A stretch of DNA of 64,000 nucleotides. Origin: Amycolatopsis suaedae. GTDB taxonomy: Bacteria > Actinomycetota > Actinomycetes > Mycobacteriales > Pseudonocardiaceae. Where the stretch lies: positions 124,001-188,000 of the forward strand of contig NZ_SFCC01000002.1 of the NCBI RefSeq assembly GCF_004214935.1, in the 5' to 3' direction. The position numbers were made by a program, and so were the translations under genes. Positions 1 through 64,000 of the stretch are shown piece by piece. Positions within the stretch are counted from its first letter, which is position 1, and every line of letters begins with the position of its first letter. The notes under the pieces were generated by a model. The model had not been told where the DNA came from and did not search any database. It was given only the letters and a program-made list of their open reading frames with translations.

Positions 1-552
1 GAACCGGGAACTCTCCTGGTCGCTGCCCCCACGATGTTCGATCCCAACTTCCGGCGAACCGTCGTGTTCGTCATCGACCACCGGGACGAGGGCACGCTAG
101 GCGTCGTCCTGAACCGGCCGAGCGAGGTGCCGGTCGACGACGTGCTGCCCAGCTGGGGCCAGCACGTCGTGGAGCCGCAGGCGGTGTTCGTCGGCGGCCC
201 GGTCGAGAAGAAGACCGCGTTGTGCCTGGCCGCGTTGCGGACCGGTCAGGACGCCGACGACGTGCCCGGCGTGATCGCCGTTCGCGGCCCGGTCGCGCTG
301 GTCGATCTGGACGCCGACCCCGACGAGCTGGTGCCGAAGGTCCGCGGGTTGCGGGTGTTCGCCGGATACGCGGGCTGGGACTCGGGTCAGCTGGCCGGGG
401 AGATCGACCGCGGTGACTGGCTCATCGTCCCCGCGCTGCCCAGTGACGTGCTGGCCACGCCGGACCGCGACCTCTGGGGCCAGGTACTGCGCAGGCAGGG
501 TGTGCCGACCGCGTTGCTGGCCACCCACCCCGGCGACCTCCAGCGCAACTAG
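1..552 (+). CDS. YqgE/AlgH family protein (5' end outside window)
   Basis: The reading frame is open from the first base of the window (E-P-G-T-L-L-V-A-A-P-T-M-F-D) and ends at TAG 550-552, so the gene starts upstream and 183 residues are visible. The family signature is clear: TLLVAAPTMFDPNFRRTVV near the N-terminus, then VVLNRPSE, FVGGPV and RVFAGYAGWDSGQL. This is the UPF0301/YqgE fold of unknown biochemical role; M. tuberculosis Rv0038 is the likely orthologue and also lies just upstream of leuS. The stop overlaps the opposing gene's stop (549-551), so the two are tail to tail. The internal ATG at 34 is not the real start, because conserved residues precede it. Confidence 0.93.
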   Translation, partial: EPGTLLVAAPTMFDPNFRRTVVFVIDHRDEGTLGVVLNRPSEVPVDDVLPSWGQHVVEPQAVFVGGPVEKKTALCLAALRTGQDADDVPGVIAVRGPVALVDLDADPDELVPKVRGLRVFAGYAGWDSGQLAGEIDRGDWLIVPALPSDVLATPDRDLWGQVLRRQGVPTALLATHPGDLQRN

Positions 553-944
553 GCCCTGGACAGACAGGCACTTCCGCAGGCGCAGCCCTTGCACCCGGCG
601 GGCTCCGGCTCCGGGACGGCCTCCGCCGCCCGGTTGCCGAGGACCGCGCCCGCGCCGAGCAGCAACGTCCCGCCGACGATGCCGATCAACACGGCGACCA
701 CCGTCCCCGTCCCGCTGGGCATGGCCAGCGCCGCGGCCCCCGCCGCGACCGCGACCACGCCACCGGCGAGCGTCGGCAGGCCGGCGACCTTGTTGCCGAC
801 GCGGAACGCCTCCTCGCTGCGCAGCGTCGCGGCCGTCCGCACCCCCGCGCCGCGGTCGAACGCCAGCCGCTCCCGCCAGGCCAGCAGCCCACCGGCACCG
901 ATCAGCACACCGAACACCATCGGGATCACGGCCACGAACGTCAT
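549..944 (-). CDS. SdpI-like small integral membrane protein with Cys-rich tail
   Basis: 131 residues starting at ATG 944 (MTFVAVIPMVFGVLIGAGG). Three hydrophobic segments (about residues 3-20, 55-73 and 78-100) with the arrangement of SdpI/YhfL-type proteins: a charged stretch containing SEEAFRVGNKVAG between helices 1 and 2. SdpI relatives are immunity or signalling membrane proteins, but here the function is not known. The C-terminus carries an unusual CKGCACGSACL motif (four Cys), which could bind metal or be lipid- or redox-modified; that is inference. An upstream in-frame extension to 1016 was rejected because it only adds Arg-rich out-of-frame-like sequence before the hydrophobic helix. 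It lies where Rv0039c lies in M. tuberculosis. Confidence 0.75.
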   Translation of the reverse strand: MTFVAVIPMVFGVLIGAGGLLAWRERLAFDRGAGVRTAATLRSEEAFRVGNKVAGLPTLAGGVVAVAAGAAALAMPSGTGTVVAVLIGIVGGTLLLGAGAVLGNRAAEAVPEPEPAGCKGCACGSACLSRA

Positions 945-997
945 GTGACGAGCATAAATGCCATCTGGCGGCAATCTTCCCGCTACCCTGACCCGCT

Positions 998-2137
998 GTG
1001 CTGCACGCCATGCCACGCAGACTGACTGCCGCCGTACTGGCCGGCGCCCTCGCTCTCCCCCTGCTCGCCACGCCCGCCGCCGCGGACAGCGGCCCGCGCC
1101 TGCTCGGCGAGCGGATCGTTCCCAACGGACTGCTGTTCGCCGGGACCGAGGTCGGCGGGCTGTCCAGCATCGACTACGACCGGCGCACCGGCCAGTACGT
1201 GCTGATCAGCGACGACCGTTCGGACCGCCAGCCCGCGCGGTTCTACACCGCCCGCATCCCGGTGACCCGCGACGGCATCGGCACGGTCGAGTTCACCGGC
1301 ACGACGCCGCTGCTGCGCCCGGACGGCACGACCTACCCGCCGCTGCGCGCGAACGACCCGGCGGCGCCGCAGAACGCCCAGACGATCGACCCGGAGGAGC
1401 TGCGAACCGATCCGCTCGGCGGCGGATACTACTGGTCGCAGGAGGGCGAGCGCAGCGCGTCGGCGCTGATCGACCCGTCGATCCGCGAGGCGGACAGGGA
1501 CGGCCGCTACCGTCGTGACCTGCCGATTCCGGACGGCGAGCGGATGACCGCGACCACCGGGCCGCGGCAGAACTACGGCATCGAGGGCTTCACCTTCGCC
1601 GCGGGCGGCGTGTTGGTGGCCAGCGCGCTGGAGGGCCCGCTGCTGCAGGACGGCCCGGAGGCCACCCCGTCCTACGGCCCGCTGTCCCGCATCACCGTGC
1701 AGGGCCGGTTCGGGCCGGTGCTGGCGCAGTACGCGTACCCGCAGGAGCCGATCTTCGCCACACCCAACCCGCCGACGGCGTTCGCCAACACCGGCGTCAC
1801 CTCGATCCTCGCGGAGAACACCTGGGACCCGAGCCGGTTCCTGGTCATGGAACGCAGCTTCGTCACCGGCGTCGGCAACAGCGTCCGCATCTACGAGGTG
1901 GACACCCGCGGCGCCACGAACGTGCTGCGCATGCCGTCCCTGAAGGACCGGAAGGTCACTCCGGTTCGCAAGCGGCTGCTGGTCGACCTCGCCGACGTCG
2001 GCTTGTCCACTGTGGACAACATCGAGGGCATGACCTGGGGCCCGCGGCTGCCCGGCGGCAAGCGCAGCCTGCTGCTGGTCAGCGACAACAACTTCTCGGC
2101 GACCCAGGTCACCCAGATAATCGCGCTGGCCCTGTGA
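998..2137 (+). CDS. Secreted esterase-like phytase family protein (PF13449-type)
   Basis: 379 residues with a Sec signal peptide (MLHAMPRRLTAAVLAGALAL, cleavage near ATPAAA-DSG). The body reads as a beta-propeller: GLSSIDYDRRTGQYVLISDD near the N-terminus, NYGIEGFTF in the middle, and VDNIEGMTWGPRLPGGKRSL and LLVSDNNF near the C-terminus, which is the signature of the 'esterase-like activity of phytase' family. The substrate is unknown; the family is extracellular. A -10-like TACCCT at 984-989 places +1 at about 996-998, so GTG 998 may be a leaderless start; ATG 1010 is the alternative. The gene ends only 14 bases before the leuS leader peptide. Confidence 0.85.
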   Translation: MLHAMPRRLTAAVLAGALALPLLATPAAADSGPRLLGERIVPNGLLFAGTEVGGLSSIDYDRRTGQYVLISDDRSDRQPARFYTARIPVTRDGIGTVEFTGTTPLLRPDGTTYPPLRANDPAAPQNAQTIDPEELRTDPLGGGYYWSQEGERSASALIDPSIREADRDGRYRRDLPIPDGERMTATTGPRQNYGIEGFTFAAGGVLVASALEGPLLQDGPEATPSYGPLSRITVQGRFGPVLAQYAYPQEPIFATPNPPTAFANTGVTSILAENTWDPSRFLVMERSFVTGVGNSVRIYEVDTRGATNVLRMPSLKDRKVTPVRKRLLVDLADVGLSTVDNIEGMTWGPRLPGGKRSLLLVSDNNFSATQVTQIIALAL

Positions 2138-2151
2138 GCTACCATTACCCC

Positions 2152-2190
2152 ATGAACACGGCTCGGCTGCTTCTTGGCCTGCCGCGCTGA
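2152..2190 (+). CDS. Leucine-rich leader peptide of leuS
   Basis: ATG AAC ACG GCT CGG CTG CTT CTT GGC CTG CCG CGC TGA encodes MNTARLLLGLPR: 12 residues, four of them Leu, with two consecutive CTT codons that are rare in such a GC-rich genome. It lies 99 bases upstream of the leucyl-tRNA synthetase start. Content, position and the downstream hairpin all fit a regulatory leader peptide sensing charged tRNA-Leu. The ORF is too short to be called on coding statistics, so support rests on this context. Confidence 0.75.
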   Translation: MNTARLLLGLPR

Positions 2191-2212
2191 GCTGACCACC
2201 GGTTCGGCGCGG

Positions 2213-2250
2213 CGACCCCTCATGCCCTCGGGCTGAGGGGTCGAGTTGTT
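2213..2250 (+). terminator. Attenuator hairpin before leuS
   Basis: Perfect 10-bp arms CGACCCCTCA (2213-2222) and TGAGGGGTCG (2234-2243); the intervening TGCCCTCGGGC can extend the stem. It is followed by AGTTGTTT, a short U-rich run, and lies between the leader peptide and the leuS ribosome-binding site. It fits a Rho-independent attenuator rather than the end of the upstream gene, because the leader promoter lies between them. Confidence 0.7.
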
Positions 2251-2289
2251 TCTGGAGCAGCAGCCACAAGGCACGGAGGAAACGGGCAC

Positions 2290-5112
<2,823 letters not shown>

Positions 5113-5113
5113 A

Positions 5114-5133
5114 AGGCGCCAGCATCGGCGCCT
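5114..5133 (+). terminator. Hairpin after leuS
   Basis: Directly after the leuS stop: AGGCGCC (5114-5120), a 6-base loop AGCATC, and GGCGCCT (5127-5133). The stem is perfect at 7 bp but lacks a U tract, as is frequent for actinobacterial terminators. Confidence 0.55.
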
Positions 5134-5141
5134 CCCGCTCG

Positions 5142-5173
5142 GTTCGATGGGTGTCGTACAAACCCCATCGAAC
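5142..5173. promoter_or_regulatory. 10-bp inverted repeat upstream of SDR gene (candidate operator)
   Basis: GTTCGATGGG (5142-5151) and CCCATCGAAC (5164-5173) are perfect inverted repeats with a 12-base spacer, ending 11 bases before the SDR start codon. Size and position suit a repressor operator covering the promoter. No regulator gene is adjacent, so the cognate protein is unknown. Confidence 0.55.
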
Positions 5174-5184
5174 GGAGTGTGGAG

Positions 5185-5922
5185 ATGTCCCTGGACGGCA
5201 AGGTGGCCCTGGTGACCGGCGGCAGCCGCGGGATCGGCGCGGCGGTCGCGCTGCGGCTGGCCGCCGACGGCGCCGACGTCGTGCTGACCTACCAGAACGG
5301 CGCGGAGCGGGCGGCGGCCGTCGCCGACCGGATCAAGGAACTCGGCAGGCGGGCGCTGGCCGTGCGGGCCGACAGCGCCGACCCGGCCGCCGTCGAATCC
5401 GCCGTCGCTGAGGCGGTGGCCGAGTTCGGCAGGCTCGACGTCGTGGTGAACAACGCCGGTACCGGCGCGGTCGGCCCGATCGGCGACTTCTCGCTGGCCG
5501 ACGTCGACCGGGTGCTCGACGTCAACGTGCGGGCGCCGTTCCTCATCGCCCGCGCCGCGGCCGCGCACCTGGGTGCCGGTGCCCGCGTGGTGAACATCGG
5601 CAGCTGCGTCGCGGACCGGGTTCCCGGGCCGGGCATGACGTTGTACGCGATGAGCAAATCCGCCGTCGACGGGCTGACCAAGGCGCTGGCACGGGAGCTG
5701 GGTGAGCGGGGCGTGACCGTCAACGTGGTCCACCCCGGCCCCACCGACACCGACATGAACCCCGCGGACGGGCCGTTCGCGGAGTCGCAGCAGGCACTCA
5801 CCGCGCTGGGTCGCTACGGCACCCCGGACGAGGTGGCCGCCGCGGTGTCCTACCTGGCAGGCGACGAGGCCCGGTACGTGACCGGCACGGCCCTGTCGGT
5901 GGACGGCGGCCACGCGGCCTGA
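5185..5922 (+). CDS. SDR family oxidoreductase
   Basis: 245 residues with the classical short-chain dehydrogenase fold: TGGSRGIGAA near residue 10 for NAD(P) binding, NNAGTGAVGPIGD, and the catalytic YAMSK (Tyr-x3-Lys), plus a C-terminal VTGTALSVDGGHAA, which is typical of FabG-like enzymes. It is an NAD(P)-dependent reductase or dehydrogenase of unknown substrate. ATG 5185 is preceded by ACGGAG (5172-5177). A palindrome immediately upstream suggests a dedicated repressor, a common arrangement for SDR genes induced by a small molecule. Confidence 0.9.
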   Translation: MSLDGKVALVTGGSRGIGAAVALRLAADGADVVLTYQNGAERAAAVADRIKELGRRALAVRADSADPAAVESAVAEAVAEFGRLDVVVNNAGTGAVGPIGDFSLADVDRVLDVNVRAPFLIARAAAAHLGAGARVVNIGSCVADRVPGPGMTLYAMSKSAVDGLTKALARELGERGVTVNVVHPGPTDTDMNPADGPFAESQQALTALGRYGTPDEVAAAVSYLAGDEARYVTGTALSVDGGHAA

Positions 5923-5924
5923 GC

Positions 5925-6785
5925 TCAGAGCACGTGCGGCCGGCTCCACGAGCGGGCCGACGGGTTACCGGTCACCCACAGTTCCAGCAGGGTCCGCGCC
6001 TGCTCCTCGGAGGCGGCGAGCAGCATCTGCCGTTCGCCGTCCTTCGGGGACAGGTCGCGGGCCGTCGCCACGCTGCCCTCACTGCAGCAACGGCACAGCG
6101 TCCGTCCGCTGTCGGCGGGCTCGACGGCCAGGCCGAACTCGTCGAACACGTCGGACAGCGCGACGAAGTCCGCCTCCTCACCCCGGATGACGCAGCTCAG
6201 CGTCGGGATGGCGGACGGCGTGAACGGCATCAGCTCGTCGAAAACCAGGAACCGGTCCTCGCCGACGACCCGCTCGCCGTTGGGGGCGCCGTCGTGCAGT
6301 ACCACCTCGCCGAACCGGCGGTCCGGCGAGAACGGAATGCTCAGCACCCGCGCCCGCGCCGGGCACAACCGCTGCGCCCAGACGACCTCCTGACCGCCGG
6401 CCGTGGAGACGCGGACACAGGTGACCCCGAAGTCGGCCTGGATCTCGCCGTCGCCGGGCGGCAGGTCGATCCCGTAGCCCGCCCAGGCGTCGCGGGCCAC
6501 CGGCCAGTCCCGCAGGGCCGTCGCCGCGATACCGAGGTTCCAGAACGCCGGGTCCTCCGTCCCGCGTTCGGTGCGAGCGGCGGCCTCGACGCCCAGCCGC
6601 AACGCCCTGGGCCAGTCGTGGAGGAACTTGGCCGCCAGCGCCGCGTCGAACCACCACGCCGGGCTGAACCTGTGGTCGGGGAACCGGGCTAGGAGTTCCT
6701 CGTAGGCCGCGACGGACGCGGGCCAGTCCTCGCGTTCCCACGCCTCACGTGCCCGCCGGTACAGCGCCTTGGCTTCGGTCGTCAC
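5925..6785 (-). CDS. Tetratricopeptide-repeat protein
   Basis: 286 residues from GTG 6785 (MTTEAKALYRRAREAWERED). The N-terminal third contains TPR-like helices (AKALYRRAREAWEREDWPAS; AYEELLARFPDHRFSPAWWF). The remainder is a mixed alpha/beta region with two Cys (LCRCCSEGS) and an acidic, Trp-poor core. No enzyme motif is recognisable; TPR segments usually mediate protein contacts. An open frame continues far upstream to 8678, but that part is the antisense shadow of the peptidase gene. Its stop is 3 bases from the SDR stop on the other strand. Confidence 0.75.
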   Translation of the reverse strand: MTTEAKALYRRAREAWEREDWPASVAAYEELLARFPDHRFSPAWWFDAALAAKFLHDWPRALRLGVEAAARTERGTEDPAFWNLGIAATALRDWPVARDAWAGYGIDLPPGDGEIQADFGVTCVRVSTAGGQEVVWAQRLCPARARVLSIPFSPDRRFGEVVLHDGAPNGERVVGEDRFLVFDELMPFTPSAIPTLSCVIRGEEADFVALSDVFDEFGLAVEPADSGRTLCRCCSEGSVATARDLSPKDGERQMLLAASEEQARTLLELWVTGNPSARSWSRPHVL

Positions 6786-6884
6786 GGCGCCAAGTATTCC
6801 AACACCTTCGGCCCTAGCGGGTCGCGAATCACCTCGGGCATCGTGATGAACACGCCGAGTGACGTCGGGTTTCTGGGGGGCCTC

Positions 6885-8726
6885 ATGTTCCGTCGTGTCC
6901 ATCCGCTCGCCGCGGCGCTGGCCGCGCTCGCCGTCGTGGTCACCGCCGCACCCGCGACCGCCGCCCAGCCGCGGATCGCCGTCGAGGACGGCCAGACGCA
7001 GCCGGTCTTCTCCCGGGCGAACGCCATCGTCGAGTCGGTGTTCGTCGAGGCACCGATCGACTCCGACCGCGACGGCAAGCGGGACCGCATCGCGCTGGAC
7101 ATCATCCGCCCGGCCGAGACCGCGTCCGGCCTGAAGGTGCCGGCCGTCATGCGGGCGAGTCCCTACTACGGGCTCTCCGACGACCAGTTCCGCCAGGTCA
7201 GCGCTTCGGGCTACCGGATCCCCAGGGACTTCGCCGACTGGTACGACGACTACTTCGTCCCGCGCGGATACGCCGTCGTCGAGGTGGAGATGCAGGGCAC
7301 CTCCCGGTCCACCGGCTGCGCCACCACCGGCGGTCCGGAGGACACGGCGAGCGCCAAGGCCGCCGTCGACTGGCTGAACGGCCGGGCACCCGGTTTCACC
7401 GCCGACGGTGATCCGGTCACCGCGGACTGGAGCACCGGAAACGTCGGCATGATCGGGGTGTCCTACGAGGGCACGCTGCCCAACGCCGTCGCCGCCGAAG
7501 GCGTCGAGGGGCTCAAGACGATCGTGCCGATCGCCGCGATCTCCAGCTGGTACGACTACACCCGCGACTCGGGCATCGGCTACGCCAACGGCTGGGACAA
7601 CCGCTACCCCGAGTGGCTGGCCCGGTATGTCGGCACCCGCATGCAGAACGCCGTCTGCCGGCCGGTGCTGCGGGAACTGGGCGACCAGGCCGCGGACGAC
7701 CCGTTCGACCACACGCCCTTCTACGACGTCCGCGACTACCGGCCCAAGGCGGGCAACGTGAAGGCGTCGGTGTTCGTCGTGCACGGCCAGGAGGACTGGA
7801 ACGTCAAGCCGGCCAACTTCTCCCGCTGGTGGACCGAGCTGGCGAACCACCAGGTGCCGCGCAAGCTGTGGCTGCACAACGGCACCCACATCGACCCGAT
7901 CTCCGCGCGGCCGCAGGAGTGGCAACGCCAGGTCGGCCGCTGGATGGACCACTGGCTGCACGGCATCGAGAACGGGATCATGGACGAGCCCATGGTCGAC
8001 CTGGAACGCCCGGACGGCACCTGGGAAACCCACCCCACCTGGCCCGCCCCGGAGGCGAAGCCGACCGACCTGTGGCTCGACTCCAGGTTCGGCGAGGGGA
8101 CCCTCGGCACCGCGAAGCCCACGCAGTCGTTCGACCGGTTCACCGACGACATCAACCAGTTCGAGAACGCCATGATGGCGGAGCCCGAGCTGCGTAAACC
8201 GTTCCGGCTGGCCTACCGCACGGACCCGCTGCGGCAGGACGTCCGCATTTCCGGCACCCCGTCGCTGGAGGTGGAGTTCGCGGCCAACCGCACCAGCACG
8301 CCGCTGACGGCGCTGCTCGTCGACTACGGTCCCGGCCCGCGCATGCTGCCGACGCAGCAGGAGCCGATCGACCTGTACCGGTCGTCGTGCACCGAGGCCG
8401 ACATCGCCAACCGCACCGGATGCGCGGCCCCGCCGGAGAAGGTCGCCGACGACAAGCCGTACGTGCTGGTCACCCGCGGCTCGGTGGACACCAAGCACCG
8501 CGACGGGCTGGAGTCGAGCAAGCCGCTGACACCGAACCTGCAGTACACCGTGCGCTGGCCGACTCACCCGAAGGACTACGTCTTCAAAGCGGGGCACCGG
8601 ATCGGCGTCGTGCTGGTCGCCAACGACCGGGAGTACGTCACCACCGACCCGGCGCGGGCGACGGTGATCGTGTCGCACGGCCCGAGCAGGCTGACGCTGC
8701 CCGTGGTCGGCACGTTCACGGGGTGA
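6885..8726 (+). CDS. Secreted X-Pro dipeptidyl-peptidase (S15 family hydrolase)
   Basis: 613 residues from ATG 6885, which is preceded by a G-rich Shine-Dalgarno and begins an obvious signal peptide (MFRRVHPLAAALAALAVVVT, cleavage near APATAA). The alpha/beta hydrolase nucleophile elbow is GVSYEG with Ser193; candidate acid and base are in VVHGQEDWNVKP and HNGTHIDP. The C-terminal beta-sandwich (FRLAYRTDPLRQDVRISGTP) is the PepX_C domain. Members cleave X-Pro dipeptides from extracellular peptides. Earlier in-frame starts at 6843/6846 would put 14 non-signal residues ahead of the signal peptide. The 3' end overlaps the opposing TetR gene by 11 bases. Confidence 0.93.
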   Translation: MFRRVHPLAAALAALAVVVTAAPATAAQPRIAVEDGQTQPVFSRANAIVESVFVEAPIDSDRDGKRDRIALDIIRPAETASGLKVPAVMRASPYYGLSDDQFRQVSASGYRIPRDFADWYDDYFVPRGYAVVEVEMQGTSRSTGCATTGGPEDTASAKAAVDWLNGRAPGFTADGDPVTADWSTGNVGMIGVSYEGTLPNAVAAEGVEGLKTIVPIAAISSWYDYTRDSGIGYANGWDNRYPEWLARYVGTRMQNAVCRPVLRELGDQAADDPFDHTPFYDVRDYRPKAGNVKASVFVVHGQEDWNVKPANFSRWWTELANHQVPRKLWLHNGTHIDPISARPQEWQRQVGRWMDHWLHGIENGIMDEPMVDLERPDGTWETHPTWPAPEAKPTDLWLDSRFGEGTLGTAKPTQSFDRFTDDINQFENAMMAEPELRKPFRLAYRTDPLRQDVRISGTPSLEVEFAANRTSTPLTALLVDYGPGPRMLPTQQEPIDLYRSSCTEADIANRTGCAAPPEKVADDKPYVLVTRGSVDTKHRDGLESSKPLTPNLQYTVRWPTHPKDYVFKAGHRIGVVLVANDREYVTTDPARATVIVSHGPSRLTLPVVGTFTG

Positions 8727-9462
8727 TGGCGAGCCCGATCTCCCTGCCCAGGTCGGCGAGCAGGGCGTCGAACAGGACGTCCGGCTTGGTGACCGGGATC
8801 GGGTAGTTGCCGAACACCTCCAGGGTGACGTGACCGTAGAGGCGTGCCCAGAACTGGATCATCAGATACGTCGTGCCCAGGTCCAGCTTGTCGGCGGGGA
8901 AGTCGAGGCCGGACTCGGCGAGGCTGGTCAGCAGCTCGCCGCGGTAGGCCGTCAGGTCGTCCCGCAGCTCGGCGGGGACGGTCTCGTCCGGCGGGGTCAC
9001 GACGTCGTGCGTGGCCAGCACCCGGCCCGCGGTGGCCAGGAACAGCCTGCCGAACGGGTCGTCGACCCGGTTGAGCGTCGCCACGCTGGCCTCGGTCGAC
9101 CCGACGGCACCGGTCGGCGAGGCGAACACCAGCGTGAACTCCTTGGTGTGGGTCAGCGCCCACCGGCGGAAACCCTTGCACAGCGCGAACAGCTGGATGG
9201 CGCCGTCGTCGGGCAGGCCGGCCAGCTCGGCGCTCATCTGCTCACCGAGGTCACGCACGACGTCCAGCCGCAGGTGACCGATGAGGTCGTCGCGGGAGCC
9301 GTAGTAGCGGTACAGCGCGGGCGCGGTGATGCCCAGTTCGCGGGCGATCGCGCGCAGCGTCACCGCCTCCGGCCCGCGCTCGACCAACAGTGCCAGCGCG
9401 GTCGCGCGGATGTCCTGGTCGGTGGCGGCACGGACCCGGCCACGTCGCGTGGGCCTGCTCAT
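8716..9462 (-). CDS. TetR/AcrR family transcriptional regulator
   Basis: 248 residues. The N-terminal helix-turn-helix is typical: DQDIRATALALLVERGPEAV, then TLRAIARELGITAPALYRYY and GSRDDLIGHL. The C-terminal ligand-binding region (WALTHTKEFTLVFASP, then QFWARLYGHVTLEVFGNYP) matches the TetR_C_13/WHG-type found in many actinobacterial regulators. It is probably a repressor of itself and of the small membrane-protein gene 18 bases upstream. The ligand is unknown. Confidence 0.9.
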   Translation of the reverse strand: MSRPTRRGRVRAATDQDIRATALALLVERGPEAVTLRAIARELGITAPALYRYYGSRDDLIGHLRLDVVRDLGEQMSAELAGLPDDGAIQLFALCKGFRRWALTHTKEFTLVFASPTGAVGSTEASVATLNRVDDPFGRLFLATAGRVLATHDVVTPPDETVPAELRDDLTAYRGELLTSLAESGLDFPADKLDLGTTYLMIQFWARLYGHVTLEVFGNYPIPVTKPDVLFDALLADLGREIGLAITP

Positions 9463-9480
9463 TCCCCGGATTCTAGGAGG

Positions 9481-9720
9481 TCAGGCGCGATCTCCTCGCG
9501 GGGCACGCGTGAGGCGCCGGATGACGTACCCGGCCGGGACGGCGATGGCGAGCCCGACGATCGCGTGCACCACCCACGCGCCGAGCAGGGTCGGCCCTCC
9601 CCAGGAGGTGTTCGGGTCGGTGGCCGCGTCCCAGAACAGCGGATACGTCAGCACCCGGAAGGCCAGGAACGCCACGAGCAGGACCAGCGGCAGGGCGAGG
9701 ATTCGGCGGAACGTGAGCAC
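9481..9720 (-). CDS. Small two-helix membrane protein
   Basis: 79 residues from GTG 9720: MLTFRRILALPLVLLVAFLA starts with a transmembrane helix, and a second helix spans LLGAWVVHAIVGLAIAVPAGYV. It ends with Arg-rich TRAPRGDRA. Its stop is 18 bases before the TetR gene, so the two probably share a transcript. The family is not recognised; a product controlled by the TetR regulator is a reasonable inference only. Confidence 0.65.
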   Translation of the reverse strand: MLTFRRILALPLVLLVAFLAFRVLTYPLFWDAATDPNTSWGGPTLLGAWVVHAIVGLAIAVPAGYVIRRLTRAPRGDRA

Positions 9721-9797
9721 GCCTCGACGGTAGGTGCGGCGGGGGCCGCGACGGCAGCCGGAAAACCCGCCGCTTCGGTGGGGAAAACCCGGGGCGC

Positions 9798-9841
9798 CGC
9801 CGGCACCGATCACTCGGGGGGCTACGTGATCGGTGCCGGCG
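9798..9841. repeat. Perfect 16-bp inverted repeat in a 380-bp gene-free region
   Basis: 9798-9813 and 9826-9841 are perfect inverted repeats around a 12-base loop (TCGGGGGGCTAC). The region 9721-10100 separates divergent genes, so a terminator is not expected here. The repeat could be an operator, an RNA hairpin in a long leader, or a remnant. The rest of the interval shows a short direct repeat (GGAAAACCC at 9760 and 9782) and no coding signal. Confidence 0.6.
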
Positions 9842-10100
9842 ACCCGATGCCCTTCCACCGGCGGGGCCGAGGTCGGGCAACGCCGCCGCCCGAGGACGGT
9901 GGCGTGTCAGGAGAGGGGCGGCTGGACGACGTTATGACGCCTGGCCGTACAGACACCCCGATCGGGTGAAGCCTGGCAACCACTCGCCTGATTGTCGCAT
10001 TCGGGAGGCAAGAAGTTACAAAGTTGTTCACATCTGCATAGGCGGGTCCGTTTCGTCTAGCGCCGAACGAGTAACCGGCTGTGTCTGCGAGGCTGGACGG

Positions 10101-10988
10101 ATGAGCGAGTTGCTGGTTGTCGGGTCGGCCAACGTCGACCTCGTGGTGGAGACACAGCGGCGTCCCGGAGCCGGTGAGACCGTGCTCGGCGGCGACACCC
10201 GGGTTCTGCCCGGCGGGAAGGGCGCGAACACCGCCGTCGCGGCCGCCAAGCTGGGCGCCGGCACGGCGCTGTACGGGGCGGTCGGCTCCGACGAGTACGG
10301 CGAGCTGCTGCTCGACTCGCTGGGCGAGGCCGGCGTCGACACGTCGCTGGTGGAGATGACCTACCGGCCGACGGGGATCGCCTACATCACCGTCACGCCC
10401 GACGGGGAGAACTCCATCCTGGTCTCCCCCGGTGCGAACAACACTGTCGAGCCGGACCGGCTCACCGACGCCCTGCCGGGCGCGAAGGTGCTGGTGGCGT
10501 CCATGGAGATCCCGCGGGCAACGGTCGAGCGGGCCGTGCTGGACGCCGCGGCGGCGGGAGTGCGGACGATCCTGAACCTGTCCCCGGTCGCCCGGGTCTC
10601 CGGTGAGGCCCTCGCCGCGCTGGACATCCTGCTGGTCAACGAGCACGAGGCGAAGTGGCTGCTGGACGGCGGCGACGACCTGACGGCACTGCTCTCGCTC
10701 GGCCCGTCGGCCGCGGTCGTGACGCTGGGCGCCCGCGGTGCGCTGGTCGTCGAGTCCACCGGGACGACCGAGCTGGAAGCGCTGCGGGTCGAGGCCGTCG
10801 ACACGACGGGGGCGGGCGACGCCTTCGCCGGTGCGCTGGCCGCGGGTTTGGCCCGCGAGGTCGGTCTGGTCCAGGCCGCACGGGAGGCGACCTGGGTCTC
10901 GGCCTACTCGGTGACCCGCGCCGGGGCGCAGCCGTCCTACCCATGGGCGACAGAACTACGGGAATGGAGCCTCCTCCCGTCGCGTTAG
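10101..10988 (+). CDS. rbsK: Ribokinase (PfkB family)
   Basis: 295 residues from ATG 10101. The PfkB/ribokinase signatures are intact: GGKGANTAVAAAKLG near residue 37 and DTTGAGDAFAGALAAG with the catalytic Asp of the GAGD motif. N-terminal VVGSANVDLV and TGIAYITV also match ribokinase. The enzyme would phosphorylate D-ribose at O5 in the cytoplasm, feeding the pentose phosphate pathway. No ribose transporter lies next to it, so the exact sugar is inferred from the family. The next gene starts 7 bases after the stop. Confidence 0.88.
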   Translation: MSELLVVGSANVDLVVETQRRPGAGETVLGGDTRVLPGGKGANTAVAAAKLGAGTALYGAVGSDEYGELLLDSLGEAGVDTSLVEMTYRPTGIAYITVTPDGENSILVSPGANNTVEPDRLTDALPGAKVLVASMEIPRATVERAVLDAAAAGVRTILNLSPVARVSGEALAALDILLVNEHEAKWLLDGGDDLTALLSLGPSAAVVTLGARGALVVESTGTTELEALRVEAVDTTGAGDAFAGALAAGLAREVGLVQAAREATWVSAYSVTRAGAQPSYPWATELREWSLLPSR

Positions 10989-10995
10989 TCCTGGT

Positions 10996-11742
10996 ATGAG
11001 CGCCGTCACGGACCACTTCGGCCTGGCCTGGTGGCGTGGCAGGCTGGCATCGCTGGGCGCACTCCTGGCCGTCCGGCCTCCGGAGGAGCTGGCCATCATG
11101 CCGCTCGACGCGGCCGTCGCCGCGCTCGGGCATCGGGGGGAGGTGGACCTCGGCCGCCAGGAGGTCCACCTCGCCCACGTTGTCGGCACGCAGGCTCGCG
11201 CCGAGGACTTCGACCGCGACTTCCGTCCCCGCAGCAGGCTGCTGCGACACCGCTGGGAAGCGGCCGCCGCCTGCCCGGCGGACCGCCCGGTCGACCTCGT
11301 CCGGCTCGGTGACCTGCACTTCGTCGTCGACGGCCATCACCGGGTCTCGGTGGCGAAGTCCAGGGGTTTCCCGACGATCGAGGCGAGGGTCCGGCAGATC
11401 CTCACGGTGGCGTTCGGGATGGCGTGCCTGCGGTTGATCCACCTGGCTTCGAAGAACGCCGAGCGGCAGTTCCTGGAACGCGTTCCGCTGCCCGAGGACG
11501 TCCGGCCCGGCCTGTGGCTGGACAACCCGGCCGACTGGGCCCGGCTGGCCGACGCGGCCGAGGCGTGGGGTTACCGGCAGGCCCTGGCCGGGCGACGGCT
11601 GGACCGGCGGGCGCTGGCCGAGGCCTGGTGGACCGAGGAAGTGCAGCCCCTGGTGCGGGAGCGGCGCGCGGACACCAGGTACGACATCGAGACCTACTGC
11701 GAAGCGGTGCTGCCCCGGACCACGCGGTCCGCTATGGTCTAG
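10996..11742 (+). CDS. ParB-like nuclease-fold protein
   Basis: 248 residues starting only 7 bases after rbsK. The central LHFVVDGHHRVSVAKSRG is the GHHR-type motif of ParB/sulfiredoxin-like domains. The C-terminal half is helical (KNAERQFLERVPLPEDVRPG; YDIETYCEAVLP) without the ParB helix-turn-helix, so it is not a chromosome-partitioning ParB. Such proteins are small ParB-fold regulators or nucleotide-binding proteins of unknown role. The stop codon TAG (11740-11742) forms the centre of the dre-like palindrome that governs ptsI. Confidence 0.7.
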   Translation: MSAVTDHFGLAWWRGRLASLGALLAVRPPEELAIMPLDAAVAALGHRGEVDLGRQEVHLAHVVGTQARAEDFDRDFRPRSRLLRHRWEAAAACPADRPVDLVRLGDLHFVVDGHHRVSVAKSRGFPTIEARVRQILTVAFGMACLRLIHLASKNAERQFLERVPLPEDVRPGLWLDNPADWARLADAAEAWGYRQALAGRRLDRRALAEAWWTEEVQPLVRERRADTRYDIETYCEAVLPRTTRSAMV

Positions 11743-11748
11743 ACCATG
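11733..11748 (+). promoter_or_regulatory. DasR-type operator (dre) and -10 at the ptsI start
   Basis: ATGGTCTAGACCAT (11734-11747) is a perfect 14-bp palindrome whose core TGGTCTAGACCA equals the core of the DasR-responsive element described in Streptomyces. The palindrome includes the ATG start of ptsI (11746) and the TAG stop of the gene upstream. A TATGGT -10-like hexamer (11733-11738) puts +1 at about 11745-11746, so ptsI may be leaderless and directly repressed by a GntR/DasR-type protein. Confidence 0.75.
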
Positions 11749-13371
11749 TCTGACTCTGCTCTCACCGGTGTGCCGGTCAGCCCGGGGCGCGCCAGCGGCC
11801 CCGTCGTCCGCGTGGCCGAGCCGATCGGCGAACCCGCGGGCACTCCGGAGCCGCGGGATCGCGCGGCCGAGGCCGCCCGGATCGGCCCGGCCGCCACGGC
11901 GGTCGCGGCCCGGCTGGAGGCCCAGGCCGGCCTGGTCGAGGGCGAGGCGGCGACGATCCTGCTGACCACCGCCGCCATGGCAGGCGACCCGGCACTGGTC
12001 GGCAAGGCGGAGGAACTGGTCAACACGCGGGGCCTGCCCGCGGCGAAGGCCGTGTACGACGCCGCGGCCGGATTCGCCGAGGCACTCGCCGCGGCGGGCG
12101 GCTACCTCGCCGAGCGGGTGCGGGACGTGCAGGACGTCCGCGACCGGATCGTCGCCGAGCTGCTCGGCCTGGCACCGCCCGGCGTCCCCGAGCTGGCCGG
12201 CCCCAGTGTGCTGGTGGCCAGGGACCTGGCCCCGGCCGACACCGCCGGGCTCGACCCGGCCAAGGTGCTCGCCCTGGTGACCGAGGAGGGCGGACCGACC
12301 AGCCACACCGCGATCCTGGCGCGGGCACTGGGCATCCCCGCCGTCGTGGCCGTGCGCGGCCTGCTGGCGTCCGACGCCGAGGCACTGCTGGTGGACGGCG
12401 GGAACGGCACCGTGGAGCCCGTCGACCCGGCGGCGCCGGTACTGGCCGCCGCGGGCCGTGCCGCCGCCGAGTGGGACGGCGTCGGGCAGACCGCGGACGG
12501 GCACCGAGTGAAGGTGCTGGCCAACGTCGGCTCACCGGCCGACGCGCGAGCTGCCGCCGACGCGGGCGCGGAGGGCGTCGGCCTGTTCCGCACCGAGTTC
12601 TGCTTCCTCGACGCCGCCACTGAGCCGTCGGTCGAGAACCAGCGTGCCGCGTACGCGGCCGTGCTGGAGCCGTTCCGCGGCAAGCCGGTGGTGGTGCGGA
12701 CGCTGGACGCGGGTGCCGACAAGCCACTGGCGTTCCTCGCCCCCGACCCCGAGCCGAACCCGGCGCTCGGCGTGCGGGGCCTGCGGGTGGCGTTCGACCG
12801 CCCGGACGTGCTGGACCGCCAGCTCGCCGCCATCGCGGGCGCCGCCGCGGACTCCGGCGCCGAGGTGTCGGTGATGGCCCCGATGGTGGCGACCGCGGCC
12901 GAGGCCGCCTGGTTCGCCGAGCGGGTCAGGGGGGCGGGAATCGCCAGGGCGGGTGTGATGATCGAGATCCCCGCGGCGGCGTTGTCGGCGCGGGAAATCC
13001 TGGCCGAGGTGGACTTCGTGTCCGTCGGCACCAACGACCTCGCCCAGTACACCTTCGCCGCGGACCGCCAGCTGGGCGCCGTCGCGAAGCTGAACGACCC
13101 GTGGCAGCCCGCGTTGTTGCGCCTGCTCGCGTTGATCGGTGAGGCCGCGGCCGAGACCGGCAAACCGGCCGGTGTCTGCGGTGAGGCGGCGGCCGACCCC
13201 GCGCTGGCCGTGGTCCTCGCGGGCCTTGGCGTGTCCAGCCTGTCGATGAACGCCGCCGCCGTGCGTGCGGTCGGCGCCGCGCTGGCGGCGACCACCCTGC
13301 AGGCCGCCCGCGATGCGGCGGCCCAGGCACTCAACCCTTCCACTCCAGCCGCCACGGCCAGCGGACGGTGA
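11746..13371 (+). CDS. ptsI: PTS enzyme I (phosphoenolpyruvate-protein phosphotransferase)
   Basis: 541 residues. The phospho-His loop is GGPTSHTAILARALGIPAVV with active-site His187; the PEP-binding barrel shows GLFRTEFCFLD, VVVRTLDAGADKPL and SVGTNDLAQYTFAADR. The enzyme transfers phosphate from PEP to HPr, the first step of sugar uptake by the PTS. HPr and EIIA are not in this window. The dre-like palindrome at its start suggests control by N-acetylglucosamine/DasR, as known for PTS genes in Streptomyces. Its last 41 bases overlap the convergent DUF1707 gene. Confidence 0.96.
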   Translation: MSDSALTGVPVSPGRASGPVVRVAEPIGEPAGTPEPRDRAAEAARIGPAATAVAARLEAQAGLVEGEAATILLTTAAMAGDPALVGKAEELVNTRGLPAAKAVYDAAAGFAEALAAAGGYLAERVRDVQDVRDRIVAELLGLAPPGVPELAGPSVLVARDLAPADTAGLDPAKVLALVTEEGGPTSHTAILARALGIPAVVAVRGLLASDAEALLVDGGNGTVEPVDPAAPVLAAAGRAAAEWDGVGQTADGHRVKVLANVGSPADARAAADAGAEGVGLFRTEFCFLDAATEPSVENQRAAYAAVLEPFRGKPVVVRTLDAGADKPLAFLAPDPEPNPALGVRGLRVAFDRPDVLDRQLAAIAGAAADSGAEVSVMAPMVATAAEAAWFAERVRGAGIARAGVMIEIPAAALSAREILAEVDFVSVGTNDLAQYTFAADRQLGAVAKLNDPWQPALLRLLALIGEAAAETGKPAGVCGEAAADPALAVVLAGLGVSSLSMNAAAVRAVGAALAATTLQAARDAAAQALNPSTPAATASGR

Positions 13372-13948
13372 TGGGCCCGACCTGCATGTAGCGCGGCGTG
13401 CGGATGCGGACCGACCCGGCCCGCACCGTGCCGTAGAGCACGAACCGGGGCGTGCCGGACGGGCCGTCGAACTCGGTCTCGTCGTCGAGCGTCCCGGCGG
13501 CGACGGTGACCCCGCTCGTCGACATCCCCGCGCTGGCAGGCAGCAGCAGCTCCACCGAACCGGCCAGCACGTGCAGCTCGATCCGCACCTCGGAGTGCCG
13601 GATGTCGGCCTCGGTGAAGTCCAGCTCGGTCGAGCCGACCCGGTTGTAGACCGCGATCTCGTGCGGCACCTTCCAGCGGCCCTCGCGCTTGGCCGAGGAC
13701 ATCGTGTTACGTAGTTCCAGCCGTTCCGACCGGGCCGGAACCGTCCCGCGGGGCCCGTGGTGCACGAGTCCGGGAAGGTCGGTCAGCACGGCGTTCAGCT
13801 CGCCCCGCGTCCGCGCGGCCAGCGCGCGGTCGGTCCGTTCGGTGAACTCGTCGAGGTTGATCAACCCCTGCCCGACGGCTCTCTCCAGCAGGCCGGTCAC
13901 GTGCTCCCGCTCCGCGTCCGAGACCCGAAGGTCGCGTTCTCCGTTCAC
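13331..13948 (-). CDS. DUF1707 / LiaF-like C-terminal domain protein (copy 2)
   Basis: 205 residues from GTG 13948. The N-terminal DUF1707 domain is DLRVSDAEREHVTGLLERAV and LDEFTERTDRALAARTRGEL. The C-terminal half is a beta-helix-like region (VYNRVGSTELDFTEADIRHS; ELHVLAGSVELLLPASAGM) of the type seen in the cell-wall-stress LiaF family. It is cytoplasmic with no TM segment. The gene starts 4 bases after the stop of its paralogue at 13953-14573, so they form a tandem-duplicate operon. The 3' end lies antisense to the last 41 bases of ptsI. Confidence 0.88.
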   Translation of the reverse strand: MNGERDLRVSDAEREHVTGLLERAVGQGLINLDEFTERTDRALAARTRGELNAVLTDLPGLVHHGPRGTVPARSERLELRNTMSSAKREGRWKVPHEIAVYNRVGSTELDFTEADIRHSEVRIELHVLAGSVELLLPASAGMSTSGVTVAAGTLDDETEFDGPSGTPRFVLYGTVRAGSVRIRTPRYMQVGPITVRWPWRLEWKG

Positions 13949-13952
13949 GAGC

Positions 13953-14573
13953 TCACCCGAAGATGCCCCGCCGCGGGTTGCGCAGCTTCAACGCCCCACC
14001 GTGCACCTTGCCGGTCAGCACGAACATCGGCGAACCGGTGGCGCCGGTCGCCCGCTTGTCGTCGATCTCGCCGTACTTGACCTCGGTGATGGCCGAGACG
14101 TCCACGCCGGCCTGCTCGGGCACGATCAGCTCAACCGAGCCCCACTTGTTCTGCAGCTCGATGTGCACGACCGGCGAGGTCAGCTGTGCCTCGGTGAAGT
14201 CCAGCTTGGTGTGGCCGTACTTGTTCTGCACCAGGACGTGGCTGGGCACGACCCACGGTCCGCTGCGGTTGATCGTCGACATGTGCCCGCGCAGCTCCAG
14301 CCGTTCCCCGACGACCGCGCCCGCGTACTGCACAACTTGCGGGGCCGCGTCGCGGTGCACCAGGCCCGGAAGGTCGGTCAGCACGGCGTTCAGCTCGCCC
14401 CTGGTCCGCGCGGCCAGCGCGATGTCGGTGCGCTGGGTGAACTCCTCGAGGTCGAGCATGCCCCTGCCGATGGCCTTCTGCAGCAGCCCGACGACGTGCT
14501 CCCGCTCGCCGTCGGACACCCGCAGGTTGCGCGGGTCGAATCCCGCGGACTGCTCGATCTCAGCCTCAGCCAT
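13953..14573 (-). CDS. DUF1707 / LiaF-like C-terminal domain protein (copy 1)
   Basis: 206 residues from ATG 14573 (an in-frame ATG at 14582 is possible). DUF1707: NLRVSDGEREHVVGLLQKAI and LEEFTQRTDIALAARTRGEL. The C-terminal region VLVQNKYGHTKLDFTEAQL and IELQNKWGSVELIVPEQAGV is the DUF2154/LiaF-type beta domain. The tract RGELNAVLTDLPGLV is identical to the downstream copy, showing recent duplication. The role is unknown; LiaF-like proteins sense envelope stress, which is only a hint here because no membrane helices are present. Confidence 0.88.
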   Translation of the reverse strand: MAEAEIEQSAGFDPRNLRVSDGEREHVVGLLQKAIGRGMLDLEEFTQRTDIALAARTRGELNAVLTDLPGLVHRDAAPQVVQYAGAVVGERLELRGHMSTINRSGPWVVPSHVLVQNKYGHTKLDFTEAQLTSPVVHIELQNKWGSVELIVPEQAGVDVSAITEVKYGEIDDKRATGATGSPMFVLTGKVHGGALKLRNPRRGIFG

Positions 14574-14641
14574 ACCCACCATGCTAGGTCGCCCATACCC
14601 GGCCCGGATCGGGGAAAATCCCTGAACGGGAGGTGAGGCCG

Positions 14642-15706
14642 GTGCGTGTCCTCGTCGTGGCGCTGGTACTGCTCCTGGCCGCCTGTACCGAACCGCCGCC
14701 ACCGCAACCGGTTCCGCCCGACCCCGAACCCGGCCCACTCGCGGGTGCCCCGGCGCCGGCCGGGCTGCGACTGCTGTTCGCGACGGCTCCGCCGGTGGTG
14801 TTCGACGTCGGCACCGGCGTAGCGACTCCCGTGCCTGCTGCGCCGCCGGGCGACCGGCTGACGTCGGTGTTCCGCGCCGGCAGCACGTCCGTGTTGCTGT
14901 CCGCCGAACGCTGCGGCGCCACCTGCGTGCAGCCCGCGGAGATCTTCCTCCTCGACGGGCCACACGCCCGCTCGATCGGCCAGGCCCGCAGCGCCGCGCC
15001 GACCGCCGACGGCCGCGGGCTCTGGCTGGTCCGGCACGAGGGCGAGGTCTGCAGGCTCGTCCGGGCTGGTCTCGACGGCACCGAGACCAGCCTGACCCGG
15101 CCGTCCAGCTGCGACACCGGCGTCCGCGCGGAGACCTCGGCAGGCCTGCTGATCACCGTCCGCGCGAACCGGCAGTCCGAGCAGTCGGCGCAGGACGTCC
15201 TCGTCGACCCGGCCACCGGCCGTACGCTGCGTCAGCGGGGCCGCGTCCTCGGCATGGCAGGCGACCAGGTGCTGTTCACTGAGCTGACCGGGTTCACGCT
15301 GCTCGACCAGCGCACCGGCGTCGAGCAGCCGCTGCCGGACCCGCTGCCCAGCGGCGAGCCGGGCGACGCGCTGACCAGCCCCGACGGCCGTTACCTCGCC
15401 GTGCCGTTCGGCGATCCGGCCTGGCGTGGCACCAGCACGCAGGTGTTCGACGTCTGGCTGCTCGACCTCGCGGCCCGCCGCTGGATCCGCGCGCCGTCGA
15501 TGCCGGTGTCGGCAAGGCTCAAACACCAGGCGGTCGACTGGGCTCCGGACGGCTCGCTGGTGCTGGCCGGTGCGCTCGGCCCGCGGTCGGCATCGGGTGA
15601 CCCGGCCACGGTCGTCGGCCGCTGGCAGCCCGGTGCCGAGCAGTGGCAGGTCGCCCAGGTCCGCCTGCCCGAGAACCGGGGGCAGTCGATGGTGGTCCTG
15701 TCCTAG
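14642..15706 (+). CDS. Putative lipoprotein with beta-propeller-like body
   Basis: 354 residues from GTG 14642, 8 bases after GGAGG (14629-14633); a GTG at 14633 lies within the Shine-Dalgarno and is less likely. The lipobox is LLLAAC, with lipidated Cys at residue 15, followed by a Pro-rich linker (TEPPPPQPVPPDPEPGP). The body has repeated blades (LWLVRHEGEVCRLVRAGLDG; TSPDGRYLAVPFGDPAW; VDWAPDGSLVLAGALG) resembling TolB/WD40-like propellers. It would be anchored to the outer face of the membrane; the ligand is unknown. The stop overlaps the response-regulator stop on the other strand by 3 bases. Confidence 0.78.
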   Translation: MRVLVVALVLLLAACTEPPPPQPVPPDPEPGPLAGAPAPAGLRLLFATAPPVVFDVGTGVATPVPAAPPGDRLTSVFRAGSTSVLLSAERCGATCVQPAEIFLLDGPHARSIGQARSAAPTADGRGLWLVRHEGEVCRLVRAGLDGTETSLTRPSSCDTGVRAETSAGLLITVRANRQSEQSAQDVLVDPATGRTLRQRGRVLGMAGDQVLFTELTGFTLLDQRTGVEQPLPDPLPSGEPGDALTSPDGRYLAVPFGDPAWRGTSTQVFDVWLLDLAARRWIRAPSMPVSARLKHQAVDWAPDGSLVLAGALGPRSASGDPATVVGRWQPGAEQWQVAQVRLPENRGQSMVVLS

Positions 15707-16353
15707 TCCCTGTCCAGCCCGTGCTCGATGGCGTAGCGGGCCAGCTCGACCCGGTTGTGCAGCTGGAGTTTGCGCAGCGTGGACTGGACGTGGTTTTCCA
15801 CCGTGCGGTGCGAGATGACCAGCTTCTCCGCGATCTGCCGCGCGGTCAGCCCCTTGGCGACCTGCCGCAGCACGTCGGTCTCCCGCTCGGTCAGCCGCGG
15901 CGGCGGGTCGCCTTCCGGCGGCACCTCGGCCATCCGCCGGTACTCACCGAGCACCAGCCCGGCCAGACCGGCGGTGAACACCGGGTCGCCTGCGGCGGTC
16001 CGCCGCACTGCGTCGACCAGTTCCCGCGAGGACGCGGACTTGACCAGGTAACCGCACGCGCCGGCCTTCACCGCCTCCAGCACGTCGCTGTGCTCGCCGC
16101 TGGCGGACAGCACCAGCACCCGGGTGTCCGGCAGCGCCGAGGTGATCTCCCTGGTCGCGTTGACGCCGGAGGTCGAGCCCAGGTTGAGGTCCATCAGGAT
16201 GACGTCCGGCCGGACGGTCTTGGCGATCCGGACGGCGGTCGTGGCGTCCGGCGCGGTGGCCCGCACGTCGAAGCCGTGTTCGGCGAGGTCGCGGGCGACG
16301 CCGTCGCGCCAGATCGGATGGTCGTCGACCACCATCACGGAAACTCCGGTCAT
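15703..16353 (-). CDS. NarL/LuxR-type response regulator (MacR-like)
   Basis: 216 residues. Receiver domain with phospho-acceptor Asp55 in VILMDLNLGS, acidic pocket VVDDHP at residues 8-13, and Lys in GYLVKSASS. The C-terminal LuxR helix-turn-helix is LTERETDVLRQVAKGL and ISHRTVENHVQSTLRKLQ. ATG 16353 overlaps the kinase stop (ATGA), implying translational coupling. It resembles the actinobacterial MacR of the MacRS pair, described in Streptomyces as affecting morphology and antibiotic production; that equivalence is inferred from the kinase type and not proven. Confidence 0.9.
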   Translation of the reverse strand: MTGVSVMVVDDHPIWRDGVARDLAEHGFDVRATAPDATTAVRIAKTVRPDVILMDLNLGSTSGVNATREITSALPDTRVLVLSASGEHSDVLEAVKAGACGYLVKSASSRELVDAVRRTAAGDPVFTAGLAGLVLGEYRRMAEVPPEGDPPPRLTERETDVLRQVAKGLTARQIAEKLVISHRTVENHVQSTLRKLQLHNRVELARYAIEHGLDRD

Positions 16354-17501
16354 CGCCTCGGCCTCCCCTTGGGCACCCGCAGCTCCCATTCGGTACCCGA
16401 TCTCGGTCCGGTGTCCAGGGTGATGGTGCCACCCAATCCGGTCACCCGTCCTCGAATCGACTGGTCCACCCCGAGATGGCCCTGTGCGCGGGCCTGTTCG
16501 AGCCTGCCCTCCGGGATGCCGGGGCCGTCGTCGCGCACGGTGATGACGACCTCGTCGCTCAGGTCCTCCAGCAGCACCCACGCCCTGGCGTCCCGGCCCG
16601 CATGCTTGTCCACATTGGACAAAGCCTCGCGGACGGCCGCGACCAGCTCCGCCGTCGTCGCGGCGGGCAGGTTGACCTCGCCCGCGGGCGCCGAGACCTG
16701 CACCCGGGAGGTCGCCAGCAGTTGCAGAGCACCCCGCAGGTCGGCGGTCTCGCCTGCCGCGGACCCGGCGGGCTCGCTGGTCACCAGCGCACGCAGCGCG
16801 ATCTCCTGTTCGCCTGCCAGCTCGGCAAGCTCCGTCGCCTCGCCACCCAGCTCGGTGCCGCGCTTGCGGACCCTGGCCAGCACCTGCAGGACGTTGTCGT
16901 GGATCGACCGGGCCAGCCGTTCCCGCTCGGCCGTCGCGGCCTCGGCCCGCAGTGCCTGCGCCAGCCGCGCCCCCGACCGCCGGGCGACCGTCGCGGTCAG
17001 GCCCACCAGCAGCCCGCTGATCAGCAGCAGGAACCCGTCGCGGGCCAGGTCGAGGGTGAACTCCTGGCGGGAGAGGCCGGTGGCGATGGCGATGACGGCC
17101 GCGCTGATCACCCCGCCGCTCGCACCGAACCGCATCCCGCCCGCCAGCGGCGCGACGGCCGCCCAGACGGTCGTCACCAGCGGTGCGCCCGCGCTGATCT
17201 GCTCGCGGGTGAGCACCCAGTGGCTGGCCACCACGAGTGCGGCGGTGATCAGCACGTCCGCGTAGACCACGCCACGCCGGCGCCAGCGTGGCCGTTCCCG
17301 CGAGTAGACCAGGCTGGTCGCGATGGTCCAGGCCGTCATGATCCCCAGCACGATCCAGGCCAGCCACTGTCGCCGGTAGTCCTCGTGGTGCACGACGGCG
17401 ACCACCAGCGCGTAGATCAGCGTGACGACCCGCAGCCCGATCGTCGCCCACCACAGCGGGGTGGCGAGATCGCGTGGCGTCGGCCCGAACCGCGTGCTCA
17501 C
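16350..17501 (-). CDS. Sensor histidine kinase, HisKA_3 type (MacS-like)
   Basis: 383 residues from GTG 17501. Membrane segments occupy about residues 20-170 (IGLRVVTLIYALVVAVV; WIVLGIMTAWTIATSLVY; GFLLLISGLLVGLTATV). The dimerisation/phospho-acceptor helix is ERLARSIHDNVLQVLARV with His201; the ATP-binding domain has EALSNVDKHAG (N box) and VRDDGPGIPEGR (G1 box). It pairs with the overlapping response regulator, and its start overlaps the stop of the transporter gene upstream, so three genes form one operon. Confidence 0.9.
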   Translation of the reverse strand: MSTRFGPTPRDLATPLWWATIGLRVVTLIYALVVAVVHHEDYRRQWLAWIVLGIMTAWTIATSLVYSRERPRWRRRGVVYADVLITAALVVASHWVLTREQISAGAPLVTTVWAAVAPLAGGMRFGASGGVISAAVIAIATGLSRQEFTLDLARDGFLLLISGLLVGLTATVARRSGARLAQALRAEAATAERERLARSIHDNVLQVLARVRKRGTELGGEATELAELAGEQEIALRALVTSEPAGSAAGETADLRGALQLLATSRVQVSAPAGEVNLPAATTAELVAAVREALSNVDKHAGRDARAWVLLEDLSDEVVITVRDDGPGIPEGRLEQARAQGHLGVDQSIRGRVTGLGGTITLDTGPRSGTEWELRVPKGRPRR

Positions 17502-18688
17502 GACTGTTTCGGCGGCGGTGTGTCGTTGGGGTGAGCGCTGGCCTTGTCGAGCACGTCGACCGATTCCGGGTCCAGCGGACGGTGCTCGTGCACCAGCGAC
17601 CGGATCCCGGCGTTGAGCACGGCCAGCAACGGAACCGACAGCAGCGCACCGGCGATACCGGCGACGACCAGACCAGCGGCGATGGCCAGCACGACGGCGA
17701 GCGGGTGCAGCTTCACCGCTCGGCCGAGCAGCAGTGGCTGCAGCACGTGGCTTTCCAGCTGCATCACGCCGATCACGATGGCCAGCACGATCAACGCGGT
17801 CACGAACCCGTTGGTCACCAGTGCGACCAGCACCGCCACCGCGCCGGTCACGACCGCGCCGATGATCGGGATGAACGCGCCGAGGAACACCAGCGTCGCC
17901 AGCGGGATGACCAGCGGCACGCCGACGATCCACAGCCCGATCCCGATGCCGACACCGTCGACGACGGCCACCGCGGCCGTCGCCCGCACGTAGCTGACCA
18001 GCGAGGCGAAGCCACGTCGTCCCGCGGTGTCCACCCGGTCCCTGACCTCCCTCGGCACGCCGCGGACCAGGAACGACCAGATCTGCTCACCGCCGGAGAG
18101 GAAGAAGATCAGGATGAACAACGTCAGGATGAGGCCGGTGAGGATCTCGCCGACGGTGCCCGCCGTGGTGAGGGCGCTGTCGGTGATCGTCGACTGGTTC
18201 TGCTTGATGAACTCGACGGCGTTGTTGATGAAGTCCTGGATCTGCGTCTGCTGCAGGTGCAGCGGGCCCTCGATCAGCCACCGCTTGATCTGGTCCAGCG
18301 AGTCGCCGACCTGCTGCTGCAACGCGGGAAGGCCGCTGGTGAACTGGATGATCACGAACGTCAGCAGGCCGCCGATGAACGCGATCCCCGCGATCATCAC
18401 TATCCCGACGGCCAGGCCGCGTGGTACCCGGGCCCGCACCAGCCTGCCGACGCCGGGCGCCATCAACGCGGCCAGCAGCAGCGCGATCGACAGTGGTACG
18501 ACGACGACGGCCAGGTAGCCGACCACGTAGACGATCACGTACAGGGCCGCGATCACCACGAGGAAACGCCAGGCCAGGGCCGCTCCGATGCGCAGGCCCC
18601 GAGGGACCGCGGACGTGACGTCCAGTTCGACCGGAACGATGGGGCTGCTGGGGGATTCGGGTGCGGGCTCGCGTTCGGGCTTGCTCAC
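17498..18688 (-). CDS. AI-2E family transporter
   Basis: 396 residues with about eight transmembrane helices and the family features: central GILTGLILTLFILIFFLSGG-type segment, FLGAFIPIIGAVVTGAVAVL, and LESHVLQPLLLGRAVKLHPL near the C-terminus. AI-2E family members (TqsA, YdiK, PerM types) export small molecules or act as Na+/H+ antiporters; the name does not prove autoinducer transport. It has a cytosolic N-terminal tail rich in Pro, Glu and Ser. It is the first gene of the operon with the histidine kinase and response regulator, suggesting a role in that signalling or in the response to it. Confidence 0.9.
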   Translation of the reverse strand: MSKPEREPAPESPSSPIVPVELDVTSAVPRGLRIGAALAWRFLVVIAALYVIVYVVGYLAVVVVPLSIALLLAALMAPGVGRLVRARVPRGLAVGIVMIAGIAFIGGLLTFVIIQFTSGLPALQQQVGDSLDQIKRWLIEGPLHLQQTQIQDFINNAVEFIKQNQSTITDSALTTAGTVGEILTGLILTLFILIFFLSGGEQIWSFLVRGVPREVRDRVDTAGRRGFASLVSYVRATAAVAVVDGVGIGIGLWIVGVPLVIPLATLVFLGAFIPIIGAVVTGAVAVLVALVTNGFVTALIVLAIVIGVMQLESHVLQPLLLGRAVKLHPLAVVLAIAAGLVVAGIAGALLSVPLLAVLNAGIRSLVHEHRPLDPESVDVLDKASAHPNDTPPPKQS

Positions 18689-18928
18689 GCGGCAAACCTA
18701 CCCGTTCCGCGGACGCACCGAACCCTGCCAGTGGTGATCACGAAAAGTCACAACCGGATGCACAGCGTGCGCTTCACACGATCAGGGAGTCAAGTCGTGT
18801 CGGACGTGCGTCCCGCCCGGGGTGGCTGCCATTGTCGATCTCGCGTCGACGGAACGTGATCAACGCGCACCCTGTGCAATCAAGGTCAGTTCCCTGGCGC
18901 CCTGGACCACCGGAACGGAAAGGCGATC

Positions 18929-19840
18929 GTGGCGGAGACGGCGAAGGCTCGGCGGGACGCGGCAAGCGTCGGCCGCTGGGCTGCGCGCGCTCTGCTCGTC
19001 CTCGGCGGCATCGTCGCCGGCTGGCTGCTCGCCGTCGGTTCCGCGTCCGCCAGTGACTCCGGCGAGGCCCCGACCGCCGACCTGACCCCCGTCACCGACG
19101 CCACCGTCGCCGGCCTCGGCGACGTCACCGGCGGCGTGGCCGACCTGTTCGGCACGCTCGGCGGTGTGGTCGTCAAGGCCGACCCGAAGGCCGACCAGGC
19201 CACGGCCCGCGAGGTGGCCGGCAAGGTCCGCGACGGTGCCGAGGACTTCGCCGAGGACGCCCTGCTGAGGCCGGCCCACCGCGCGCTCGGCTCGCTGGAG
19301 CACATCGTCCGCAAGCCGGACGACGCGCCGAAGGTGATCGAGGAAGCGCTCAAGCCCTCGCAGGAGATGCGCGACCTCGGCGAGAAGGTGTGGAAGCTGT
19401 TCCACCCCGAGGTTCCGGATCTTCCGGCCCTGCCGGTGATCCAGCACCCGATCGGCGGCCCGGCCACCGACGTCGTGCCCGCGCCGATCACCCTGATCTC
19501 CGCAACCGACCCGGTCACCGTCCTGGTGCCGGCGGATGCGGACCGCCTCCCGCCCGTGCACAACGGCTGGAGCGGTGATGGTGGAACCGACGACTCGGAC
19601 GGTTCCACGGACGGCAACGAACTGCCTGCCGTCCCCGTGCGCCTGCCGGTGGCTCCCGGCGGTGCCCCCACCTACCCCGGTGGTGGCTCCGGTGCCGGTG
19701 CTCACCTGGACGGGCTGCTGTTCGGTGTCCCCGCCGGGACGCTGTCCGCTTTCGGTAGCGCGGTGATCGGCTCGGTCCGTACCGGCTCCGGTCACCTGGT
19801 CATGGAGCCGGGCGCGCAGCCCGGCGTCACGCCTGACTGA
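18929..19840 (+). CDS. Secreted/membrane-anchored protein of unknown function
   Basis: 303 residues from GTG 18929, preceded by GGAAAGG. A hydrophobic segment near the N-terminus (ALLVLGGIVAGWLLAVGSAS) ending in ASA suggests a signal peptide or anchor. The body is rich in Ala, Asp and Pro; residues about 40-60 (VTDATVAGLGDVTGGVADLF) resemble the low-complexity segments of cell-surface proteins. The C-terminus is Gly/Pro-rich. No enzyme motif. It is followed 167 bases later by the giant repeat protein and may be its partner. The 240 bases upstream hold no gene and no clear promoter. Confidence 0.7.
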   Translation: MAETAKARRDAASVGRWAARALLVLGGIVAGWLLAVGSASASDSGEAPTADLTPVTDATVAGLGDVTGGVADLFGTLGGVVVKADPKADQATAREVAGKVRDGAEDFAEDALLRPAHRALGSLEHIVRKPDDAPKVIEEALKPSQEMRDLGEKVWKLFHPEVPDLPALPVIQHPIGGPATDVVPAPITLISATDPVTVLVPADADRLPPVHNGWSGDGGTDDSDGSTDGNELPAVPVRLPVAPGGAPTYPGGGSGAGAHLDGLLFGVPAGTLSAFGSAVIGSVRTGSGHLVMEPGAQPGVTPD

Positions 19841-19844
19841 TTCC

Positions 19845-19869
19845 CACGCGGGTTGAGAAAGCCCGCGTG
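19845..19869 (+). terminator. Weak hairpin between the two secreted-protein genes
   Basis: CACGCGGG (19845-19852) and CCCGCGTG (19862-19869) form an 8-bp stem with a 9-base loop 4 bases after the upstream stop codon. There is no U tract. It could reduce read-through into the repeat-protein gene or mark the start of that gene's own leader. Confidence 0.45.
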
Positions 19870-20007
19870 CCCCGCCCGCCGCAATCTTTCGACGGCCGGC
19901 TCTACGCGTGCTTCTTTTCCCGCGTTTCCTCCGCGGTTCGCCATTTCTCGCGCGACCGCACCCCCAAAAGACCCGCAAGGGAACCCAAGGAAAAGGAGAT
20001 CCACCTA

Positions 20008-23000
20008 ATGCAAACCTGGGCGAAGCGCGGCCTTCAGACCGCGCTGGTCACGGGTGGTTTGCTGATGCTGGGTACCGGCATCGCTTCGGCCGACGAGAAG
20101 GTAAACCCCGACTCGCCTGCCGGCCCGCTCGACGTGAACCTCACAGTTCCGCTGCAGATCGACCAGAACGCGCTCGGCCTCCCCGGCAAGCAGGTCAACC
20201 TGCCGGGCGTCGACAAGGAACTGAGCACCAAGCCGGTCACGAGCAAGCTGAAGGGCCTGACCGCCCCGCTGCAGAAGGCCGCCGCTCCCGCTGAGAAGGC
20301 CACCGCTCCCCTCGCCGGTGCCACCAGCAAGGCCACCGGCGCGCTGTCGGGTGTCACGAGCAAGGCCACCGAGCGTGTCGGTGCCAAGCAGGTCACCCCG
20401 CCGAGCCTGGAGTCGAACGGCGACGTCTTCAAGGGCAACAAGGTCGACCTCGACCTGACCGTGCCGATCCAGATCTGCGGCAACGCGATCGGTGTGCTCG
20501 GCGACGCCGCCGTCGAAGGCGACTGCGTCCAGTCGTACTCGAACGACGAGGACACCTCCACCGACGGCAAGAACTCCGGCCTGGCCGGCAACGCCGTGGT
20601 GCTGGACTGGGCGCTGCCCATCCAGATCGCGGGCAACGCGGGCGGTGTGGCAGGCGGTAGCGGCTACACCACCGGTGTGGCCGAGCAGGAAGTCACCGAG
20701 ACCGGCGACATCAAGACCGACGGCACCGGCTCCGGCACCTCCGGCAACGTGGTCGCCGGGCAGTTCGCCACGCCGGTCCAGGTCACCGGCAACGCCGCGT
20801 CGTGGATCCTGGGCAACGCCTACAGCGACTTCGAGGCGGAGACCGAGGCCGAGTCCGGCGGGTCCATCCAGACCAACGGTGACGGTGGCTCGGTCGCGGG
20901 CAACGCGGTCGGCGTGCCGATCGGCCTGCCGGTCAAGTTCAACGGCAACGCTGCCGGTGTGTGGGGTTCGGACGCCGACTCGACCTCGCACTCCGAGGCC
21001 GACGCGACGGCCGGCGGGACCACCCCGGGCCTCAACGGCAACCCGAGCTACATCCAGACCGGCGGCGACAAGTCGTTCCTGTCCGGCAACATCGCGCAGC
21101 CGCAGGGCGCGCTGCTGGCCAACGTGACCGGCAACGCCGGCTCGTGGATCGGCAACGCCACCACCGGCAACGCCCTCGACGGCGGCGAGGCCAGCTCGAC
21201 CACGAGCGAGGTCCAGGCCGGCGGGTTCTCCAGCACCACCGGTGACAAGTCCGGCGGTTCGGGCAACGTCGCCGACCTGCCCATCGCGCTGCCCGCCGAG
21301 GTGTTCGGCGTCGGTGGCACCTACATCGGCAACGCGCACGCGAACGCCGACAGCGAGACGGCCACCGAGGCCGGCGGCGGCACCTACAGCACCGGCAACG
21401 GCTCGGTGCTGGCCGGCAACACGGTCACCGGCCAGGGTGCGCTCGCTCCCGAGGTCTTCGGCATCGGCGGCTCGCACATCGGTAACGCCTCCGGTACCGC
21501 TTCCGAGGACAAGGTCGTCACGGCCGGCGGCTACAACGGCACGCAGGGCAACGACTCCAGTGCCTCGGGCAACCTGGTCCAGGTGCCGCTGGCGGTGCCC
21601 GCCGAGGTGTTCGGCGTCGGCGGGTCGTACATCGGCCAGGGCAAGGGCGCCGCGAGCGAGACCAAGGAGATCACGGCCGGCGGCGGTGGCAACACCGACG
21701 ACGACAACGGCTTCGGCACCTCGAACCTGGTGGCGACCCCGGTGTCGCTGCCGGTCCAGGCCTTCGGCATCGGCGGCTCGCACATCGGGCGCGGCTCCGG
21801 CCAGGCCGTCACCGACACCCAGGTGACCTCGGGTGGCGACGTCAAGGCGACCGGTAAGAAGGCCGGGCTGGCCGGCAACATCGGCTTCGTGCCGGTGGCG
21901 CTGCCGCTGCAGGTGCACGGCGTCGGTGGCTCGTTCATCGGCACCGGGCACGGCGCCAGCGAGAACCTGACCGACGCGGTCGCCGGTGGCGACGCGAAGG
22001 CGACCGGCGAGGACGGTGCCGTCGCGGGCAACATCATCCAGGCGCCGTTCGCCGGTGTGGGTGACATGTTCGGCTCGTCGGCCGGGCTGGCGGCGCTGGT
22101 CGGTGGCCAGACCGCGGTGAACGACGTCGTCGCCGAGGCCGGTGGCGACAGCGAGACCAACGGTGACGGTGGCGGCCTGGCCGGCAACGTCATCAGCGCG
22201 CAGGGTCTGCCCATCGCGCAGGTCTTCGGTGACGCCGTCGCCGCCGCGGCGAAGGCGTCCGGTGCGGCTTCCAACTCGGTCGAGGCGACCTCGGGTGGCG
22301 ACATCACCACCTCGGGCGAGGAGGGTGCCTTCTCCGGCAACATCCTCGACGTCCCGGCCGCCGCGGTCGCGCAGGTGTTCGGCAACAGCGTCGCCGGGCT
22401 GGGCGTGGCCGACGCGGTCGCCGACAACAACACCGTCGGCACCGTGGGTGGCAGCACCGACACCAGCGGCTCGACGAACAGCCTGTCGGGCATCGACGGC
22501 CAGCTGCCGGTGGGCGTCCTCGCGCAGATCTTCGACGTTCCGCTGGAGGTGCTCGGCGTTGCCACGGCCGACGCCACCAACGCGACGGTGATCGACGTGG
22601 CCGGCGACGAGCCGCAGATCAACCTGCCGATCGACGGTTCCGCGATGCCGATCAACGCGCTGCCGAAGATGCCGATGCCGGCTCTGCCGGGCGTGCCCTC
22701 GCCGGGCATGGCCGCGGGCGAGACCGGGCTGCCCGGGCTTCCCGGACTCCCCGGCGCGGGCGAGCTGCCCGTCCCGGGCCTGCCGGGTCTGCCCCAGCTG
22801 CCGGTTCCCGGTGGCGCTCGTTCGGACGTCCCCGGCCTGGACGCGCTGCCCGGCCTGGACGGCCTGCCCGCCTTCCCGGGCGTGCCGACCAACGTCACCG
22901 ACGGCCTCGCCGCTCCGGTTCAGATCTCGAGCCTGAACGGGCTGCCGATGGACGTCACGTCGCTGCCGACGCTGCCCGCCGTTCCGGGTGTGCCGACCGA

Positions 23001-23145
23001 CGTGCCGACCACGGTTCCCGCGCTGGACGCCCCGAGCCTGCTGCCGCAGGCCGACGTCCCCGCGCTGGCCCAGGTGGACTCGGGCCCGCTGTCGCTGTTC
23101 CAGCGGATCCTCGACGGCTTCGCCGGCAAGTTCCGCACCCAGTGA
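20008..23145 (+). CDS. Giant secreted chaplin-like multirepeat protein
   Basis: 1045 residues from ATG 20008, preceded by AAAAGGAGAT (19991-20000). Signal peptide MQTWAKRGLQTALVTGGLLM with cleavage near GIASA-DEK. An Ala/Lys-rich stretch spans residues about 70-135. From about 142 to 868 there are roughly 14 repeats of about 50 residues with the pattern GN-(V/I)-x6-P-(V/I)-(Q/E)-V-x-G-N/V-x5-IG, then acidic/Ser-Thr residues, then GGD-x4-TG. Repeat 1 (VPIQICGNAIGVLGDA) carries the only two Cys of the protein (157 and 173) and looks like a Streptomyces chaplin domain. Residues 869-1045 are Pro/Gly/Leu-rich (LPGLPGLPGAG). No LPXTG sorting signal is present. Role inferred: surface-active amyloid-like or cell-surface structural protein. 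Confidence 0.85.
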   Translation: MQTWAKRGLQTALVTGGLLMLGTGIASADEKVNPDSPAGPLDVNLTVPLQIDQNALGLPGKQVNLPGVDKELSTKPVTSKLKGLTAPLQKAAAPAEKATAPLAGATSKATGALSGVTSKATERVGAKQVTPPSLESNGDVFKGNKVDLDLTVPIQICGNAIGVLGDAAVEGDCVQSYSNDEDTSTDGKNSGLAGNAVVLDWALPIQIAGNAGGVAGGSGYTTGVAEQEVTETGDIKTDGTGSGTSGNVVAGQFATPVQVTGNAASWILGNAYSDFEAETEAESGGSIQTNGDGGSVAGNAVGVPIGLPVKFNGNAAGVWGSDADSTSHSEADATAGGTTPGLNGNPSYIQTGGDKSFLSGNIAQPQGALLANVTGNAGSWIGNATTGNALDGGEASSTTSEVQAGGFSSTTGDKSGGSGNVADLPIALPAEVFGVGGTYIGNAHANADSETATEAGGGTYSTGNGSVLAGNTVTGQGALAPEVFGIGGSHIGNASGTASEDKVVTAGGYNGTQGNDSSASGNLVQVPLAVPAEVFGVGGSYIGQGKGAASETKEITAGGGGNTDDDNGFGTSNLVATPVSLPVQAFGIGGSHIGRGSGQAVTDTQVTSGGDVKATGKKAGLAGNIGFVPVALPLQVHGVGGSFIGTGHGASENLTDAVAGGDAKATGEDGAVAGNIIQAPFAGVGDMFGSSAGLAALVGGQTAVNDVVAEAGGDSETNGDGGGLAGNVISAQGLPIAQVFGDAVAAAAKASGAASNSVEATSGGDITTSGEEGAFSGNILDVPAAAVAQVFGNSVAGLGVADAVADNNTVGTVGGSTDTSGSTNSLSGIDGQLPVGVLAQIFDVPLEVLGVATADATNATVIDVAGDEPQINLPIDGSAMPINALPKMPMPALPGVPSPGMAAGETGLPGLPGLPGAGELPVPGLPGLPQLPVPGGARSDVPGLDALPGLDGLPAFPGVPTNVTDGLAAPVQISSLNGLPMDVTSLPTLPAVPGVPTDVPTTVPALDAPSLLPQADVPALAQVDSGPLSLFQRILDGFAGKFRTQ

Positions 23146-23176
23146 GAACCTGCTGAAGTAGCTGTCTGATTTTCAG

Positions 23177-23215
23177 GCCGGGCCCCGGGAATCCTCCCCG
23201 GGGCCCGGCTCTTTT
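23177..23215. terminator. Strong Rho-independent terminator
   Basis: Perfect 13-bp stem: 23177-23189 (GCCGGGCCCCGGG) pairs with 23197-23209, followed by TCTTTT. It lies 31 bases after the repeat-protein stop. It also abuts the end of the convergent dioxygenase gene and may serve both. Confidence 0.85.
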
Positions 23216-23972
23216 ACGTGAACTGGAGCGAGCGTTTCGCCAGCCCGAACCAGAAGCCGTCGATCACCGTGGACGGCGTGGTGTCGGTGGCGGCGCCGAG
23301 GGAGACGAACAACGGCGCGAAGTGCTCGGTCCGTGGATGGGCCAGCGTCGCCGCCGGTGCCTTGACCGCGAAGTCCAGCAGCGCGTCGACCTCCCCCGCG
23401 GCCAGCACTTCCTGGCCCCACTGGTCGAACTCCGCCGACCACGACGGCGGTGCGTGGCCCGCGTCCCTCGACATGTCCAAACCGGACAGATTGTGGGTGA
23501 AGAAGCCGCTGCCGACGATCAGCACGCCCTCGTCCCGCAACGGCGCGAGGCGCCGGCCCAGCTCGAACAGCCTGCGCGGGTCGAGCGTCGGCATCGACAG
23601 CTGCAGCACCGGGACGTCGGCGCCGGGGAACATCTCGACGAGCGGGACGTACGCGCCGTGGTCCAGTCCGCGGTCGGGCGCGTCGTGCACGTCCGGGACC
23701 AGCTGGCGCACCCGTGCGGCCAGCCCGGGCGCGCCCGGAGCCGGATAGGTGACGCGGTAGTAGCGCTCGGGAAAGCCCCAGAAGTCGTAGACCAGCGGCA
23801 CGGTCGTGGTGGCGCCCAGCGTCGCGGGCGCCTCCTCCCAGTGCGCCGAGACCACCAGGATCGCGGACGGCTTGTCCAGGCCAGTCGACCAGTCGGCCAG
23901 CTGGCGGGTCCACGTCGGGTCGTCGGCCAGCGGCGGGGCGCCGTGACTCAGGTACAGCACCGGGGTCGGCAT
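23214..23972 (-). CDS. DODA-type extradiol aromatic ring-opening dioxygenase
   Basis: 252 residues from ATG 23972, preceded by GGAG with 6-base spacing; an upstream in-frame TTG at 23984 is less likely. Class III extradiol (LigB/4,5-DOPA dioxygenase) motifs: YLSHGAPPLADD with His10, ILVVSAHWEEAP, LDHGAYVPL, GSGFFTHNLSG and TEHFAPLFVSLGA supply the conserved His metal ligands. YgiD/DODA enzymes open catechol rings using non-haem Fe(II) or Zn. The substrate here is not known. A MarR-type palindrome overlaps the promoter, so induction by a phenolic ligand is plausible. Confidence 0.9.
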   Translation of the reverse strand: MPTPVLYLSHGAPPLADDPTWTRQLADWSTGLDKPSAILVVSAHWEEAPATLGATTTVPLVYDFWGFPERYYRVTYPAPGAPGLAARVRQLVPDVHDAPDRGLDHGAYVPLVEMFPGADVPVLQLSMPTLDPRRLFELGRRLAPLRDEGVLIVGSGFFTHNLSGLDMSRDAGHAPPSWSAEFDQWGQEVLAAGEVDALLDFAVKAPAATLAHPRTEHFAPLFVSLGAATDTTPSTVIDGFWFGLAKRSLQFT

Positions 23973-23986
23973 CGTCAGCTCCAAGC

Positions 23987-24006
23987 AGTTGAAGATTCAA
24001 CTATAA
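23987..24006 (-). promoter_or_regulatory. MarR-type operator and -10 of the dioxygenase gene
   Basis: AGTTGAA-GA-TTCAACT (23987-24002) is a perfect 7-bp inverted repeat with a 2-base centre, the form bound by many MarR-family repressors. On the minus strand a TATAGT -10-like hexamer (24005 down to 24000) overlaps it, so binding would block the promoter. No MarR gene is adjacent in this window. Confidence 0.65.
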
Positions 24007-24084
24007 CATCAGACCCGGGTATGACGCCGAATCTCGGAACCCGGTCGGACGATCCGCACCGCGTTCCCGGGGAGAGTTCCCGCC

Positions 24085-24774
24085 ATGAGCACACCCTTTC
24101 CGGGCCGGTGGGCAGGCGGCGTCTCCGCCACGCTCGCGCCGGTCCTCCTGCTGGCCGGCATGCTCCTGCGCTACGGCCCGCACTTCTTCTTCCCACACCA
24201 GCTCGCGGCATTCGGCGACCAGCCGAACCGGATGCTCGCCGCGTACAGTCTGGTTCTGCTCGGCACCGTTCTGCTCTGGCCCGGTGTCGCGGCACTCGTC
24301 GCTTCGTGCCGGCGGAGGGGCTGGGCGCTGTGCGGCGGCGTCCTGGTGATCCTCGGCCTGTTCGGCCGCACGTTCTCCGCCGGCGTCGACCACCTGGCCG
24401 CCAGCCTCGTCCCGGTGCTCGGCGCCCAGGGTGCCACCGAGCTGGTCGCCCAGACCTACGGCGCGTTCCACATGGCGAGGCTGTTCACCGTGGCGACCCT
24501 GTTCGGCTGGGTGGTGCTGGCGGTCGCGGTCTGGCCGACGAGCCGGGTTCGCGCGATCGCGCTCGGGCTGGGCACCTGCATCCCGGTCGGCGTGCTGAAG
24601 GGCACCGACGTGTTCTCGCTGGTCGGTGCGGCGGGGCTGGCGGTCGCACTGGTGCCGTTCGGCCTTTCGCTGCTGTTCGCGCAACCGAGGCCGAGACCAC
24701 TGGTGGCCGCACGCTGGACGGCCGTCGCCGTGCTGGCGACCGCGGGGATGTTCGTGCTGGGCCAGTTCGGCTAG
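24085..24774 (+). CDS. Polytopic membrane protein of unknown function
   Basis: 229 residues with about six predicted helices (VSATLAPVLLLAGMLLRYG; AAYSLVLLGTVLLWPGVAAL; VLVILGLFGRTFSAGVDHLA; LFTVATLFGWVVLAVAVW; VGAAGLAVALVPFGLSLLFA; TAVAVLATAGMFVLGQFG). No family motif recognised. Its stop codon TAG (24772-24774) is part of the CTAG that borders the MITE-like element, so the original C-terminus may have been altered by the insertion. Confidence 0.7.
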   Translation: MSTPFPGRWAGGVSATLAPVLLLAGMLLRYGPHFFFPHQLAAFGDQPNRMLAAYSLVLLGTVLLWPGVAALVASCRRRGWALCGGVLVILGLFGRTFSAGVDHLAASLVPVLGAQGATELVAQTYGAFHMARLFTVATLFGWVVLAVAVWPTSRVRAIALGLGTCIPVGVLKGTDVFSLVGAAGLAVALVPFGLSLLFAQPRPRPLVAARWTAVAVLATAGMFVLGQFG

Positions 24775-24940
24775 GCCGTGTTTCATAAGTCTGTTCGATG
24801 GGCTTCGTGATCCAGGTGGTTCCTGGCGGTGCGGGCGGATCGCCCTCGTACTGGGCCGTACTCGGGCGCATCCGCCCGTGCCGTCCAGGGGCCGCCTGGG
24901 CGCGAAGAACCGCGAACGTGACTTGTGAAACGCGGCCTAG
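24771..24940. mobile_element. MITE-like element with 17-bp terminal inverted repeats and CTAG ends
   Basis: CTAG at 24771-24774 and again at 24937-24940 bracket a 162-bp non-coding segment. The termini, 24775-24791 (GGCCGTGTTTCATAAGTC-like) and 24920-24936, are inverted repeats with two differences, both compatible with G-T pairing. Inside is a second pair, CGGGCGGAT (24832-24840) and ATCCGCCCG (24870-24878). No ORF of its own. CTAG is a known target duplication of IS5-family elements, so a non-autonomous derivative is likely. Both flanking genes use this CTAG for their stop codons. Confidence 0.7.
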
Positions 24941-25464
24941 GCCCGGTCGACGACGTGATCCACCAGGCCGTAGGTCTTCGCCCGCCGCGCGGTGAACCAG
25001 CTCCCGCGCTCGGAGTCCGACCGCACCCGTTCGACGGGCCGCCCGCTCGCCTCCGCGGTGATCCGGTACAGCTCGTCGGCCCAGCGCAGCATGACCTCGC
25101 GGCCGACGTCGCTGTCCGGCTGCCCGGACGGCCGCATCAGCAGGAGCTTCGCGCGGCGCAGCGCTGTCCGCTTGCCGGGCGCCCCCGCCGTGGCCACCAC
25201 CTGCGCCATTCCGGCGGCGAGGCCCATGACGGTGGTGGCGACGTCCGGCCGCACCAGGCGCATCGTGTCGACGATCGCCATGCCCGCGGTGACCGAGCCG
25301 CCGTTCGAGTTCACGTACATCGTGATGTCGGAGACGGGGTCGTCGTCGGCGAGCAGGAGCAGTTGCGCGGTGACCCGGTTGGCCAGGTCGTCGTCGATGT
25401 CGCCGGACACCAGGACGATCCGCCGCTTCAGCAGCGCCTCGACCTGCTCATCGGTGAACGTCAT
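24937..25464 (-). CDS. ClpP-like protein lacking catalytic residues (pseudoprotease)
   Basis: 175 residues; the ClpP fold is clear (MYVNSNGGSVTAGMAIVDTM; RPDVATTVMGLAAGMAQVV; YGLVDHVVDRA). Aligned by eye to E. coli ClpP, the catalytic Ser (GQAASMGAF) is Gly85 (GLAAGMAQV), the catalytic His (MIHQP) is Met110 (LLLMRP), and the Asp (TERDRFLS) is Gly154 (SERGSWFT). All three are lost, while the core and oligomerisation regions remain, so the gene is not simply decayed. It may form mixed rings like ClpR. The stop codon lies in the CTAG at the edge of the MITE-like element. No Clp ATPase gene is adjacent. Confidence 0.85.
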   Translation of the reverse strand: MTFTDEQVEALLKRRIVLVSGDIDDDLANRVTAQLLLLADDDPVSDITMYVNSNGGSVTAGMAIVDTMRLVRPDVATTVMGLAAGMAQVVATAGAPGKRTALRRAKLLLMRPSGQPDSDVGREVMLRWADELYRITAEASGRPVERVRSDSERGSWFTARRAKTYGLVDHVVDRA

Positions 25465-25511
25465 GCCGCATGTTTACCGTCGCGTGCCCGGAACGCGGAA
25501 GGATGACCGCC

Positions 25512-26252
25512 ATGACACTGCCTGCCCTTCCCGAGGAGTCCTTTCAGCGCGTGCTCTGCGTCGTGGCGCACCCCGACGACATGGAGTACGGCACGTCGGC
25601 GGCCGTCGCCCGCTGGACCGCGCGCGGCATCGAGGTCGGCTATCTGCTGCTCACCCGTGGCGAGGCTGGCATGCCGAACCATCCCGACGAGACGGCACGC
25701 ATCCGGGTCGCCGAGCAGCGGGCGGCCTGCGCTGCCGTCGGCGTTGAGCACCTGACCGTCCTCGATCACCCGGACGGCGTTCTGGTCTACGGCCTCGACC
25801 TGCGCCGGGACATCTGCCGGGAGATCCGCCGGTTCAAGCCGGACGTCGTGCTCGGCGGCGGGTACGACATCGAGGCGCCATGGGGCTTCGACCAGGCCGA
25901 CCACCGCGCGGCCGGGCTGGCGACCCTCGACGCGTTGCGCGACGCAGGCAACCGCTGGGTCTTCCCCGAGCAGATCGACGACGAGGGTCTCGAACCGCAC
26001 TCCGCGCGGTGGTACCTCGTCCCCGGGATCCCCGCAGGCGCGACCCACGGCGTCGACGTCACGGGTGAGCCGCTGCGCCGCGGCATCGCCTCACTGGAGG
26101 CACACGCCGAATATCTGGCCGCGCTCCCCGACCACCCCGCCCCGGCGGACTTCATCCCGACGTTCGCCGCGATGAGCGGCAAGGCCATGGGCGTCGAGCA
26201 CGCCGTCCTGTTCCGCGCCCACGACCTGCAGGCACCGCCGGAGTTCGACTGA
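25512..26252 (+). CDS. PIG-L/LmbE family deacetylase
   Basis: 246 residues from ATG 25512, 9 bases after GGAAGG. The Zn-binding motif AHPDDMEYG is at residues 18-26, followed by LLLTRGEAGM, and a later H (DQADHRAAG) completes the metal site. The family includes MshB (mycothiol synthesis) and N-acetylglucosaminyl-phosphatidylinositol deacetylases. Mycothiol is expected in this organism, but this protein is shorter than MshB and lies apart from mycothiol genes, so the substrate is open. An in-frame GTG at 25470 would add a non-conserved tail. Confidence 0.88.
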   Translation: MTLPALPEESFQRVLCVVAHPDDMEYGTSAAVARWTARGIEVGYLLLTRGEAGMPNHPDETARIRVAEQRAACAAVGVEHLTVLDHPDGVLVYGLDLRRDICREIRRFKPDVVLGGGYDIEAPWGFDQADHRAAGLATLDALRDAGNRWVFPEQIDDEGLEPHSARWYLVPGIPAGATHGVDVTGEPLRRGIASLEAHAEYLAALPDHPAPADFIPTFAAMSGKAMGVEHAVLFRAHDLQAPPEFD

Positions 26253-26254
26253 CG

Positions 26255-27667
26255 TCAGCCCTGCGCGAGGTCGGCGAACCGGCTGTAGTGCAACTGGTGG
26301 GCCACCACGACGGTGTTCAGCGGACCGGCACGGTGCTTGGCCAGGATCAGGTCGGCCTCGCCGGCCCTCGGGTCGTCGCGCTCCCACGCGTCCGGCCGGT
26401 TGATCAGGATGACGATGTCCGCGTCCTGCTCCAGCGATCCGGACTCACGTAGGTCGGACAGCATCGGCCGCTTGTCGGTCCGCTGCTCGGGGCCACGGTT
26501 CAGCTGGCTGATCGCCACCACCGGCACCTCGAGTTCCTTGGCCAGCAGCTTGAGCTGCCGGGAGAACTCCGACACCTCCTGCTGACGGGACTCGACCCGC
26601 TTGCCGGACGTCATCAGCTGCATGTAGTCGACGACCACCAGCTTGAGGTCGTTGCGCTGCTTGAGCCGCCGCGCCTTCGCCCGGATCTCCATCATGGTCA
26701 TGTTCGGCGAGTCGTCGATGAACAGCGGTGCCTCGCTGATCTCGCTCATCCGCCGGGCCAGCCGCGTCCAGTCGTCGTCGGTCATGCGGCCACCACGCAT
26801 GTCCTGCAGCCGGATCTTGGCCTCGGCCGAGAGCATGCGCATGACGATCTCGGTGCGGCTCATCTCCAGCGAGAAGATGACGCTGCTCATGCCGTGCTTG
26901 ATGGAGCACGACCGCGCGAAGTCCAGTCCCAGTGTCGACTTACCGACACCGGGCCGGGCGGCGACGATGATCATCTGGCCCGGGTGCAGGCCGTTGGTCA
27001 GGTCGTCGAGATCGGTGAACCCGGTCGGCACACCCTGCGCCGAACCACCCCTGGACGCGATCGCGTCGATCTCGTCCATCGTCGGCTGCAGCAGTTCCTC
27101 CAGCGCGACGTAGTCCTCGCTGGTGCGCCGCTCGGTGACCTCGTAGATGGCTGCCTGCGCGCGGTCGACCACCTCGTTGATGTCGCCGCCGTCGCGGGCG
27201 TTGGCGCTGTAGCCGTACTGGACGATCCGGGTGCCTGCCTCCACCAGCCTGCGCAGGATGGCCTTCTCGGCGACGATCTCCGCGTAGTACCCGGCATTCG
27301 CGGCCGTGGGCACGGTGGCGATCAGGGTGTGCAGGTACGGCGCACCGCCGACCCTGCCGAGTTCGCCCCTGCGCTCCAGTTCCGCGGAGATAGTGATCGG
27401 GTCGGCGGGCTCGCCCCTGCCGTACAGGTCGAGCACGCAGTCGTAGACGGCCTGGTGTGCCGGCCGGTAGAAGTCGCCGGGCCGCAGCACCTCGACGACG
27501 TCGGCGATCGCGTCCTTGGACAGCAGCATGCCGCCGAGCACGGACTGCTCCGCGGCAAGATCCTGCGGCGGCTGGCGTTCGAAATCGCCACCCCGGCCGG
27601 GACCGGGGTCTTCCGGCGGCGGACCGTCGTTGGTGTAGACGGGACCGCGATCGTCGGTGAGCGCCAC
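26255..27667 (-). CDS. dnaB: Replicative DNA helicase DnaB
   Basis: 470 residues from GTG 27667 (VALTDDRGPVY); GTG 27679 is an alternative that directly abuts GAGGAG. The N-terminal domain begins PPQDLAAEQSVLGGMLLSKD; the RecA-type helicase domain has Walker A ARPGVGKSTLGLDFARS, Walker B LVVVDYMQLM, and H4 region ISQLNRGPEQRTDKRPMLSD. It unwinds DNA at the fork. M. tuberculosis DnaB carries an intein; here the Walker A region and the rest are continuous, so the gene is intein-free. A DnaA-box-like cluster lies upstream. Confidence 0.97.
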   Translation of the reverse strand: MALTDDRGPVYTNDGPPPEDPGPGRGGDFERQPPQDLAAEQSVLGGMLLSKDAIADVVEVLRPGDFYRPAHQAVYDCVLDLYGRGEPADPITISAELERRGELGRVGGAPYLHTLIATVPTAANAGYYAEIVAEKAILRRLVEAGTRIVQYGYSANARDGGDINEVVDRAQAAIYEVTERRTSEDYVALEELLQPTMDEIDAIASRGGSAQGVPTGFTDLDDLTNGLHPGQMIIVAARPGVGKSTLGLDFARSCSIKHGMSSVIFSLEMSRTEIVMRMLSAEAKIRLQDMRGGRMTDDDWTRLARRMSEISEAPLFIDDSPNMTMMEIRAKARRLKQRNDLKLVVVDYMQLMTSGKRVESRQQEVSEFSRQLKLLAKELEVPVVAISQLNRGPEQRTDKRPMLSDLRESGSLEQDADIVILINRPDAWERDDPRAGEADLILAKHRAGPLNTVVVAHQLHYSRFADLAQG

Positions 27668-27843
27668 CGCGGCAGGCACCTCCTCAGGATGCGAACATCA
27701 GTTCGATTATGCCGGATCAGACCGACATCGGGGGCGATCCCCGGTGGGCGTTTCGCCGCCGGATCGGCAGCCGGACAGCACACGTCCGGGCGGCACAGTA
27801 TGTCCCTCGGACGGAGCAGCGCAAAGGCGCTTGGGGACCGTCC

Positions 27844-28068
27844 TGTGGATAACCTGGGGACGGAAGCGGGCATCCCTTCACAGGCAACTTCCAGCCTGTG
27901 TACAACCTGGGGACAACACGGGGAAGCCTTGGCAAAACCGCAGGTAGAACCCTGTGTGCAAGTTGTGGAGAAATTAGTTCGAACTCGTCCGGCGTGTCGC
28001 GCGGGGTCGGCCCGTCGGCGTGTCGCGGACACCGCGCCGGGGGAGATACCCCCAGCCCCTGTGGATAG
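27844..28068. promoter_or_regulatory. Cluster of DnaA-box-like 9-mers upstream of dnaB
   Basis: Five 9-mers within one mismatch of TT(A/G)TCCACA occur on the minus strand in 225 bases: TTATCCACA at 27844-27852 (perfect), TTGTACACA at 27897-27905, TTGTCCCCA at 27908-27916, TTCTCCACA at 27964-27972 and CTATCCACA at 28060-28068. TTGCACACA (27953-27961) is a two-mismatch candidate. The interval 27680-28110 has no gene. A replication-control or DnaA-titrating site, or DnaA-regulated dnaB promoter, is possible; no AT-rich unwinding element is seen, so this is unlikely to be oriC itself. Confidence 0.6.
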
Positions 28069-28110
28069 GACTACCGAGCGTAGAGGCACCACTCACTAGG
28101 CTGAACGGGG

Positions 28111-28902
28111 CTATCCACCGAGGGTGCTCTGCGCTGCTCGCAGTCGCTCCGTGAGCACCGCGGTGGTCGCCGGGGTGAACACGATCAGCGGCTCCCCCCG
28201 GCCCGCGGTCTCCTCGGTCAGCCAGCGGCCCTCCGAGGTGTCGATGTAGTTCACCGGCTTGTCCACCCGGACCCTGCTGCCGCTGCGGTTGCGCAACGCG
28301 ACGTACAGGCTGCCGCCGCCGAGCCGGGGCAGGTGCAGGACCCGGCGCAGCTCGTCGGCCTCCTGCGAGCCCGCGCTCTGCCTGCCGCTCTGCATTACCG
28401 AGAAGCCCTCGTCCTGGGCGGTGGTCCGACGGTTGCCACCCAGCTCGCTCTTCGGCACCGACAGGGTGTTGCCCTTGCCCGCGGCGAGCCTGGGGATCTG
28501 GCCGATGAACTCGGGCAGCAGCTCGCTCGGGTGCACCGACGCCACCACGACGCCTTCCTGCTTCGTGTTGCGCGCGAGGACGAACCCCTCGGCGCCCGCC
28601 GCGCCCGCCAGCAGGTTGTAGTCCAGCGACTTGCCGTCGTACCCGCCGTTGATCCAGGCGTAGTACTCCAGCTGCGGCCTGGCGATCGCGTCCACGGTGG
28701 CCAGCAGGCCGGGATCCACGCCACGGCGGCCGGCCAGTCCGGCACCGGCCAGCTCCTTGTCGGCCCGCTCGTTCTCCTTGCGCTGCGCGTCCTCGCTCAG
28801 CCACGTCGGCGTGCTGGCGAGGATCTGGTGTGGCTCGCCACCGCGCCTGCGGATGAGGTTGAGCAGGGTGCCGGTGGACATCGTGACCTGCTTGGCCAGC
28901 AC
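28111..28902 (-). CDS. ESX secretion-associated protein EspG family
   Basis: 263 residues from GTG 28902. Matches the EspG-like family of Pseudonocardiaceae: LARPQLEYYAWINGG-type segment (IARPQLEYYAWINGGYDGKS), AEGFVLARNTKQEGVVVAS, and C-terminal RWLTEETAGRGEPLIVFTPA. EspG proteins are cytoplasmic chaperones that bind PE/PPE substrates and keep them soluble for type VII secretion. It sits 44 bases after the PPE-like gene, consistent with a substrate-chaperone pair. No ESX core genes (eccB/C/D/E, mycP) are in this window. Confidence 0.85.
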   Translation of the reverse strand: MLAKQVTMSTGTLLNLIRRRGGEPHQILASTPTWLSEDAQRKENERADKELAGAGLAGRRGVDPGLLATVDAIARPQLEYYAWINGGYDGKSLDYNLLAGAAGAEGFVLARNTKQEGVVVASVHPSELLPEFIGQIPRLAAGKGNTLSVPKSELGGNRRTTAQDEGFSVMQSGRQSAGSQEADELRRVLHLPRLGGGSLYVALRNRSGSRVRVDKPVNYIDTSEGRWLTEETAGRGEPLIVFTPATTAVLTERLRAAQSTLGG

Positions 28903-28946
28903 CGTGGTGGGTCCCCTCTGTTCTGTTTGGGCGGAACGGGAAAAGA

Positions 28947-30257
28947 CTACTCGCCGATCACCGGCGGAGCCGTCAGCTCATCGGTGCCGAACACCTCGTT
29001 GGGGTCGTCACCGACCAGGAACCGCGACTGGCGCTCCTCGTCCTCGGCGCCCTGACCGCGGCCCGCGCCAGCGCCCATGCCACCCATTCCCATGCCGCCC
29101 ATGGCTCCGGGACGGCCACCGGCGCCCGCGCCACCGGCACCGATGCCACCGGGCCGGGCACCTCCCGCACCCGCACCGGGACCAGCGCCTGCGCCGCTCT
29201 GCGTGCCGCCAGGGCCGAAGCCCGCGCCGGGCATCCCGCCGGGACCGAACCCGGCGCCGCCGGGGCCGAAGTCGCCACCGGGCATGCCGCCACCCGGCAC
29301 CCCACCGGGCATGCGGCCGCCACCCGGACCGAAGTCCGCACTCGGCATCTTCGGCGGGGTGTATCCGGCCGCCGACGTGCCGTCGTCCCAGGCAGGCGGC
29401 TTGTAACCACCGCCGGGCATGTTGCCGCCCGCGCCGGGGAACTCCGGTGGCTTGTAGCCGCCACCGGGCATCTCACCGGGCTTGAAGCCGGGAACACCGC
29501 CGGGCATCCCGGCGCCACCGGGCATGCCACCCCCTGGCATGCCGCCACCGCCACCGGGCATTCCCCCGCCCCCGCCGGGCATCCCGCCGCCACCACCGGG
29601 CTGGTCGGGGTTCGGGTCCTGGGAGTCGGGGATGCCGTCGCCGTCGCGGTCGCCGTCCTTGCCGCCGTCGACACCGACGTTCTGGACCTGCCCCTCCATC
29701 TGGCTGTAGGTGGGCATGCCCTTGGCGTTCTCGTTGCTGGCCTTGAAGTACTCGTTGAAGGCCTCGACGTTGGCCTGGCCCTTCTCGTTGTACTCCTTGA
29801 TGGCCCGGTCGGTGTCGGTCTCCCACGGCGTGATGTCGTTGAGGAAGCTGCTCTCCGGCGGCTTCTGCGGGACCTCCTGCACCTTCGAGTGCACGGTGGT
29901 GAACGCGCTGCGCTGCTCGCCGAGGAACTTGTCGCTGTCCTGGAGCTTGGTCCGCGAGTCCTCCATCCACTTCTTCAGCGGGTGGGCGCCGGACTTCGCG
30001 GCGTCGGCGCTGTTGCCGGTCCAGGCCGCGTCCATCTCCTTGATCAGGTCGTCGATGGTCGACATCCGGGACTCGTAGGTGCCCTTGAGCTTGCCGGCGG
30101 CCGCCCTGCCGTTGTCCAGGGACTCGGGGCCGTTGCCGTGCGTGATCTGCTCCCAGATCTGGTAGCAGTCGATCTTGCGATCGCCCTCGCCCGCGGTGTA
30201 GCTGCCGGCTTCCTCCTGCGTCAGCGCCGCGATGATCGGAATGAGGATCAGGCCCAC
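28947..30257 (-). CDS. PPE-type ESX substrate with Gly/Pro/Met-rich tail
   Basis: 436 residues from GTG 30257, 9 bases after GAGGGG; in-frame TTG codons at 30263/30266 are closer to the Shine-Dalgarno. Residues about 35-110 are helical with a W-x-G turn (MDAAWTGNSADAAKSG), as in WXG100/PPE proteins. A DGDRDGDGIPDSQDPN stretch looks like a calcium-binding thrombospondin-3 type motif. From about residue 215 the sequence is repeats of GGGMPGG, GYKPPEFPG and FGPGG. The C-terminus is acidic (EVFGTDELTAPPVIGE). It is likely exported by an ESX system encoded elsewhere. Confidence 0.8.
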   Translation of the reverse strand: MGLILIPIIAALTQEEAGSYTAGEGDRKIDCYQIWEQITHGNGPESLDNGRAAAGKLKGTYESRMSTIDDLIKEMDAAWTGNSADAAKSGAHPLKKWMEDSRTKLQDSDKFLGEQRSAFTTVHSKVQEVPQKPPESSFLNDITPWETDTDRAIKEYNEKGQANVEAFNEYFKASNENAKGMPTYSQMEGQVQNVGVDGGKDGDRDGDGIPDSQDPNPDQPGGGGGMPGGGGGMPGGGGGMPGGGMPGGAGMPGGVPGFKPGEMPGGGYKPPEFPGAGGNMPGGGYKPPAWDDGTSAAGYTPPKMPSADFGPGGGRMPGGVPGGGMPGGDFGPGGAGFGPGGMPGAGFGPGGTQSGAGAGPGAGAGGARPGGIGAGGAGAGGRPGAMGGMGMGGMGAGAGRGQGAEDEERQSRFLVGDDPNEVFGTDELTAPPVIGE

Positions 30258-30347
30258 GATCAACAACCCCTCGGAACGAACGACGAATTCAACGCAATCA
30301 CCGAATCGGACGTACCGCCCGACCTCCCGGTTCCCCCGCGGTACACG

Positions 30348-30959
30348 TCAGCCGCCCTTGAGCGTCTCGACCATCGCCACCGCGACCTTCTCGGCCACCG
30401 GACACGGGTTCGCCTTGTCGGGCTCCCGCAGGAACTGGGTGCTGACCTGCACGGCGAGCTGATCGGTCACGCCGACGTGCAGCGTGCAGTCGCCACTCGA
30501 GCGCTGGTCCGCGTCCGAGGCGTACACCGCCGGGTACCCGGCGACCTGGGTTTCCTCGAAGTAGGCGAACTCGGCCTTCTGGTCGTAGATGTCCGACAGC
30601 CCGTTGGTGTTCTTCGGGTTGGCGGTCAGGTCGACCCGGTTCGCGTCGGCGGCCGTCTGCTTCCAGTAGCAGCTCGGTCCCACCGCGGACTCGCGCGAGG
30701 TGCCGTCGGCCAGGCCCAGTTCGCTCAGCTTCGACGCCGAGACGGCGGAGCACGGGTCACTCGAGAGGGTGGACGTGTTCAGCGGCTCGCCGACCCGCGG
30801 GGCACTGCCGCCCGGCGCGGCCGAGGAACTGGGGGCGGAGGCGCCCTCACCGGCCCTGGGCACCGTTCCGGAGCCCCGGTTGTCCGAGCCGCAGCCGGCG
30901 ACCACGGCCGCCGCGACCAGCGTCGCGGCCCCGAACGCGAGCAGGCGGGAAGGGTTCAT
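30348..30959 (-). CDS. DUF3558 family lipoprotein
   Basis: 203 residues from ATG 30959. Signal peptide with lipobox VVAGCG (Cys23), a Ser/Pro-rich linker, then the DUF3558 domain (SSDPCSAVSASKLSELGL; GPSCYWKQTA; SSGDCTLHVGVTDQLAVQV) with paired Cys. DUF3558 lipoproteins are widespread in actinobacteria and often accompany ESX-associated genes; function unknown. The start overlaps the stop of the EspC-like gene (ATGA), showing translational coupling. Confidence 0.88.
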   Translation of the reverse strand: MNPSRLLAFGAATLVAAAVVAGCGSDNRGSGTVPRAGEGASAPSSSAAPGGSAPRVGEPLNTSTLSSDPCSAVSASKLSELGLADGTSRESAVGPSCYWKQTAADANRVDLTANPKNTNGLSDIYDQKAEFAYFEETQVAGYPAVYASDADQRSSGDCTLHVGVTDQLAVQVSTQFLREPDKANPCPVAEKVAVAMVETLKGG

Positions 30960-31306
30960 TGCGGCATCGCACCCGACTTGTTGACGTCGGCCATCGCCTG
31001 TTCCTCGCCGGTCTGCATCTTCCGCTTGGCGTCCTCGAGGGCACGCACGTAGTTGTCCACGTACTCGCGCATCTTGGTGTTCTGCTCGAGGAACGCCTTG
31101 CCGGACGGGTTCGCGCCCTTGGTGAAGTCGCCGCTGGCGAACTCCTTGCCCGGCGCCTTGACGTTCGCCATCAGCTCGCCGTCGGCCTTGTCGTTGGCGA
31201 GGTCCTCCTGCAGTTGCTTCCACTTGCCGATGACGGCGTCGAGCTTCACCGGATCGAACTGGAAGCCACCCGCGCCACCGGGAGCCGACATGTTGACGTT
31301 ACCCAT
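30956..31306 (-). CDS. Small EspC/WXG100-like ESX-associated protein
   Basis: 116 residues, all-helical, no signal peptide: FQFDPVKLDAVIGKWKQLQE, then LMANVKAPGKEFASGDFTKG, and a C-terminal helix ending KRKMQTGEEQAMADVNKSG. Size, helicity and position at the head of the EspG-PPE-DUF3558 operon fit type VII-associated helical-hairpin proteins, but a canonical WXG is absent. The first gene of the four-gene operon (31306 down to 28111). Confidence 0.7.
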   Translation of the reverse strand: MGNVNMSAPGGAGGFQFDPVKLDAVIGKWKQLQEDLANDKADGELMANVKAPGKEFASGDFTKGANPSGKAFLEQNTKMREYVDNYVRALEDAKRKMQTGEEQAMADVNKSGAMPQ

Positions 31307-31390
31307 TGCGCCCAGTCCCCTTCACCTTGGACAAAGGTCAGTTTCCCTGCGCTTTCGACGCCGTGCAAGGCCGAACCGTTCCGACCGAAA

Positions 31391-31425
31391 GCGGGGCCGC
31401 CCTCCCGAAGGAGCGACGACCCCGC
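31391..31425 (-). terminator. Probable terminator of the rpsF-rplI operon
   Basis: GCGGGG (31391-31396) pairs with CCCCGC (31420-31425), with an inner CTCC/GGAG stem and CGAA loop (31402-31413) and internal mismatches. It is located after the rplI stop in the minus direction and before the EspC-like gene. No U tract. Confidence 0.45.
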
Positions 31426-31442
31426 CATGGTGTTGCCGGGTG

Positions 31443-31898
31443 TTACTTGGCGACGATCTGCAGCCGGACGTCAGCCTTGACGTTGGGGTGCAGCCGGGCG
31501 CTGACCTGGTGCTTGCCCACCGTCTTGATGTGCTCACGCAGCTCGATGACGCGCTTGTCCAGCAGCGGGCCACCGGCCGACTTGATGGCCGCGACGATGT
31601 CGTTCGCGGTCACCGAGCCGAACAGCTTCTTCGAACCCTCGGCGGCCTTGGCCGACAGCTCGACGGCACCCAGACCCTCCAGCGCGGCCTTGACCTCCTT
31701 GGCGTGGTCGAGGTCGCGGATCCGGCGGCTCTCCTGAGCGCGGCGGATGGTCTGGACGTTCTTCTCCGCACCCTTGGTGGCCACGATGGCGTACCCGCGG
31801 GGCAGCAGGTAGTTGCGCGCGTAACCGTCCTTGACCTCGACGATGTCGCCGGGGCCGCCGAGGTTCGCCACGTCGGTGGTCAGAATGATCTTGGCCAT
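31443..31898 (-). CDS. rplI: 50S ribosomal protein L9
   Basis: 151 residues from ATG 31898, with GAAGGAGG upstream. N-terminal [20 protein letters not shown] and [16 protein letters not shown] are the L9 signature; the C-terminal domain ([28 protein letters not shown]) is complete. L9 binds 23S rRNA at the L1 stalk base. Last gene of the rpsF-ssb-rpsR-rplI operon, as in most bacteria. Confidence 0.97.
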
Positions 31899-31923
31899 GA
31901 CGTGCCTCCTTCTCTTCTCAGGC

Positions 31924-32172
31924 TCAGCGAGCGGTCGAGGTGTAGGGCAGCAGCGCCATCTCACGGGAGTTCTTCACCGCGACGGCGATGTCCCGCTGGT
32001 GCTGGCTGCAGTTACCGGTGACCCGACGGGCACGGATCTTGCCGCGGTCGGAGATGTACTTACGCAGAAGGTTGGTGTCCTTGTAGTCGATCGACTCGGG
32101 ACGGCCCTTCTTCTCGGCCTTGCAGAAAACGCAGACCTTCTTCTTCGGCTTACGAATGGGTGGCTTGGCCAC
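31924..32172 (-). CDS. rpsR: 30S ribosomal protein S18 (zinc-type, C+)
   Basis: 82 residues. CVFC (Cys14, Cys17) and GNCSQHQR (Cys55, His58) form the zinc-ribbon-like set of the C+ form of S18; actinobacteria often encode a second C- paralogue that is expressed under zinc limitation. S18 pairs with S6 on the small-subunit platform. Located between ssb and rplI. Confidence 0.96.
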
Positions 32173-32210
32173 GGCTACTCCTGGAAACTCTTCTCACGAA
32201 ATGGGTCTGA

Positions 32211-32711
32211 TCAGAACGGGGGCTCGTCGTTGAAGCCGCCTCCGCCTCCGCCACCGGCGGGCGGGGCCGAGCCCCACGGGTCGTCGGCAGGCGCGCCGCC
32301 ACCGGGGCCGCCGCTGCCGCCGCCGAACCCACCGCCGCCGTTACCGCGGCTGACCTTGTTCACCTTGGCGGTGGCGTAGCGCAGGGACGGGCCGATCTCG
32401 TCGACCTCGAGCTCGACGACCGTGCGCTTCTCGCCTTCCTTGGTCTCGAACGACCGCTGCTTGAGGCGGCCCTGCACGACCACCCGCGCACCGCGGGTGA
32501 GCGACTCGGCAACGTTCTCGGCGGCCTGCCGCCAGATGTTGCAGCGCAGGAAGAGCGCCTCGCCGTCCTTCCACTCGCCGCTCTGGCGGTCGAAGGTGCG
32601 GGGGGTAGACGCGACGGTGAAGTTCGCGACCGCGGCGCCGGACGAGGTGAACCGCAGTTCCGGGTCGGCCGTCAGGTTGCCGACCACCGTGATGACGGTG
32701 TCTCCGGCCAT
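32211..32711 (-). CDS. ssb: Single-stranded DNA-binding protein
   Basis: 166 residues. The OB fold begins [20 protein letters not shown] and includes [18 protein letters not shown] and [21 protein letters not shown] Gly-rich linker (residues about 122-155) precedes the acidic tip DEPPF, a variant of the DDIPF tail that recruits replication and repair proteins. It lies 2 bases after rpsF and 38 bases before rpsR. Confidence 0.97.
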
Positions 32712-32713
32712 GA

Positions 32714-33025
32714 TCAGGCCTTCGCCGGGGTGCGCTTGACCTCACGCCGGACGACCTTGGTGCGGAGCACGGTCTCCTGCAGCGACAGCTGCCGGTCCAG
32801 CTCCTTCACCGCCTCGGGCTCGGTATTGAGGTCGAGGATGGCGTAGATGCCCTCGGCGTGCTTCTTGATCTCGTACGAGAGCCGGCGACGGCCCCAGACG
32901 TCGACCTTCTCCACGGTTCCGCCGGACGTCCGGATCACGTTGAGGAACGTGTCCAGCGTCGGAGCGACGGTCCGCTCGTCGAGGGTGGGATCCAGGATGA
33001 CCATTACCTCGTAATGGCGTGACAT
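32714..33025 (-). CDS. rpsF: 30S ribosomal protein S6
   Basis: 103 residues from ATG 33025, 8 bases after AGGAGGTGA; the in-frame GTG at 33031 lies too near the Shine-Dalgarno. [39 protein letters not shown] and [12 protein letters not shown] are typical of S6. First gene of the operon with ssb, rpsR and rplI. S6 and S18 often repress this operon through a leader RNA; I could not identify that motif with confidence in 33026-33100. Confidence 0.97.
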
Positions 33026-33105
33026 AACCACTCACCTCCTATGGGCTCGCGGCCACGGACGTTCCGTGACAGGAGGGTATGTCCGCCCGAAAGAGTACCT
33101 GGGGG

Positions 33106-33966
33106 CTACGACACCCTGCGCAGCACCCAGGTGCGGACCAGCGCGGCGGCCACTCCGGCCAGCGCGACGACGGCCAGCAGCATCGGCAGCTGAACGGTTC
33201 CCGGCTGCTCGGCCGCGGCCAGCGAGGTGCCGTTGCCCGCGTTGTTTCCGGCGGGCTGGACCGGCTGCTCCTGGCCCAGGATGCCGAACTCGGGCGAGTG
33301 CTGACCAGGCAGCGGGCTGCCGGCGGGGTACCGGGCGCCCGGCGGCAGCGCGAGGCCGGGGACGGCGGCCGGGATGTTGCTGTAGTCCCTCGGCGGCACG
33401 GGCAGCGTGCCGGTGCCGAGCGGAACCGTGCCGGGGGTGGTCGGCGTGCCGCCGCCCGGCTGCTGACCGGCCGACCCGCCGGGCTGGGTGGTGGTCGGTG
33501 GGGTGTAGTTGCCCGCATAGGCGGTGAACCCGCAGCTACCGGCGACCTTGTTGTGGATGCTGGCCAGCGTCTTCTCGCGGTTGAGCCCGAGTCCCCACGA
33601 GCCCGCGTCCTTGAGCGCCTTGGTGACGGCCGCGCCGATGGCCTCGCCGGTGACGCTGCCGCTGGCCGCGTTGGGCACCGTGCCGACCTTGAGCTGGGCG
33701 ACCTTGGCGATGTCGTTGGCCGCGACGTCGTACAGCGCCAGCGTGCCCGCCTCGCGGGCACCTCGGCGGACCAGTTCCTTGACCGAGGCCCCGGTCACGG
33801 CGACCTCGTCGCCGATCTGACCGGTCACGGCGGTGGCGCAGTCCTTGGGCAGCACGGTGGTCGCCGACGCGGTACCGGAGGTCAGCAGCATGCCGCCGGA
33901 CGCGAGCGCGGCGAGCACCGTCGCGGTGAGCGCCCTGCGGGTGGTCGTGGCCAAATGGGTCCGCAC
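33106..33966 (-). CDS. Secreted protein with C-terminal membrane anchor (trio, copy 1)
   Basis: 286 residues from GTG 33966, 9 bases after GGAGG. Signal peptide (TTRRALTATVLAALASGGML, then TSGTASA). Two Cys in the N-terminal domain. A Pro/Gly/Thr-rich middle is followed by RDYSNIPAAVPGLALPPGAR, PEFGILGQEQP, and a C-terminal helix LPMLLAVVALAGVAAALV ending RTWVLRRVS. The C-terminal third is nearly the same as in the neighbour at 34031-34867 while the N-terminal domains differ, so it looks like a shared surface-anchoring module. Function unknown. Confidence 0.78.
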   Translation of the reverse strand: MRTHLATTTRRALTATVLAALASGGMLLTSGTASATTVLPKDCATAVTGQIGDEVAVTGASVKELVRRGAREAGTLALYDVAANDIAKVAQLKVGTVPNAASGSVTGEAIGAAVTKALKDAGSWGLGLNREKTLASIHNKVAGSCGFTAYAGNYTPPTTTQPGGSAGQQPGGGTPTTPGTVPLGTGTLPVPPRDYSNIPAAVPGLALPPGARYPAGSPLPGQHSPEFGILGQEQPVQPAGNNAGNGTSLAAAEQPGTVQLPMLLAVVALAGVAAALVRTWVLRRVS

Positions 33967-34030
33967 GGGCGCAGTCCTCCGCTTCACTCGGTCAGGGGTC
34001 ACCCACCATAACGACAGGGCGTCGTGGACG

Positions 34031-34867
34031 TTACGCCGTCGGCACGCGCCGCAACACCCAGGTGCGCACCAGACCCGCGGTGACACCGGACAGTGCGAGC
34101 ACGGCGATCAGCGTCGGCAGCCCGACCCCGCCCCCGGACCCCGCAGGTGCGGCGACGGCCTCGGCGCTGCCTGCGTTGCGGACGCCGTCGTCCGGCTTGG
34201 GCTGGTCCTGCCCCAGGATGCCGAACTCGGGCGCGTACCCGGGCACCTGACCGCCGTAGCGGACGCCGGGCGACGGCGAGAACAGGCCCGCGGTGGCCAT
34301 CGGGATGTTGCTGTAGTCGCGCATCGGGGAGAAGCCGGTGCTGAAGTTCGTCGGCAGCCCGGCGAACGTGGGCGCGCTGCCGCCGAGGACCGGGCTGTTC
34401 GGGCCGGGGATCAGCGGTTGCTGGGGCTGGGTTCCCGGGTTGCCTGGCTGCTGGCCGGGGTTCTGTGCCGGAGGTTTGGTGCCGGGCGCGGGCTGCTGCT
34501 GCCCGGGGTTGAGTGCCTGGCCTGCGGCGCCGGTGAGGCCGGAGACGGTGCCGTTCACCGCGTCGGCGGCCGGGCCGCCCACCACGGGAATGGGCGCGAC
34601 GACCGTGTCGACCACGGTCACGGTGACCTTGCACAGCGTGCCGAGGACACCGGAGAGCAGCGTGGTGGCCGCGTTGACGATCCCGAGGTCCAGCGGGCCC
34701 AGCAGGGTCTGGGCGACCACCTTGTCGCCCGGTTTGGCGGTCACCGAGCCGCCGCATTTCGCGTAGTGGGTGTCGGCGGCGTGGGCAGCGGGTGCGGCGA
34801 GTGCCGCGGACCCGGCGAGCACCAGCGCGGCGGCCGCGGTGGCGGTGACCTTGCGGGGCAAGCCCAT
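34031..34867 (-). CDS. Secreted protein with C-terminal membrane anchor (trio, copy 2)
   Basis: 278 residues from ATG 34867. Signal peptide (GLPRKVTATAAAALVLAGSA, then LAAPAAHA). N-terminal domain with two Cys (YAKCGGSVTAKPGDKVVAQT; LGTLCKVTVTVVDTVVAPI). A Pro/Gln-rich linker (NPGQQPGNPGTQPQQP) precedes RDYSNIPMATAGLFSPSPGV, PEFGILGQDQP and LPTLIAVLALSGVTAGLV-RTWVLRRV. It shares the C-terminal module with its downstream neighbour 64 bases away, so they are likely co-transcribed. No sortase motif is evident. Confidence 0.78.
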   Translation of the reverse strand: MGLPRKVTATAAAALVLAGSAALAAPAAHAADTHYAKCGGSVTAKPGDKVVAQTLLGPLDLGIVNAATTLLSGVLGTLCKVTVTVVDTVVAPIPVVGGPAADAVNGTVSGLTGAAGQALNPGQQQPAPGTKPPAQNPGQQPGNPGTQPQQPLIPGPNSPVLGGSAPTFAGLPTNFSTGFSPMRDYSNIPMATAGLFSPSPGVRYGGQVPGYAPEFGILGQDQPKPDDGVRNAGSAEAVAAPAGSGGGVGLPTLIAVLALSGVTAGLVRTWVLRRVPTA

Positions 34868-34986
34868 TGCATCCAGCCCTTTCAACGCTACAGCCCGTTG
34901 AACTGACAACGACGCTAACCGGAACCGGTGACGGCGTGCCTGCCGAAAGCGGCTGGCGAACGGGTGGACTTGGGGTTACCCACAGT

Positions 34987-35020
34987 GAAGGGCCCCTGCT
35001 CCGCGGAGCAGGGGCCCTTC
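34987..35020. terminator. 34-bp perfect palindrome (I-shaped terminator)
   Basis: 34987-35003 is perfectly complementary to 35004-35020, with no unpaired loop in the linear sequence and no U tract. It lies 9 bases beyond the end of the anchored-protein gene at 35030 (minus direction) and before the next gene in that direction. Such long GC-rich stems are common terminators in actinobacteria. Confidence 0.75.
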
Positions 35021-35029
35021 AGGCTGGGA

Positions 35030-35833
35030 TCAGGCGACCTTCTTGCGCCAGGCCCTCGCCAGCAGTGCCGCGACGATGGCCAGCGCGAGCACGGCCAGCA
35101 GCAGCGGCAGCCGTTCCGGCGGGCTGGACGCCGGCAGCGACTCGGCCGTGCCGGAGTTCTCCGCCAGCACCTGCGGCGGCGCGCCGCCCAGGTCGGGCGC
35201 CATCGGCGGAGCCGCGCCGGGCGGCAGCACCGGGCCGATCACGGCACCGAGCGGGCCGAGCGGCTGGAGGTTCGACTGGATCGGGCTGACCGCGCTGCCC
35301 CCACCGGAACCGCCGCCGGGGTTGATCCCACCCGGACCGTTGGACGGCGGGGTCGGCTGCGGCTTCGGGTCGTTCGGCTTGTTCGGCGGCTCGGGTCGCT
35401 CTTGCGCCGGGGGCTTCGTGTCGACGATGTCGTCGGTGGGCAGCACGCTCTGCGTGAGGCCGCTGACTTCGTTGCCTGCGGACTTGGTCGTGTCGCAGAG
35501 CCTGCCCGCCGTGTCGGCGACGAGCCGGTTCTTGCTGATCCCCAGGCCGTCCAGCGCTTCCTTGACGGGCAGCGACAGCAGCGGCTTGGAGTTGCCGTTG
35601 GTGCCCTTCGACTTGCTGCCGAGACCCACCGTGAGCAGCCCGGGCGCGTCCACCGGTGCGCCGAGATCGATGGTCAGCGGCTTGCCGTTCTTGCCTTTCA
35701 GCGTGGCGTCGCACGAGTCGACGATCATGGGATCCACGCCCACGTCCGCCGAAGCTGTGCCGGGCAGGGCCAGCGCCGCCGCGACCAGCGTGGCGATGGC
35801 GATCCCTCCGGCGCGTCCAATGGTTCTCCGCAT
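35030..35833 (-). CDS. Secreted protein with C-terminal membrane anchor (trio, copy 3)
   Basis: 267 residues from ATG 35833, preceded by GGGAGGGG. Signal peptide (IGRAGGIAIATLVAAALALP-GTASA). N-terminal domain with two Cys (VDSCDATLKGKNGKPLTIDL; AGRLCDTTKSAGNEV). A Pro/Asn-rich linker precedes VLAENSGTAESLP and a C-terminal helix LPLLLAVLALAIVAALLA ending RAWRKKVA. It has the same layout as the two neighbours but is more diverged and lacks their YSNIP and PEFGILGQ motifs. Function unknown. Confidence 0.78.
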   Translation of the reverse strand: MRRTIGRAGGIAIATLVAAALALPGTASADVGVDPMIVDSCDATLKGKNGKPLTIDLGAPVDAPGLLTVGLGSKSKGTNGNSKPLLSLPVKEALDGLGISKNRLVADTAGRLCDTTKSAGNEVSGLTQSVLPTDDIVDTKPPAQERPEPPNKPNDPKPQPTPPSNGPGGINPGGGSGGGSAVSPIQSNLQPLGPLGAVIGPVLPPGAAPPMAPDLGGAPPQVLAENSGTAESLPASSPPERLPLLLAVLALAIVAALLARAWRKKVA

Positions 35834-35927
35834 CGCACCCCTCCCATCACGGATCGCGCTCACGGTACTTCATGTGCGTGACCGACTGTGCGTCGAGTGC
35901 GGAAGTTTCCGCCTGTAGCGTGCCCTC

Positions 35928-36698
35928 ATGCAGATCGGCGCACATGTCCGCGACGAGGACCCGATTCCCGCAGCTCAGGAACGTGACGCGGAGGTCGTCC
36001 AGTTCTTCCTTTCCGACCCGCAGGGCTGGAAGGCGCCCAAACCGCACCCGAGTACCGAGCAGATCCTGGCGTCGGACATCGACGTTTTCATCCATTCGCC
36101 GTACCTCATCAACGTGGCGTCGCTGAACAACCGCATCCGCATCCCCTCCCGCAAGCAGGTGCAGCAGCAGGCGGCGGCCGCGGCGAAGGTCGGTGCGAAG
36201 GGCCTGGTGGTGCACGGCGGGCACGTCCGTAAGGACGAGGACCCGGCCGAGGGCCTGGCGAACTGGCGCAAGCTGTTCGAACGCCAGCAGGAGCAGGGCG
36301 GGTTCGAGGTGCCGATCCTCATCGAGAACACCGCGGGCGGCGACGGCGCGATGACCAAGGACCTGGACATGATCGCCCGGCTGTGGGACCAGGTCGGCGA
36401 GTTCGGCGCGGGGTTCTGCCTGGACACCTGCCACGCCTTCGCCGCGGGCTGGGAGCTGGACGGCGTCTGCGAACGGGTGCGGGCCATCACCGGCCGGATC
36501 GACCTGCTGCACCTCAACAACTCCCGCGACGAGTTCGGCTCCACCCGCGACCGGCACGCTCCGGTGGAGGGCGGCACCATCGCGCCGGACGTCCTGGTGG
36601 CCGTCGCCGCGACCGCGCAGGCACCGATCGTCGTCGAGACCCCGGCCGACTCGCAGGCCGCCGACGTCGCCTACCTGCGGGAACACCTTTCCGCTTGA
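35928..36698 (+). CDS. nfo: Endonuclease IV-like (AP endonuclease family 2)
   Basis: 256 residues. N-terminal MQIGAHVRDEDPIPAAQERD and IHSPYLINVAS match the TIM-barrel endonuclease IV family; metal ligands appear in VVHGGHVRK, IENTAGG, LDTCHAFAAGW and DEFGSTRDRHAP. The enzyme cleaves DNA 5' to abasic sites in base-excision repair. ATG 35928 is chosen as the start of the conserved barrel strand. It is divergent from the secreted-protein gene at 35833; the 94 bases between hold both promoters. Confidence 0.92.
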   Translation: MQIGAHVRDEDPIPAAQERDAEVVQFFLSDPQGWKAPKPHPSTEQILASDIDVFIHSPYLINVASLNNRIRIPSRKQVQQQAAAAAKVGAKGLVVHGGHVRKDEDPAEGLANWRKLFERQQEQGGFEVPILIENTAGGDGAMTKDLDMIARLWDQVGEFGAGFCLDTCHAFAAGWELDGVCERVRAITGRIDLLHLNNSRDEFGSTRDRHAPVEGGTIAPDVLVAVAATAQAPIVVETPADSQAADVAYLREHLSA

Positions 36699-36732
36699 CC
36701 CTCACGTGACGTGAGGCCGCAGCCTGGGGCCC

Positions 36733-37074
36733 ATGATCACGATGCACCCTGTCCACCGGGAGGACGACGGCGAGCTGGTCGGCTACCTGAAGCCGGTCGG
36801 CGACCACTGGCAGCCGCTGACCGTGTTCGGCTACCCGCTGGCCGAGCCCGCGGACCACGGCGACTCCACCGCGGTGCTGGAGCGCGCCGGGCTGAGCTAC
36901 CTGGCCGAGCGCTGGTCGGTGTACTGGCCGTCCGACGACGCCTGGTACGCCTGCCAGCTCGTCGAGGTGGCGCCGGGCCGGGTCACCGTGTCCAACGCCG
37001 ACTTCGGCTCGCCGGAGTTCGGCACCAGGGTGACCCTCCACGACCCCGGCCCCGACCGCCTGCGGCTGGGCTGA
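36733..37074 (+). CDS. Small acidic protein of unknown function
   Basis: 113 residues, Trp/Tyr-rich and acidic: VGYLKPVGDHWQPLTVFGYP, then ERWSVYWPSDDAWYACQLVE, and TVSNADFGSPEFGTRVTLHD. No signal peptide or TM helix. It is not recognised. An in-frame ATG at 36742 is possible. It lies 34 bases after the endonuclease gene and is probably on the same transcript. Confidence 0.65.
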   Translation: MITMHPVHREDDGELVGYLKPVGDHWQPLTVFGYPLAEPADHGDSTAVLERAGLSYLAERWSVYWPSDDAWYACQLVEVAPGRVTVSNADFGSPEFGTRVTLHDPGPDRLRLG

Positions 37075-37170
37075 CCACGCCGCGGAGGGAATGGGGTCCC
37101 TCCGCGGCGGGAGGAGACCGCCGCGCCGCCCGGCCAGAGTGAGTGCATCACCGACCGGGAGGACGACGAG

Positions 37171-37707
37171 ATGCGCAGGGGAACGAGGATCTGGGTGGCG
37201 GCGCTGGCCGGGATCGCGGCCGTGGTCGCGGGGGCACCCACGGCGGCTGCCGGTGACCCGCGGGGGGTGCGGGTCACCGGCAGCGCGAGCGGACGGCTCG
37301 ATGCGCTCGGCGAGTACTGGAAAGGCCACCAGGTGCGGTTCACGGTCGACGGCCGGTTCTCCGGTGAGGGGCAGCCGAGCGGGCGGTTCCACGTCGACCA
37401 CCGCACTCCCGGCGGCGGCCCGTTCGCCGAGTTCGAGGGCCGGGTGGACTGCGTGCTGGCGTCCGACGGCCAGGGTGTCGTCACCGGCGTCATCGAGCGT
37501 GCCGAGACCCCGGGCCTGCCGCCGGAGGCGAACCTCGTCGGCCGGCGCGTCGGCATCAGCGTCGCCGACCGGCCGGGCAGGGACAAGCTCGGGTGGAGCT
37601 GGATCGCCGGCGGGTTCGACAAGGACACCCTGCCGTGCACCAGCGCGCCGCCGTTCCTGAACGTCGACAGCGGCGGTTACCGGGTCACCGGCTCGTCGAT
37701 CGGCTGA
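37171..37707 (+). CDS. Small secreted protein of unknown function
   Basis: 178 residues from ATG 37171, preceded by GGGAGGACGACGAG. Signal peptide [20 protein letters not shown], cleavage near PTAAA-GDP. The mature part is likely beta-rich ([40 protein letters not shown]) with two Cys that could form a disulfide. No enzyme motif. The last 23 bases overlap the convergent glycosyltransferase gene. Confidence 0.75.
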
Positions 37708-39217
37708 GCACCCGCACGTCGGCGGCCCGGTCGAGCACTCCGCCGATCGGGTCGTCGACGCCGGCCTGGCGCACGACGTCGCGGGCCGGGCGGTAGATCT
37801 CCCGCAGGATCAGCACACACAGGCAGACGACCGCGACGTCCCGCACGACGACGGTGCCGAGGAACCAGCCCTCGGGCAGGCCGCGGTTGTTGACGCCGAG
37901 GTAGAAGAACATCCGCGGCGCCCACACCAGCGCGTCGATCACCATCCAGGCCAGCAGCGGCCGCCAGCGTGGGATCGCCAGCACGGCCAGCGGCACCAGC
38001 CACAGCGAGTACTGCGGGCTCCACACCTTGTTGGTCAGCAGGAACGCCGCCACCACGAGGAAACCGAGCTGCGCCACCCTGGGCCGGGTCGGCGCGGACA
38101 GGCCGACGTAGGCGATGCCCAGACAGCACAGGACGAACAACACGCCGCTGACCGCGTTGAGCACGACCGGGACCTCACCGTGCTCCAGCGGTCCGTCGAA
38201 GCCGGCCCAGCCGGTGAAGTAGGACACGACGTTGTACAGCGAGTCCGGGTCCATCCCGCGCTCGTTGTTCAGCCGGAAGAACTCCTGCCAGCCCTGCGGG
38301 TACAGCAACGCGATCGGCAGGTTCACCGCCAGCCAGGTGCCCAGCGTGGCCGCGGCCGTCCGCAGCCAGGCAGGCATCCGGCCCGCCCTGACGCACAGCA
38401 CCAGCAGTGGCCCGAGCAGGAACAGCGGGTACAGCTTCACCGCGGCGCCCAGCCCGAGCAGTACGCCGGCCAGTACCGGTCTGCGCCGTGCCCAGGCCAG
38501 CAGGCCGCCCGCGGCACACGCGACGGCGAGCGTGTCGAAGTTGGTGAACGCGTGCACCAGCACCAGCGGGGACAGCGCGACCATCGCCGCGTCCCACGGA
38601 CGTCTGCCTGCGGACTTCGTCACGGCCCAGACGACCAGCAACCAGGCCAGCCCCAGCCACAGCGCGCTCAGGTTGAAGTAGATGGCCACCGAGAGCCCGC
38701 CGGGCAGCAACCCGCCATCGGACAGGTTCTTCCAGCCCTCGGTGAGCTTCGCGTTGACCCACTGGAACAACCCGGCCAGCACCGGGTACTCCATGTACCT
38801 TTCCTGCTCCTGCGGCGTCCCCTCGTTCTCGACCCACTTCGTCTTGTACGGGAAGGTGCCCGGCTCGTTCAGCTTCTCCGCACCGTAGAGCGGGACGACG
38901 TCGGAATAACACATGGCGACGTACGGGCGCCCCGACCGCCAGTCCAGCTCGGCCTGGCCCTGGTCGTTGGTGTACTGCTGAATGCAGCCCGCCTTGCCGA
39001 ACCAGGCGAGGGTGAGTGCGAGCACACCGAGTAGCAGGCACACCCGCAGCGGCGACCAGAACCAGTGCCTGCCGACGGCCGCGTGCTCCCCCACCGGGCC
39101 GCCCAGCGGCGCGGTCGCGGCTCTGACCAGCGGATCCGTCCGGCTCGGCAGCTCACGCTGCCGCTCGTCCAGCGACGTGACGTCGCCGGCGGTCCGCGGC
39201 TCGGAGTCGGTCGGCAC
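37685..39217 (-). CDS. GT87-type glycosyltransferase (DUF2029)
   Basis: 510 residues from GTG 39217. About ten or more TM helices; a short cytoplasmic N-terminus and an extracytoplasmic region after helix 1 ([20 protein letters not shown]). The DUF2029/GT-C features include [32 protein letters not shown] and [19 protein letters not shown]87 enzymes are polyprenyl-phosphate-mannose-dependent mannosyltransferases of lipoglycan and arabinan synthesis. Rv0051 next to ponA1 is the likely M. tuberculosis counterpart. Confidence 0.9.
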
Positions 39218-39283
39218 GCGCCGGATCGTAACCAGCGTGGAGTGGGGTCCGGGTAGAAACCCACACTTGGCCACAATGGACGC

Positions 39284-40330
39284 ATGGCGAATCTGCGAGT
39301 CGGCGTTCTCGGTTACGGCACCGGCGGCAGGGTGTTCCACGCCCCGCTGGTGGCCGCGACACCGGGCCTGGAGGTGGCCGTCGTCGTCACCGGCAACCCG
39401 GAACGGGCAGAGCGGGCACGTGCCGATCACCCCGGTGCCGAGGTCGTCGCCGACGCGGAGGCGATGTTCGCGGCGGGCGTCGACCTGGCCGTGGTGAGCA
39501 CCCCCAACCGCACCCACGTGCCGCTGGCGCTACGGGCCGTCGAGGCCGGCGTCCCGGTCGTGGTGGACAAGCCGTTCGCGCCGACCGCGGAGCAGGCCCA
39601 GCGGGTGATCGACGCCGCCGCGGCGGCGGGTGTCGGGCTCACCGTGTTCCAGAACCGCCGCTGGGACTCCGACTTCCTGACCGTGCGCAAGGTGCTCGAC
39701 TCCGGCGAGCTGGGCTCGGTGTTCCGCTTCGAGTCCCGCTACGACCGGTGGGTGCCCGCGCTGCGGGACAGCTGGCGGGAACTGGCCGACCCGGCCGACG
39801 CCGGTGGACTGCTGTACGACCTGGGCGCCCACATCGTCGACCAGGCGCTGCAGCTGTTCGGTCCGGTCACCGAGGTGTACGCCGAGCTGGACTCCCGCAG
39901 GCCGGGCAGCGTCGTGCACGACGACGTGTTCGTCGCGCTGCGGCACGCGAACGGCGTACGCAGCCAGCTGTGGACGACCGCGCTGGCCGGCACGCTCAAC
40001 CCGCGGTTCCGGTTGCTCGGCGACGCGGGCACGTTCACCAAGTACGGCCTGGACGTCCAGGAACCCCAGATCAAGGCCGGGATGAAGCCGGGTGAACCGG
40101 GCTGGGGCGTCGAGCCGGAGTCCGACCACGGCACGCTCGGCGTCGGCGCCGACACCCGCCGGGTGCCCACCGAGACCGGCCGGTACGAGCGGTTCTACGC
40201 CGAGGTCGCCGCCGCCCTGCGGGGCGAGGGCCCGTGGCCGGTGGACCCGGCGTCGGCCGTCGACGCGCTGCGGGTCATCGAGGCGGCCGTCACCGCGGGC
40301 ACCGAGCGCAGGGTCGTGACACTGTCCTGA
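39284..40330 (+). CDS. Gfo/Idh/MocA family oxidoreductase
   Basis: 348 residues. N-terminal Rossmann fold [40 protein letters not shown] and VVDKPFAPT carries the conserved Lys of the EKP-type motif. C-terminal domain contains [18 protein letters not shown] with the catalytic His region. NAD(P)-dependent dehydrogenases of sugars, inositols or related compounds; the substrate is not clear. The divergent glycosyltransferase starts 66 bases away. Confidence 0.92.
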
Positions 40331-40336
40331 ACGGAC

Positions 40337-40370
40337 GAAACCCCCGCCGGGCGGGCCCGGCGGGGGTTTC
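40337..40370. terminator. Bidirectional terminator between oxidoreductase and PBP genes
   Basis: 40337-40352 (GAAACCCCCGCCGGGC) pairs with 40355-40370. The stem gives a U-rich 3' end in both directions (GTTTC / GAAAC). It lies 7 bases after the oxidoreductase stop and 9 bases before the end of the convergent PBP gene. Confidence 0.8.
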
Positions 40371-40379
40371 TGTCGCAGG

Positions 40380-43019
40380 TTACGGATCTTCGCCTCTGCC
40401 GTTCTGGTTTCCGGCTCCCGGCCACGGGATGTCGGGCGTCCTCGTGTTCGTCTTCGTGTTCGTCTTGGACGAGCTGGTCGGACTCTCCGTCGACGACGGG
40501 TTCTCGCTGGACGACGTCGACGAGGTCGGGCTCTCCGCGGAGGACTCCGTCTCCTTCTTGGACGACGACGGCGGCGCCTCGACCCGGCCGATCGGCTTGA
40601 CGTCCTCGAACTTGTCCTTGGGCTTGCCCTTCAGGTACTCGTTCATGAACTTCTGCCACATCTCGCCGGGCAGGTCCTTGCCGTAGATCGGCCGGTTCCT
40701 GGCGTCCCGGATGATCTCCGACGGCCCCTCACCGGTACCGACCCACGCGGCGGCCGAGACCTGCGGCGAGTACCCCACCATCCACGCCTGCGCGTTGTCG
40801 TTGGTGTGGTCGACGGCCTGGTGCGTGCCGGTCTTGCCCGCGCAGTCGCGGCCCTCGGCGCAGGTGAGCTTCGAGTACGGCAGCACCGGGGTCAGCGACT
40901 TGGTGACGTTGCCCGCGATCTGCTTGCTCTTGTCCGCGTCACCGTTGGCGAAGGCGATCTTCTCCTTGGGCTTGGAGAAGTCCTCGACGATGTTGCCGTC
41001 GGCATCGGTGATCTTGGAGACGAAGTGCTGATCGCGGTGGACGCCGTTGGCGGCGAACGTCGCGTAGGCGGTCGCCATGTCGGCGGTGGTCACCTGGGTG
41101 TTACCACCACCGATGGCGATGTTGCTGTCGCCCTTCTGCATGGTGTCGACGTTGCCGACCTTGGCGGGGATGCCCGCCGCCCGCGCGGCCTCGATCACCG
41201 CGTCCACGCCGGTGTCGTTGACGACCATGTCGACGAACACGGTGTTCACCGACTTCTCCATGGCCTCGGCGACCGTGCACTGGTCACTGCTGCAGTTGGT
41301 GGAGTTGCGGATCGGTTTGGAGCCACCGAACGTCGAGCCGGACCGCCCGTTGTAGATCTCGCCGAGGCCCTTGTCCTTCTCCAGCAGCGCCACCAGGTCG
41401 AACGGCTTGTACGACGAGCCCGGGTTACGCGGCACGTTGGCCCAGTCGGTCATGTCGACGTTCGGGATGCGCGGGCCGCCGTAGTAGGCCAGGACGCCGC
41501 CGGTCTTCGGGTCGACCGCGACCAGTGCCTCCTTCAGCTTCTCCGGCTGCCCCTTCATCACCTCGGTGACCGTCTTCTTGGCGATCGCCTGGGCGTTCTG
41601 GTCGATCGTCGTGTAGATCTTGTAGCCGCCGGCCTTGACCTTGGACTCGGGATAGCCCTTGGCTTCCAGTTCCTCCTTGATCCGGGCCTTCACGAACTGG
41701 TCCGGGCCGTCCATCGGCTCCGGCCGCGCTTCCTCCAGCGGACGGATCGTGGGGAACTTCGCCTCGGCCCGCTGCTGCGGCGTGATCCAGCCGTTCTGCA
41801 GCATGCGGTCCAGTGCCGTGCGCCAGCGTTCCTCGGCCACCGCGCGGTTCTCCGAACGGCCCGGCTGCTGGATCAGGCCGGCCAGCAGCGCGGACTCGGA
41901 GTAGTCGAGCTGATCGGCCTTCTTGCCGAAGTACGCCTCGGCGGCCGTGGCCACGCCGTACGCGCCGCGCCCGAAGTAGATGGTGTTCAGGTAGGCCGTG
42001 ATGATGTCCGGCTTTTCCTGCTCGTTGTTCATCTTGAACGACTGGACCAGCTCGACGGCCTTACGGGTGAGGGTGTACTCCTCGTTCTCCGTCGCCTTCT
42101 TGATGTACTGCTGGCTGATCGTCGAACCACCACCGACACCGGCGGTGACCTGGTTGTACACCGCACGCAGGATGGCCGTCAGGTCGAAGCCGGCGTTCGT
42201 CTCGAACGTCGAGTCCTCGGTCGCGTAGACGGCCTTGCGGGTGATCTCGGCCATCTGCTCGTACTTGAGGATCTGCCGGTTACCGCCCGGCGGGATGTCC
42301 CGGCCCAGCTCGGTCTGGCCGTCGCCGTAGTAGTAGGTGACGACCTTGTTCTGCTTCGCAGCCACCTCCTCCGGCGTCGGCACGTCGACCACGAAGTAGG
42401 CGACGGCGAACGCGACGGCCGGGATGACCACGAACAGGCCGACCATGACGTAGGCGACGCGCCGGACCCGGCGCCAGCGGCGCTTCTTCCGCTCGGCGAC
42501 GGTCAGCCCGCCCTTGCCCCTTGCGGGTGGCTCGTCGTCGTAGCCCTCGGCGCCGGACGCGGTGTAGACGTCGTCACGGTCGTCGTAGTCGTAGTCGTCG
42601 TAGTCGTCCCGGTGGCCACGCGGGTCGGTCGTGCCGTTGTGCTCGTGGTGCGTGATGAGCTCCGGCTCCCGCTCGGGGAAGCCGGCGGCACCGGCGGCCG
42701 GGGCGGCACCGCGACGCGGGGGCAGCGGCGGCTGGTCCGGTGGGGGCGGCCGGTAGCCGCCACCGTGCTGAGGCGGCGGTGGTGGTGGCGCGCCACGGTG
42801 GTCCCTCGGTGGAGGGCCACCCTGCGGCCTGCCCTGCGGGCGGCGCGGTGGCTGCCGGGGTCGCTCGGGCTCCTGGCCCGGCCACTGGTGACCCGCCTCG
42901 TCGCCGGAGGGCCAGCCTCCGCGACCCTGCGGTTCACCGGGCCACTGCGGCTCCTCCGCGGGCCAGCCGTCGTCGCCGCGCCCGTCACCGGGCCACGAAT
43001 TACCGTATCTGTCGTTCAC
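40380..43019 (-). CDS. ponA: Class A penicillin-binding protein (transglycosylase/transpeptidase)
   Basis: 879 residues from GTG 43019, 8 bases after GGAGG. A disordered cytoplasmic N-terminus (about 200 residues, Pro/Gly/Arg-rich with an Asp/Tyr run) is followed by one TM helix (VAYVMVGLFVVIPAVAFAVA). The GT51 domain has ATEDSTFETNAGFD (catalytic Glu) and GGSTISQQYIKK. The transpeptidase has GSSYKPF (SxxK), KSVNTVF (SxN) and GKTGTHQA (KTG). The tail is Ser/Thr/Pro-rich and faces outward. It polymerises and cross-links peptidoglycan; the counterpart of ponA1 (Rv0050) by synteny. Confidence 0.96.
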   Translation of the reverse strand: MNDRYGNSWPGDGRGDDGWPAEEPQWPGEPQGRGGWPSGDEAGHQWPGQEPERPRQPPRRPQGRPQGGPPPRDHRGAPPPPPPQHGGGYRPPPPDQPPLPPRRGAAPAAGAAGFPEREPELITHHEHNGTTDPRGHRDDYDDYDYDDRDDVYTASGAEGYDDEPPARGKGGLTVAERKKRRWRRVRRVAYVMVGLFVVIPAVAFAVAYFVVDVPTPEEVAAKQNKVVTYYYGDGQTELGRDIPPGGNRQILKYEQMAEITRKAVYATEDSTFETNAGFDLTAILRAVYNQVTAGVGGGSTISQQYIKKATENEEYTLTRKAVELVQSFKMNNEQEKPDIITAYLNTIYFGRGAYGVATAAEAYFGKKADQLDYSESALLAGLIQQPGRSENRAVAEERWRTALDRMLQNGWITPQQRAEAKFPTIRPLEEARPEPMDGPDQFVKARIKEELEAKGYPESKVKAGGYKIYTTIDQNAQAIAKKTVTEVMKGQPEKLKEALVAVDPKTGGVLAYYGGPRIPNVDMTDWANVPRNPGSSYKPFDLVALLEKDKGLGEIYNGRSGSTFGGSKPIRNSTNCSSDQCTVAEAMEKSVNTVFVDMVVNDTGVDAVIEAARAAGIPAKVGNVDTMQKGDSNIAIGGGNTQVTTADMATAYATFAANGVHRDQHFVSKITDADGNIVEDFSKPKEKIAFANGDADKSKQIAGNVTKSLTPVLPYSKLTCAEGRDCAGKTGTHQAVDHTNDNAQAWMVGYSPQVSAAAWVGTGEGPSEIIRDARNRPIYGKDLPGEMWQKFMNEYLKGKPKDKFEDVKPIGRVEAPPSSSKKETESSAESPTSSTSSSENPSSTESPTSSSKTNTKTNTRTPDIPWPGAGNQNGRGEDP

Positions 43020-43089
43020 CTGAGAGCCTCCCAGACCAGCGTGTCGGGGTACGCCGTTCTGTGGTCCAACAGCGTGTCCACCTGCCTCG

Positions 43090-43494
43090 TCACTGTCCCG
43101 CGGTTCTCCGCGGGGTCGTGCGCGGTTGTGGGGTGTCCGTGCCAAGGACGTATGACTGCACCAGGTGGTTCCAGGCACACGACCGGCACACTTCCACCAC
43201 GTACACGGTGAACTCGCTGAAGAGGTTCGCCATCCGGGCGAGTTCCTCCGGTGTGCGAGCCGAACCGGCGGCGTGCTTGAGCTCGTCGCCGTAGACCCAG
43301 CAGACCTGCGTCAGCGGCTCCTTGCGGCACACCGGGCAGGTCGTGCTGGTCGGCTGACCATGGAACTTCGCAGCTCGCAGCAGGTACGGGCTGGCGTCGC
43401 AGACCTCCATGGTGCCGACGCGACCGGAGTAGACCTCGGCCAGCAGCGCACGGCGCTGCAGGGCGTAGTCCACGATCTGTCGCTGGGTTCGCAC
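43090..43494 (-). CDS. DUF5318 family protein with CxxC motifs
   Basis: 134 residues from GTG 43494. MRTQRQIVDYALQRRALLAE, then CPVCRKEPLTQVCWVYGDEL and VEVCRSCAWNHLVQSYVLG, give two CxxC pairs that likely bind zinc. DUF5318 (M. tuberculosis Rv0049 type) is always near ponA1; function unknown. It is transcribed in the same direction as the PBP gene 70 bases downstream, so they may form an operon. Confidence 0.9.
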   Translation of the reverse strand: MRTQRQIVDYALQRRALLAEVYSGRVGTMEVCDASPYLLRAAKFHGQPTSTTCPVCRKEPLTQVCWVYGDELKHAAGSARTPEELARMANLFSEFTVYVVEVCRSCAWNHLVQSYVLGTDTPQPRTTPRRTAGQ

Positions 43495-43643
43495 GATGAC
43501 AGCGTACGTGCCCGTGGCCGGTTGGCGATGAGCCGTTCTGCCTAGCGACCGTCACGCTGCGCACGACACGCCGAAGTTTCGATAACTCTCTGGTGAATTT
43601 CCGCAGCGTACGGCGCCGTCCGAAAGGTTAGGTGCACCACTTC

Positions 43644-43700
43644 GATGTATCGGCGCGATATACTCGACCGGTAGGTTCACAGCGCAGTGGGCGATACATC
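43644..43700 (+). promoter_or_regulatory. Promoter and paired inverted repeats upstream of padR-ino1
   Basis: TATACT (43659-43664) is a good -10 for the + strand. GATGTATCG (43644-43652) and CGATACATC (43692-43700) are perfect inverted repeats 39 bases apart, bracketing the -10, and TATCG-GCG-CGATA (43648-43660) is a local palindrome. PadR proteins often bind ATGTAT/ATACAT-type sites, so autoregulation is likely. Confidence 0.55.
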
Positions 43701-43743
43701 TCAACGCCCTGACCGATCCGGTGTTCCGGGAAGGGGGTGCCAC

Positions 43744-44298
43744 GTGTTGGAGCTCGCAGTTCTCGGGCTGCTGCACGAGGCACCCATGCACGGCTACGTG
43801 CTGCGCAAGCGGCTGCACGACACGCTCGGCATGTTCCGCACCTTCTCGTACGGCTCGCTCTACCCCACCCTGCGGCGGTTGCAGCGAGCCGGCTTCATCG
43901 TCGAAGAGCTGGACGAGGGCGAGGCGGCCGGCCGTGGCTGGTCCGGGCGCCGGGCGAAGCGGGTTTACAAGCTCACCGCGGAGGGCAAGGAACGGTTCGG
44001 CGAACTGCTCGGCGACGCCGGTCCGCAGACCTGGGACGACGAGGGTTTCGGTGTGCACCTGGCGTTTTTCTCCAGGACACCGGCCGACGTCAGGATGCGG
44101 ATATTGGAAGGCCGGCGACGCAGGGTCGAGGAGCGGCGCGAAGGGCTTCGCGCCGCGATGGCGCGTGCCGAGGAGAGGATCGACCGCTACACCCGCGAGC
44201 TGCACAGGCTGGGCCTGGAGAGCAGTGAACGAGAGGTGCGCTGGCTCAACGAGCTGATCGCGCACGAGCAGGCCGAACAGCGCCGGCAGCAGGACTGA
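43744..44298 (+). CDS. PadR family transcriptional regulator
   Basis: 184 residues from GTG 43744, preceded by GGGAAGGGGG. PadR winged helix: LELAVLGLLHEAPMHGYVLR, then FSYGSLYPTLRRLQRAGFIV and RRAKRVYKLTAEGKERFGEL. The C-terminal half is a long helix (RMRILEGRRRRVEERREGLR; ERIDRYTRELHRLGLESSER) typical of the Vir_act_alpha_C dimerisation domain. It precedes ino1 by 51 bases on the same strand, the same pairing as Rv0047c/Rv0046c, so it probably controls inositol synthesis. Confidence 0.93.
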   Translation: MLELAVLGLLHEAPMHGYVLRKRLHDTLGMFRTFSYGSLYPTLRRLQRAGFIVEELDEGEAAGRGWSGRRAKRVYKLTAEGKERFGELLGDAGPQTWDDEGFGVHLAFFSRTPADVRMRILEGRRRRVEERREGLRAAMARAEERIDRYTRELHRLGLESSEREVRWLNELIAHEQAEQRRQQD

Positions 44299-44349
44299 CC
44301 GGGCTCGGCCACACCTACAACACGAGTGACTAGCTAAGGAGAAACCGGC

Positions 44350-45441
44350 ATGGGCGAGCACCGCCGCAGCGTGAGGGTGGCCATCGTTGGCGTCGGAAAC
44401 TGTGCCGCGTCCCTGGTCCAGGGCGTGCAGTACTACCGCGACGCCGACCCCACCGCGCGCGTGCCTGGCCTCATGCACGTGCAGTTCGGCGACTACCACG
44501 TGCGCGACATCGAGTTCGTCGCCGCGTTCGACGTCGACGCGAAGAAGGTCAACCGCGACCTGTCCGAGGCCATCGTGGCCAGCGAGAACAACACGATCAA
44601 GATCGCCGACGTGCCGCCGCTGGGCGTCACCGTGCAGCGCGGGCACACCCTGGACGGGCTCGGCCGGTTCTACCGGGAGACCATCGACGAGGCCGACGAG
44701 ACGCCGGTCGACGTCGCGGCGGCCCTGCGCGAGGCGCGGGCCGACGTGCTGGTGTCCTACCTGCCGGTCGGTTCCGAGGAGGCCGACAAGTTCTACGCCC
44801 AGGCGGCGATCGACGCCGGTGTGGCGTTCGTCAACGCGCTGCCGGTGTTCATCGCCTCCGACCCGGAGTGGGCGAAGAAGTTCACCGACGCCGGTGTCCC
44901 GATCGTCGGTGACGACATCAAGTCGCAGGTCGGCGCCACGATCACGCACCGGGTGCTGACCAGGCTGTTCGAGGACCGCGGTGTCCAGCTGGACCGGACC
45001 ATGCAGCTCAACGTGGGCGGGAACATGGACTTCCTGAACATGAAGGAGCTGGAGCGGCTGGAGTCGAAGAAGGTCTCCAAGACGCAGGCAGTCACCTCGC
45101 AGGTCGACCGGGACCTGGGCAGGTCGAACGTGCACATCGGGCCGTCGGACTACGTGCAGTGGCTCGACGACCGCAAGTGGGCCTACGTCCGGCTGGAGGG
45201 CCGGGCGTTCGGTGACGTCCCGCTGAACCTGGAGTACAAGCTCGAGGTGTGGGACTCGCCCAACTCGGCCGGAATCATCATCGACGCCGTGCGCGCCGCG
45301 AAGATCGCCAAGGACCGCGGCATCGGTGGTCCGATCCTGTCGGCCTCGTCGTACTTCATGAAGTCGCCGCCGGAGCAGTACGACGACGGCACCGCGCGTG
45401 AGGCCGTCGAGAAGTTCATCCGCGGCGAACTGGAGCGCTGA
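44350..45441 (+). CDS. ino1: Inositol-3-phosphate synthase
   Basis: 363 residues from ATG 44350, preceded by AAGGAGA. N-terminal Rossmann fold [20 protein letters not shown]; conserved [37 protein letters not shown] and [11 protein letters not shown] of the actinobacterial enzyme. Converts glucose-6-phosphate to inositol-1-phosphate with bound NAD, supplying phosphatidylinositol, lipoglycans and mycothiol. Cotranscribed with padR upstream. Confidence 0.97.
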
Positions 45442-45453
45442 CCCTCTCCCGCG

Positions 45454-45483
45454 ACCGGCCCCGCCAGCACGGCGGGGGCCGGT
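45454..45483 (+). terminator. Terminator after ino1
   Basis: ACCGGCCCCGCC (45454-45465) pairs with GGCGGGGGCCGGT (45471-45483) with one bulged G, followed by TCCGTCT. It lies 12 bases after the ino1 stop. Confidence 0.7.
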
Positions 45484-45504
45484 TCCGTCTGTGCGCAGGC
45501 TTAC

Positions 45505-45540
45505 TTAGACATGCTAAACAATATTGGTTAGCATAGCTAA
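45505..45540 (+). promoter_or_regulatory. 36-bp dyad abutting the MFS start codon
   Basis: Two related 13-mers, TTAGACATGCTAA (45505-45517) and TTAGCATAGCTAA (45528-45540), flank CAATATTG (45519-45526). The inner 24 bases (45511-45534) are palindromic except for one pair. The block is strongly AT-rich for this genome and ends at the base before GTG 45541. A repressor or activator operator is the natural reading; no regulator gene is adjacent. Confidence 0.7.
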
Positions 45541-46746
45541 GTGACTGATCACGGGAGTTTGCTGGCCGCGATCAAGGGCCAGCCGAAACAGGTCTGGATC
45601 ACGGCCTTCGCCGCCGTGATCGCGTTCATGGGCATCGGTCTGGTCGACCCCATCCTGCTGTCGATCGCCGAGGGGCTGCATGCCACGCCCGCGCAGGTGA
45701 CGCTGCTGTTCTCCTCGTATCTGGGCGTGCAGGTCGTCGCCATGCTGTTCACCGGCGCGATGAGCGCCCGCTTCGGCGCGAAGCGCACCGTCATCACCGG
45801 CCTGGTGCTGATCGTGCTGGCCACGGCGCTGTGCTCGGCCGCGGGTTCGATCGAGCAGCTCGTCGGCCTGCGGGCCGTCTGGGGTCTGGGCAACGCCTTC
45901 TTCATCGCCACCGCGCTGTCGGTGATCGTCGGTGCCGCGACCGGCGGGCAGGCCGGCGCGATCCTGCTCTACGAGGCCGCGCTCGGCGTCGGCCTGTCGG
46001 TCGGGCCGTTGCTGGGAGCGCTGCTCGGCAGCATCTCCTGGCGCGGGCCGTTCCTCGGCACCGCGGTGCTGATGGGTGCCGCGCTCGTGCTCTGCGCCGT
46101 CTTCCTGCAGCACGACAAGAAGGGTCCGCGCATCCGCCTGCTCGACCCGCTGCGAGCGCTCGGGCACGGCGGGCTGCTGCGTACGTCGATCGGCTCAGCG
46201 CTCTACACCGCCGCGTTCTTCGCCGTCCTCGCCTGGTCGCCGTTCGTGCTGAAGTGGGACGCCATCGCCGTCGGGCTGGTGTTCTGCGGCTGGGGACTGA
46301 GCGTCGCGGTCGCCGGGGTCGTGCTCGCACCACGGCTGGCGGCCAGGCTCGGCGAACGGCACGCGACGGTCGTCGCCGTGATCGGGTACGCCGCGCTACT
46401 CGCGGTCATGCTGGTCCCGAGCAAGCCGGTGCTGGTCGTGGCGATCGTCGCCTCCGGTCTGGTGTCCGGCCTGCTGAACACGCTGTTCACCGGAACGGCC
46501 ATGTCGATCAGCTCCGCGCCCCGCCCGGTCGCCAGTGCCGGCTACAACTTCCTGCGCTGGCTCGGCGGCGCGGTCGCCGCGACGCTCGTCGGCCACATCG
46601 CCGAGTGGTTCGGGTTCGCGCAGGCGCCGTTCCTGGTGTCGGCCGTGCTCTGCCTGCTCGCCGCGGGACTGCTTGCGGTGCCGACCCGGGTGCCCGACCC
46701 GCACCGCGTCCCGGCCGGGGCCGCGTTGGTCGGGTCCGAGAACTGA
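45541..46746 (+). CDS. MFS transporter (drug/metabolite exporter type)
   Basis: 401 residues from GTG 45541, with about 12 helices. MFS signatures: GLVDPILLSIAEGLHA in helix 1 region, TGAMSARFGAKRTVITGLVL (motif A variant), and ALGVGLSVGPLLGALLGSIS (motif C, antiporter type). Exporters of this group confer resistance to small molecules. No Shine-Dalgarno is seen upstream, where the operator lies, so translation may be leaderless. Transcription is likely released by a ligand acting on the unknown regulator of the 36-bp dyad. Confidence 0.9.
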   Translation: MTDHGSLLAAIKGQPKQVWITAFAAVIAFMGIGLVDPILLSIAEGLHATPAQVTLLFSSYLGVQVVAMLFTGAMSARFGAKRTVITGLVLIVLATALCSAAGSIEQLVGLRAVWGLGNAFFIATALSVIVGAATGGQAGAILLYEAALGVGLSVGPLLGALLGSISWRGPFLGTAVLMGAALVLCAVFLQHDKKGPRIRLLDPLRALGHGGLLRTSIGSALYTAAFFAVLAWSPFVLKWDAIAVGLVFCGWGLSVAVAGVVLAPRLAARLGERHATVVAVIGYAALLAVMLVPSKPVLVVAIVASGLVSGLLNTLFTGTAMSISSAPRPVASAGYNFLRWLGGAVAATLVGHIAEWFGFAQAPFLVSAVLCLLAAGLLAVPTRVPDPHRVPAGAALVGSEN

Positions 46747-46759
46747 ACGGCGGGTGAAC
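46738..46759 (-). promoter_or_regulatory. PHO-box-like direct repeat upstream of first phoX gene
   Basis: On the minus strand two adjacent 11-mers, GTTCACCCGCC and GTTCAGTTCTC, occupy 46759 down to 46738. The first has all seven bases of the Streptomyces PHO direct-repeat core GTTCACC and the second five. It ends the MFS gene and lies 83 bases before the phoX start. The orientation is opposite to the gene. Confidence 0.5.
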
Positions 46760-46842
46760 ATCCGACCAACGGAGGTATTTCCCTCCCCGGTCGGCTGAGG
46801 CTAGCGTCGGACCACCCGAACTCCCACCACTCGGAGGTCCGC

Positions 46843-48888
46843 GTGAAGCTCCTGCCGCTGCTGCCCGGCCACGCCCCGAGCCGGGCAGCCGTGACCTGCA
46901 CCTACCGCTGCGGTGACGCGTGCCTGCACGACGCCCCGAACACCTCGGACAACCCGACGTTCGCCGACGTCCTCGGCGAGGTCAGCAGGCGCGGTGCGCT
47001 GCGGGCCGGTGCGGTGGTCGCCCTGGCCACCGGCGGGCTGGCGGCCATGCCCGCGGCGCAGGCGCAGGCCCCGGCTCCGGACGGCAGGCCCGCGCCGGGC
47101 ACTGACTTCCCCAGGGTTCAGCCCAACACCCGCGACGCCGTGGTGATCCCCGAGGGCTACGAGCAGGGCATCGTCATCCGCTGGGGCGACCCGGTGCTGC
47201 CCGGGGCGCCGGAGTTCGACTTCGGCAAGCAGACCGCGGCCGCCCAGGAAAAGCAGTTCGGCTTCAACTGCGACTTCGCCGCTGTGTTGCCGCTGGACCA
47301 CTTCGGGCTGGTCAACCTGCTGGTGACCAACCACGAGTACACGTCGGAGAACTTCATGTTCACCGGCTACGACGAGGACAACCCGACCGAGGAGCAGGTC
47401 CGGATCGCCTGGGCCGCGCACGGGCTGAGCGTGGTCATGGTGACCAGGCCGTTCCACAGCGGGCACCTGCGGCCGAGGATGTCGCCGTTCAACCGGCGGA
47501 TCACGCTGCACACCCCGTTCCGGGTCACCGGCCCGGCCGCGGGCAGCGACCTGCTGAAGACCCCGGCCGACCCGAGCGGCACACTCGTGCACGGCACCAT
47601 GAACAACTGTGCCGGTGGCGTGACCCCGTGGGGCACGATCCTGTCCGGCGAGGAGAACGTCAACCAGTACTTCGCCAACGCGGACCTGGTCGCCGACGAG
47701 ACCACCCGCAGGCGGCTGGCCCGCTACGGCATCCGCGGCAAGGAGACCGTCCGCAAGTGGGAGCGGTTCGACTCCCGGTTCGACCTGACCAAGCAGGTCA
47801 ACGAGGCCAACCGGTTCGGCTGGGTGATCGAACTCGACCCGCACGACCCGAACTCGACCCCGGTCAAGCACACCGCGCTGGGCCGGTTCAAGCACGAGTG
47901 CGCCAACGTCCGGGTCGCCCACGACGGCCGGGTCGTCGCGTACTCCGGCGACGACGAGCGCTTCGAGTACATCTACAAGTTCATCTCCGACAAGAAGATG
48001 AAGCACGGCGACAGCGCGCACGCCCGCAGGCACAACATGACCCTGCTCGACGAGGGCACGCTCTACGTCGCCCGGTTCACCGGCGACAGCCCGCCCGCCG
48101 AGATCGACGGCTCCGGCAGGCTGCCCTCCGACGGCGAGTTCGACGGCGTCGGCGAGTGGATTCCGCTGGCCGCGGGCAAGCGCTCGTTCGTGGACGGCAT
48201 GACCGCCGAGGAGGTCTACGTCTTCACCCGCGAGGCCGCCGACAAGGTGCACGCCACGAAGATGGACCGCCCGGAGGACATCCAGGCCCACCCGCGGACT
48301 GGCCGGATCTACTGCGCGCTCAGCAACAACGTCGAGCGTGGCAACCCGGGCAAGGAGGGCGCGACCGAGCCCAACCCGCGGGTCAACAACAAGCACGGCC
48401 AGGTCCTCGAGCTGGAGGAGGCCCGTGGCGACGCGCTCGCGCTGCGGTTCTCCTGGCGCCTGCTGCTCGTGTGCGGCGACCCGAGGTCGCCGGACACCTA
48501 CTTCGCGGGCTTCCCGAAGGACCAGGTCTCCCCGATCTCCAGCCCGGACAACGTCGCCTTCGACCGCCACGGCAACCTGTGGATCTCCACCGACTCCGCC
48601 GGCGCGCTGGGCATCAACGACGGCCTCTACGCCGTGCCGCTGGAGGGCAGGCGCCGCGGTGACCTGAAGCTGTTCCTGACCGTGCCGAAGGGCGCGGAAA
48701 CATGCGGGCCGGTCGTCCAGGACAAGATCGTCACCGTCTGTGTTCAGCATCCCGGTGAGGTCGACGGTGCCAGCGCCGACAAGCCCGTCTCGCACTGGCC
48801 GGACGGTGGGAAAAGCCAGCCGAGGCCGTCGGTGGTGGCCGTCTGGAAGCCGGGTAGGCACGGTCTGTCCGATATCGGCGGTAGGTGA
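46843..48888 (+). CDS. phoX: PhoX family phosphatase, Tat-exported (copy 1)
   Basis: 681 residues from GTG 46843, preceded by CGGAGG. A Tat signal with twin Arg (SRRGALRAGAVVALATGGLA) lies at about residues 48-70, preceded by a conserved cytoplasmic lead (TYRCGDACLHDAPNTSDNP). PhoX body: NHEYTSENFMF, GGVTPWGTILSGEENVNQY, AYSGDDERFEYIYKF, RFTGDSPPAEIDGSGRLPSD, and MDRPEDIQAHPRTGRIYCAL. PhoX enzymes are Ca/Fe-dependent extracellular alkaline phosphatases. The neighbour downstream is a paralogue. PHO-box-like sequences near both genes suggest PhoP control under phosphate starvation. Confidence 0.93.
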   Translation: MKLLPLLPGHAPSRAAVTCTYRCGDACLHDAPNTSDNPTFADVLGEVSRRGALRAGAVVALATGGLAAMPAAQAQAPAPDGRPAPGTDFPRVQPNTRDAVVIPEGYEQGIVIRWGDPVLPGAPEFDFGKQTAAAQEKQFGFNCDFAAVLPLDHFGLVNLLVTNHEYTSENFMFTGYDEDNPTEEQVRIAWAAHGLSVVMVTRPFHSGHLRPRMSPFNRRITLHTPFRVTGPAAGSDLLKTPADPSGTLVHGTMNNCAGGVTPWGTILSGEENVNQYFANADLVADETTRRRLARYGIRGKETVRKWERFDSRFDLTKQVNEANRFGWVIELDPHDPNSTPVKHTALGRFKHECANVRVAHDGRVVAYSGDDERFEYIYKFISDKKMKHGDSAHARRHNMTLLDEGTLYVARFTGDSPPAEIDGSGRLPSDGEFDGVGEWIPLAAGKRSFVDGMTAEEVYVFTREAADKVHATKMDRPEDIQAHPRTGRIYCALSNNVERGNPGKEGATEPNPRVNNKHGQVLELEEARGDALALRFSWRLLLVCGDPRSPDTYFAGFPKDQVSPISSPDNVAFDRHGNLWISTDSAGALGINDGLYAVPLEGRRRGDLKLFLTVPKGAETCGPVVQDKIVTVCVQHPGEVDGASADKPVSHWPDGGKSQPRPSVVAVWKPGRHGLSDIGGR

Positions 48889-48921
48889 AAAGTCCAGCTC
48901 AGGGGTAGTGCGTCACTCACG

Positions 48922-48943
48922 GTTCGCGTGTTGTTAACCAAGC
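48922..48943 (+). promoter_or_regulatory. PHO-box-like direct repeat upstream of second phoX gene
   Basis: GTTCGCGTGTT (48922-48932) and GTTAACCAAGC (48933-48943) are contiguous 11-mers; their first seven bases match GTTCACC at five and six positions. The layout is that of PHO boxes bound by PhoP in Streptomyces. They lie 71 bases before the start codon. Confidence 0.6.
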
Positions 48944-49013
48944 CGTCGAGGCGAAATCGCCTTGCTTGCTTAACGTCACGGCGTTCCCCTGACTGGACTA
49001 CCCCGGAGGCACT

Positions 49014-51104
49014 GTGTCCACCGAACCTCGGCGGCTGCTGCCGCTGATGACCTCTCACCCGGGCGGCCGATCCGCGGTCACCTGCGAGTACCGCTGTGGC
49101 AACGCCTGCGCCCACCCCGCTCCGAACACGAGCGACAACGAGTACTTCGGTGACGTCGCCAAGGACGTCCTGTCCCGCCGCGGGGCACTCAAGGCCGGTG
49201 CGGTGATGGCCGCCGCGGCCGGCGGGTTCGCCGCGTTGTCCGGCACCGCCGCCGCGGCCGAGCCCGCCGGTGTGGAGGCCGCGGGCCGCGGCCGCCCCGC
49301 CCGCAAGGTGCCCGGCACCGACTTCGACAAGGTGCCGCCGAACACCAACGACGCCGTCACCATCCCGCCCGGCTACGACCAGCGGATCGTCATCCGCTGG
49401 GGCGATCCGGTCGTCCCCGGCGCGCCGAAGTTCGACTTCGCCAAGCAGACGGCTGCCGCGCAGGAGAAGCAGTTCGGCTACAACAACGACTTCGTCGGGC
49501 TGATCCCGCAGGACCCGCTGGGCCTGCGCAGCCTGCTCGTGGCCAACCACGAGTACACGACCGAAACGCACATGTTCCCGGCCGACCAGTACGACAAGAA
49601 CAACCCGACCGAGGAGCAGGTCCGCATCGCCTGGGCCGCGCACGGGCTGTCGGTCGTCCAGGTCACCCGTGACCTGCTGCGCGGCGGCCTGCACGTCGTG
49701 CCCAGCCGGTACAACCGCCGCATCACGCTGAACACGCCGTTCGAGGTGCGTGGCCCCGCCGCCGGGTCGCAGTACCTGAAGACCTCCGCCGACCCGACCG
49801 GCCGCCGGATCCTCGGCACGCAGAACAACTGCGCGGGCAGCGTCACCCCGTGGGGCACGGTGCTGTCCGGCGAGGAGAACGTCAACCAGTACTTCGGTCA
49901 CGCGGGCGAGGTCACCGATCCGGTGGTCGCCGCGCGGCTCAAGCGGTACGGCTTCTCCGGCGCGGAGAGCACGCGGAAGTGGGAGCGGTTCGACAAGCGC
50001 TGGGACGTCCGCGCCGAGCCCAACGAGACCAACCGGTTCGGCTGGGTCGTCGAGATCGACCCGAACGACCCGAACTCGACGCCGATCAAGCACACCCACC
50101 TCGGCCGGTTCAAGCACGAGGCCGCCGCGGTGAAGATCGCGCGCGACGGGAGGGTGGTCGCGTACTCCGGCGACGACGAGCGCTTCGAGTACATCTACAA
50201 GTACGTCTCCAACGGCAAGTACAAGCCGGGCAAGAGCGCGCACGCCCGCAGGCACAACTCGGCGCTGCTCGACGACGGCACGCTCTACGTCGGCCGGTTC
50301 ACCGGTGACAGCCCGGCTGGCGAGATCGACGGTTCCGGCAGGCTGCCGTCCGACGGTGAGTTCGACGGCGTCGGCGAGTGGATCCCGCTGGCCGCAGGCA
50401 ACAAGTCCTTTGTGGACGGTTTCACGGCCGAGGAGGTCTACGTCTTCACCCGGCTCGCCGCCGACAAGGTGATGCCGACGAAGATGGACCGCCCCGAGGA
50501 CATCGAGCCGAACCCGGTCAACGGCAGGGTGTACGTCGCGCTGACCAACAACAGCGACCGCGGCAAGGCTGGCAAGGCGGGCGTCGACGAGGCCAACCCG
50601 CGCAACATCAACCGCAACGGCCACGTGCTGGAGTTCGAGGAGATCGGCGACGCCACCTCGACGAAGTTCGCCTGGCGGCTGCTGCTGGTGTGCGGCGATC
50701 CGAAGGAGGCCGACACCTACTTCGGCGGGTTCGACAAGAACCTGGTCTCGCCGATCTCCTGCCCGGACAACGTCGCGTTCGACCCGCACGGCAACCTGTG
50801 GATCTCCACCGACGGCAACGCGCTGGGCTCGCACGACGGCCTGTTCTCGGTGCCGGTGACCGGTCCGGAGCGGGGCTACGTCAAGCAGTTCCTCTCGGTG
50901 CCGGTCGGCGCGGAGACCTGCGGCCCGGTGGTGACCGACAACGTCGTGCTCGTCGCCGTGCAGCACCCCGGTGAGAACGCCGACAGCTCGGCCAACCCGA
51001 CGTCGCACTGGCCCGACGGCGGCAACTCGCAGCCGCGCCCGTCGATCGTCTCGGTGTGGCGCAAGGGCGCCTGGGGCCTGCCCGGCCGCATCGGGATTAG
51101 GTAG
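49014..51104 (+). CDS. phoX: PhoX family phosphatase, Tat-exported (copy 2)
   Basis: 696 residues from GTG 49014, preceded by CCGGAGG. Twin-Arg signal LSRRGALKAGAVMAAAAGGF. Same motifs as copy 1: NHEYTTETHMF, GSVTPWGTVLSGEENVNQYF, AYSGDDERFEYIYKYVSNG, RFTGDSPAGEIDGSGRLPSD, MDRPEDIEPNPVNGRVYVAL. The two are clearly a tandem duplication with substantial identity over the whole length. 125 bases separate them; the gap carries a PHO-box-like repeat, so copy 2 probably has its own promoter. Confidence 0.93.
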   Translation: MSTEPRRLLPLMTSHPGGRSAVTCEYRCGNACAHPAPNTSDNEYFGDVAKDVLSRRGALKAGAVMAAAAGGFAALSGTAAAAEPAGVEAAGRGRPARKVPGTDFDKVPPNTNDAVTIPPGYDQRIVIRWGDPVVPGAPKFDFAKQTAAAQEKQFGYNNDFVGLIPQDPLGLRSLLVANHEYTTETHMFPADQYDKNNPTEEQVRIAWAAHGLSVVQVTRDLLRGGLHVVPSRYNRRITLNTPFEVRGPAAGSQYLKTSADPTGRRILGTQNNCAGSVTPWGTVLSGEENVNQYFGHAGEVTDPVVAARLKRYGFSGAESTRKWERFDKRWDVRAEPNETNRFGWVVEIDPNDPNSTPIKHTHLGRFKHEAAAVKIARDGRVVAYSGDDERFEYIYKYVSNGKYKPGKSAHARRHNSALLDDGTLYVGRFTGDSPAGEIDGSGRLPSDGEFDGVGEWIPLAAGNKSFVDGFTAEEVYVFTRLAADKVMPTKMDRPEDIEPNPVNGRVYVALTNNSDRGKAGKAGVDEANPRNINRNGHVLEFEEIGDATSTKFAWRLLLVCGDPKEADTYFGGFDKNLVSPISCPDNVAFDPHGNLWISTDGNALGSHDGLFSVPVTGPERGYVKQFLSVPVGAETCGPVVTDNVVLVAVQHPGENADSSANPTSHWPDGGNSQPRPSIVSVWRKGAWGLPGRIGIR

Positions 51105-52472
51105 TTAGGTGGTGGTCCGCGGGCGTGGCCGCAACGCGATGGCCACGCCCGCGGCGACCACCATGCAGATGCCGACCGCCCACATGCCGGCCTTCTGGCT
51201 GCCGGTCAGGTCACGCAGCCAGCCGGTGACGTAGGGCGCGGCGAAGCCGCTGATGTTGCCGAGCGAGTTGATCAACGCGATGCCCCCGGCCGCCGCCGCG
51301 CCGGACAGGAACTGCGACGGCAGCGCCCAGAACGTCGGCAACGCGGCGCAGACACCGACGGCGCAGACCGTCACCGCTGCCATCGTGGCGAACGGGTTAC
51401 CGAGGTAGAGCGCGACCGGGATGGCCAGCCCGCCGACCAGCATCGGCAGTGCGACGTGCCAGGTCCGTTCGCCGGTACGGTCGCCGTGGCGCGCCCAGAA
51501 CACCATGACCACCGCGCCCACCACGTACGGGATGGCGTTGATCAGCCCGGACTGCGTCACCGTGAACGTCGTGCCGAACTGCTGGGCGAACCCGGCGATG
51601 ATCGTCGGCAGGAAGAAGCCCAGCGCGTACAGGCCGTAGGCGATTCCGAAGTAGACGAACGCCAGCGCCAGGATGCGCGGGTGGGTCAGCGCCTTGCGCA
51701 GCGGCCAGTGGTGTTGTGCCTCGGTGGCCTTGCGCTCGGCGTCCAGCGTGCGGGTGAGCCAGTCGCGTTCGGACTCGGTCAGCCAGCGGGCCTTCTCCGG
51801 CCGGTCGGTGAGGTAGAACCAGGTGACGAACGCCAGCAGGATCGCCGGGATGCCCTCGACCAGGAACATGAACCGCCAGCCGGGCAGCCCAGCGACCCCG
51901 TGACCCGCCGAGATGAGCAGGCTGGACAGCGTCGCGCCGACCGCCGACGAGATCGGCACCGCCATCATGAACAACGCGACGGCCTTGGCGCGCTGCGCGG
52001 CGGGGAACCAGTAGGTCAGGTAGAGGATGATGCCGGGGAAGAAACCCGCCTCGGCGACGCCGAGCAGGAACCGCAGGATGATCAACGTCGTCGCGTTCGG
52101 GACGAACGCCATGGCGGTGGCCACGATGCCCCAGCTGATCATGATCCGGGCCATCCACCGGCGGGCACCGAAGCGGTGCAGCGCCAGGTTGCTCGGCACC
52201 TCCAGCACGAGGTAACCGAGGAAGAAGATGCCGGAGGCGAAGCCGAACGCGGTCGCGGTCAGGCCCAGCTCGGCGTTCATGCCGTTGGGCGCGGCGAAGC
52301 CGATGTTGACTCGGTCGAGGTAGTTGACGAAGTACAGCAGGCACAGGAACGGCATGATCCGCAGCGCGACCTTGCCGAGCACCCGGTCGCCCTCGGTGAT
52401 CTTCTTCGCCGTCCTCAGCCCCGCCGCCACCCTCAACGGAGACGCTTCGCGTCGCTTCTTCATCCGTGGCAT
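51105..52472 (-). CDS. MFS transporter, anion:cation symporter type
   Basis: 455 residues from ATG 52472 (ATG 52463 also possible). About 12 TM helices. The ACS-family features are clear: LYFVNYLDRVNIGFAAPNGM near helix 1, GYLVLEVPSNLALHRFGARR, and VAEAGFFPGIILYLTYWFPA. Relatives import organic acids such as phthalate, tartrate or galactonate. The stop is directly adjacent to the phoX stop on the other strand, and the start is divergent from the SDR gene 45 bases away. The ORF continues upstream to 52499 with a less likely GTG-type start. Confidence 0.9.
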   Translation of the reverse strand: MPRMKKRREASPLRVAAGLRTAKKITEGDRVLGKVALRIMPFLCLLYFVNYLDRVNIGFAAPNGMNAELGLTATAFGFASGIFFLGYLVLEVPSNLALHRFGARRWMARIMISWGIVATAMAFVPNATTLIILRFLLGVAEAGFFPGIILYLTYWFPAAQRAKAVALFMMAVPISSAVGATLSSLLISAGHGVAGLPGWRFMFLVEGIPAILLAFVTWFYLTDRPEKARWLTESERDWLTRTLDAERKATEAQHHWPLRKALTHPRILALAFVYFGIAYGLYALGFFLPTIIAGFAQQFGTTFTVTQSGLINAIPYVVGAVVMVFWARHGDRTGERTWHVALPMLVGGLAIPVALYLGNPFATMAAVTVCAVGVCAALPTFWALPSQFLSGAAAAGGIALINSLGNISGFAAPYVTGWLRDLTGSQKAGMWAVGICMVVAAGVAIALRPRPRTTT

Positions 52473-52516
52473 CCCACGCCCACGCGACCGCCGAGTCAAG
52501 GGGTTACCGTGAGCCG

Positions 52517-53200
52517 GTGACCGATCTGCCGCTCGCGTTGGTGACCGGGGCGTCCCGGGGCATCGGCGCCGCCGTCGCCCATGTCCTGGAACCGTCCTAC
52601 CGCGTGCTGCTCGGCGGCCGGGACGCCGACGCGCTGCGGGAACGGGCCGATGAGCTGCCCGGTTCGGAGCCGTGGCCCGTCGACCTCGCCGACGCCGGTG
52701 CCGTGCGGGAGGCCGCTGCCCACATCGACAGCCTCGACGTGCTGGTGCACTCGGCAGGCGTCGCCGAGCTGGGCACGATCGCCGAGGCGGATGACGCTGC
52801 CTGGCAGGCGAACTTCGAGGTCAACGTGCTGGCCATGGTGCGCCTGACCCGGCTGCTGCTACCCGCCTTGCGAGCGGCCCGCGGACACGTCGTGGTGATC
52901 AACTCCGGCGCCGGGCTGAACGCGCGGCCGGGCTGGGGGCCGTACGCGGCGAGCAAGTTCGCCGCCAAGGCGTTCGCCGACGCGCTGCGGGCCGAGGAGG
53001 AGGGCAACGGCGTGCGGGTCACCTCGATCCACCCCGGCCGTACCGACACCGAGATGCAGCGCGGCATCGTCGCCGGCGAGGGCAAGGAGTACGACCCGTC
53101 CCGCTTCCTGCGGCCGGACTCGGTGGCCACGGCCGTCCTGACCGCCGTGTCGGCCACGCCGGACGCCCACCTCACCGACCTGGTCCTCCGCCCCTCCTAA
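52517..53200 (+). CDS. SDR family oxidoreductase
   Basis: 227 residues from GTG 52517. TGASRGIGAAVAHVL for nucleotide binding, HSAGVAELGTIAEAD, and catalytic YAASKFAAK (Tyr-x3-Lys). The substrate is unknown. It lies divergent from the MFS gene and ends 4 bases inside the convergent amidohydrolase gene. No palindrome is apparent at its start. Confidence 0.88.
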   Translation: MTDLPLALVTGASRGIGAAVAHVLEPSYRVLLGGRDADALRERADELPGSEPWPVDLADAGAVREAAAHIDSLDVLVHSAGVAELGTIAEADDAAWQANFEVNVLAMVRLTRLLLPALRAARGHVVVINSGAGLNARPGWGPYAASKFAAKAFADALRAEEEGNGVRVTSIHPGRTDTEMQRGIVAGEGKEYDPSRFLRPDSVATAVLTAVSATPDAHLTDLVLRPS

Positions 53201-54498
53201 CCACGCAAACGCACCGCGCGGGCGGCCACGTCGGCCTGCGCCGCGGCGCGGTCCACGCGGGTGGACTCCCCGTCGCCGACCACCTGCTCACCGGCCACCC
53301 AGACGTCCCGCACCCGGCGCGAGCCGGCCGCCCACACCAGGTTCGCCAGCAGCTGGTCGTCGGGCACGTCCAGGCCGGTGGCGAACGCCGGGTCGTCCAG
53401 GTCGACGTGCACCACGTCGGCCCACCGGCCCGGCTCCAGCGCGCCGATGTCGTCCCGGCCCAGCGCCTCGGCGCCCCCGCGGGTCGCCATCAGCAGCGCC
53501 TGCGCCCCGGTCAGCGCCGCGGAGTCCATCGTGGACACCCGGCTGAACATGGCCGCCAGCTGGATCTCCTCCCACAGGTCGAGGTCGTCGTTGCTGGCCG
53601 GACCGTCGGTGCCGAGGCCGACCCGGACCGCCGCCTCCCGCATCCGGGCCAGCCGCGCGATCCCGGAAGCCAGCTTCGCGTTCGACCCGGGGCAGTGCGC
53701 CACCCCGGTGCCCCGCGCGGCGAACAACGCGATGTCCTCATCGGACAGATGCACGCAGTGCGCGGCCAGCGTCCGCCCGGCCAGCATGCCGACCTCGTCG
53801 AGCAGCCGCGGCACCGATCCGTGCTCGGCCCGCTGCCGCGCGTCCTCCTCGGCGGACTCGGCCACGTGGATCTGCACCAGCGCACCCCGCGCCGCGGCGG
53901 CCTTCGCGGTCAGCGTCAGCGCCTCGACCGGCAGCGTGTACGCCGAGTGCGGGCCGTAGCCGAGCTCAATCCGCTCACCCGGGCCGAACCGCAGGCCGTC
54001 GGCGTCGATCCAGCGGTCGGCGTCGTCCAGCATGGCCCGCCAGTCCAGGCCCGGCAGGTCCAGGATCGGCAGCCCGAGCACCGCCCGGCCGCCGGTGGTG
54101 AGCACGGCGTCGGCCGCCTGCTCGTTGTAGAAGTACATTTCCGCGCTCGTCGTGACGCCGCGCCGCAGCATCTCCAGCGACCCGAGCAGCATCCCGGCCC
54201 GCACATCGTCCGGCCGCAGTTTCGACTCGGCAGGCCAGATCACCTCGCGCAGCCACCGCAGCAGCGGCAGGTCGCCACCCATGCCACGCAGCAACACCAT
54301 TGGGGTGTGCGCGTGGGTGTTCACCAAGCCGGGCAGCAGGATCCCCGGCAGGTCGGTGACCATGGCGTCGCCCGGCGCCTCGGTGGCGGGCCCGCAGTAG
54401 GCGATGCGGCCGTCGGCGTCGATGTCGACGACGGCGTCACGCAGGACGGAACAGGCGGGGTCGGCGGGAATGACGACCGGGGCACGGAGGCGGCGCAT
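53197..54498 (-). CDS. Amidohydrolase (5'-deoxyadenosine deaminase/TrzA-AtzA type)
   Basis: 433 residues. Metal-binding LVNTHAHTPMVLLRGMGGDL (HxH), later HVAESAEEDARQ, AHCVHLSDEDIALFA, and LGTDGPASNDDLDLWEEIQL (catalytic Asp). The family deaminates S-adenosylhomocysteine, 5'-methylthioadenosine, 5'-deoxyadenosine and related compounds, or hydrolyses s-triazines. The substrate here cannot be told from sequence. Start is ATG 54498; it is 16 bases before the response-regulator stop, so the operon with the two-component genes upstream could be continuous. Confidence 0.9.
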   Translation of the reverse strand: MRRLRAPVVIPADPACSVLRDAVVDIDADGRIAYCGPATEAPGDAMVTDLPGILLPGLVNTHAHTPMVLLRGMGGDLPLLRWLREVIWPAESKLRPDDVRAGMLLGSLEMLRRGVTTSAEMYFYNEQAADAVLTTGGRAVLGLPILDLPGLDWRAMLDDADRWIDADGLRFGPGERIELGYGPHSAYTLPVEALTLTAKAAAARGALVQIHVAESAEEDARQRAEHGSVPRLLDEVGMLAGRTLAAHCVHLSDEDIALFAARGTGVAHCPGSNAKLASGIARLARMREAAVRVGLGTDGPASNDDLDLWEEIQLAAMFSRVSTMDSAALTGAQALLMATRGGAEALGRDDIGALEPGRWADVVHVDLDDPAFATGLDVPDDQLLANLVWAAGSRRVRDVWVAGEQVVGDGESTRVDRAAAQADVAARAVRLRG

Positions 54499-54513
54499 GC
54501 CCGACTTTAAGCC

Positions 54514-55164
54514 TTAGTCCATGAGCCCACTACGCCAGGCCCAGGCCGCGATCTCGACCCGGCCGCGGGCGCCGATCTTCGACTGCACCGAAGCCAGGTG
54601 CGTCTTCACCGTGGACAGCGAGAGGAACAGCTCCGCGCCGATCTCGGTGTTGGTCAGTCCGCGCGCGGCGGCCTTGACCACGTCGATTTCCCGCGGGGTC
54701 AGCGGCTCGGCAGGCGGGTCGACCTCGGGCCGGGCGGGCGCGGTGTTGAAGTGCTTCAGCAGCCGGACGGTGATCTGCGGCGACACCAGCGCGTCACCCC
54801 GGTAGGCCGCCCGCACGGCCTCGATCAGCAACGCGGGCCCGGCGTCCTTGAGCAGGAAGCCGCTCGCGCCGTTGCGCAGTGCCGTGTGCACGTACTCGTC
54901 GAGGTCGAACGTCGTCACGACCACGACCTTCAGTGGATCGGCGACGTCCGGCCCGGCCAGCGCCTTCGTGACGGCCAGCCCGTCCATCCCCGGCATGCGG
55001 ATGTCCAGCAGGCACACGTCCGGCCGCAGCTCGCGGGCCTTGCGTACCGCCTCGACGCCGTCCGGCACGTCGGCGACGACCTCGATGTCCTCCTGGGCGT
55101 CGAGAATCATCCGGAACCCCGTGCGCACCATGTCCTGGTCGTCGGCGATCAGTACCCGAATCAC
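54514..55164 (-). CDS. NarL/LuxR-type response regulator
   Basis: 216 residues from GTG 55164, whose GTGA overlaps the kinase stop. Receiver with Asp54 in VCLLDIRMPGMDG, acidic pocket IADDQD, Lys in GFLLKDAGP. HTH: LTPREIDVVKAAARGL and LSLSTVKTHLASVQSKIG. Pairs with the downstream-overlapping kinase gene. Divergent transcription from the ABC exporter suggests it regulates that exporter. Confidence 0.92.
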   Translation of the reverse strand: MIRVLIADDQDMVRTGFRMILDAQEDIEVVADVPDGVEAVRKARELRPDVCLLDIRMPGMDGLAVTKALAGPDVADPLKVVVVTTFDLDEYVHTALRNGASGFLLKDAGPALLIEAVRAAYRGDALVSPQITVRLLKHFNTAPARPEVDPPAEPLTPREIDVVKAAARGLTNTEIGAELFLSLSTVKTHLASVQSKIGARGRVEIAAWAWRSGLMD

Positions 55165-56891
55165 TCTGCCCCTTCCAGCGGCAACCAGGCCTCCACCAGC
55201 CACCCGCCCTCCGGCGACGGACCGGCCTCGAGGCGCCCGTTCAGCAGCGCGACCCGCTCGCGCATGCCGACCAGACCGTAGCCGCCCGATCCGCCGGGCG
55301 GGTTGGCGCTCCCCGTGCTGCCGTCGTCGTGCACCCGGATGTACAGCAGATCACCCGCCGTGCGCACCGAGACGTGGGCCAGTGACGCGCCGGTCGCGTG
55401 CTTGCCGACGTTGGTCAGCGCCTCCTGCACCAGCCGCAGCGCGGACCGGGACACCTCCTGCGGCAGGCCGGGCGGCAGGTCCAGCTCGACCTCGGTCGGC
55501 ACGCCGTGGCTGGCCTGGTCGACGAGTTTGCGCAGGTCCGCGGCCAGGTCCATGGTCGCCTGCTCGCTGAACTCGGTACTGCCGATCGGCGCGTCCCCGC
55601 GCATGCTCCTGACCAGCCTGCGCATGGCCGTCATCGCCTCGGTGCCTGCCAGCTCGATGCGTTCCAGCGCCTCCAGCGCGGCGCCCGGGTTCTGCGCGGC
55701 GACCACCTTCGCTGCCTGTGCCTGCACGACGATGCCGGTGACGTGGTGGGCGACGACGTCGTGCAGTTCCCTCGCCAGTGCCATCCGCTCGGACGTCTGC
55801 GCGCCGGCGACCGCGGACTTGACCACCTGCTTGCGTTCGGAGTCACGCGACTTCAGGAACAGCCCGAACGCCACGGCCATGCCGAGCAGCATGCAGGCGC
55901 CGATGAACAGCGACTGGATGTCGCCGCGGAAGGTCCGGTTGGCGATCACCGCGACCGCGACCCCGAACGACATGGCCGCGATGCCGCCCCACGCGCGCGG
56001 CGGCGATTCGTACCGGATCAGGAAGATGGTGACCGCGATGCCGGCGGCGACGGCGGTCAGCGGCAGCGAGCCGGGGATGGTGGCCGAGGTACGCCCCAGG
56101 CCGAACAGGTACACCGTCGCCCCGACGACCAGGAAGGTGCCTGCCAGCAGCACCGCGGCGGGCAGCCGCCAGCGGCTGGCGGCGATCGCGAGCACGGCGG
56201 CGGCGACCGAGCACATCGCCAGCGGGATGCCGACAAGACCCCTGCCGACCTGGTTGGTCACTTCGAAGAACAGCAGCAGCGACATCACGCCCATCAGCGG
56301 CCACTGCGCGCGGGCCAACCGGGTGATGACGTTGTCGTCGGACTTGCGGTCAGGTGAGCGTCCGACGAAACCGACCGCGACGGCGACGATCAGCATCACC
56401 AGGCCGAAGATCCCCGACCGCAGCACCGCGTATCCGTCGCCGCCGGTCATGTCGCGGCCGAGCACGGCGCCGAGCCCGCTGATCACCAGCATGGTCACCG
56501 CCACGAACGCGGCCCCGCCGCGGACTCCGCGCACACACAGGTAGACCAGCTCGAACCCGGCGACGGTCTCGGCGAAGGACACGTTGGCCAGCACCGTGCT
56601 GTAGGCCGGGATGTCACCCAGTCGAACGACCACAGTGGACACCATCATCGTCGCCGCACCGGCGAAGGCGGCCGCCAGCGGCTGCGTCCGCGCCCACAGC
56701 GCGCACCCGGAGATCGCCAGGACGCCGGGCAGGAACAGCAGGTCACGCAGCACCGGGCCGGTCTCGTCGACGGCGGCCGGAAGGATGATCGCCAGGTCCA
56801 CCAGCAGAGCGGCGAGCAGCACGATTCCCGGCGGGCCGAGCCAGCGGGCAGCCGCCGTGGCCCGCTCTACGAGTCTGGTGGCGGTGGACAC
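55161..56891 (-). CDS. Sensor histidine kinase, HisKA_3 type
   Basis: 576 residues from GTG 56891. About ten or more TM helices in the first 390 residues, with little extracellular loop, suggesting intramembrane sensing. Phospho-acceptor MALARELHDVVAHHVTGIVV; ATP-binding EALTNVGKHATG and VGMRERVALLNGRLEAGPSP. Open frame continues upstream to 57137, but those codons are low-complexity and the GTG precedes the hydrophobic start. The divergent ABC gene starts 173 bases away; that gap holds the promoters. Confidence 0.9.
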   Translation of the reverse strand: MSTATRLVERATAAARWLGPPGIVLLAALLVDLAIILPAAVDETGPVLRDLLFLPGVLAISGCALWARTQPLAAAFAGAATMMVSTVVVRLGDIPAYSTVLANVSFAETVAGFELVYLCVRGVRGGAAFVAVTMLVISGLGAVLGRDMTGGDGYAVLRSGIFGLVMLIVAVAVGFVGRSPDRKSDDNVITRLARAQWPLMGVMSLLLFFEVTNQVGRGLVGIPLAMCSVAAAVLAIAASRWRLPAAVLLAGTFLVVGATVYLFGLGRTSATIPGSLPLTAVAAGIAVTIFLIRYESPPRAWGGIAAMSFGVAVAVIANRTFRGDIQSLFIGACMLLGMAVAFGLFLKSRDSERKQVVKSAVAGAQTSERMALARELHDVVAHHVTGIVVQAQAAKVVAAQNPGAALEALERIELAGTEAMTAMRRLVRSMRGDAPIGSTEFSEQATMDLAADLRKLVDQASHGVPTEVELDLPPGLPQEVSRSALRLVQEALTNVGKHATGASLAHVSVRTAGDLLYIRVHDDGSTGSANPPGGSGGYGLVGMRERVALLNGRLEAGPSPEGGWLVEAWLPLEGAE

Positions 56892-57063
56892 CAGACTGAC
56901 GGTAGAGGATCGCGCGTACCGCGCACCCCGGCCATGGAGCCACCGCGGGGTCGGCCGATCGGCCGAGGCGGGCCGGGCCCGGCATGGCCGTCTGCCCGAA
57001 GTCCCGCACCCCTTCCGAAGGCGAGTCTTACCGCCGAGACAAACACGGAGGGAGTACGAGACA

Positions 57064-57777
57064 GTGCACGCCGAGCAACTGCAGCGTCCGAACAGGACAA
57101 CGGGAACACCGGTGCTGTCCGGGCGCGGGCTGGTCAAGCGCTACGGCACCCAGCACGCACTCGACGGGGTCGACATCGACATCGCGGCGGGTGAGGCCAT
57201 CGCCATCGTCGGGCCGTCCGGCTCGGGCAAGACGTCGCTGCTGCACGTCCTGGCCGGCATCCTGCGTGCCGACGCGGGCGAGATCCACCTCGCCGGCCAG
57301 CGCATCGATCAGCTGAACGAGAGCAAGCGCAGCCTGCTGCGGCGCAGCGAGTTCGGTTTCGTGTTCCAGTCCGGGATGCTCGTGGCCGAGCTGACGGCCG
57401 AGGAGAACGCCGCGTTGCCGCTGCTGCTCAGCGGTACGAGCCGGGGCGACGCGTTGACGGCGGCCCGCGGCTGGCTGACCCGCCTCGGCCTGCGTGGCAA
57501 GGAGTCCAGGCGGCCGGGTGAGCTGTCCGGCGGTGAGGCCCAGCGGGTCGCCATCGCCCGCGCACTGGCCCACCAGCCGAAGGTCATCTTCGCCGACGAG
57601 CCGACCGGCGCGCTGGACACCCGCACCGGCGGGGAGACCATGAACGCCCTGCTCGCCGCGGGGCGGGAAACCGGCGCCGCGGTTCTCGTCGTCACGCACG
57701 ACCGTGACCTCGCCGCCGCCATGCCGAGGACCGTCGCCATCCGCGACGGCCGGATCGACGTCGAGGTGCCGGTGTGA
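57064..57777 (+). CDS. ABC transporter ATP-binding protein (MacB/LolD-like)
   Basis: 237 residues from GTG 57064, preceded by GGAGGGA. Walker A GPSGSGKTS, signature LSGGEAQRVAIARALAHQP, Walker B KVIFADEPTGALD and HDRDLAAA H-loop. Its stop overlaps the permease start (GTGA) by 4 bases. With the FtsX-type permease it forms an MacB-like exporter or mechanotransmission machine, often for antimicrobial peptides or lipids. Confidence 0.94.
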   Translation: MHAEQLQRPNRTTGTPVLSGRGLVKRYGTQHALDGVDIDIAAGEAIAIVGPSGSGKTSLLHVLAGILRADAGEIHLAGQRIDQLNESKRSLLRRSEFGFVFQSGMLVAELTAEENAALPLLLSGTSRGDALTAARGWLTRLGLRGKESRRPGELSGGEAQRVAIARALAHQPKVIFADEPTGALDTRTGGETMNALLAAGRETGAAVLVVTHDRDLAAAMPRTVAIRDGRIDVEVPV

Positions 57778-60005
57778 ACCCGGTGCAGCTCGCCCTGCGG
57801 GTGCTGCGTGGCGACCGCCGTACCCGTACCTCGGCCATCCTCACCGCGGTCGGTGTCGCCGTCGCCACCGCGCTGGTTTTGCTGCTGGTCAGCCTGCCGT
57901 TCGCGACGGAGGCCAGGTCGCAGCGTGGCCTGTGGCAGGAGTACCCGCGCGAGTCCACGCAGGACAGCACGCCGACCCTCGCGCTGGCATACAGCAAGGA
58001 CTTCACCGGCGATCGGCAGATCAGCCGGGTCGACGTCGCGCGGCTGGCCGACGTCCCGCACCGCAGCCTGCCACCGGGCATCGACCGGCTGCCCGAGCCC
58101 GGCGAGGTGCTGCTGTCGCCGGAGCTGGCGCAGCTGGCCTCGAAACTGCCCGCCTCGCAGCTGTCCGACCGGTTCGGCGGCAAGGTGGTCGGCGTACTCG
58201 GGCAGGACGCGCTGACGTTCCCCGAGCAGCTGGTCGCCCTCGTCGGGCAGACACCACAGTCCATCGGGGACAACGCCGTGCCGGTACCGGCCTTCCCCAG
58301 CACGGGGGCGCAGGTCGACCCGTATCTGCAGCTGCTGTCCGGCGTCGGGATCGTGGTGTTGCTGGTGCCCAGCCTGGTGCTGGTGGCCTCGGCGGCACGG
58401 CTGACGGCGGCGCGCAGGGAGCAGCGGCTGGCCGCGCTGCGCCTCGCCGGTGCCACGCCCGGCCAGGTCACCGCGACCGTCGCGGCGGAGACGGCCATCG
58501 CGGCCGTCGCCGGTGCCGTGCTCGGCGTCGCGGCCGGTCCCGGGTTCCACCTGCTGGCCTCGCTGGTGCCGTGGGCGGGTGGCACGTGGCAGACCGACGA
58601 CTTCGTCCTGCCGGTCGGGGTGACCGTCGCCATCGCCGTCGCCATCCCCGCACTGGTCGTGCTGGCCGCCGTGCTCGGCCTGCGCCGGGTGGTGCGGCAG
58701 CCGCTCGGGGCGGCCTCGTCGCACGCCCGCAGGCCGCTGCACTGGTGGCGGCTGCTGGTGCTGCCGGTCGCCGGTCTGCTGTTCGCGCTGGCGCTGATCG
58801 CCTCGAAGGAGTCCGGCGCCGGGATCCTGCCGGTGCTGGCTGGGCTGGCGCTGCTGGTCGGCTCGGCGGCGGTGGTCGGGCCGTGGGTGACCTCGGCCGT
58901 CGGCGGCATCTTCGTCAAGCTGTGGCGCAGGCCCGCGGCGCTGCTGGCCGGCAGGCGGCTGCGGGACGACCCGAGGGGTGCCTACCGTGCGTCGGCGGGC
59001 GTGGTCCTCGCGGTGTTCGCCGGTTCGATGGCGCTCACCCTGCTGCCCAGCCTGGAGTCGCTCGCCGGTGGCGGACGGTCGTTCCAGGACTCGGTGCTCT
59101 ACATCGACACGTCGCCGGACAAAGCCGCCCAGGTCGCCGAGAAGGCCGGCGCCGAGCTGGACCGCTACGGCATCGCCGAGCGTCCGGTGTCGATCCCGCA
59201 GGTCAGCCTCAAGTACGGCAACACCGGCCAGTACGCCATGGTCATGCCCTGCGCCGACGCGGCGCGGCTCACCCGGCTCGTGCCCGGCGCCGCCTGCACC
59301 GGCGGGCCGGCGATCTACTCCGGCTACCCGGTGACCGCCAGGGACGTGACCGTGTCCGCCGACTACGAGCAGCCGGGCGTGCCGCTGACCCCGGGCACCG
59401 TGGAGCGGACCGTGCCGGCCACGGACAGCGACGCCCGTGGCGCGGTCATCGTCGAACCGTCGGCGGTGCCGGCCTCGGTACGGCCGGAAAAGGTGACCGT
59501 GGCCGTGCAGACCACCCCGGCCAGCCGGGAGGTCGTGCGGACCGCGCTGGTCGGCGCGGCGAACGGTGAGCAGATCGAGAGCAGGGAGCTGCACCTGAGC
59601 GACCAGCAGACCCAGCTGGCCGACCTGCGCAGGGTCACGGTGATCGGCCTGGTCGCGGCCGGGCTGCTCGCCGGATGCAGTGCCGCCATCGCCACCGCGG
59701 GTTCGGTGATGGACCGCAGGCGGACGTTCGGTGCCCTGCTGGCGGCGGGAACGCCGGTCCGCACGCTGGCGCGGGCGCTGCGTACGGAAGCCGCGCTGCC
59801 CGCGATGGTCGCCACCATCGGGGCAGGCGTGGTCGGGGCGTTCGTCGGGCTGGGGCTGTTCAGCATCGTCGACAGTTCGCCGGTGGTGATCAGTCCCTGG
59901 ATCCTCGCGCCGGTCGGGGTCGGCGCGCTGGTCGCCGTGCTGGCGGCGTCGGTCTGCACACCCGCGTTGAAGCGGGTCCAGGCCGAACCGCTGGCCGACG
60001 AGTAA
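57774..60005 (+). CDS. ABC transporter permease, FtsX/MacB type
   Basis: 743 residues from GTG 57774. TM helix TSAILTAVGVAVATALVLLL is followed by a large extracellular domain. Two FtsX domains: the first at ARREQRLAALRLAGATPGQV with multiple helices, the second near the C-terminus (TVIGLVAAGLLAGCSAAIAT; DRRRTFGALLAAGTPVRTLA-type segment MDRRRTFGALLAAGTPVRTL). Complete length. Together with the ATPase and the divergent two-component genes it resembles a Bce-like detoxification or stress module, but that is an inference. Confidence 0.92.
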   Translation: MNPVQLALRVLRGDRRTRTSAILTAVGVAVATALVLLLVSLPFATEARSQRGLWQEYPRESTQDSTPTLALAYSKDFTGDRQISRVDVARLADVPHRSLPPGIDRLPEPGEVLLSPELAQLASKLPASQLSDRFGGKVVGVLGQDALTFPEQLVALVGQTPQSIGDNAVPVPAFPSTGAQVDPYLQLLSGVGIVVLLVPSLVLVASAARLTAARREQRLAALRLAGATPGQVTATVAAETAIAAVAGAVLGVAAGPGFHLLASLVPWAGGTWQTDDFVLPVGVTVAIAVAIPALVVLAAVLGLRRVVRQPLGAASSHARRPLHWWRLLVLPVAGLLFALALIASKESGAGILPVLAGLALLVGSAAVVGPWVTSAVGGIFVKLWRRPAALLAGRRLRDDPRGAYRASAGVVLAVFAGSMALTLLPSLESLAGGGRSFQDSVLYIDTSPDKAAQVAEKAGAELDRYGIAERPVSIPQVSLKYGNTGQYAMVMPCADAARLTRLVPGAACTGGPAIYSGYPVTARDVTVSADYEQPGVPLTPGTVERTVPATDSDARGAVIVEPSAVPASVRPEKVTVAVQTTPASREVVRTALVGAANGEQIESRELHLSDQQTQLADLRRVTVIGLVAAGLLAGCSAAIATAGSVMDRRRTFGALLAAGTPVRTLARALRTEAALPAMVATIGAGVVGAFVGLGLFSIVDSSPVVISPWILAPVGVGALVAVLAASVCTPALKRVQAEPLADE

Positions 60006-60012
60006 GGGGGCC

Positions 60013-60052
60013 GCCTGGGTTGCCCTCTCGTCGGGGGGAGGGCAACCCAGGC
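60013..60052 (+). terminator. Terminator after the ABC permease gene
   Basis: 60013-60027 (GCCTGGGTTGCCCTC) pairs perfectly with 60038-60052; a 10-base loop separates them. It begins 7 bases after the permease stop and ends at the base before the first ATG of the GNAT gene. No U tract. Confidence 0.75.
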
Positions 60053-60607
60053 ATGATCGGCGCTGTGCTGAGCAGAGATCTGGGTGACGGCGCCGAGCTG
60101 CGCCCGCTGGAGCCGTGGCAGGCGGCGGAGTTCGCCGCGTTCGTCGACGAGGCGCGGGAGATCCTGGCGCCGTACCTGCCGTGGGCCTCGACGGTCGTCG
60201 ACGAGGAGTCCGCCCGGGAGTGGCTGCGGTCCTTCGCCGACGAGCAGGCCCGTGACGGTCGCCGCATCCTCGGGATCTATCTGGACGGGACACTCGTCGG
60301 GGGGATCACCGTCGTCGTCTTCGACAAGGTCCGGAGCATTTGCGAGCTGGGTGTCTGGCTGACGCCGTCCGCGCAGGGCCGCGGCCTGGTCACCCGGGCG
60401 AGCCGGGTGCTGATCGACTGGGCCGTCCGCGTCCGCGGCATGGCCAGGATCGAGTGGCGCGCCTCGGCGGACAACGAACGCAGCCTCGCCGTGCCCAAGC
60501 GGCTCGGCATGACCTACGAGGGCACGTTGCGATCGGCCTTCCCGTGCAACGGCGTCCGGCAGGACATCGAGGTGTGGTCGCTGCTCGCAGACGAGTGGAC
60601 CGGCTAG
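60053..60607 (+). CDS. GNAT family N-acetyltransferase (RimJ/RimL type)
   Basis: 184 residues from ATG 60053; GTG 60065 is an alternative if CATGAT (60052-60057) is a -10 and the mRNA is leaderless. Acetyl-CoA-binding strand-loop: ICELGVWLTPSAQGRGLVTR, followed by WAVRVRGMARIEWRASADNE and RSLAVPKRLGMTYEGTLRSA, the RimL-like pattern. Likely acetylates a protein N-terminus or small amine. It overlaps trmB by 4 bases at the stops. Confidence 0.88.
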   Translation: MIGAVLSRDLGDGAELRPLEPWQAAEFAAFVDEAREILAPYLPWASTVVDEESAREWLRSFADEQARDGRRILGIYLDGTLVGGITVVVFDKVRSICELGVWLTPSAQGRGLVTRASRVLIDWAVRVRGMARIEWRASADNERSLAVPKRLGMTYEGTLRSAFPCNGVRQDIEVWSLLADEWTG

Positions 60608-61314
60608 CCCGCGACCCGTTCGAAGATCAGATCGCGGCTGATCCGGTTCTCCTCGCGGGCCCGGTTCTCGAACTTCGTCACCGGGCGCCACGCCGGGCGC
60701 GGCGCCCAGTCGTCGAAGCGGTTACGCAGCAGCGGCTCGGCCGAGCACACCGCCAGCATCTGGTCGGCGTAGTCGGCCCAGTCGGTCGCCATGTGGAAGG
60801 TGGCGCCCTCCGCGAGACGCGACGCGACCAGCGCCACGAACTTCGGCTGCACCAGCCGGCGCTTGTGGTGACGCTTCTTCGGCCACGGGTCCGGGAAGAA
60901 CAGCCGCACCCCGGCCAGCGACCCGGGCGCCACATGCTCGGTGAGCAGCGTGACCGCGTCGCCGTGCAGCAGCCGGAGGTTGTCGACGCCGAGCCGCTCG
61001 GCACGCAGCATCAGCTGCCCCAGCCCGGCCTGGTAGACCTCCACCGCGACGTAGTTGACCTCGGGCGCGGCCGCGGCCAGCGCCGACGTCGTCTCGCCCA
61101 TGCCGGACCCGATCTCCAGCAGTACCGGGGCACGACGGCCGAACCACTCGGCGAAGTCGATCGGTCCCGCCGGCAGTTCGGACACCTCACGGCCCAGCCG
61201 CGGCCAGTGCTGTTCCCAGGCACGCTGCTGGCCGACGGTCATCCGCCCGCCACGCTGCACGTAGCTGACCACACTGCGCAGCCTCGGTTGCTGCTCGCTC
61301 TCCACCAGCCTCAC
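60604..61314 (-). CDS. trmB: tRNA (guanine-N7-)-methyltransferase
   Basis: 236 residues. SAM-binding LLEIGSGMGETTSALAAAAP, family-specific RLFFPDPWPKKRHHKRRL, ATDWADYADQML and TKFENRAREENR. It forms m7G46 in tRNA variable loops. In-frame ATG codons downstream of 61314 exist (61242, MTVGQQRAWE), so the first 24 residues are uncertain. Confidence 0.95.
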   Translation of the reverse strand: MRLVESEQQPRLRSVVSYVQRGGRMTVGQQRAWEQHWPRLGREVSELPAGPIDFAEWFGRRAPVLLEIGSGMGETTSALAAAAPEVNYVAVEVYQAGLGQLMLRAERLGVDNLRLLHGDAVTLLTEHVAPGSLAGVRLFFPDPWPKKRHHKRRLVQPKFVALVASRLAEGATFHMATDWADYADQMLAVCSAEPLLRNRFDDWAPRPAWRPVTKFENRAREENRISRDLIFERVAG

Positions 61315-61326
61315 GCTAGCCGGGAG

Positions 61327-61905
61327 CTACCTGACGGCCTCGAACTCCCCCAGCCTGGCCCGCAGGCCGGCGAGACCGGCGACGGCGATCGGCGCCGGGC
61401 TGGTCACGCTGTAGGCGGGCAGGACGTCGATCCAGCCGGTGTGCCGGTCCGTCGTCAACACGGTGGTGGGAATGCGGTTACCGGTGTTGCCGCCCTCCGA
61501 CGGCATGAACTCCCAGTAACCCGACTCGCCGTCGGCCGCCCACGGCACGAACTCCCAGCCGGGACGGCGGGTGAGTAGCTGGTGGATGCGGTCTTCGACG
61601 CGGAAACCGTCCTCACGGGACAGCAGTGTCCCCGCGGCCATGGCTCGTAGCCACCAGGGCGCCGGCATGGGCCCGCCGCTCGCGCTGGCGGCGTGGTAAA
61701 GCGCCAGCACCTGTTCTTCGGGTGCGCGGTGCACCCAGGACCGCCGGGCTTCCGACGGCTTGGTCGCGCTCGACGCGACCCGGGGCAGTTCGATGGCCTG
61801 CGACCACTCGAGATCGACCATCGGCTCCAGGCGGAGCTGTGGGGAATCGTGACGTGGTGCCGGGATCGTGCTGTCCACTCCTCGACCGGAATCCACCACC
61901 GTCAA
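61327..61905 (-). CDS. Protein of unknown function conserved-looking (192 aa)
   Basis: 192 residues from TTG 61905, which is preceded by GGAGGTGACAC at good spacing. No signal peptide or TM helix. Several Trp (WVHRAPEEQVLALYHAASAS; APWWLRAMAAGTLLSREDGF; GWEFVPWAADGESGYWEFMP) suggest a compact domain. No family recognised. It reads as a cytoplasmic protein of moderate size, 12 bases upstream of trmB in the same direction, so likely cotranscribed. Confidence 0.7.
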   Translation of the reverse strand: MTVVDSGRGVDSTIPAPRHDSPQLRLEPMVDLEWSQAIELPRVASSATKPSEARRSWVHRAPEEQVLALYHAASASGGPMPAPWWLRAMAAGTLLSREDGFRVEDRIHQLLTRRPGWEFVPWAADGESGYWEFMPSEGGNTGNRIPTTVLTTDRHTGWIDVLPAYSVTSPAPIAVAGLAGLRARLGEFEAVR

Positions 61906-62099
61906 GTGTCACCTCCGTAAGGCTTCCTAGGCGGGGTTCTGAACCAAATATCGCCTGGTCAGCGCGGCGTGTCCGGTGCTTGTGGGCGATCCCACAGGCA
62001 ATTAACGCGGTCTTAATGTCCCGCCGTGCATTAATGCGCCTCACGTTATATCGAATTGATCTTCGCGATTGTTACCGCGCGCGAACGGGTGATCACAGC

Positions 62100-62139
62100 G
62101 AAGGCCCGGGTCGCCCCCCGATAGGCGACCCGGGCCTTC
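62100..62139. terminator. Terminator after the ABC-2 permease gene
   Basis: 62100-62115 (GAAGGCCCGGGTCGCC) pairs with 62124-62139 around an 8-base loop. It lies 54 bases beyond the permease stop (minus direction). The gap 61906-62193 otherwise has an AT-rich stretch (61990-62075) with GCATTAATGC palindrome (62030-62039) and no ORF. Confidence 0.75.
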
Positions 62140-62193
62140 ATCCCCTGTCCGATCAGGCCGTCGCCGGCCCGATCGTGTTTCCTGTGGAAACGA

Positions 62194-62943
62194 TCATGCG
62201 TCCCGCTTCTTCGCCACCCCGATGGCGACGGCCAGCATCACCAGGGCGAACCCGGCGAAGTACGCCAGCGCCCAGCCGGGGGTCAGCGGGGAGTTCGACA
62301 GCGGCGGACCGTCCTGCGCCACACCGTCACCGGCGATGAACCGGTGCGCGACGTTGAACGGCAGCCAGGCGTAGATCTTCTCGCCGACGGTGGGGATCAA
62401 CTGCACCAGGTTCTCCACCGCGAGTGCGTAGATCAGCAGGATGGCGACCGCGCCGGCGCTGTGCCGGACGAGGATGCCGATGGCCACCGCGATGATCGCG
62501 GCGAGGCCGTAGACCACGCTGATGCCCGCGACGTTGATCCAGTCCGCGGCGCTGTCCAGCGCGAGGTCGCCGTCGGGCTGGATCAGCAGCGCCACCGCCC
62601 AGGAGCCGAACCCGGCGAGCAGGCCGATGAACGCCGCCAGCGCGGCGACGACCGTCGCCTTGGCGGTGAGCGCGGCGCCGCGGTGCGGCACGGCCTGGAA
62701 GGTGGTGCGGATGGTCCCGAAGCGGTACTCGGTGGTCACCGCCAGCGCGGCGAGCACCATGACGACGGCCATGCCGAACCGGTAACCGAACTCGGAGCTG
62801 GCCACGTTGACGAACTCGGCCGAGGGAGCGGAGGCGCTGATCATCGCGGCGAACCCGACGGTGACCGCGAGCGCGACGAGGGCACACCACCACGGCGAGC
62901 GCGTGGTGAACAGCTTGATGCGTTCGACTGCGAGCAGAGTCAT
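62194..62943 (-). CDS. ABC-2 type transporter permease
   Basis: 249 residues from ATG 62943, preceded by GGAACC. Six TM segments: WWCALVALAVTVGFAAMISA, FGMAVVMVLAALAVTTEYRF, ALAAFIGLLAGFGSWAVALL, INVAGISVVYGLAAIIAVAI, GAVAILLIYALAVENLVQLI and WALAYFAGFALVMLAVAIG. Typical of ABC-2 exporters (lantibiotic/drug type). 20 bases downstream of the ATPase gene. Confidence 0.92.
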   Translation of the reverse strand: MTLLAVERIKLFTTRSPWWCALVALAVTVGFAAMISASAPSAEFVNVASSEFGYRFGMAVVMVLAALAVTTEYRFGTIRTTFQAVPHRGAALTAKATVVAALAAFIGLLAGFGSWAVALLIQPDGDLALDSAADWINVAGISVVYGLAAIIAVAIGILVRHSAGAVAILLIYALAVENLVQLIPTVGEKIYAWLPFNVAHRFIAGDGVAQDGPPLSNSPLTPGWALAYFAGFALVMLAVAIGVAKKRDA

Positions 62944-62963
62944 GGGAGAGGTTCCTTCGAAAG

Positions 62964-63905
62964 TCAGCTGGCCGCGGACGCCAGCACCTGGCGCGCCTCG
63001 GTGTCCAGGTCGGTGTGGTACTCCACCGAGTCGCCGGTGATCTGCATGAACGCCTGCTCCAGCGAGCCCTGCTGGGGGCTCAGCTCGTGCAGCACGATGC
63101 CGTTGGCGGCGGCCAGCTCACCGATCTTCGAGCTGTCCACATCGGACACCAGGATGGCGTCGTCGACGTCGTTGACGGTGGCGCCGAACTCGGCGAGCGC
63201 GGCACGGAGCCGCGGCAGGTGCGGGCTGCGCACGCGCACCGAGCTGTCCGAGGCGCGGGCGACGAACTCCTTGGTGCTGCTCTGCGAGATCAGCCTGCCC
63301 TTGCCGATCACCACCAGTTCGGTGGCGGTCAGCGCCATCTCCGAGAGCAGGTGGCTGGACACGAACACGGTCCGGCCCTCGTCGGCGAGGCGGTGCATGA
63401 ACTTCCTGATCCACAGGATGCCCTCGGGGTCCAGCCCGTTGACCGGCTCGTCGAACAGCAGCACCTCGGGGTCACCGAGCAGCGCGCCCGCGATGCCGAG
63501 CCGCTGCGACATGCCCAGCGAGAAACCGCCGGCGCGCTTGCCCGCCACCGAGGTCAGGCCCACCGCGTCGAGCACCTCGTCGACCCGGCGGGCGGGGATC
63601 TGGTTGGACCGCGCCATCCAGGTCAGGTGTGCGCGGGCGGAGCGGTTGGGGTGGACCCACTTCGCGTCCAGCAGCGCGCCGACCGTGCGCAGCGGGTGCT
63701 TGAGTTCGTGGTACTGCTTGCCGCCGATCCGGACACTCCCCGACGTGGGGTTGTCCAGGCCGAGGACCATACGCATGGTCGTCGACTTGCCCGCCCCGTT
63801 CGGGCCGAGGAAGCCGGTGACCTTGCCCGGTGCCACGGTGAACGACAGGTCGTTCACCGCGACCGTCTTGCCGTATCGCTTGGTGAGGCTGGTCGCCTCG
63901 ATCAT
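62964..63905 (-). CDS. ABC transporter ATP-binding protein (ABC-2 exporter)
   Basis: 313 residues from ATG 63905, preceded by AGGAGGAGA. Walker A GPNGAGKSTTM, signature LGMSQRLGIAGALLGDPE (a variant of LSGGQ, as FSLGMSQR), Walker B VLLFDEPVNGLDPEGI and H-loop VSSHLLSEM. The C-terminal extension after residue 220 (IGELAAANGIVLHELSPQQG) is the exporter-type regulatory tail. The 95 bases upstream (63906-64000) contain no gene; the promoter is likely there. Confidence 0.95.
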   Translation of the reverse strand: MIEATSLTKRYGKTVAVNDLSFTVAPGKVTGFLGPNGAGKSTTMRMVLGLDNPTSGSVRIGGKQYHELKHPLRTVGALLDAKWVHPNRSARAHLTWMARSNQIPARRVDEVLDAVGLTSVAGKRAGGFSLGMSQRLGIAGALLGDPEVLLFDEPVNGLDPEGILWIRKFMHRLADEGRTVFVSSHLLSEMALTATELVVIGKGRLISQSSTKEFVARASDSSVRVRSPHLPRLRAALAEFGATVNDVDDAILVSDVDSSKIGELAAANGIVLHELSPQQGSLEQAFMQITGDSVEYHTDLDTEARQVLASAAS

Positions 63906-64000
63906 GTCTCCTCCTGTGGCCTGCGGACGTTCCCCCGGTCCGTAGCCGTAGCTTGGTGCCTCGAGGGGGTCGAGCACGATCGGGAATGACCCTGAACCGC

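Follow-up and report, generated by a model that had tools for sequence, protein, structure and literature searches.

Chaplins and Multi-Chaplin Proteins

Streptomyces coelicolor has eight chaplin genes; to our knowledge, the coating of aerial hyphae in actinomycetes other than streptomycetes is poorly known. In the part of the text available, chaplins are described as having either one domain of about 55 amino acids or two domains and a sortase signal, the domain containing two conserved cysteines with ChpE as the exception (PMC5618241). The available text of a second paper reports that chaplins form amyloid fibrils for which the cysteines are dispensable in vitro (PMC3079736), and passages of both state that the cysteines of ChpH matter for aerial growth in vivo (PMC5618241, PMC3079736).

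A survey of 100 genomes found chaplin-like proteins in several complex genera, among which no Pseudonocardiaceae are named in the available part of the paper (PMC4255298). The accessible text of a Pseudonocardiaceae genome comparison makes no mention of aerial, hydrophobic, surface protein or secreted (PMC3469384), and among the matches listed in a search for literature on chaplins in Amycolatopsis and Pseudonocardiales we recognized, from titles and abstract openings, no long chaplin-array protein. Chains with more units are found in other actinobacterial families: six proteins fetched from them (L131-L133 and L143-L145, here called multi-chaplins) hold 3 to 10 scored units each, so that an earlier note on the DNA described below was too narrow in allowing chaplins at most two or three domains.

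A Chaplin-Array Gene in Amycolatopsis suaedae

The window, a stretch of 64,000 nucleotides from Amycolatopsis suaedae (contig NZ_SFCC01000002.1, positions 124,001 to 188,000), harbors on the plus strand, as for all features given below, a chaplin-array gene (20008..23145) encoding 1045 amino acids, which was recognized from its frame and translation, its match to PF03777 and its near-full-length relatives in all genus genomes examined. The earlier note had the ATG start at 20008 and the length right. The protein is composed of a leader, a linker, 13 full repeats with a degenerate 14th (residues 143-872) and a proline-rich tail.

The leader (residues 1-28, 20008..20091, MQTWAKRGLQTALVTGGLLMLGTGIASA) is, by eye, signal-peptide-like and is near-invariant in 30 proteins including our own; its make-up fits a secretion signal with a cleavage site placed by eye, and the array protein is probably secreted. 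Conservation is higher in the leader than in the rest of the protein, a result that is free of bias in the genus set of these 30 proteins and biased in the named set, because the named loci (the best 80 of 163) were found by leader-derived peptide patterns. From the named set an alignment (A2) of 54 sequences was built, the window and 53 of the 79 named loci; near-duplicates make up most of the 26 loci omitted, which also include L087 (contig end), L091 (short frame) and L094.

The linker (residues 29-142, 20092..20433) is variable. A basic N-terminal linker acting as wall binder was considered and rejected, since the net charge is positive in only 10 of the 54 sequences. The tail (residues 873-1045, 22624..23142), rich in proline, leucine and glycine, is likewise variable, and a C-terminal amphipathic helix was rejected as it stands out in few sequences. 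A sorting signal was not seen at the C-terminus, in agreement with what the earlier note had said of the long chain; L079 has LPxTG-like strings inside its proline-rich last 80 residues. The genome of the window (G000, 7.54 Mb) contains nine sortase matches.

A search with PF03777 (ChpA-C), which had been suggested as a check, gave 35.4 bits (E 9.7e-9) against a curated cut-off of 21 bits, and this was the sole Pfam family reported; NCBIfam gave no match. At the lax limit of E 1, five stretches of the protein match PF03777, the best being residues 136-174. A repeat HMM was then built from 184 units of 15 distant orthologs, all from outside the genus (Lentzea, Saccharothrix, Umezawaea, Actinosynnema, Kutzneria, Labedaea, Actinophytocola, Herbihabitans and one MAG). 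It finds 13 adjoining domains at residues 143-827 (i-E 2e-16 to 3.5e-6) and a weak 14th at 831-868 (i-E 0.025), the values being computed for a search size set to 1000. The agreement of the unit borders is partly built in, because the borders of the training set derive from our own cut of the window protein, which does not hold for the HMM scores. None of 5 shuffles of the mature protein was matched. The estimate of about 14 repeats is right, beyond what chance would give.

Repeat 1 (residues 143-193, 20434..20586), the only one here with a cysteine pair, is followed by repeat 2 (194-245, 20587..20742), repeat 3 (246-297, 20743..20898), repeats 4 (298-359, 20899..21084) and 5 (360-418, 21085..21261), both with a longer loop, repeat 6 (419-469, 21262..21414), repeat 7 (470-520, 21415..21567), repeat 8 (521-571, 21568..21720), which has 51 amino acids in all 54 sequences, repeat 9 (572-622, 21721..21873), repeat 10 (623-673, 21874..22026), which is doubled to 102 amino acids in 3 of the 54, repeat 11 (674-725, 22027..22182), repeat 12 (726-776, 22183..22335), repeat 13 (777-826, 22336..22485) and the degenerate repeat 14 (827-872, 22486..22623). 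Among 462 units of exactly 51 residues the commonest residues are G-N-(I/V)-V-Q-(A/V)-P-V-A-L-P-(A/V)-Q-V-F-G-N; the corresponding stretch in the fetched chaplin L146 is GNVIQVPVSVPVQVVGNTIDVVG.

All 5 chaplins, all 6 multi-chaplins and one of the 4 short chaplin-like proteins are matched by the repeat HMM as well. The six multi-chaplins and four of the chaplins had been retrieved by their likeness to the array family, which leaves L123, retrieved with PF03777, as the sole independent positive. The HMM matches none of 6 proteins that have a related leader and lack the array. A profile of array orthologs likewise retrieves short frames of 87-250 amino acids elsewhere, four of them chaplins by eye. 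Plasmids gave one weak match. With PF03777 leading to the protein and the ortholog profile leading back to chaplins, the proposed relationship holds in both directions, and at the level of sequence the repeats are shown to be chaplin-related.

With the short chaplins ChpD-H of Streptomyces (PF03777) the array shares the unit GN-x-V-x-x-P-V-x-x-P-V-x-V-x-GN, secretion, which is probable for the array, and cysteines that may be missing (as in ChpE), but these proteins have one domain of about 55 amino acids, whereas the array chain has about fourteen, with cysteines in one repeat. With the long chaplins ChpA-C it shares more than one chaplin unit per chain; they have two units and a C-terminal sortase signal, as opposed to about fourteen and none seen. 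Thirteen units, a weak fourteenth and no visible sorting signal place the protein in neither class. The multi-chaplins are like it in their several units per chain and, in L131 and L132, in a leader related by eye. Unlike the array, five of the six carry a sorting-like motif recognized by eye (LPVTG, LPYTG, LALTG and, twice, LASTG), L133 being cut off by the end of the fetched stretch, and L131-L133 have cysteine pairs in several units and no partner tail (see below) in the fetched flanks.

Cysteines of the Array

The window protein has two cysteines, C157 and C173 (Met1 counted), which agrees with the single pair reported earlier. The chaplin spacing then ascribed to this pair did not hold up: the C-to-C spacing is 16, compared by eye with 18 in those ordinary chaplins fetched that have both cysteines (L123, L148, L149 first domain) and 14 in the multi-chaplin L131. 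The pair that is conserved in the chaplin domain is found here in repeat 1 alone.

Among the 756 units of the 54 sequences, 54 have two cysteines and 8 have one. Two-cysteine units are confined to repeats 1, 4, 5, 6 and 7, for which 3, 2, 1, 6 and 3 changes, respectively, are required on the tree, these counts being lower bounds from a tree that was quickly built and has long branches. Of the 54 proteins, 14 lack a two-cysteine repeat, 26 possess a single one and the remaining 14 possess two. A defining role of the pair in repeat 1 is therefore not supported; pairs occupy different repeats in different clades. Because its location varies and 14 of the 54 arrays are without a two-cysteine repeat, the cysteine pair is incidental and optional.

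Conservation and Selection

Repeats 7-12 have 51-52 amino acids with four exceptions in 324 units (54 sequences). In 649 of 742 comparisons a repeat of the window protein is most similar to the repeat with its own number in the other protein (chance about 1 in 14), same-position matches being favored in that the repeats of the other proteins were excised through alignment A2. The array tree, a quick one with long branches, broadly tracks genera; the named sequence of highest identity is that of Amycolatopsis anabasis (69% over 725 repeat columns). These comparisons show that number, length and order of the repeats are kept across the genera compared. Across 27 pairs, a good number of which are related, the median dN/dS is 0.40 in the repeats, compared with 0.46 in the linker and 0.64 in the tail, showing that the repeat region is under purifying selection. 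The genomic place is partly conserved, because a DnaB helicase match (55 of 79) and a LigB-type dioxygenase (51 of 79) recur in the flanks of the named loci. Since repeat length and same-position matching are kept, we take the array to be old and not freely expanding or contracting. That a repeat protein without any coat function has simply been kept by neutral duplication would suit a repetitive sequence rich in glycine and alanine, as is that of the window protein, but same-position orthology, fixed number and purifying selection across genera disfavor this explanation, which we consider very improbable.

Alternatively, the array could fold into a rigid and soluble rod or beta-solenoid whose length is fixed, serving as spacer, adhesin or wall-associated fiber and never forming amyloid. 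Such a structure would agree with the near-constant period of 51 residues and the near-constant unit number, with a repeat region of 715-777 amino acids in 54 of 54 sequences while the tail varies from 86 to 369, and with the acidic repeats, whose net charge is negative in all 54 (the calculated pI of the mature window protein is 4.05). The unit sequence, however, is chaplin-like, and chaplins form amyloid according to the available text of PMC3079736; moreover, a profile search of solved structures (PDB) yielded one chance match (E 0.47) and no solenoid. We regard the solenoid as somewhat unlikely. The repeats are only weakly hydrophobic overall (GRAVY 0.03), and a hydrophobic-moment test for the pattern that beta strands would give did not reach significance (lowest p 0.06).

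Distribution and Short Chaplin-Like Proteins

The array is not a lone oddity; it is common to Amycolatopsis and many of its relatives. Among 60 related genomes examined, each of the 36 that belong to the genus (own included) carries a near-full-length relative, the copy in G017 being in two pieces, and 3 of the 24 from outside the genus have a weak match. In the window genome the PF03777 match at E 0.001 is confined to the array gene; at E 1 there are nine matches, all in the array gene among the matches listed, and at this limit matches also occur in 4 of 14 control genomes. For the 60 genus genomes, every PF03777 match among those listed sits in a frame of at least 955 amino acids.

In a family sample the array profile matches 201 of 249 genomes at E 0.001 and 136 at E 1e-50 (up to 3 candidates per genome scored in the first look), seven genomes at E 1e-25 to 1e-30 being counted as without array. 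Among the named holders are Amycolatopsis, Prauserella, Saccharomonospora, Thermocrispum, Lentzea, Saccharothrix, Actinosynnema, Umezawaea, Labedaea, Actinophytocola, Kutzneria and Haloechinothrix. Of the 396 genomes in a phylum sample, 11 match, counting our own, and the remaining ten do so through frames of 87-250 or 497-681 amino acids. In a family sample of 120 genomes the strongest PF03777 match among those listed is an ordinary short chaplin, an 87-amino-acid frame of G133 (76 bits).

Short proteins with one chaplin-like unit and a cysteine pair are present in genera g28, g35, g36, g45, g47, g57, g60, g65 and g68. The short chaplin-like proteins of array-less Pseudonocardiaceae genomes (alignment A3, in which the frames extend 5' of the likely starts) resemble the array protein in a weak PF03777 match, one cysteine pair and a signal-like start; unlike it, they have a single unit and several matches per genome. 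PF03777 scored four short chaplin-like proteins at 18.8-22.1 bits, one of them above the cut-off.

Of the 249 family genomes, 136 have the array, 43 the strong short family, none both and 70 neither, as counted with thresholds (E 1e-50 for the array, 1e-30 for the short family) that were set after the tables had been seen, with genomes not listed as matching taken to be without the feature, and with up to 13 candidates per genome scored in the first look at the short family; the genomes are related, so Fisher values overstate their independence. Weaker short-family matches (E 1e-5 to 1e-16) occur in 30 of the 136 array genomes, which hold one to three diverged short relatives. On inspection most of these resemble short secreted proteins that have diverged and carry a CGNN-type unit, L182, L191, L192 and L201 are plainly chaplin-like by eye, and a stricter motif found one. 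The window genome and the other 16 genus genomes of the family sample have no short-family match at E 1e-5. The strong multi-copy short form and the array do not occur together, and the array is not always alone. Because such diverged relatives are present in at least 30 of the 136 array genomes, the array is not the sole candidate coat protein there, and a replacement of the short proteins by the array is not established.

The Upstream Partner Gene

Upstream of the array gene lies a gene (18929..19840) for a partner protein of 303 amino acids (GTG start assumed) with an N-terminus that by eye is signal- or membrane-like and with no Pfam match near cut-off. It ends in the tail PGAQPGVTPD (19808..19837). 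This tail type, PG-x-Q-PG-(V/I)-(T/N)-PD, ends the upstream frame in 78 of 80 loci (window included), 58 with QPGVTPD and 20 with close variants; tblastn with the partner found it in 48 of 79 loci. The string QPGVTPD was not found in the literature searched. The upstream tblastn queries 17474, 16476 and 13963 (+) overlie Pfam genes on the opposite strand, and their counts were excluded.

The stop codon of the partner gene is located 145-241 nt 5' of the array gene, and the upstream alignment has a conserved box 3' of it; neither the alignment nor a search with a BldN motif named a sigma factor. The sequence CCC-GCAA-GGG (19972..19981), 26 nt 5' of the ATG, may form a tiny hairpin with a GNRA loop; CCC-GNRA-GGG is found in 52 of 80 loci, which are mutually related, versus 0.2% of shuffles.

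A strict DNA pattern of the tail is present a single time per genome in 9 genus genomes and is absent from 4 others. A looser pattern matches 127 of the 249 family genomes, versus one genome with the reversed control; 118 of the 127 have the array and 9 do not, and 18 array genomes are without the exact pattern. The 118 stand for co-occurrence in the same genome rather than adjacency: in some g41 genomes (e.g., G138) the coordinates place tail pattern and array far apart. Together, these data show that a neighbor with a conserved C-terminal tail accompanies the array.

In eight of the nine array-less genomes with the tail the locus was fetched, and in all eight the next gene begins with a related leader; six of these next-gene proteins were read through and contained no chaplin repeat (Pfam was run on four). 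Because some sister genera thus keep the partner and a leader protein without chaplin repeat, the locus may serve a role that is independent of the array, and its function may not need the array. From this finding, and from a leader that is conserved more than the body, one could conclude that the locus encodes a secreted system of two genes whose hallmarks are the partner tail and a leader of the MQTWAKRG type, with chaplin repeats as one of several bodies and with its main role in export or the wall instead of in making the surface hydrophobic. Where the array is present, however, it is kept in number and order and under purifying selection, and we consider this generalization unlikely.

Proposed Function

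The most likely reading is that the array may have a role in the coat of the hyphae. We propose that the protein is a polymerized chaplin, in which one chain unites fourteen tandem chaplin-related units that in Streptomyces are separate small proteins, and that it acts as a coat protein; judged from sequence comparison, the proposal appears to us evenly balanced between right and wrong. The leader would direct export through the general secretion route, and the units would form paired beta structure both within a chain and from one chain to the next; a single molecule could in this way nucleate and lay down a patch of coat on the surface of hyphae or spores. The covalently linked units would stand in for a mixture of several short chaplins and for most disulfides, and many weak contacts (avidity) would take the place of a sortase anchor despite the nine sortase matches in the genome. 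If the array has a dedicated helper for its export, tethering or assembly, the upstream protein is the best candidate.

Against the coat reading speak the acidic repeats, the weak hydrophobicity, the null beta-strand test and the absence of a visible anchor. In addition, the cysteines of ChpH matter in vivo, yet 14 of 54 arrays are without a two-cysteine repeat.

The polymerized-chaplin proposal can be extended to a two-gene coat system of the Pseudonocardiaceae, in which the array would be a prefabricated filament whose fixed length follows from its roughly fourteen covalently linked units, the partner would export and nucleate it, the tail of the partner would be a docking or processing signal, and the system would have the main coat role that belongs in sister genera to the multi-copy short chaplin-like proteins. 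In this extended form we find it improbable.

Significance

What is new is a conserved chaplin array in one chain, together with an unexpected conserved neighbor; the chaplin unit itself is known. The array gene is a clear target for a knockout in a large and industrially important family, and the conserved tail of the upstream neighbor is a second, directly testable one. If the polymerized-chaplin proposal is true, the array avoids some of the redundancy that Streptomyces coelicolor has with its eight chaplin genes. It would then be a functional amyloid that is naturally fused into a single chain with a set length, and a model for asking whether linking the units alters nucleation.

The partner protein

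The partner gene upstream of the array gene (18929-19840, plus strand, 303 amino acids) encodes a protein whose C-terminal tail of the PGxQPGVTPD type is kept in 78 of the 80 array loci, the rest of the protein being divergent. The tail also occurs in eight genomes without the array (loci L174-L181), in which the second gene retains a leader of the same type; in the six of these read through, the body of the second gene is a different one and chaplin repeats are absent from it. An EspG-family gene (ESX secretion) at 28114-28902 on the minus strand of the window lies close to the dnaB gene.

Further arrays and chaplin-like proteins

One Amycolatopsis genome (G012) harbors a diverged second copy of the array (L129), for which stop codons were counted within the match. 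Multi-chaplins with 3 to 10 scored units each were found in other actinobacterial families (L131-L133 and L143-L145), and five of these six have, as judged by eye, a sorting-like C-terminal motif.

A family of short chaplin-like proteins (L151, L152 and L154-L158) with the motif P-x-Q-x-CGN...C-(V/T)-NAP scores near the cut-off of the Pfam chaplin model PF03777, with 2 to 7 matches per genome across the 43 strongly matching genomes (E 1e-30) of the 249-genome Pseudonocardiaceae sample. Diverged short secreted proteins from 30 array genomes (L182-L211), many with CGNNVGVLGAAVP...NSP...C, are possibly a further chaplin-like family.

Elements around the start of the array gene

Immediately 3' of the partner stop codon lies an inverted repeat, CACGCGGG...CCCGCGTG (19845-19869), a candidate promoter or terminator; in many relatives this position holds a box close to CGCGGGGTAGC. 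Directly 5' of the ribosome site is CCC-GNRA-GGG (19972-19981), with the loop GCAA, GAAA or GTAA in 52 of the 80 loci, which may be an mRNA 5' element; inspection by eye revealed a longer inverted repeat at the same place in several Lentzea loci lacking it. In 27 related pairs the leader codons (20008-20091) have a median pS of 0.045 versus 0.165-0.235 in other parts, and this low synonymous divergence, although of 28 codons only, hints that the leader is constrained at the RNA level.
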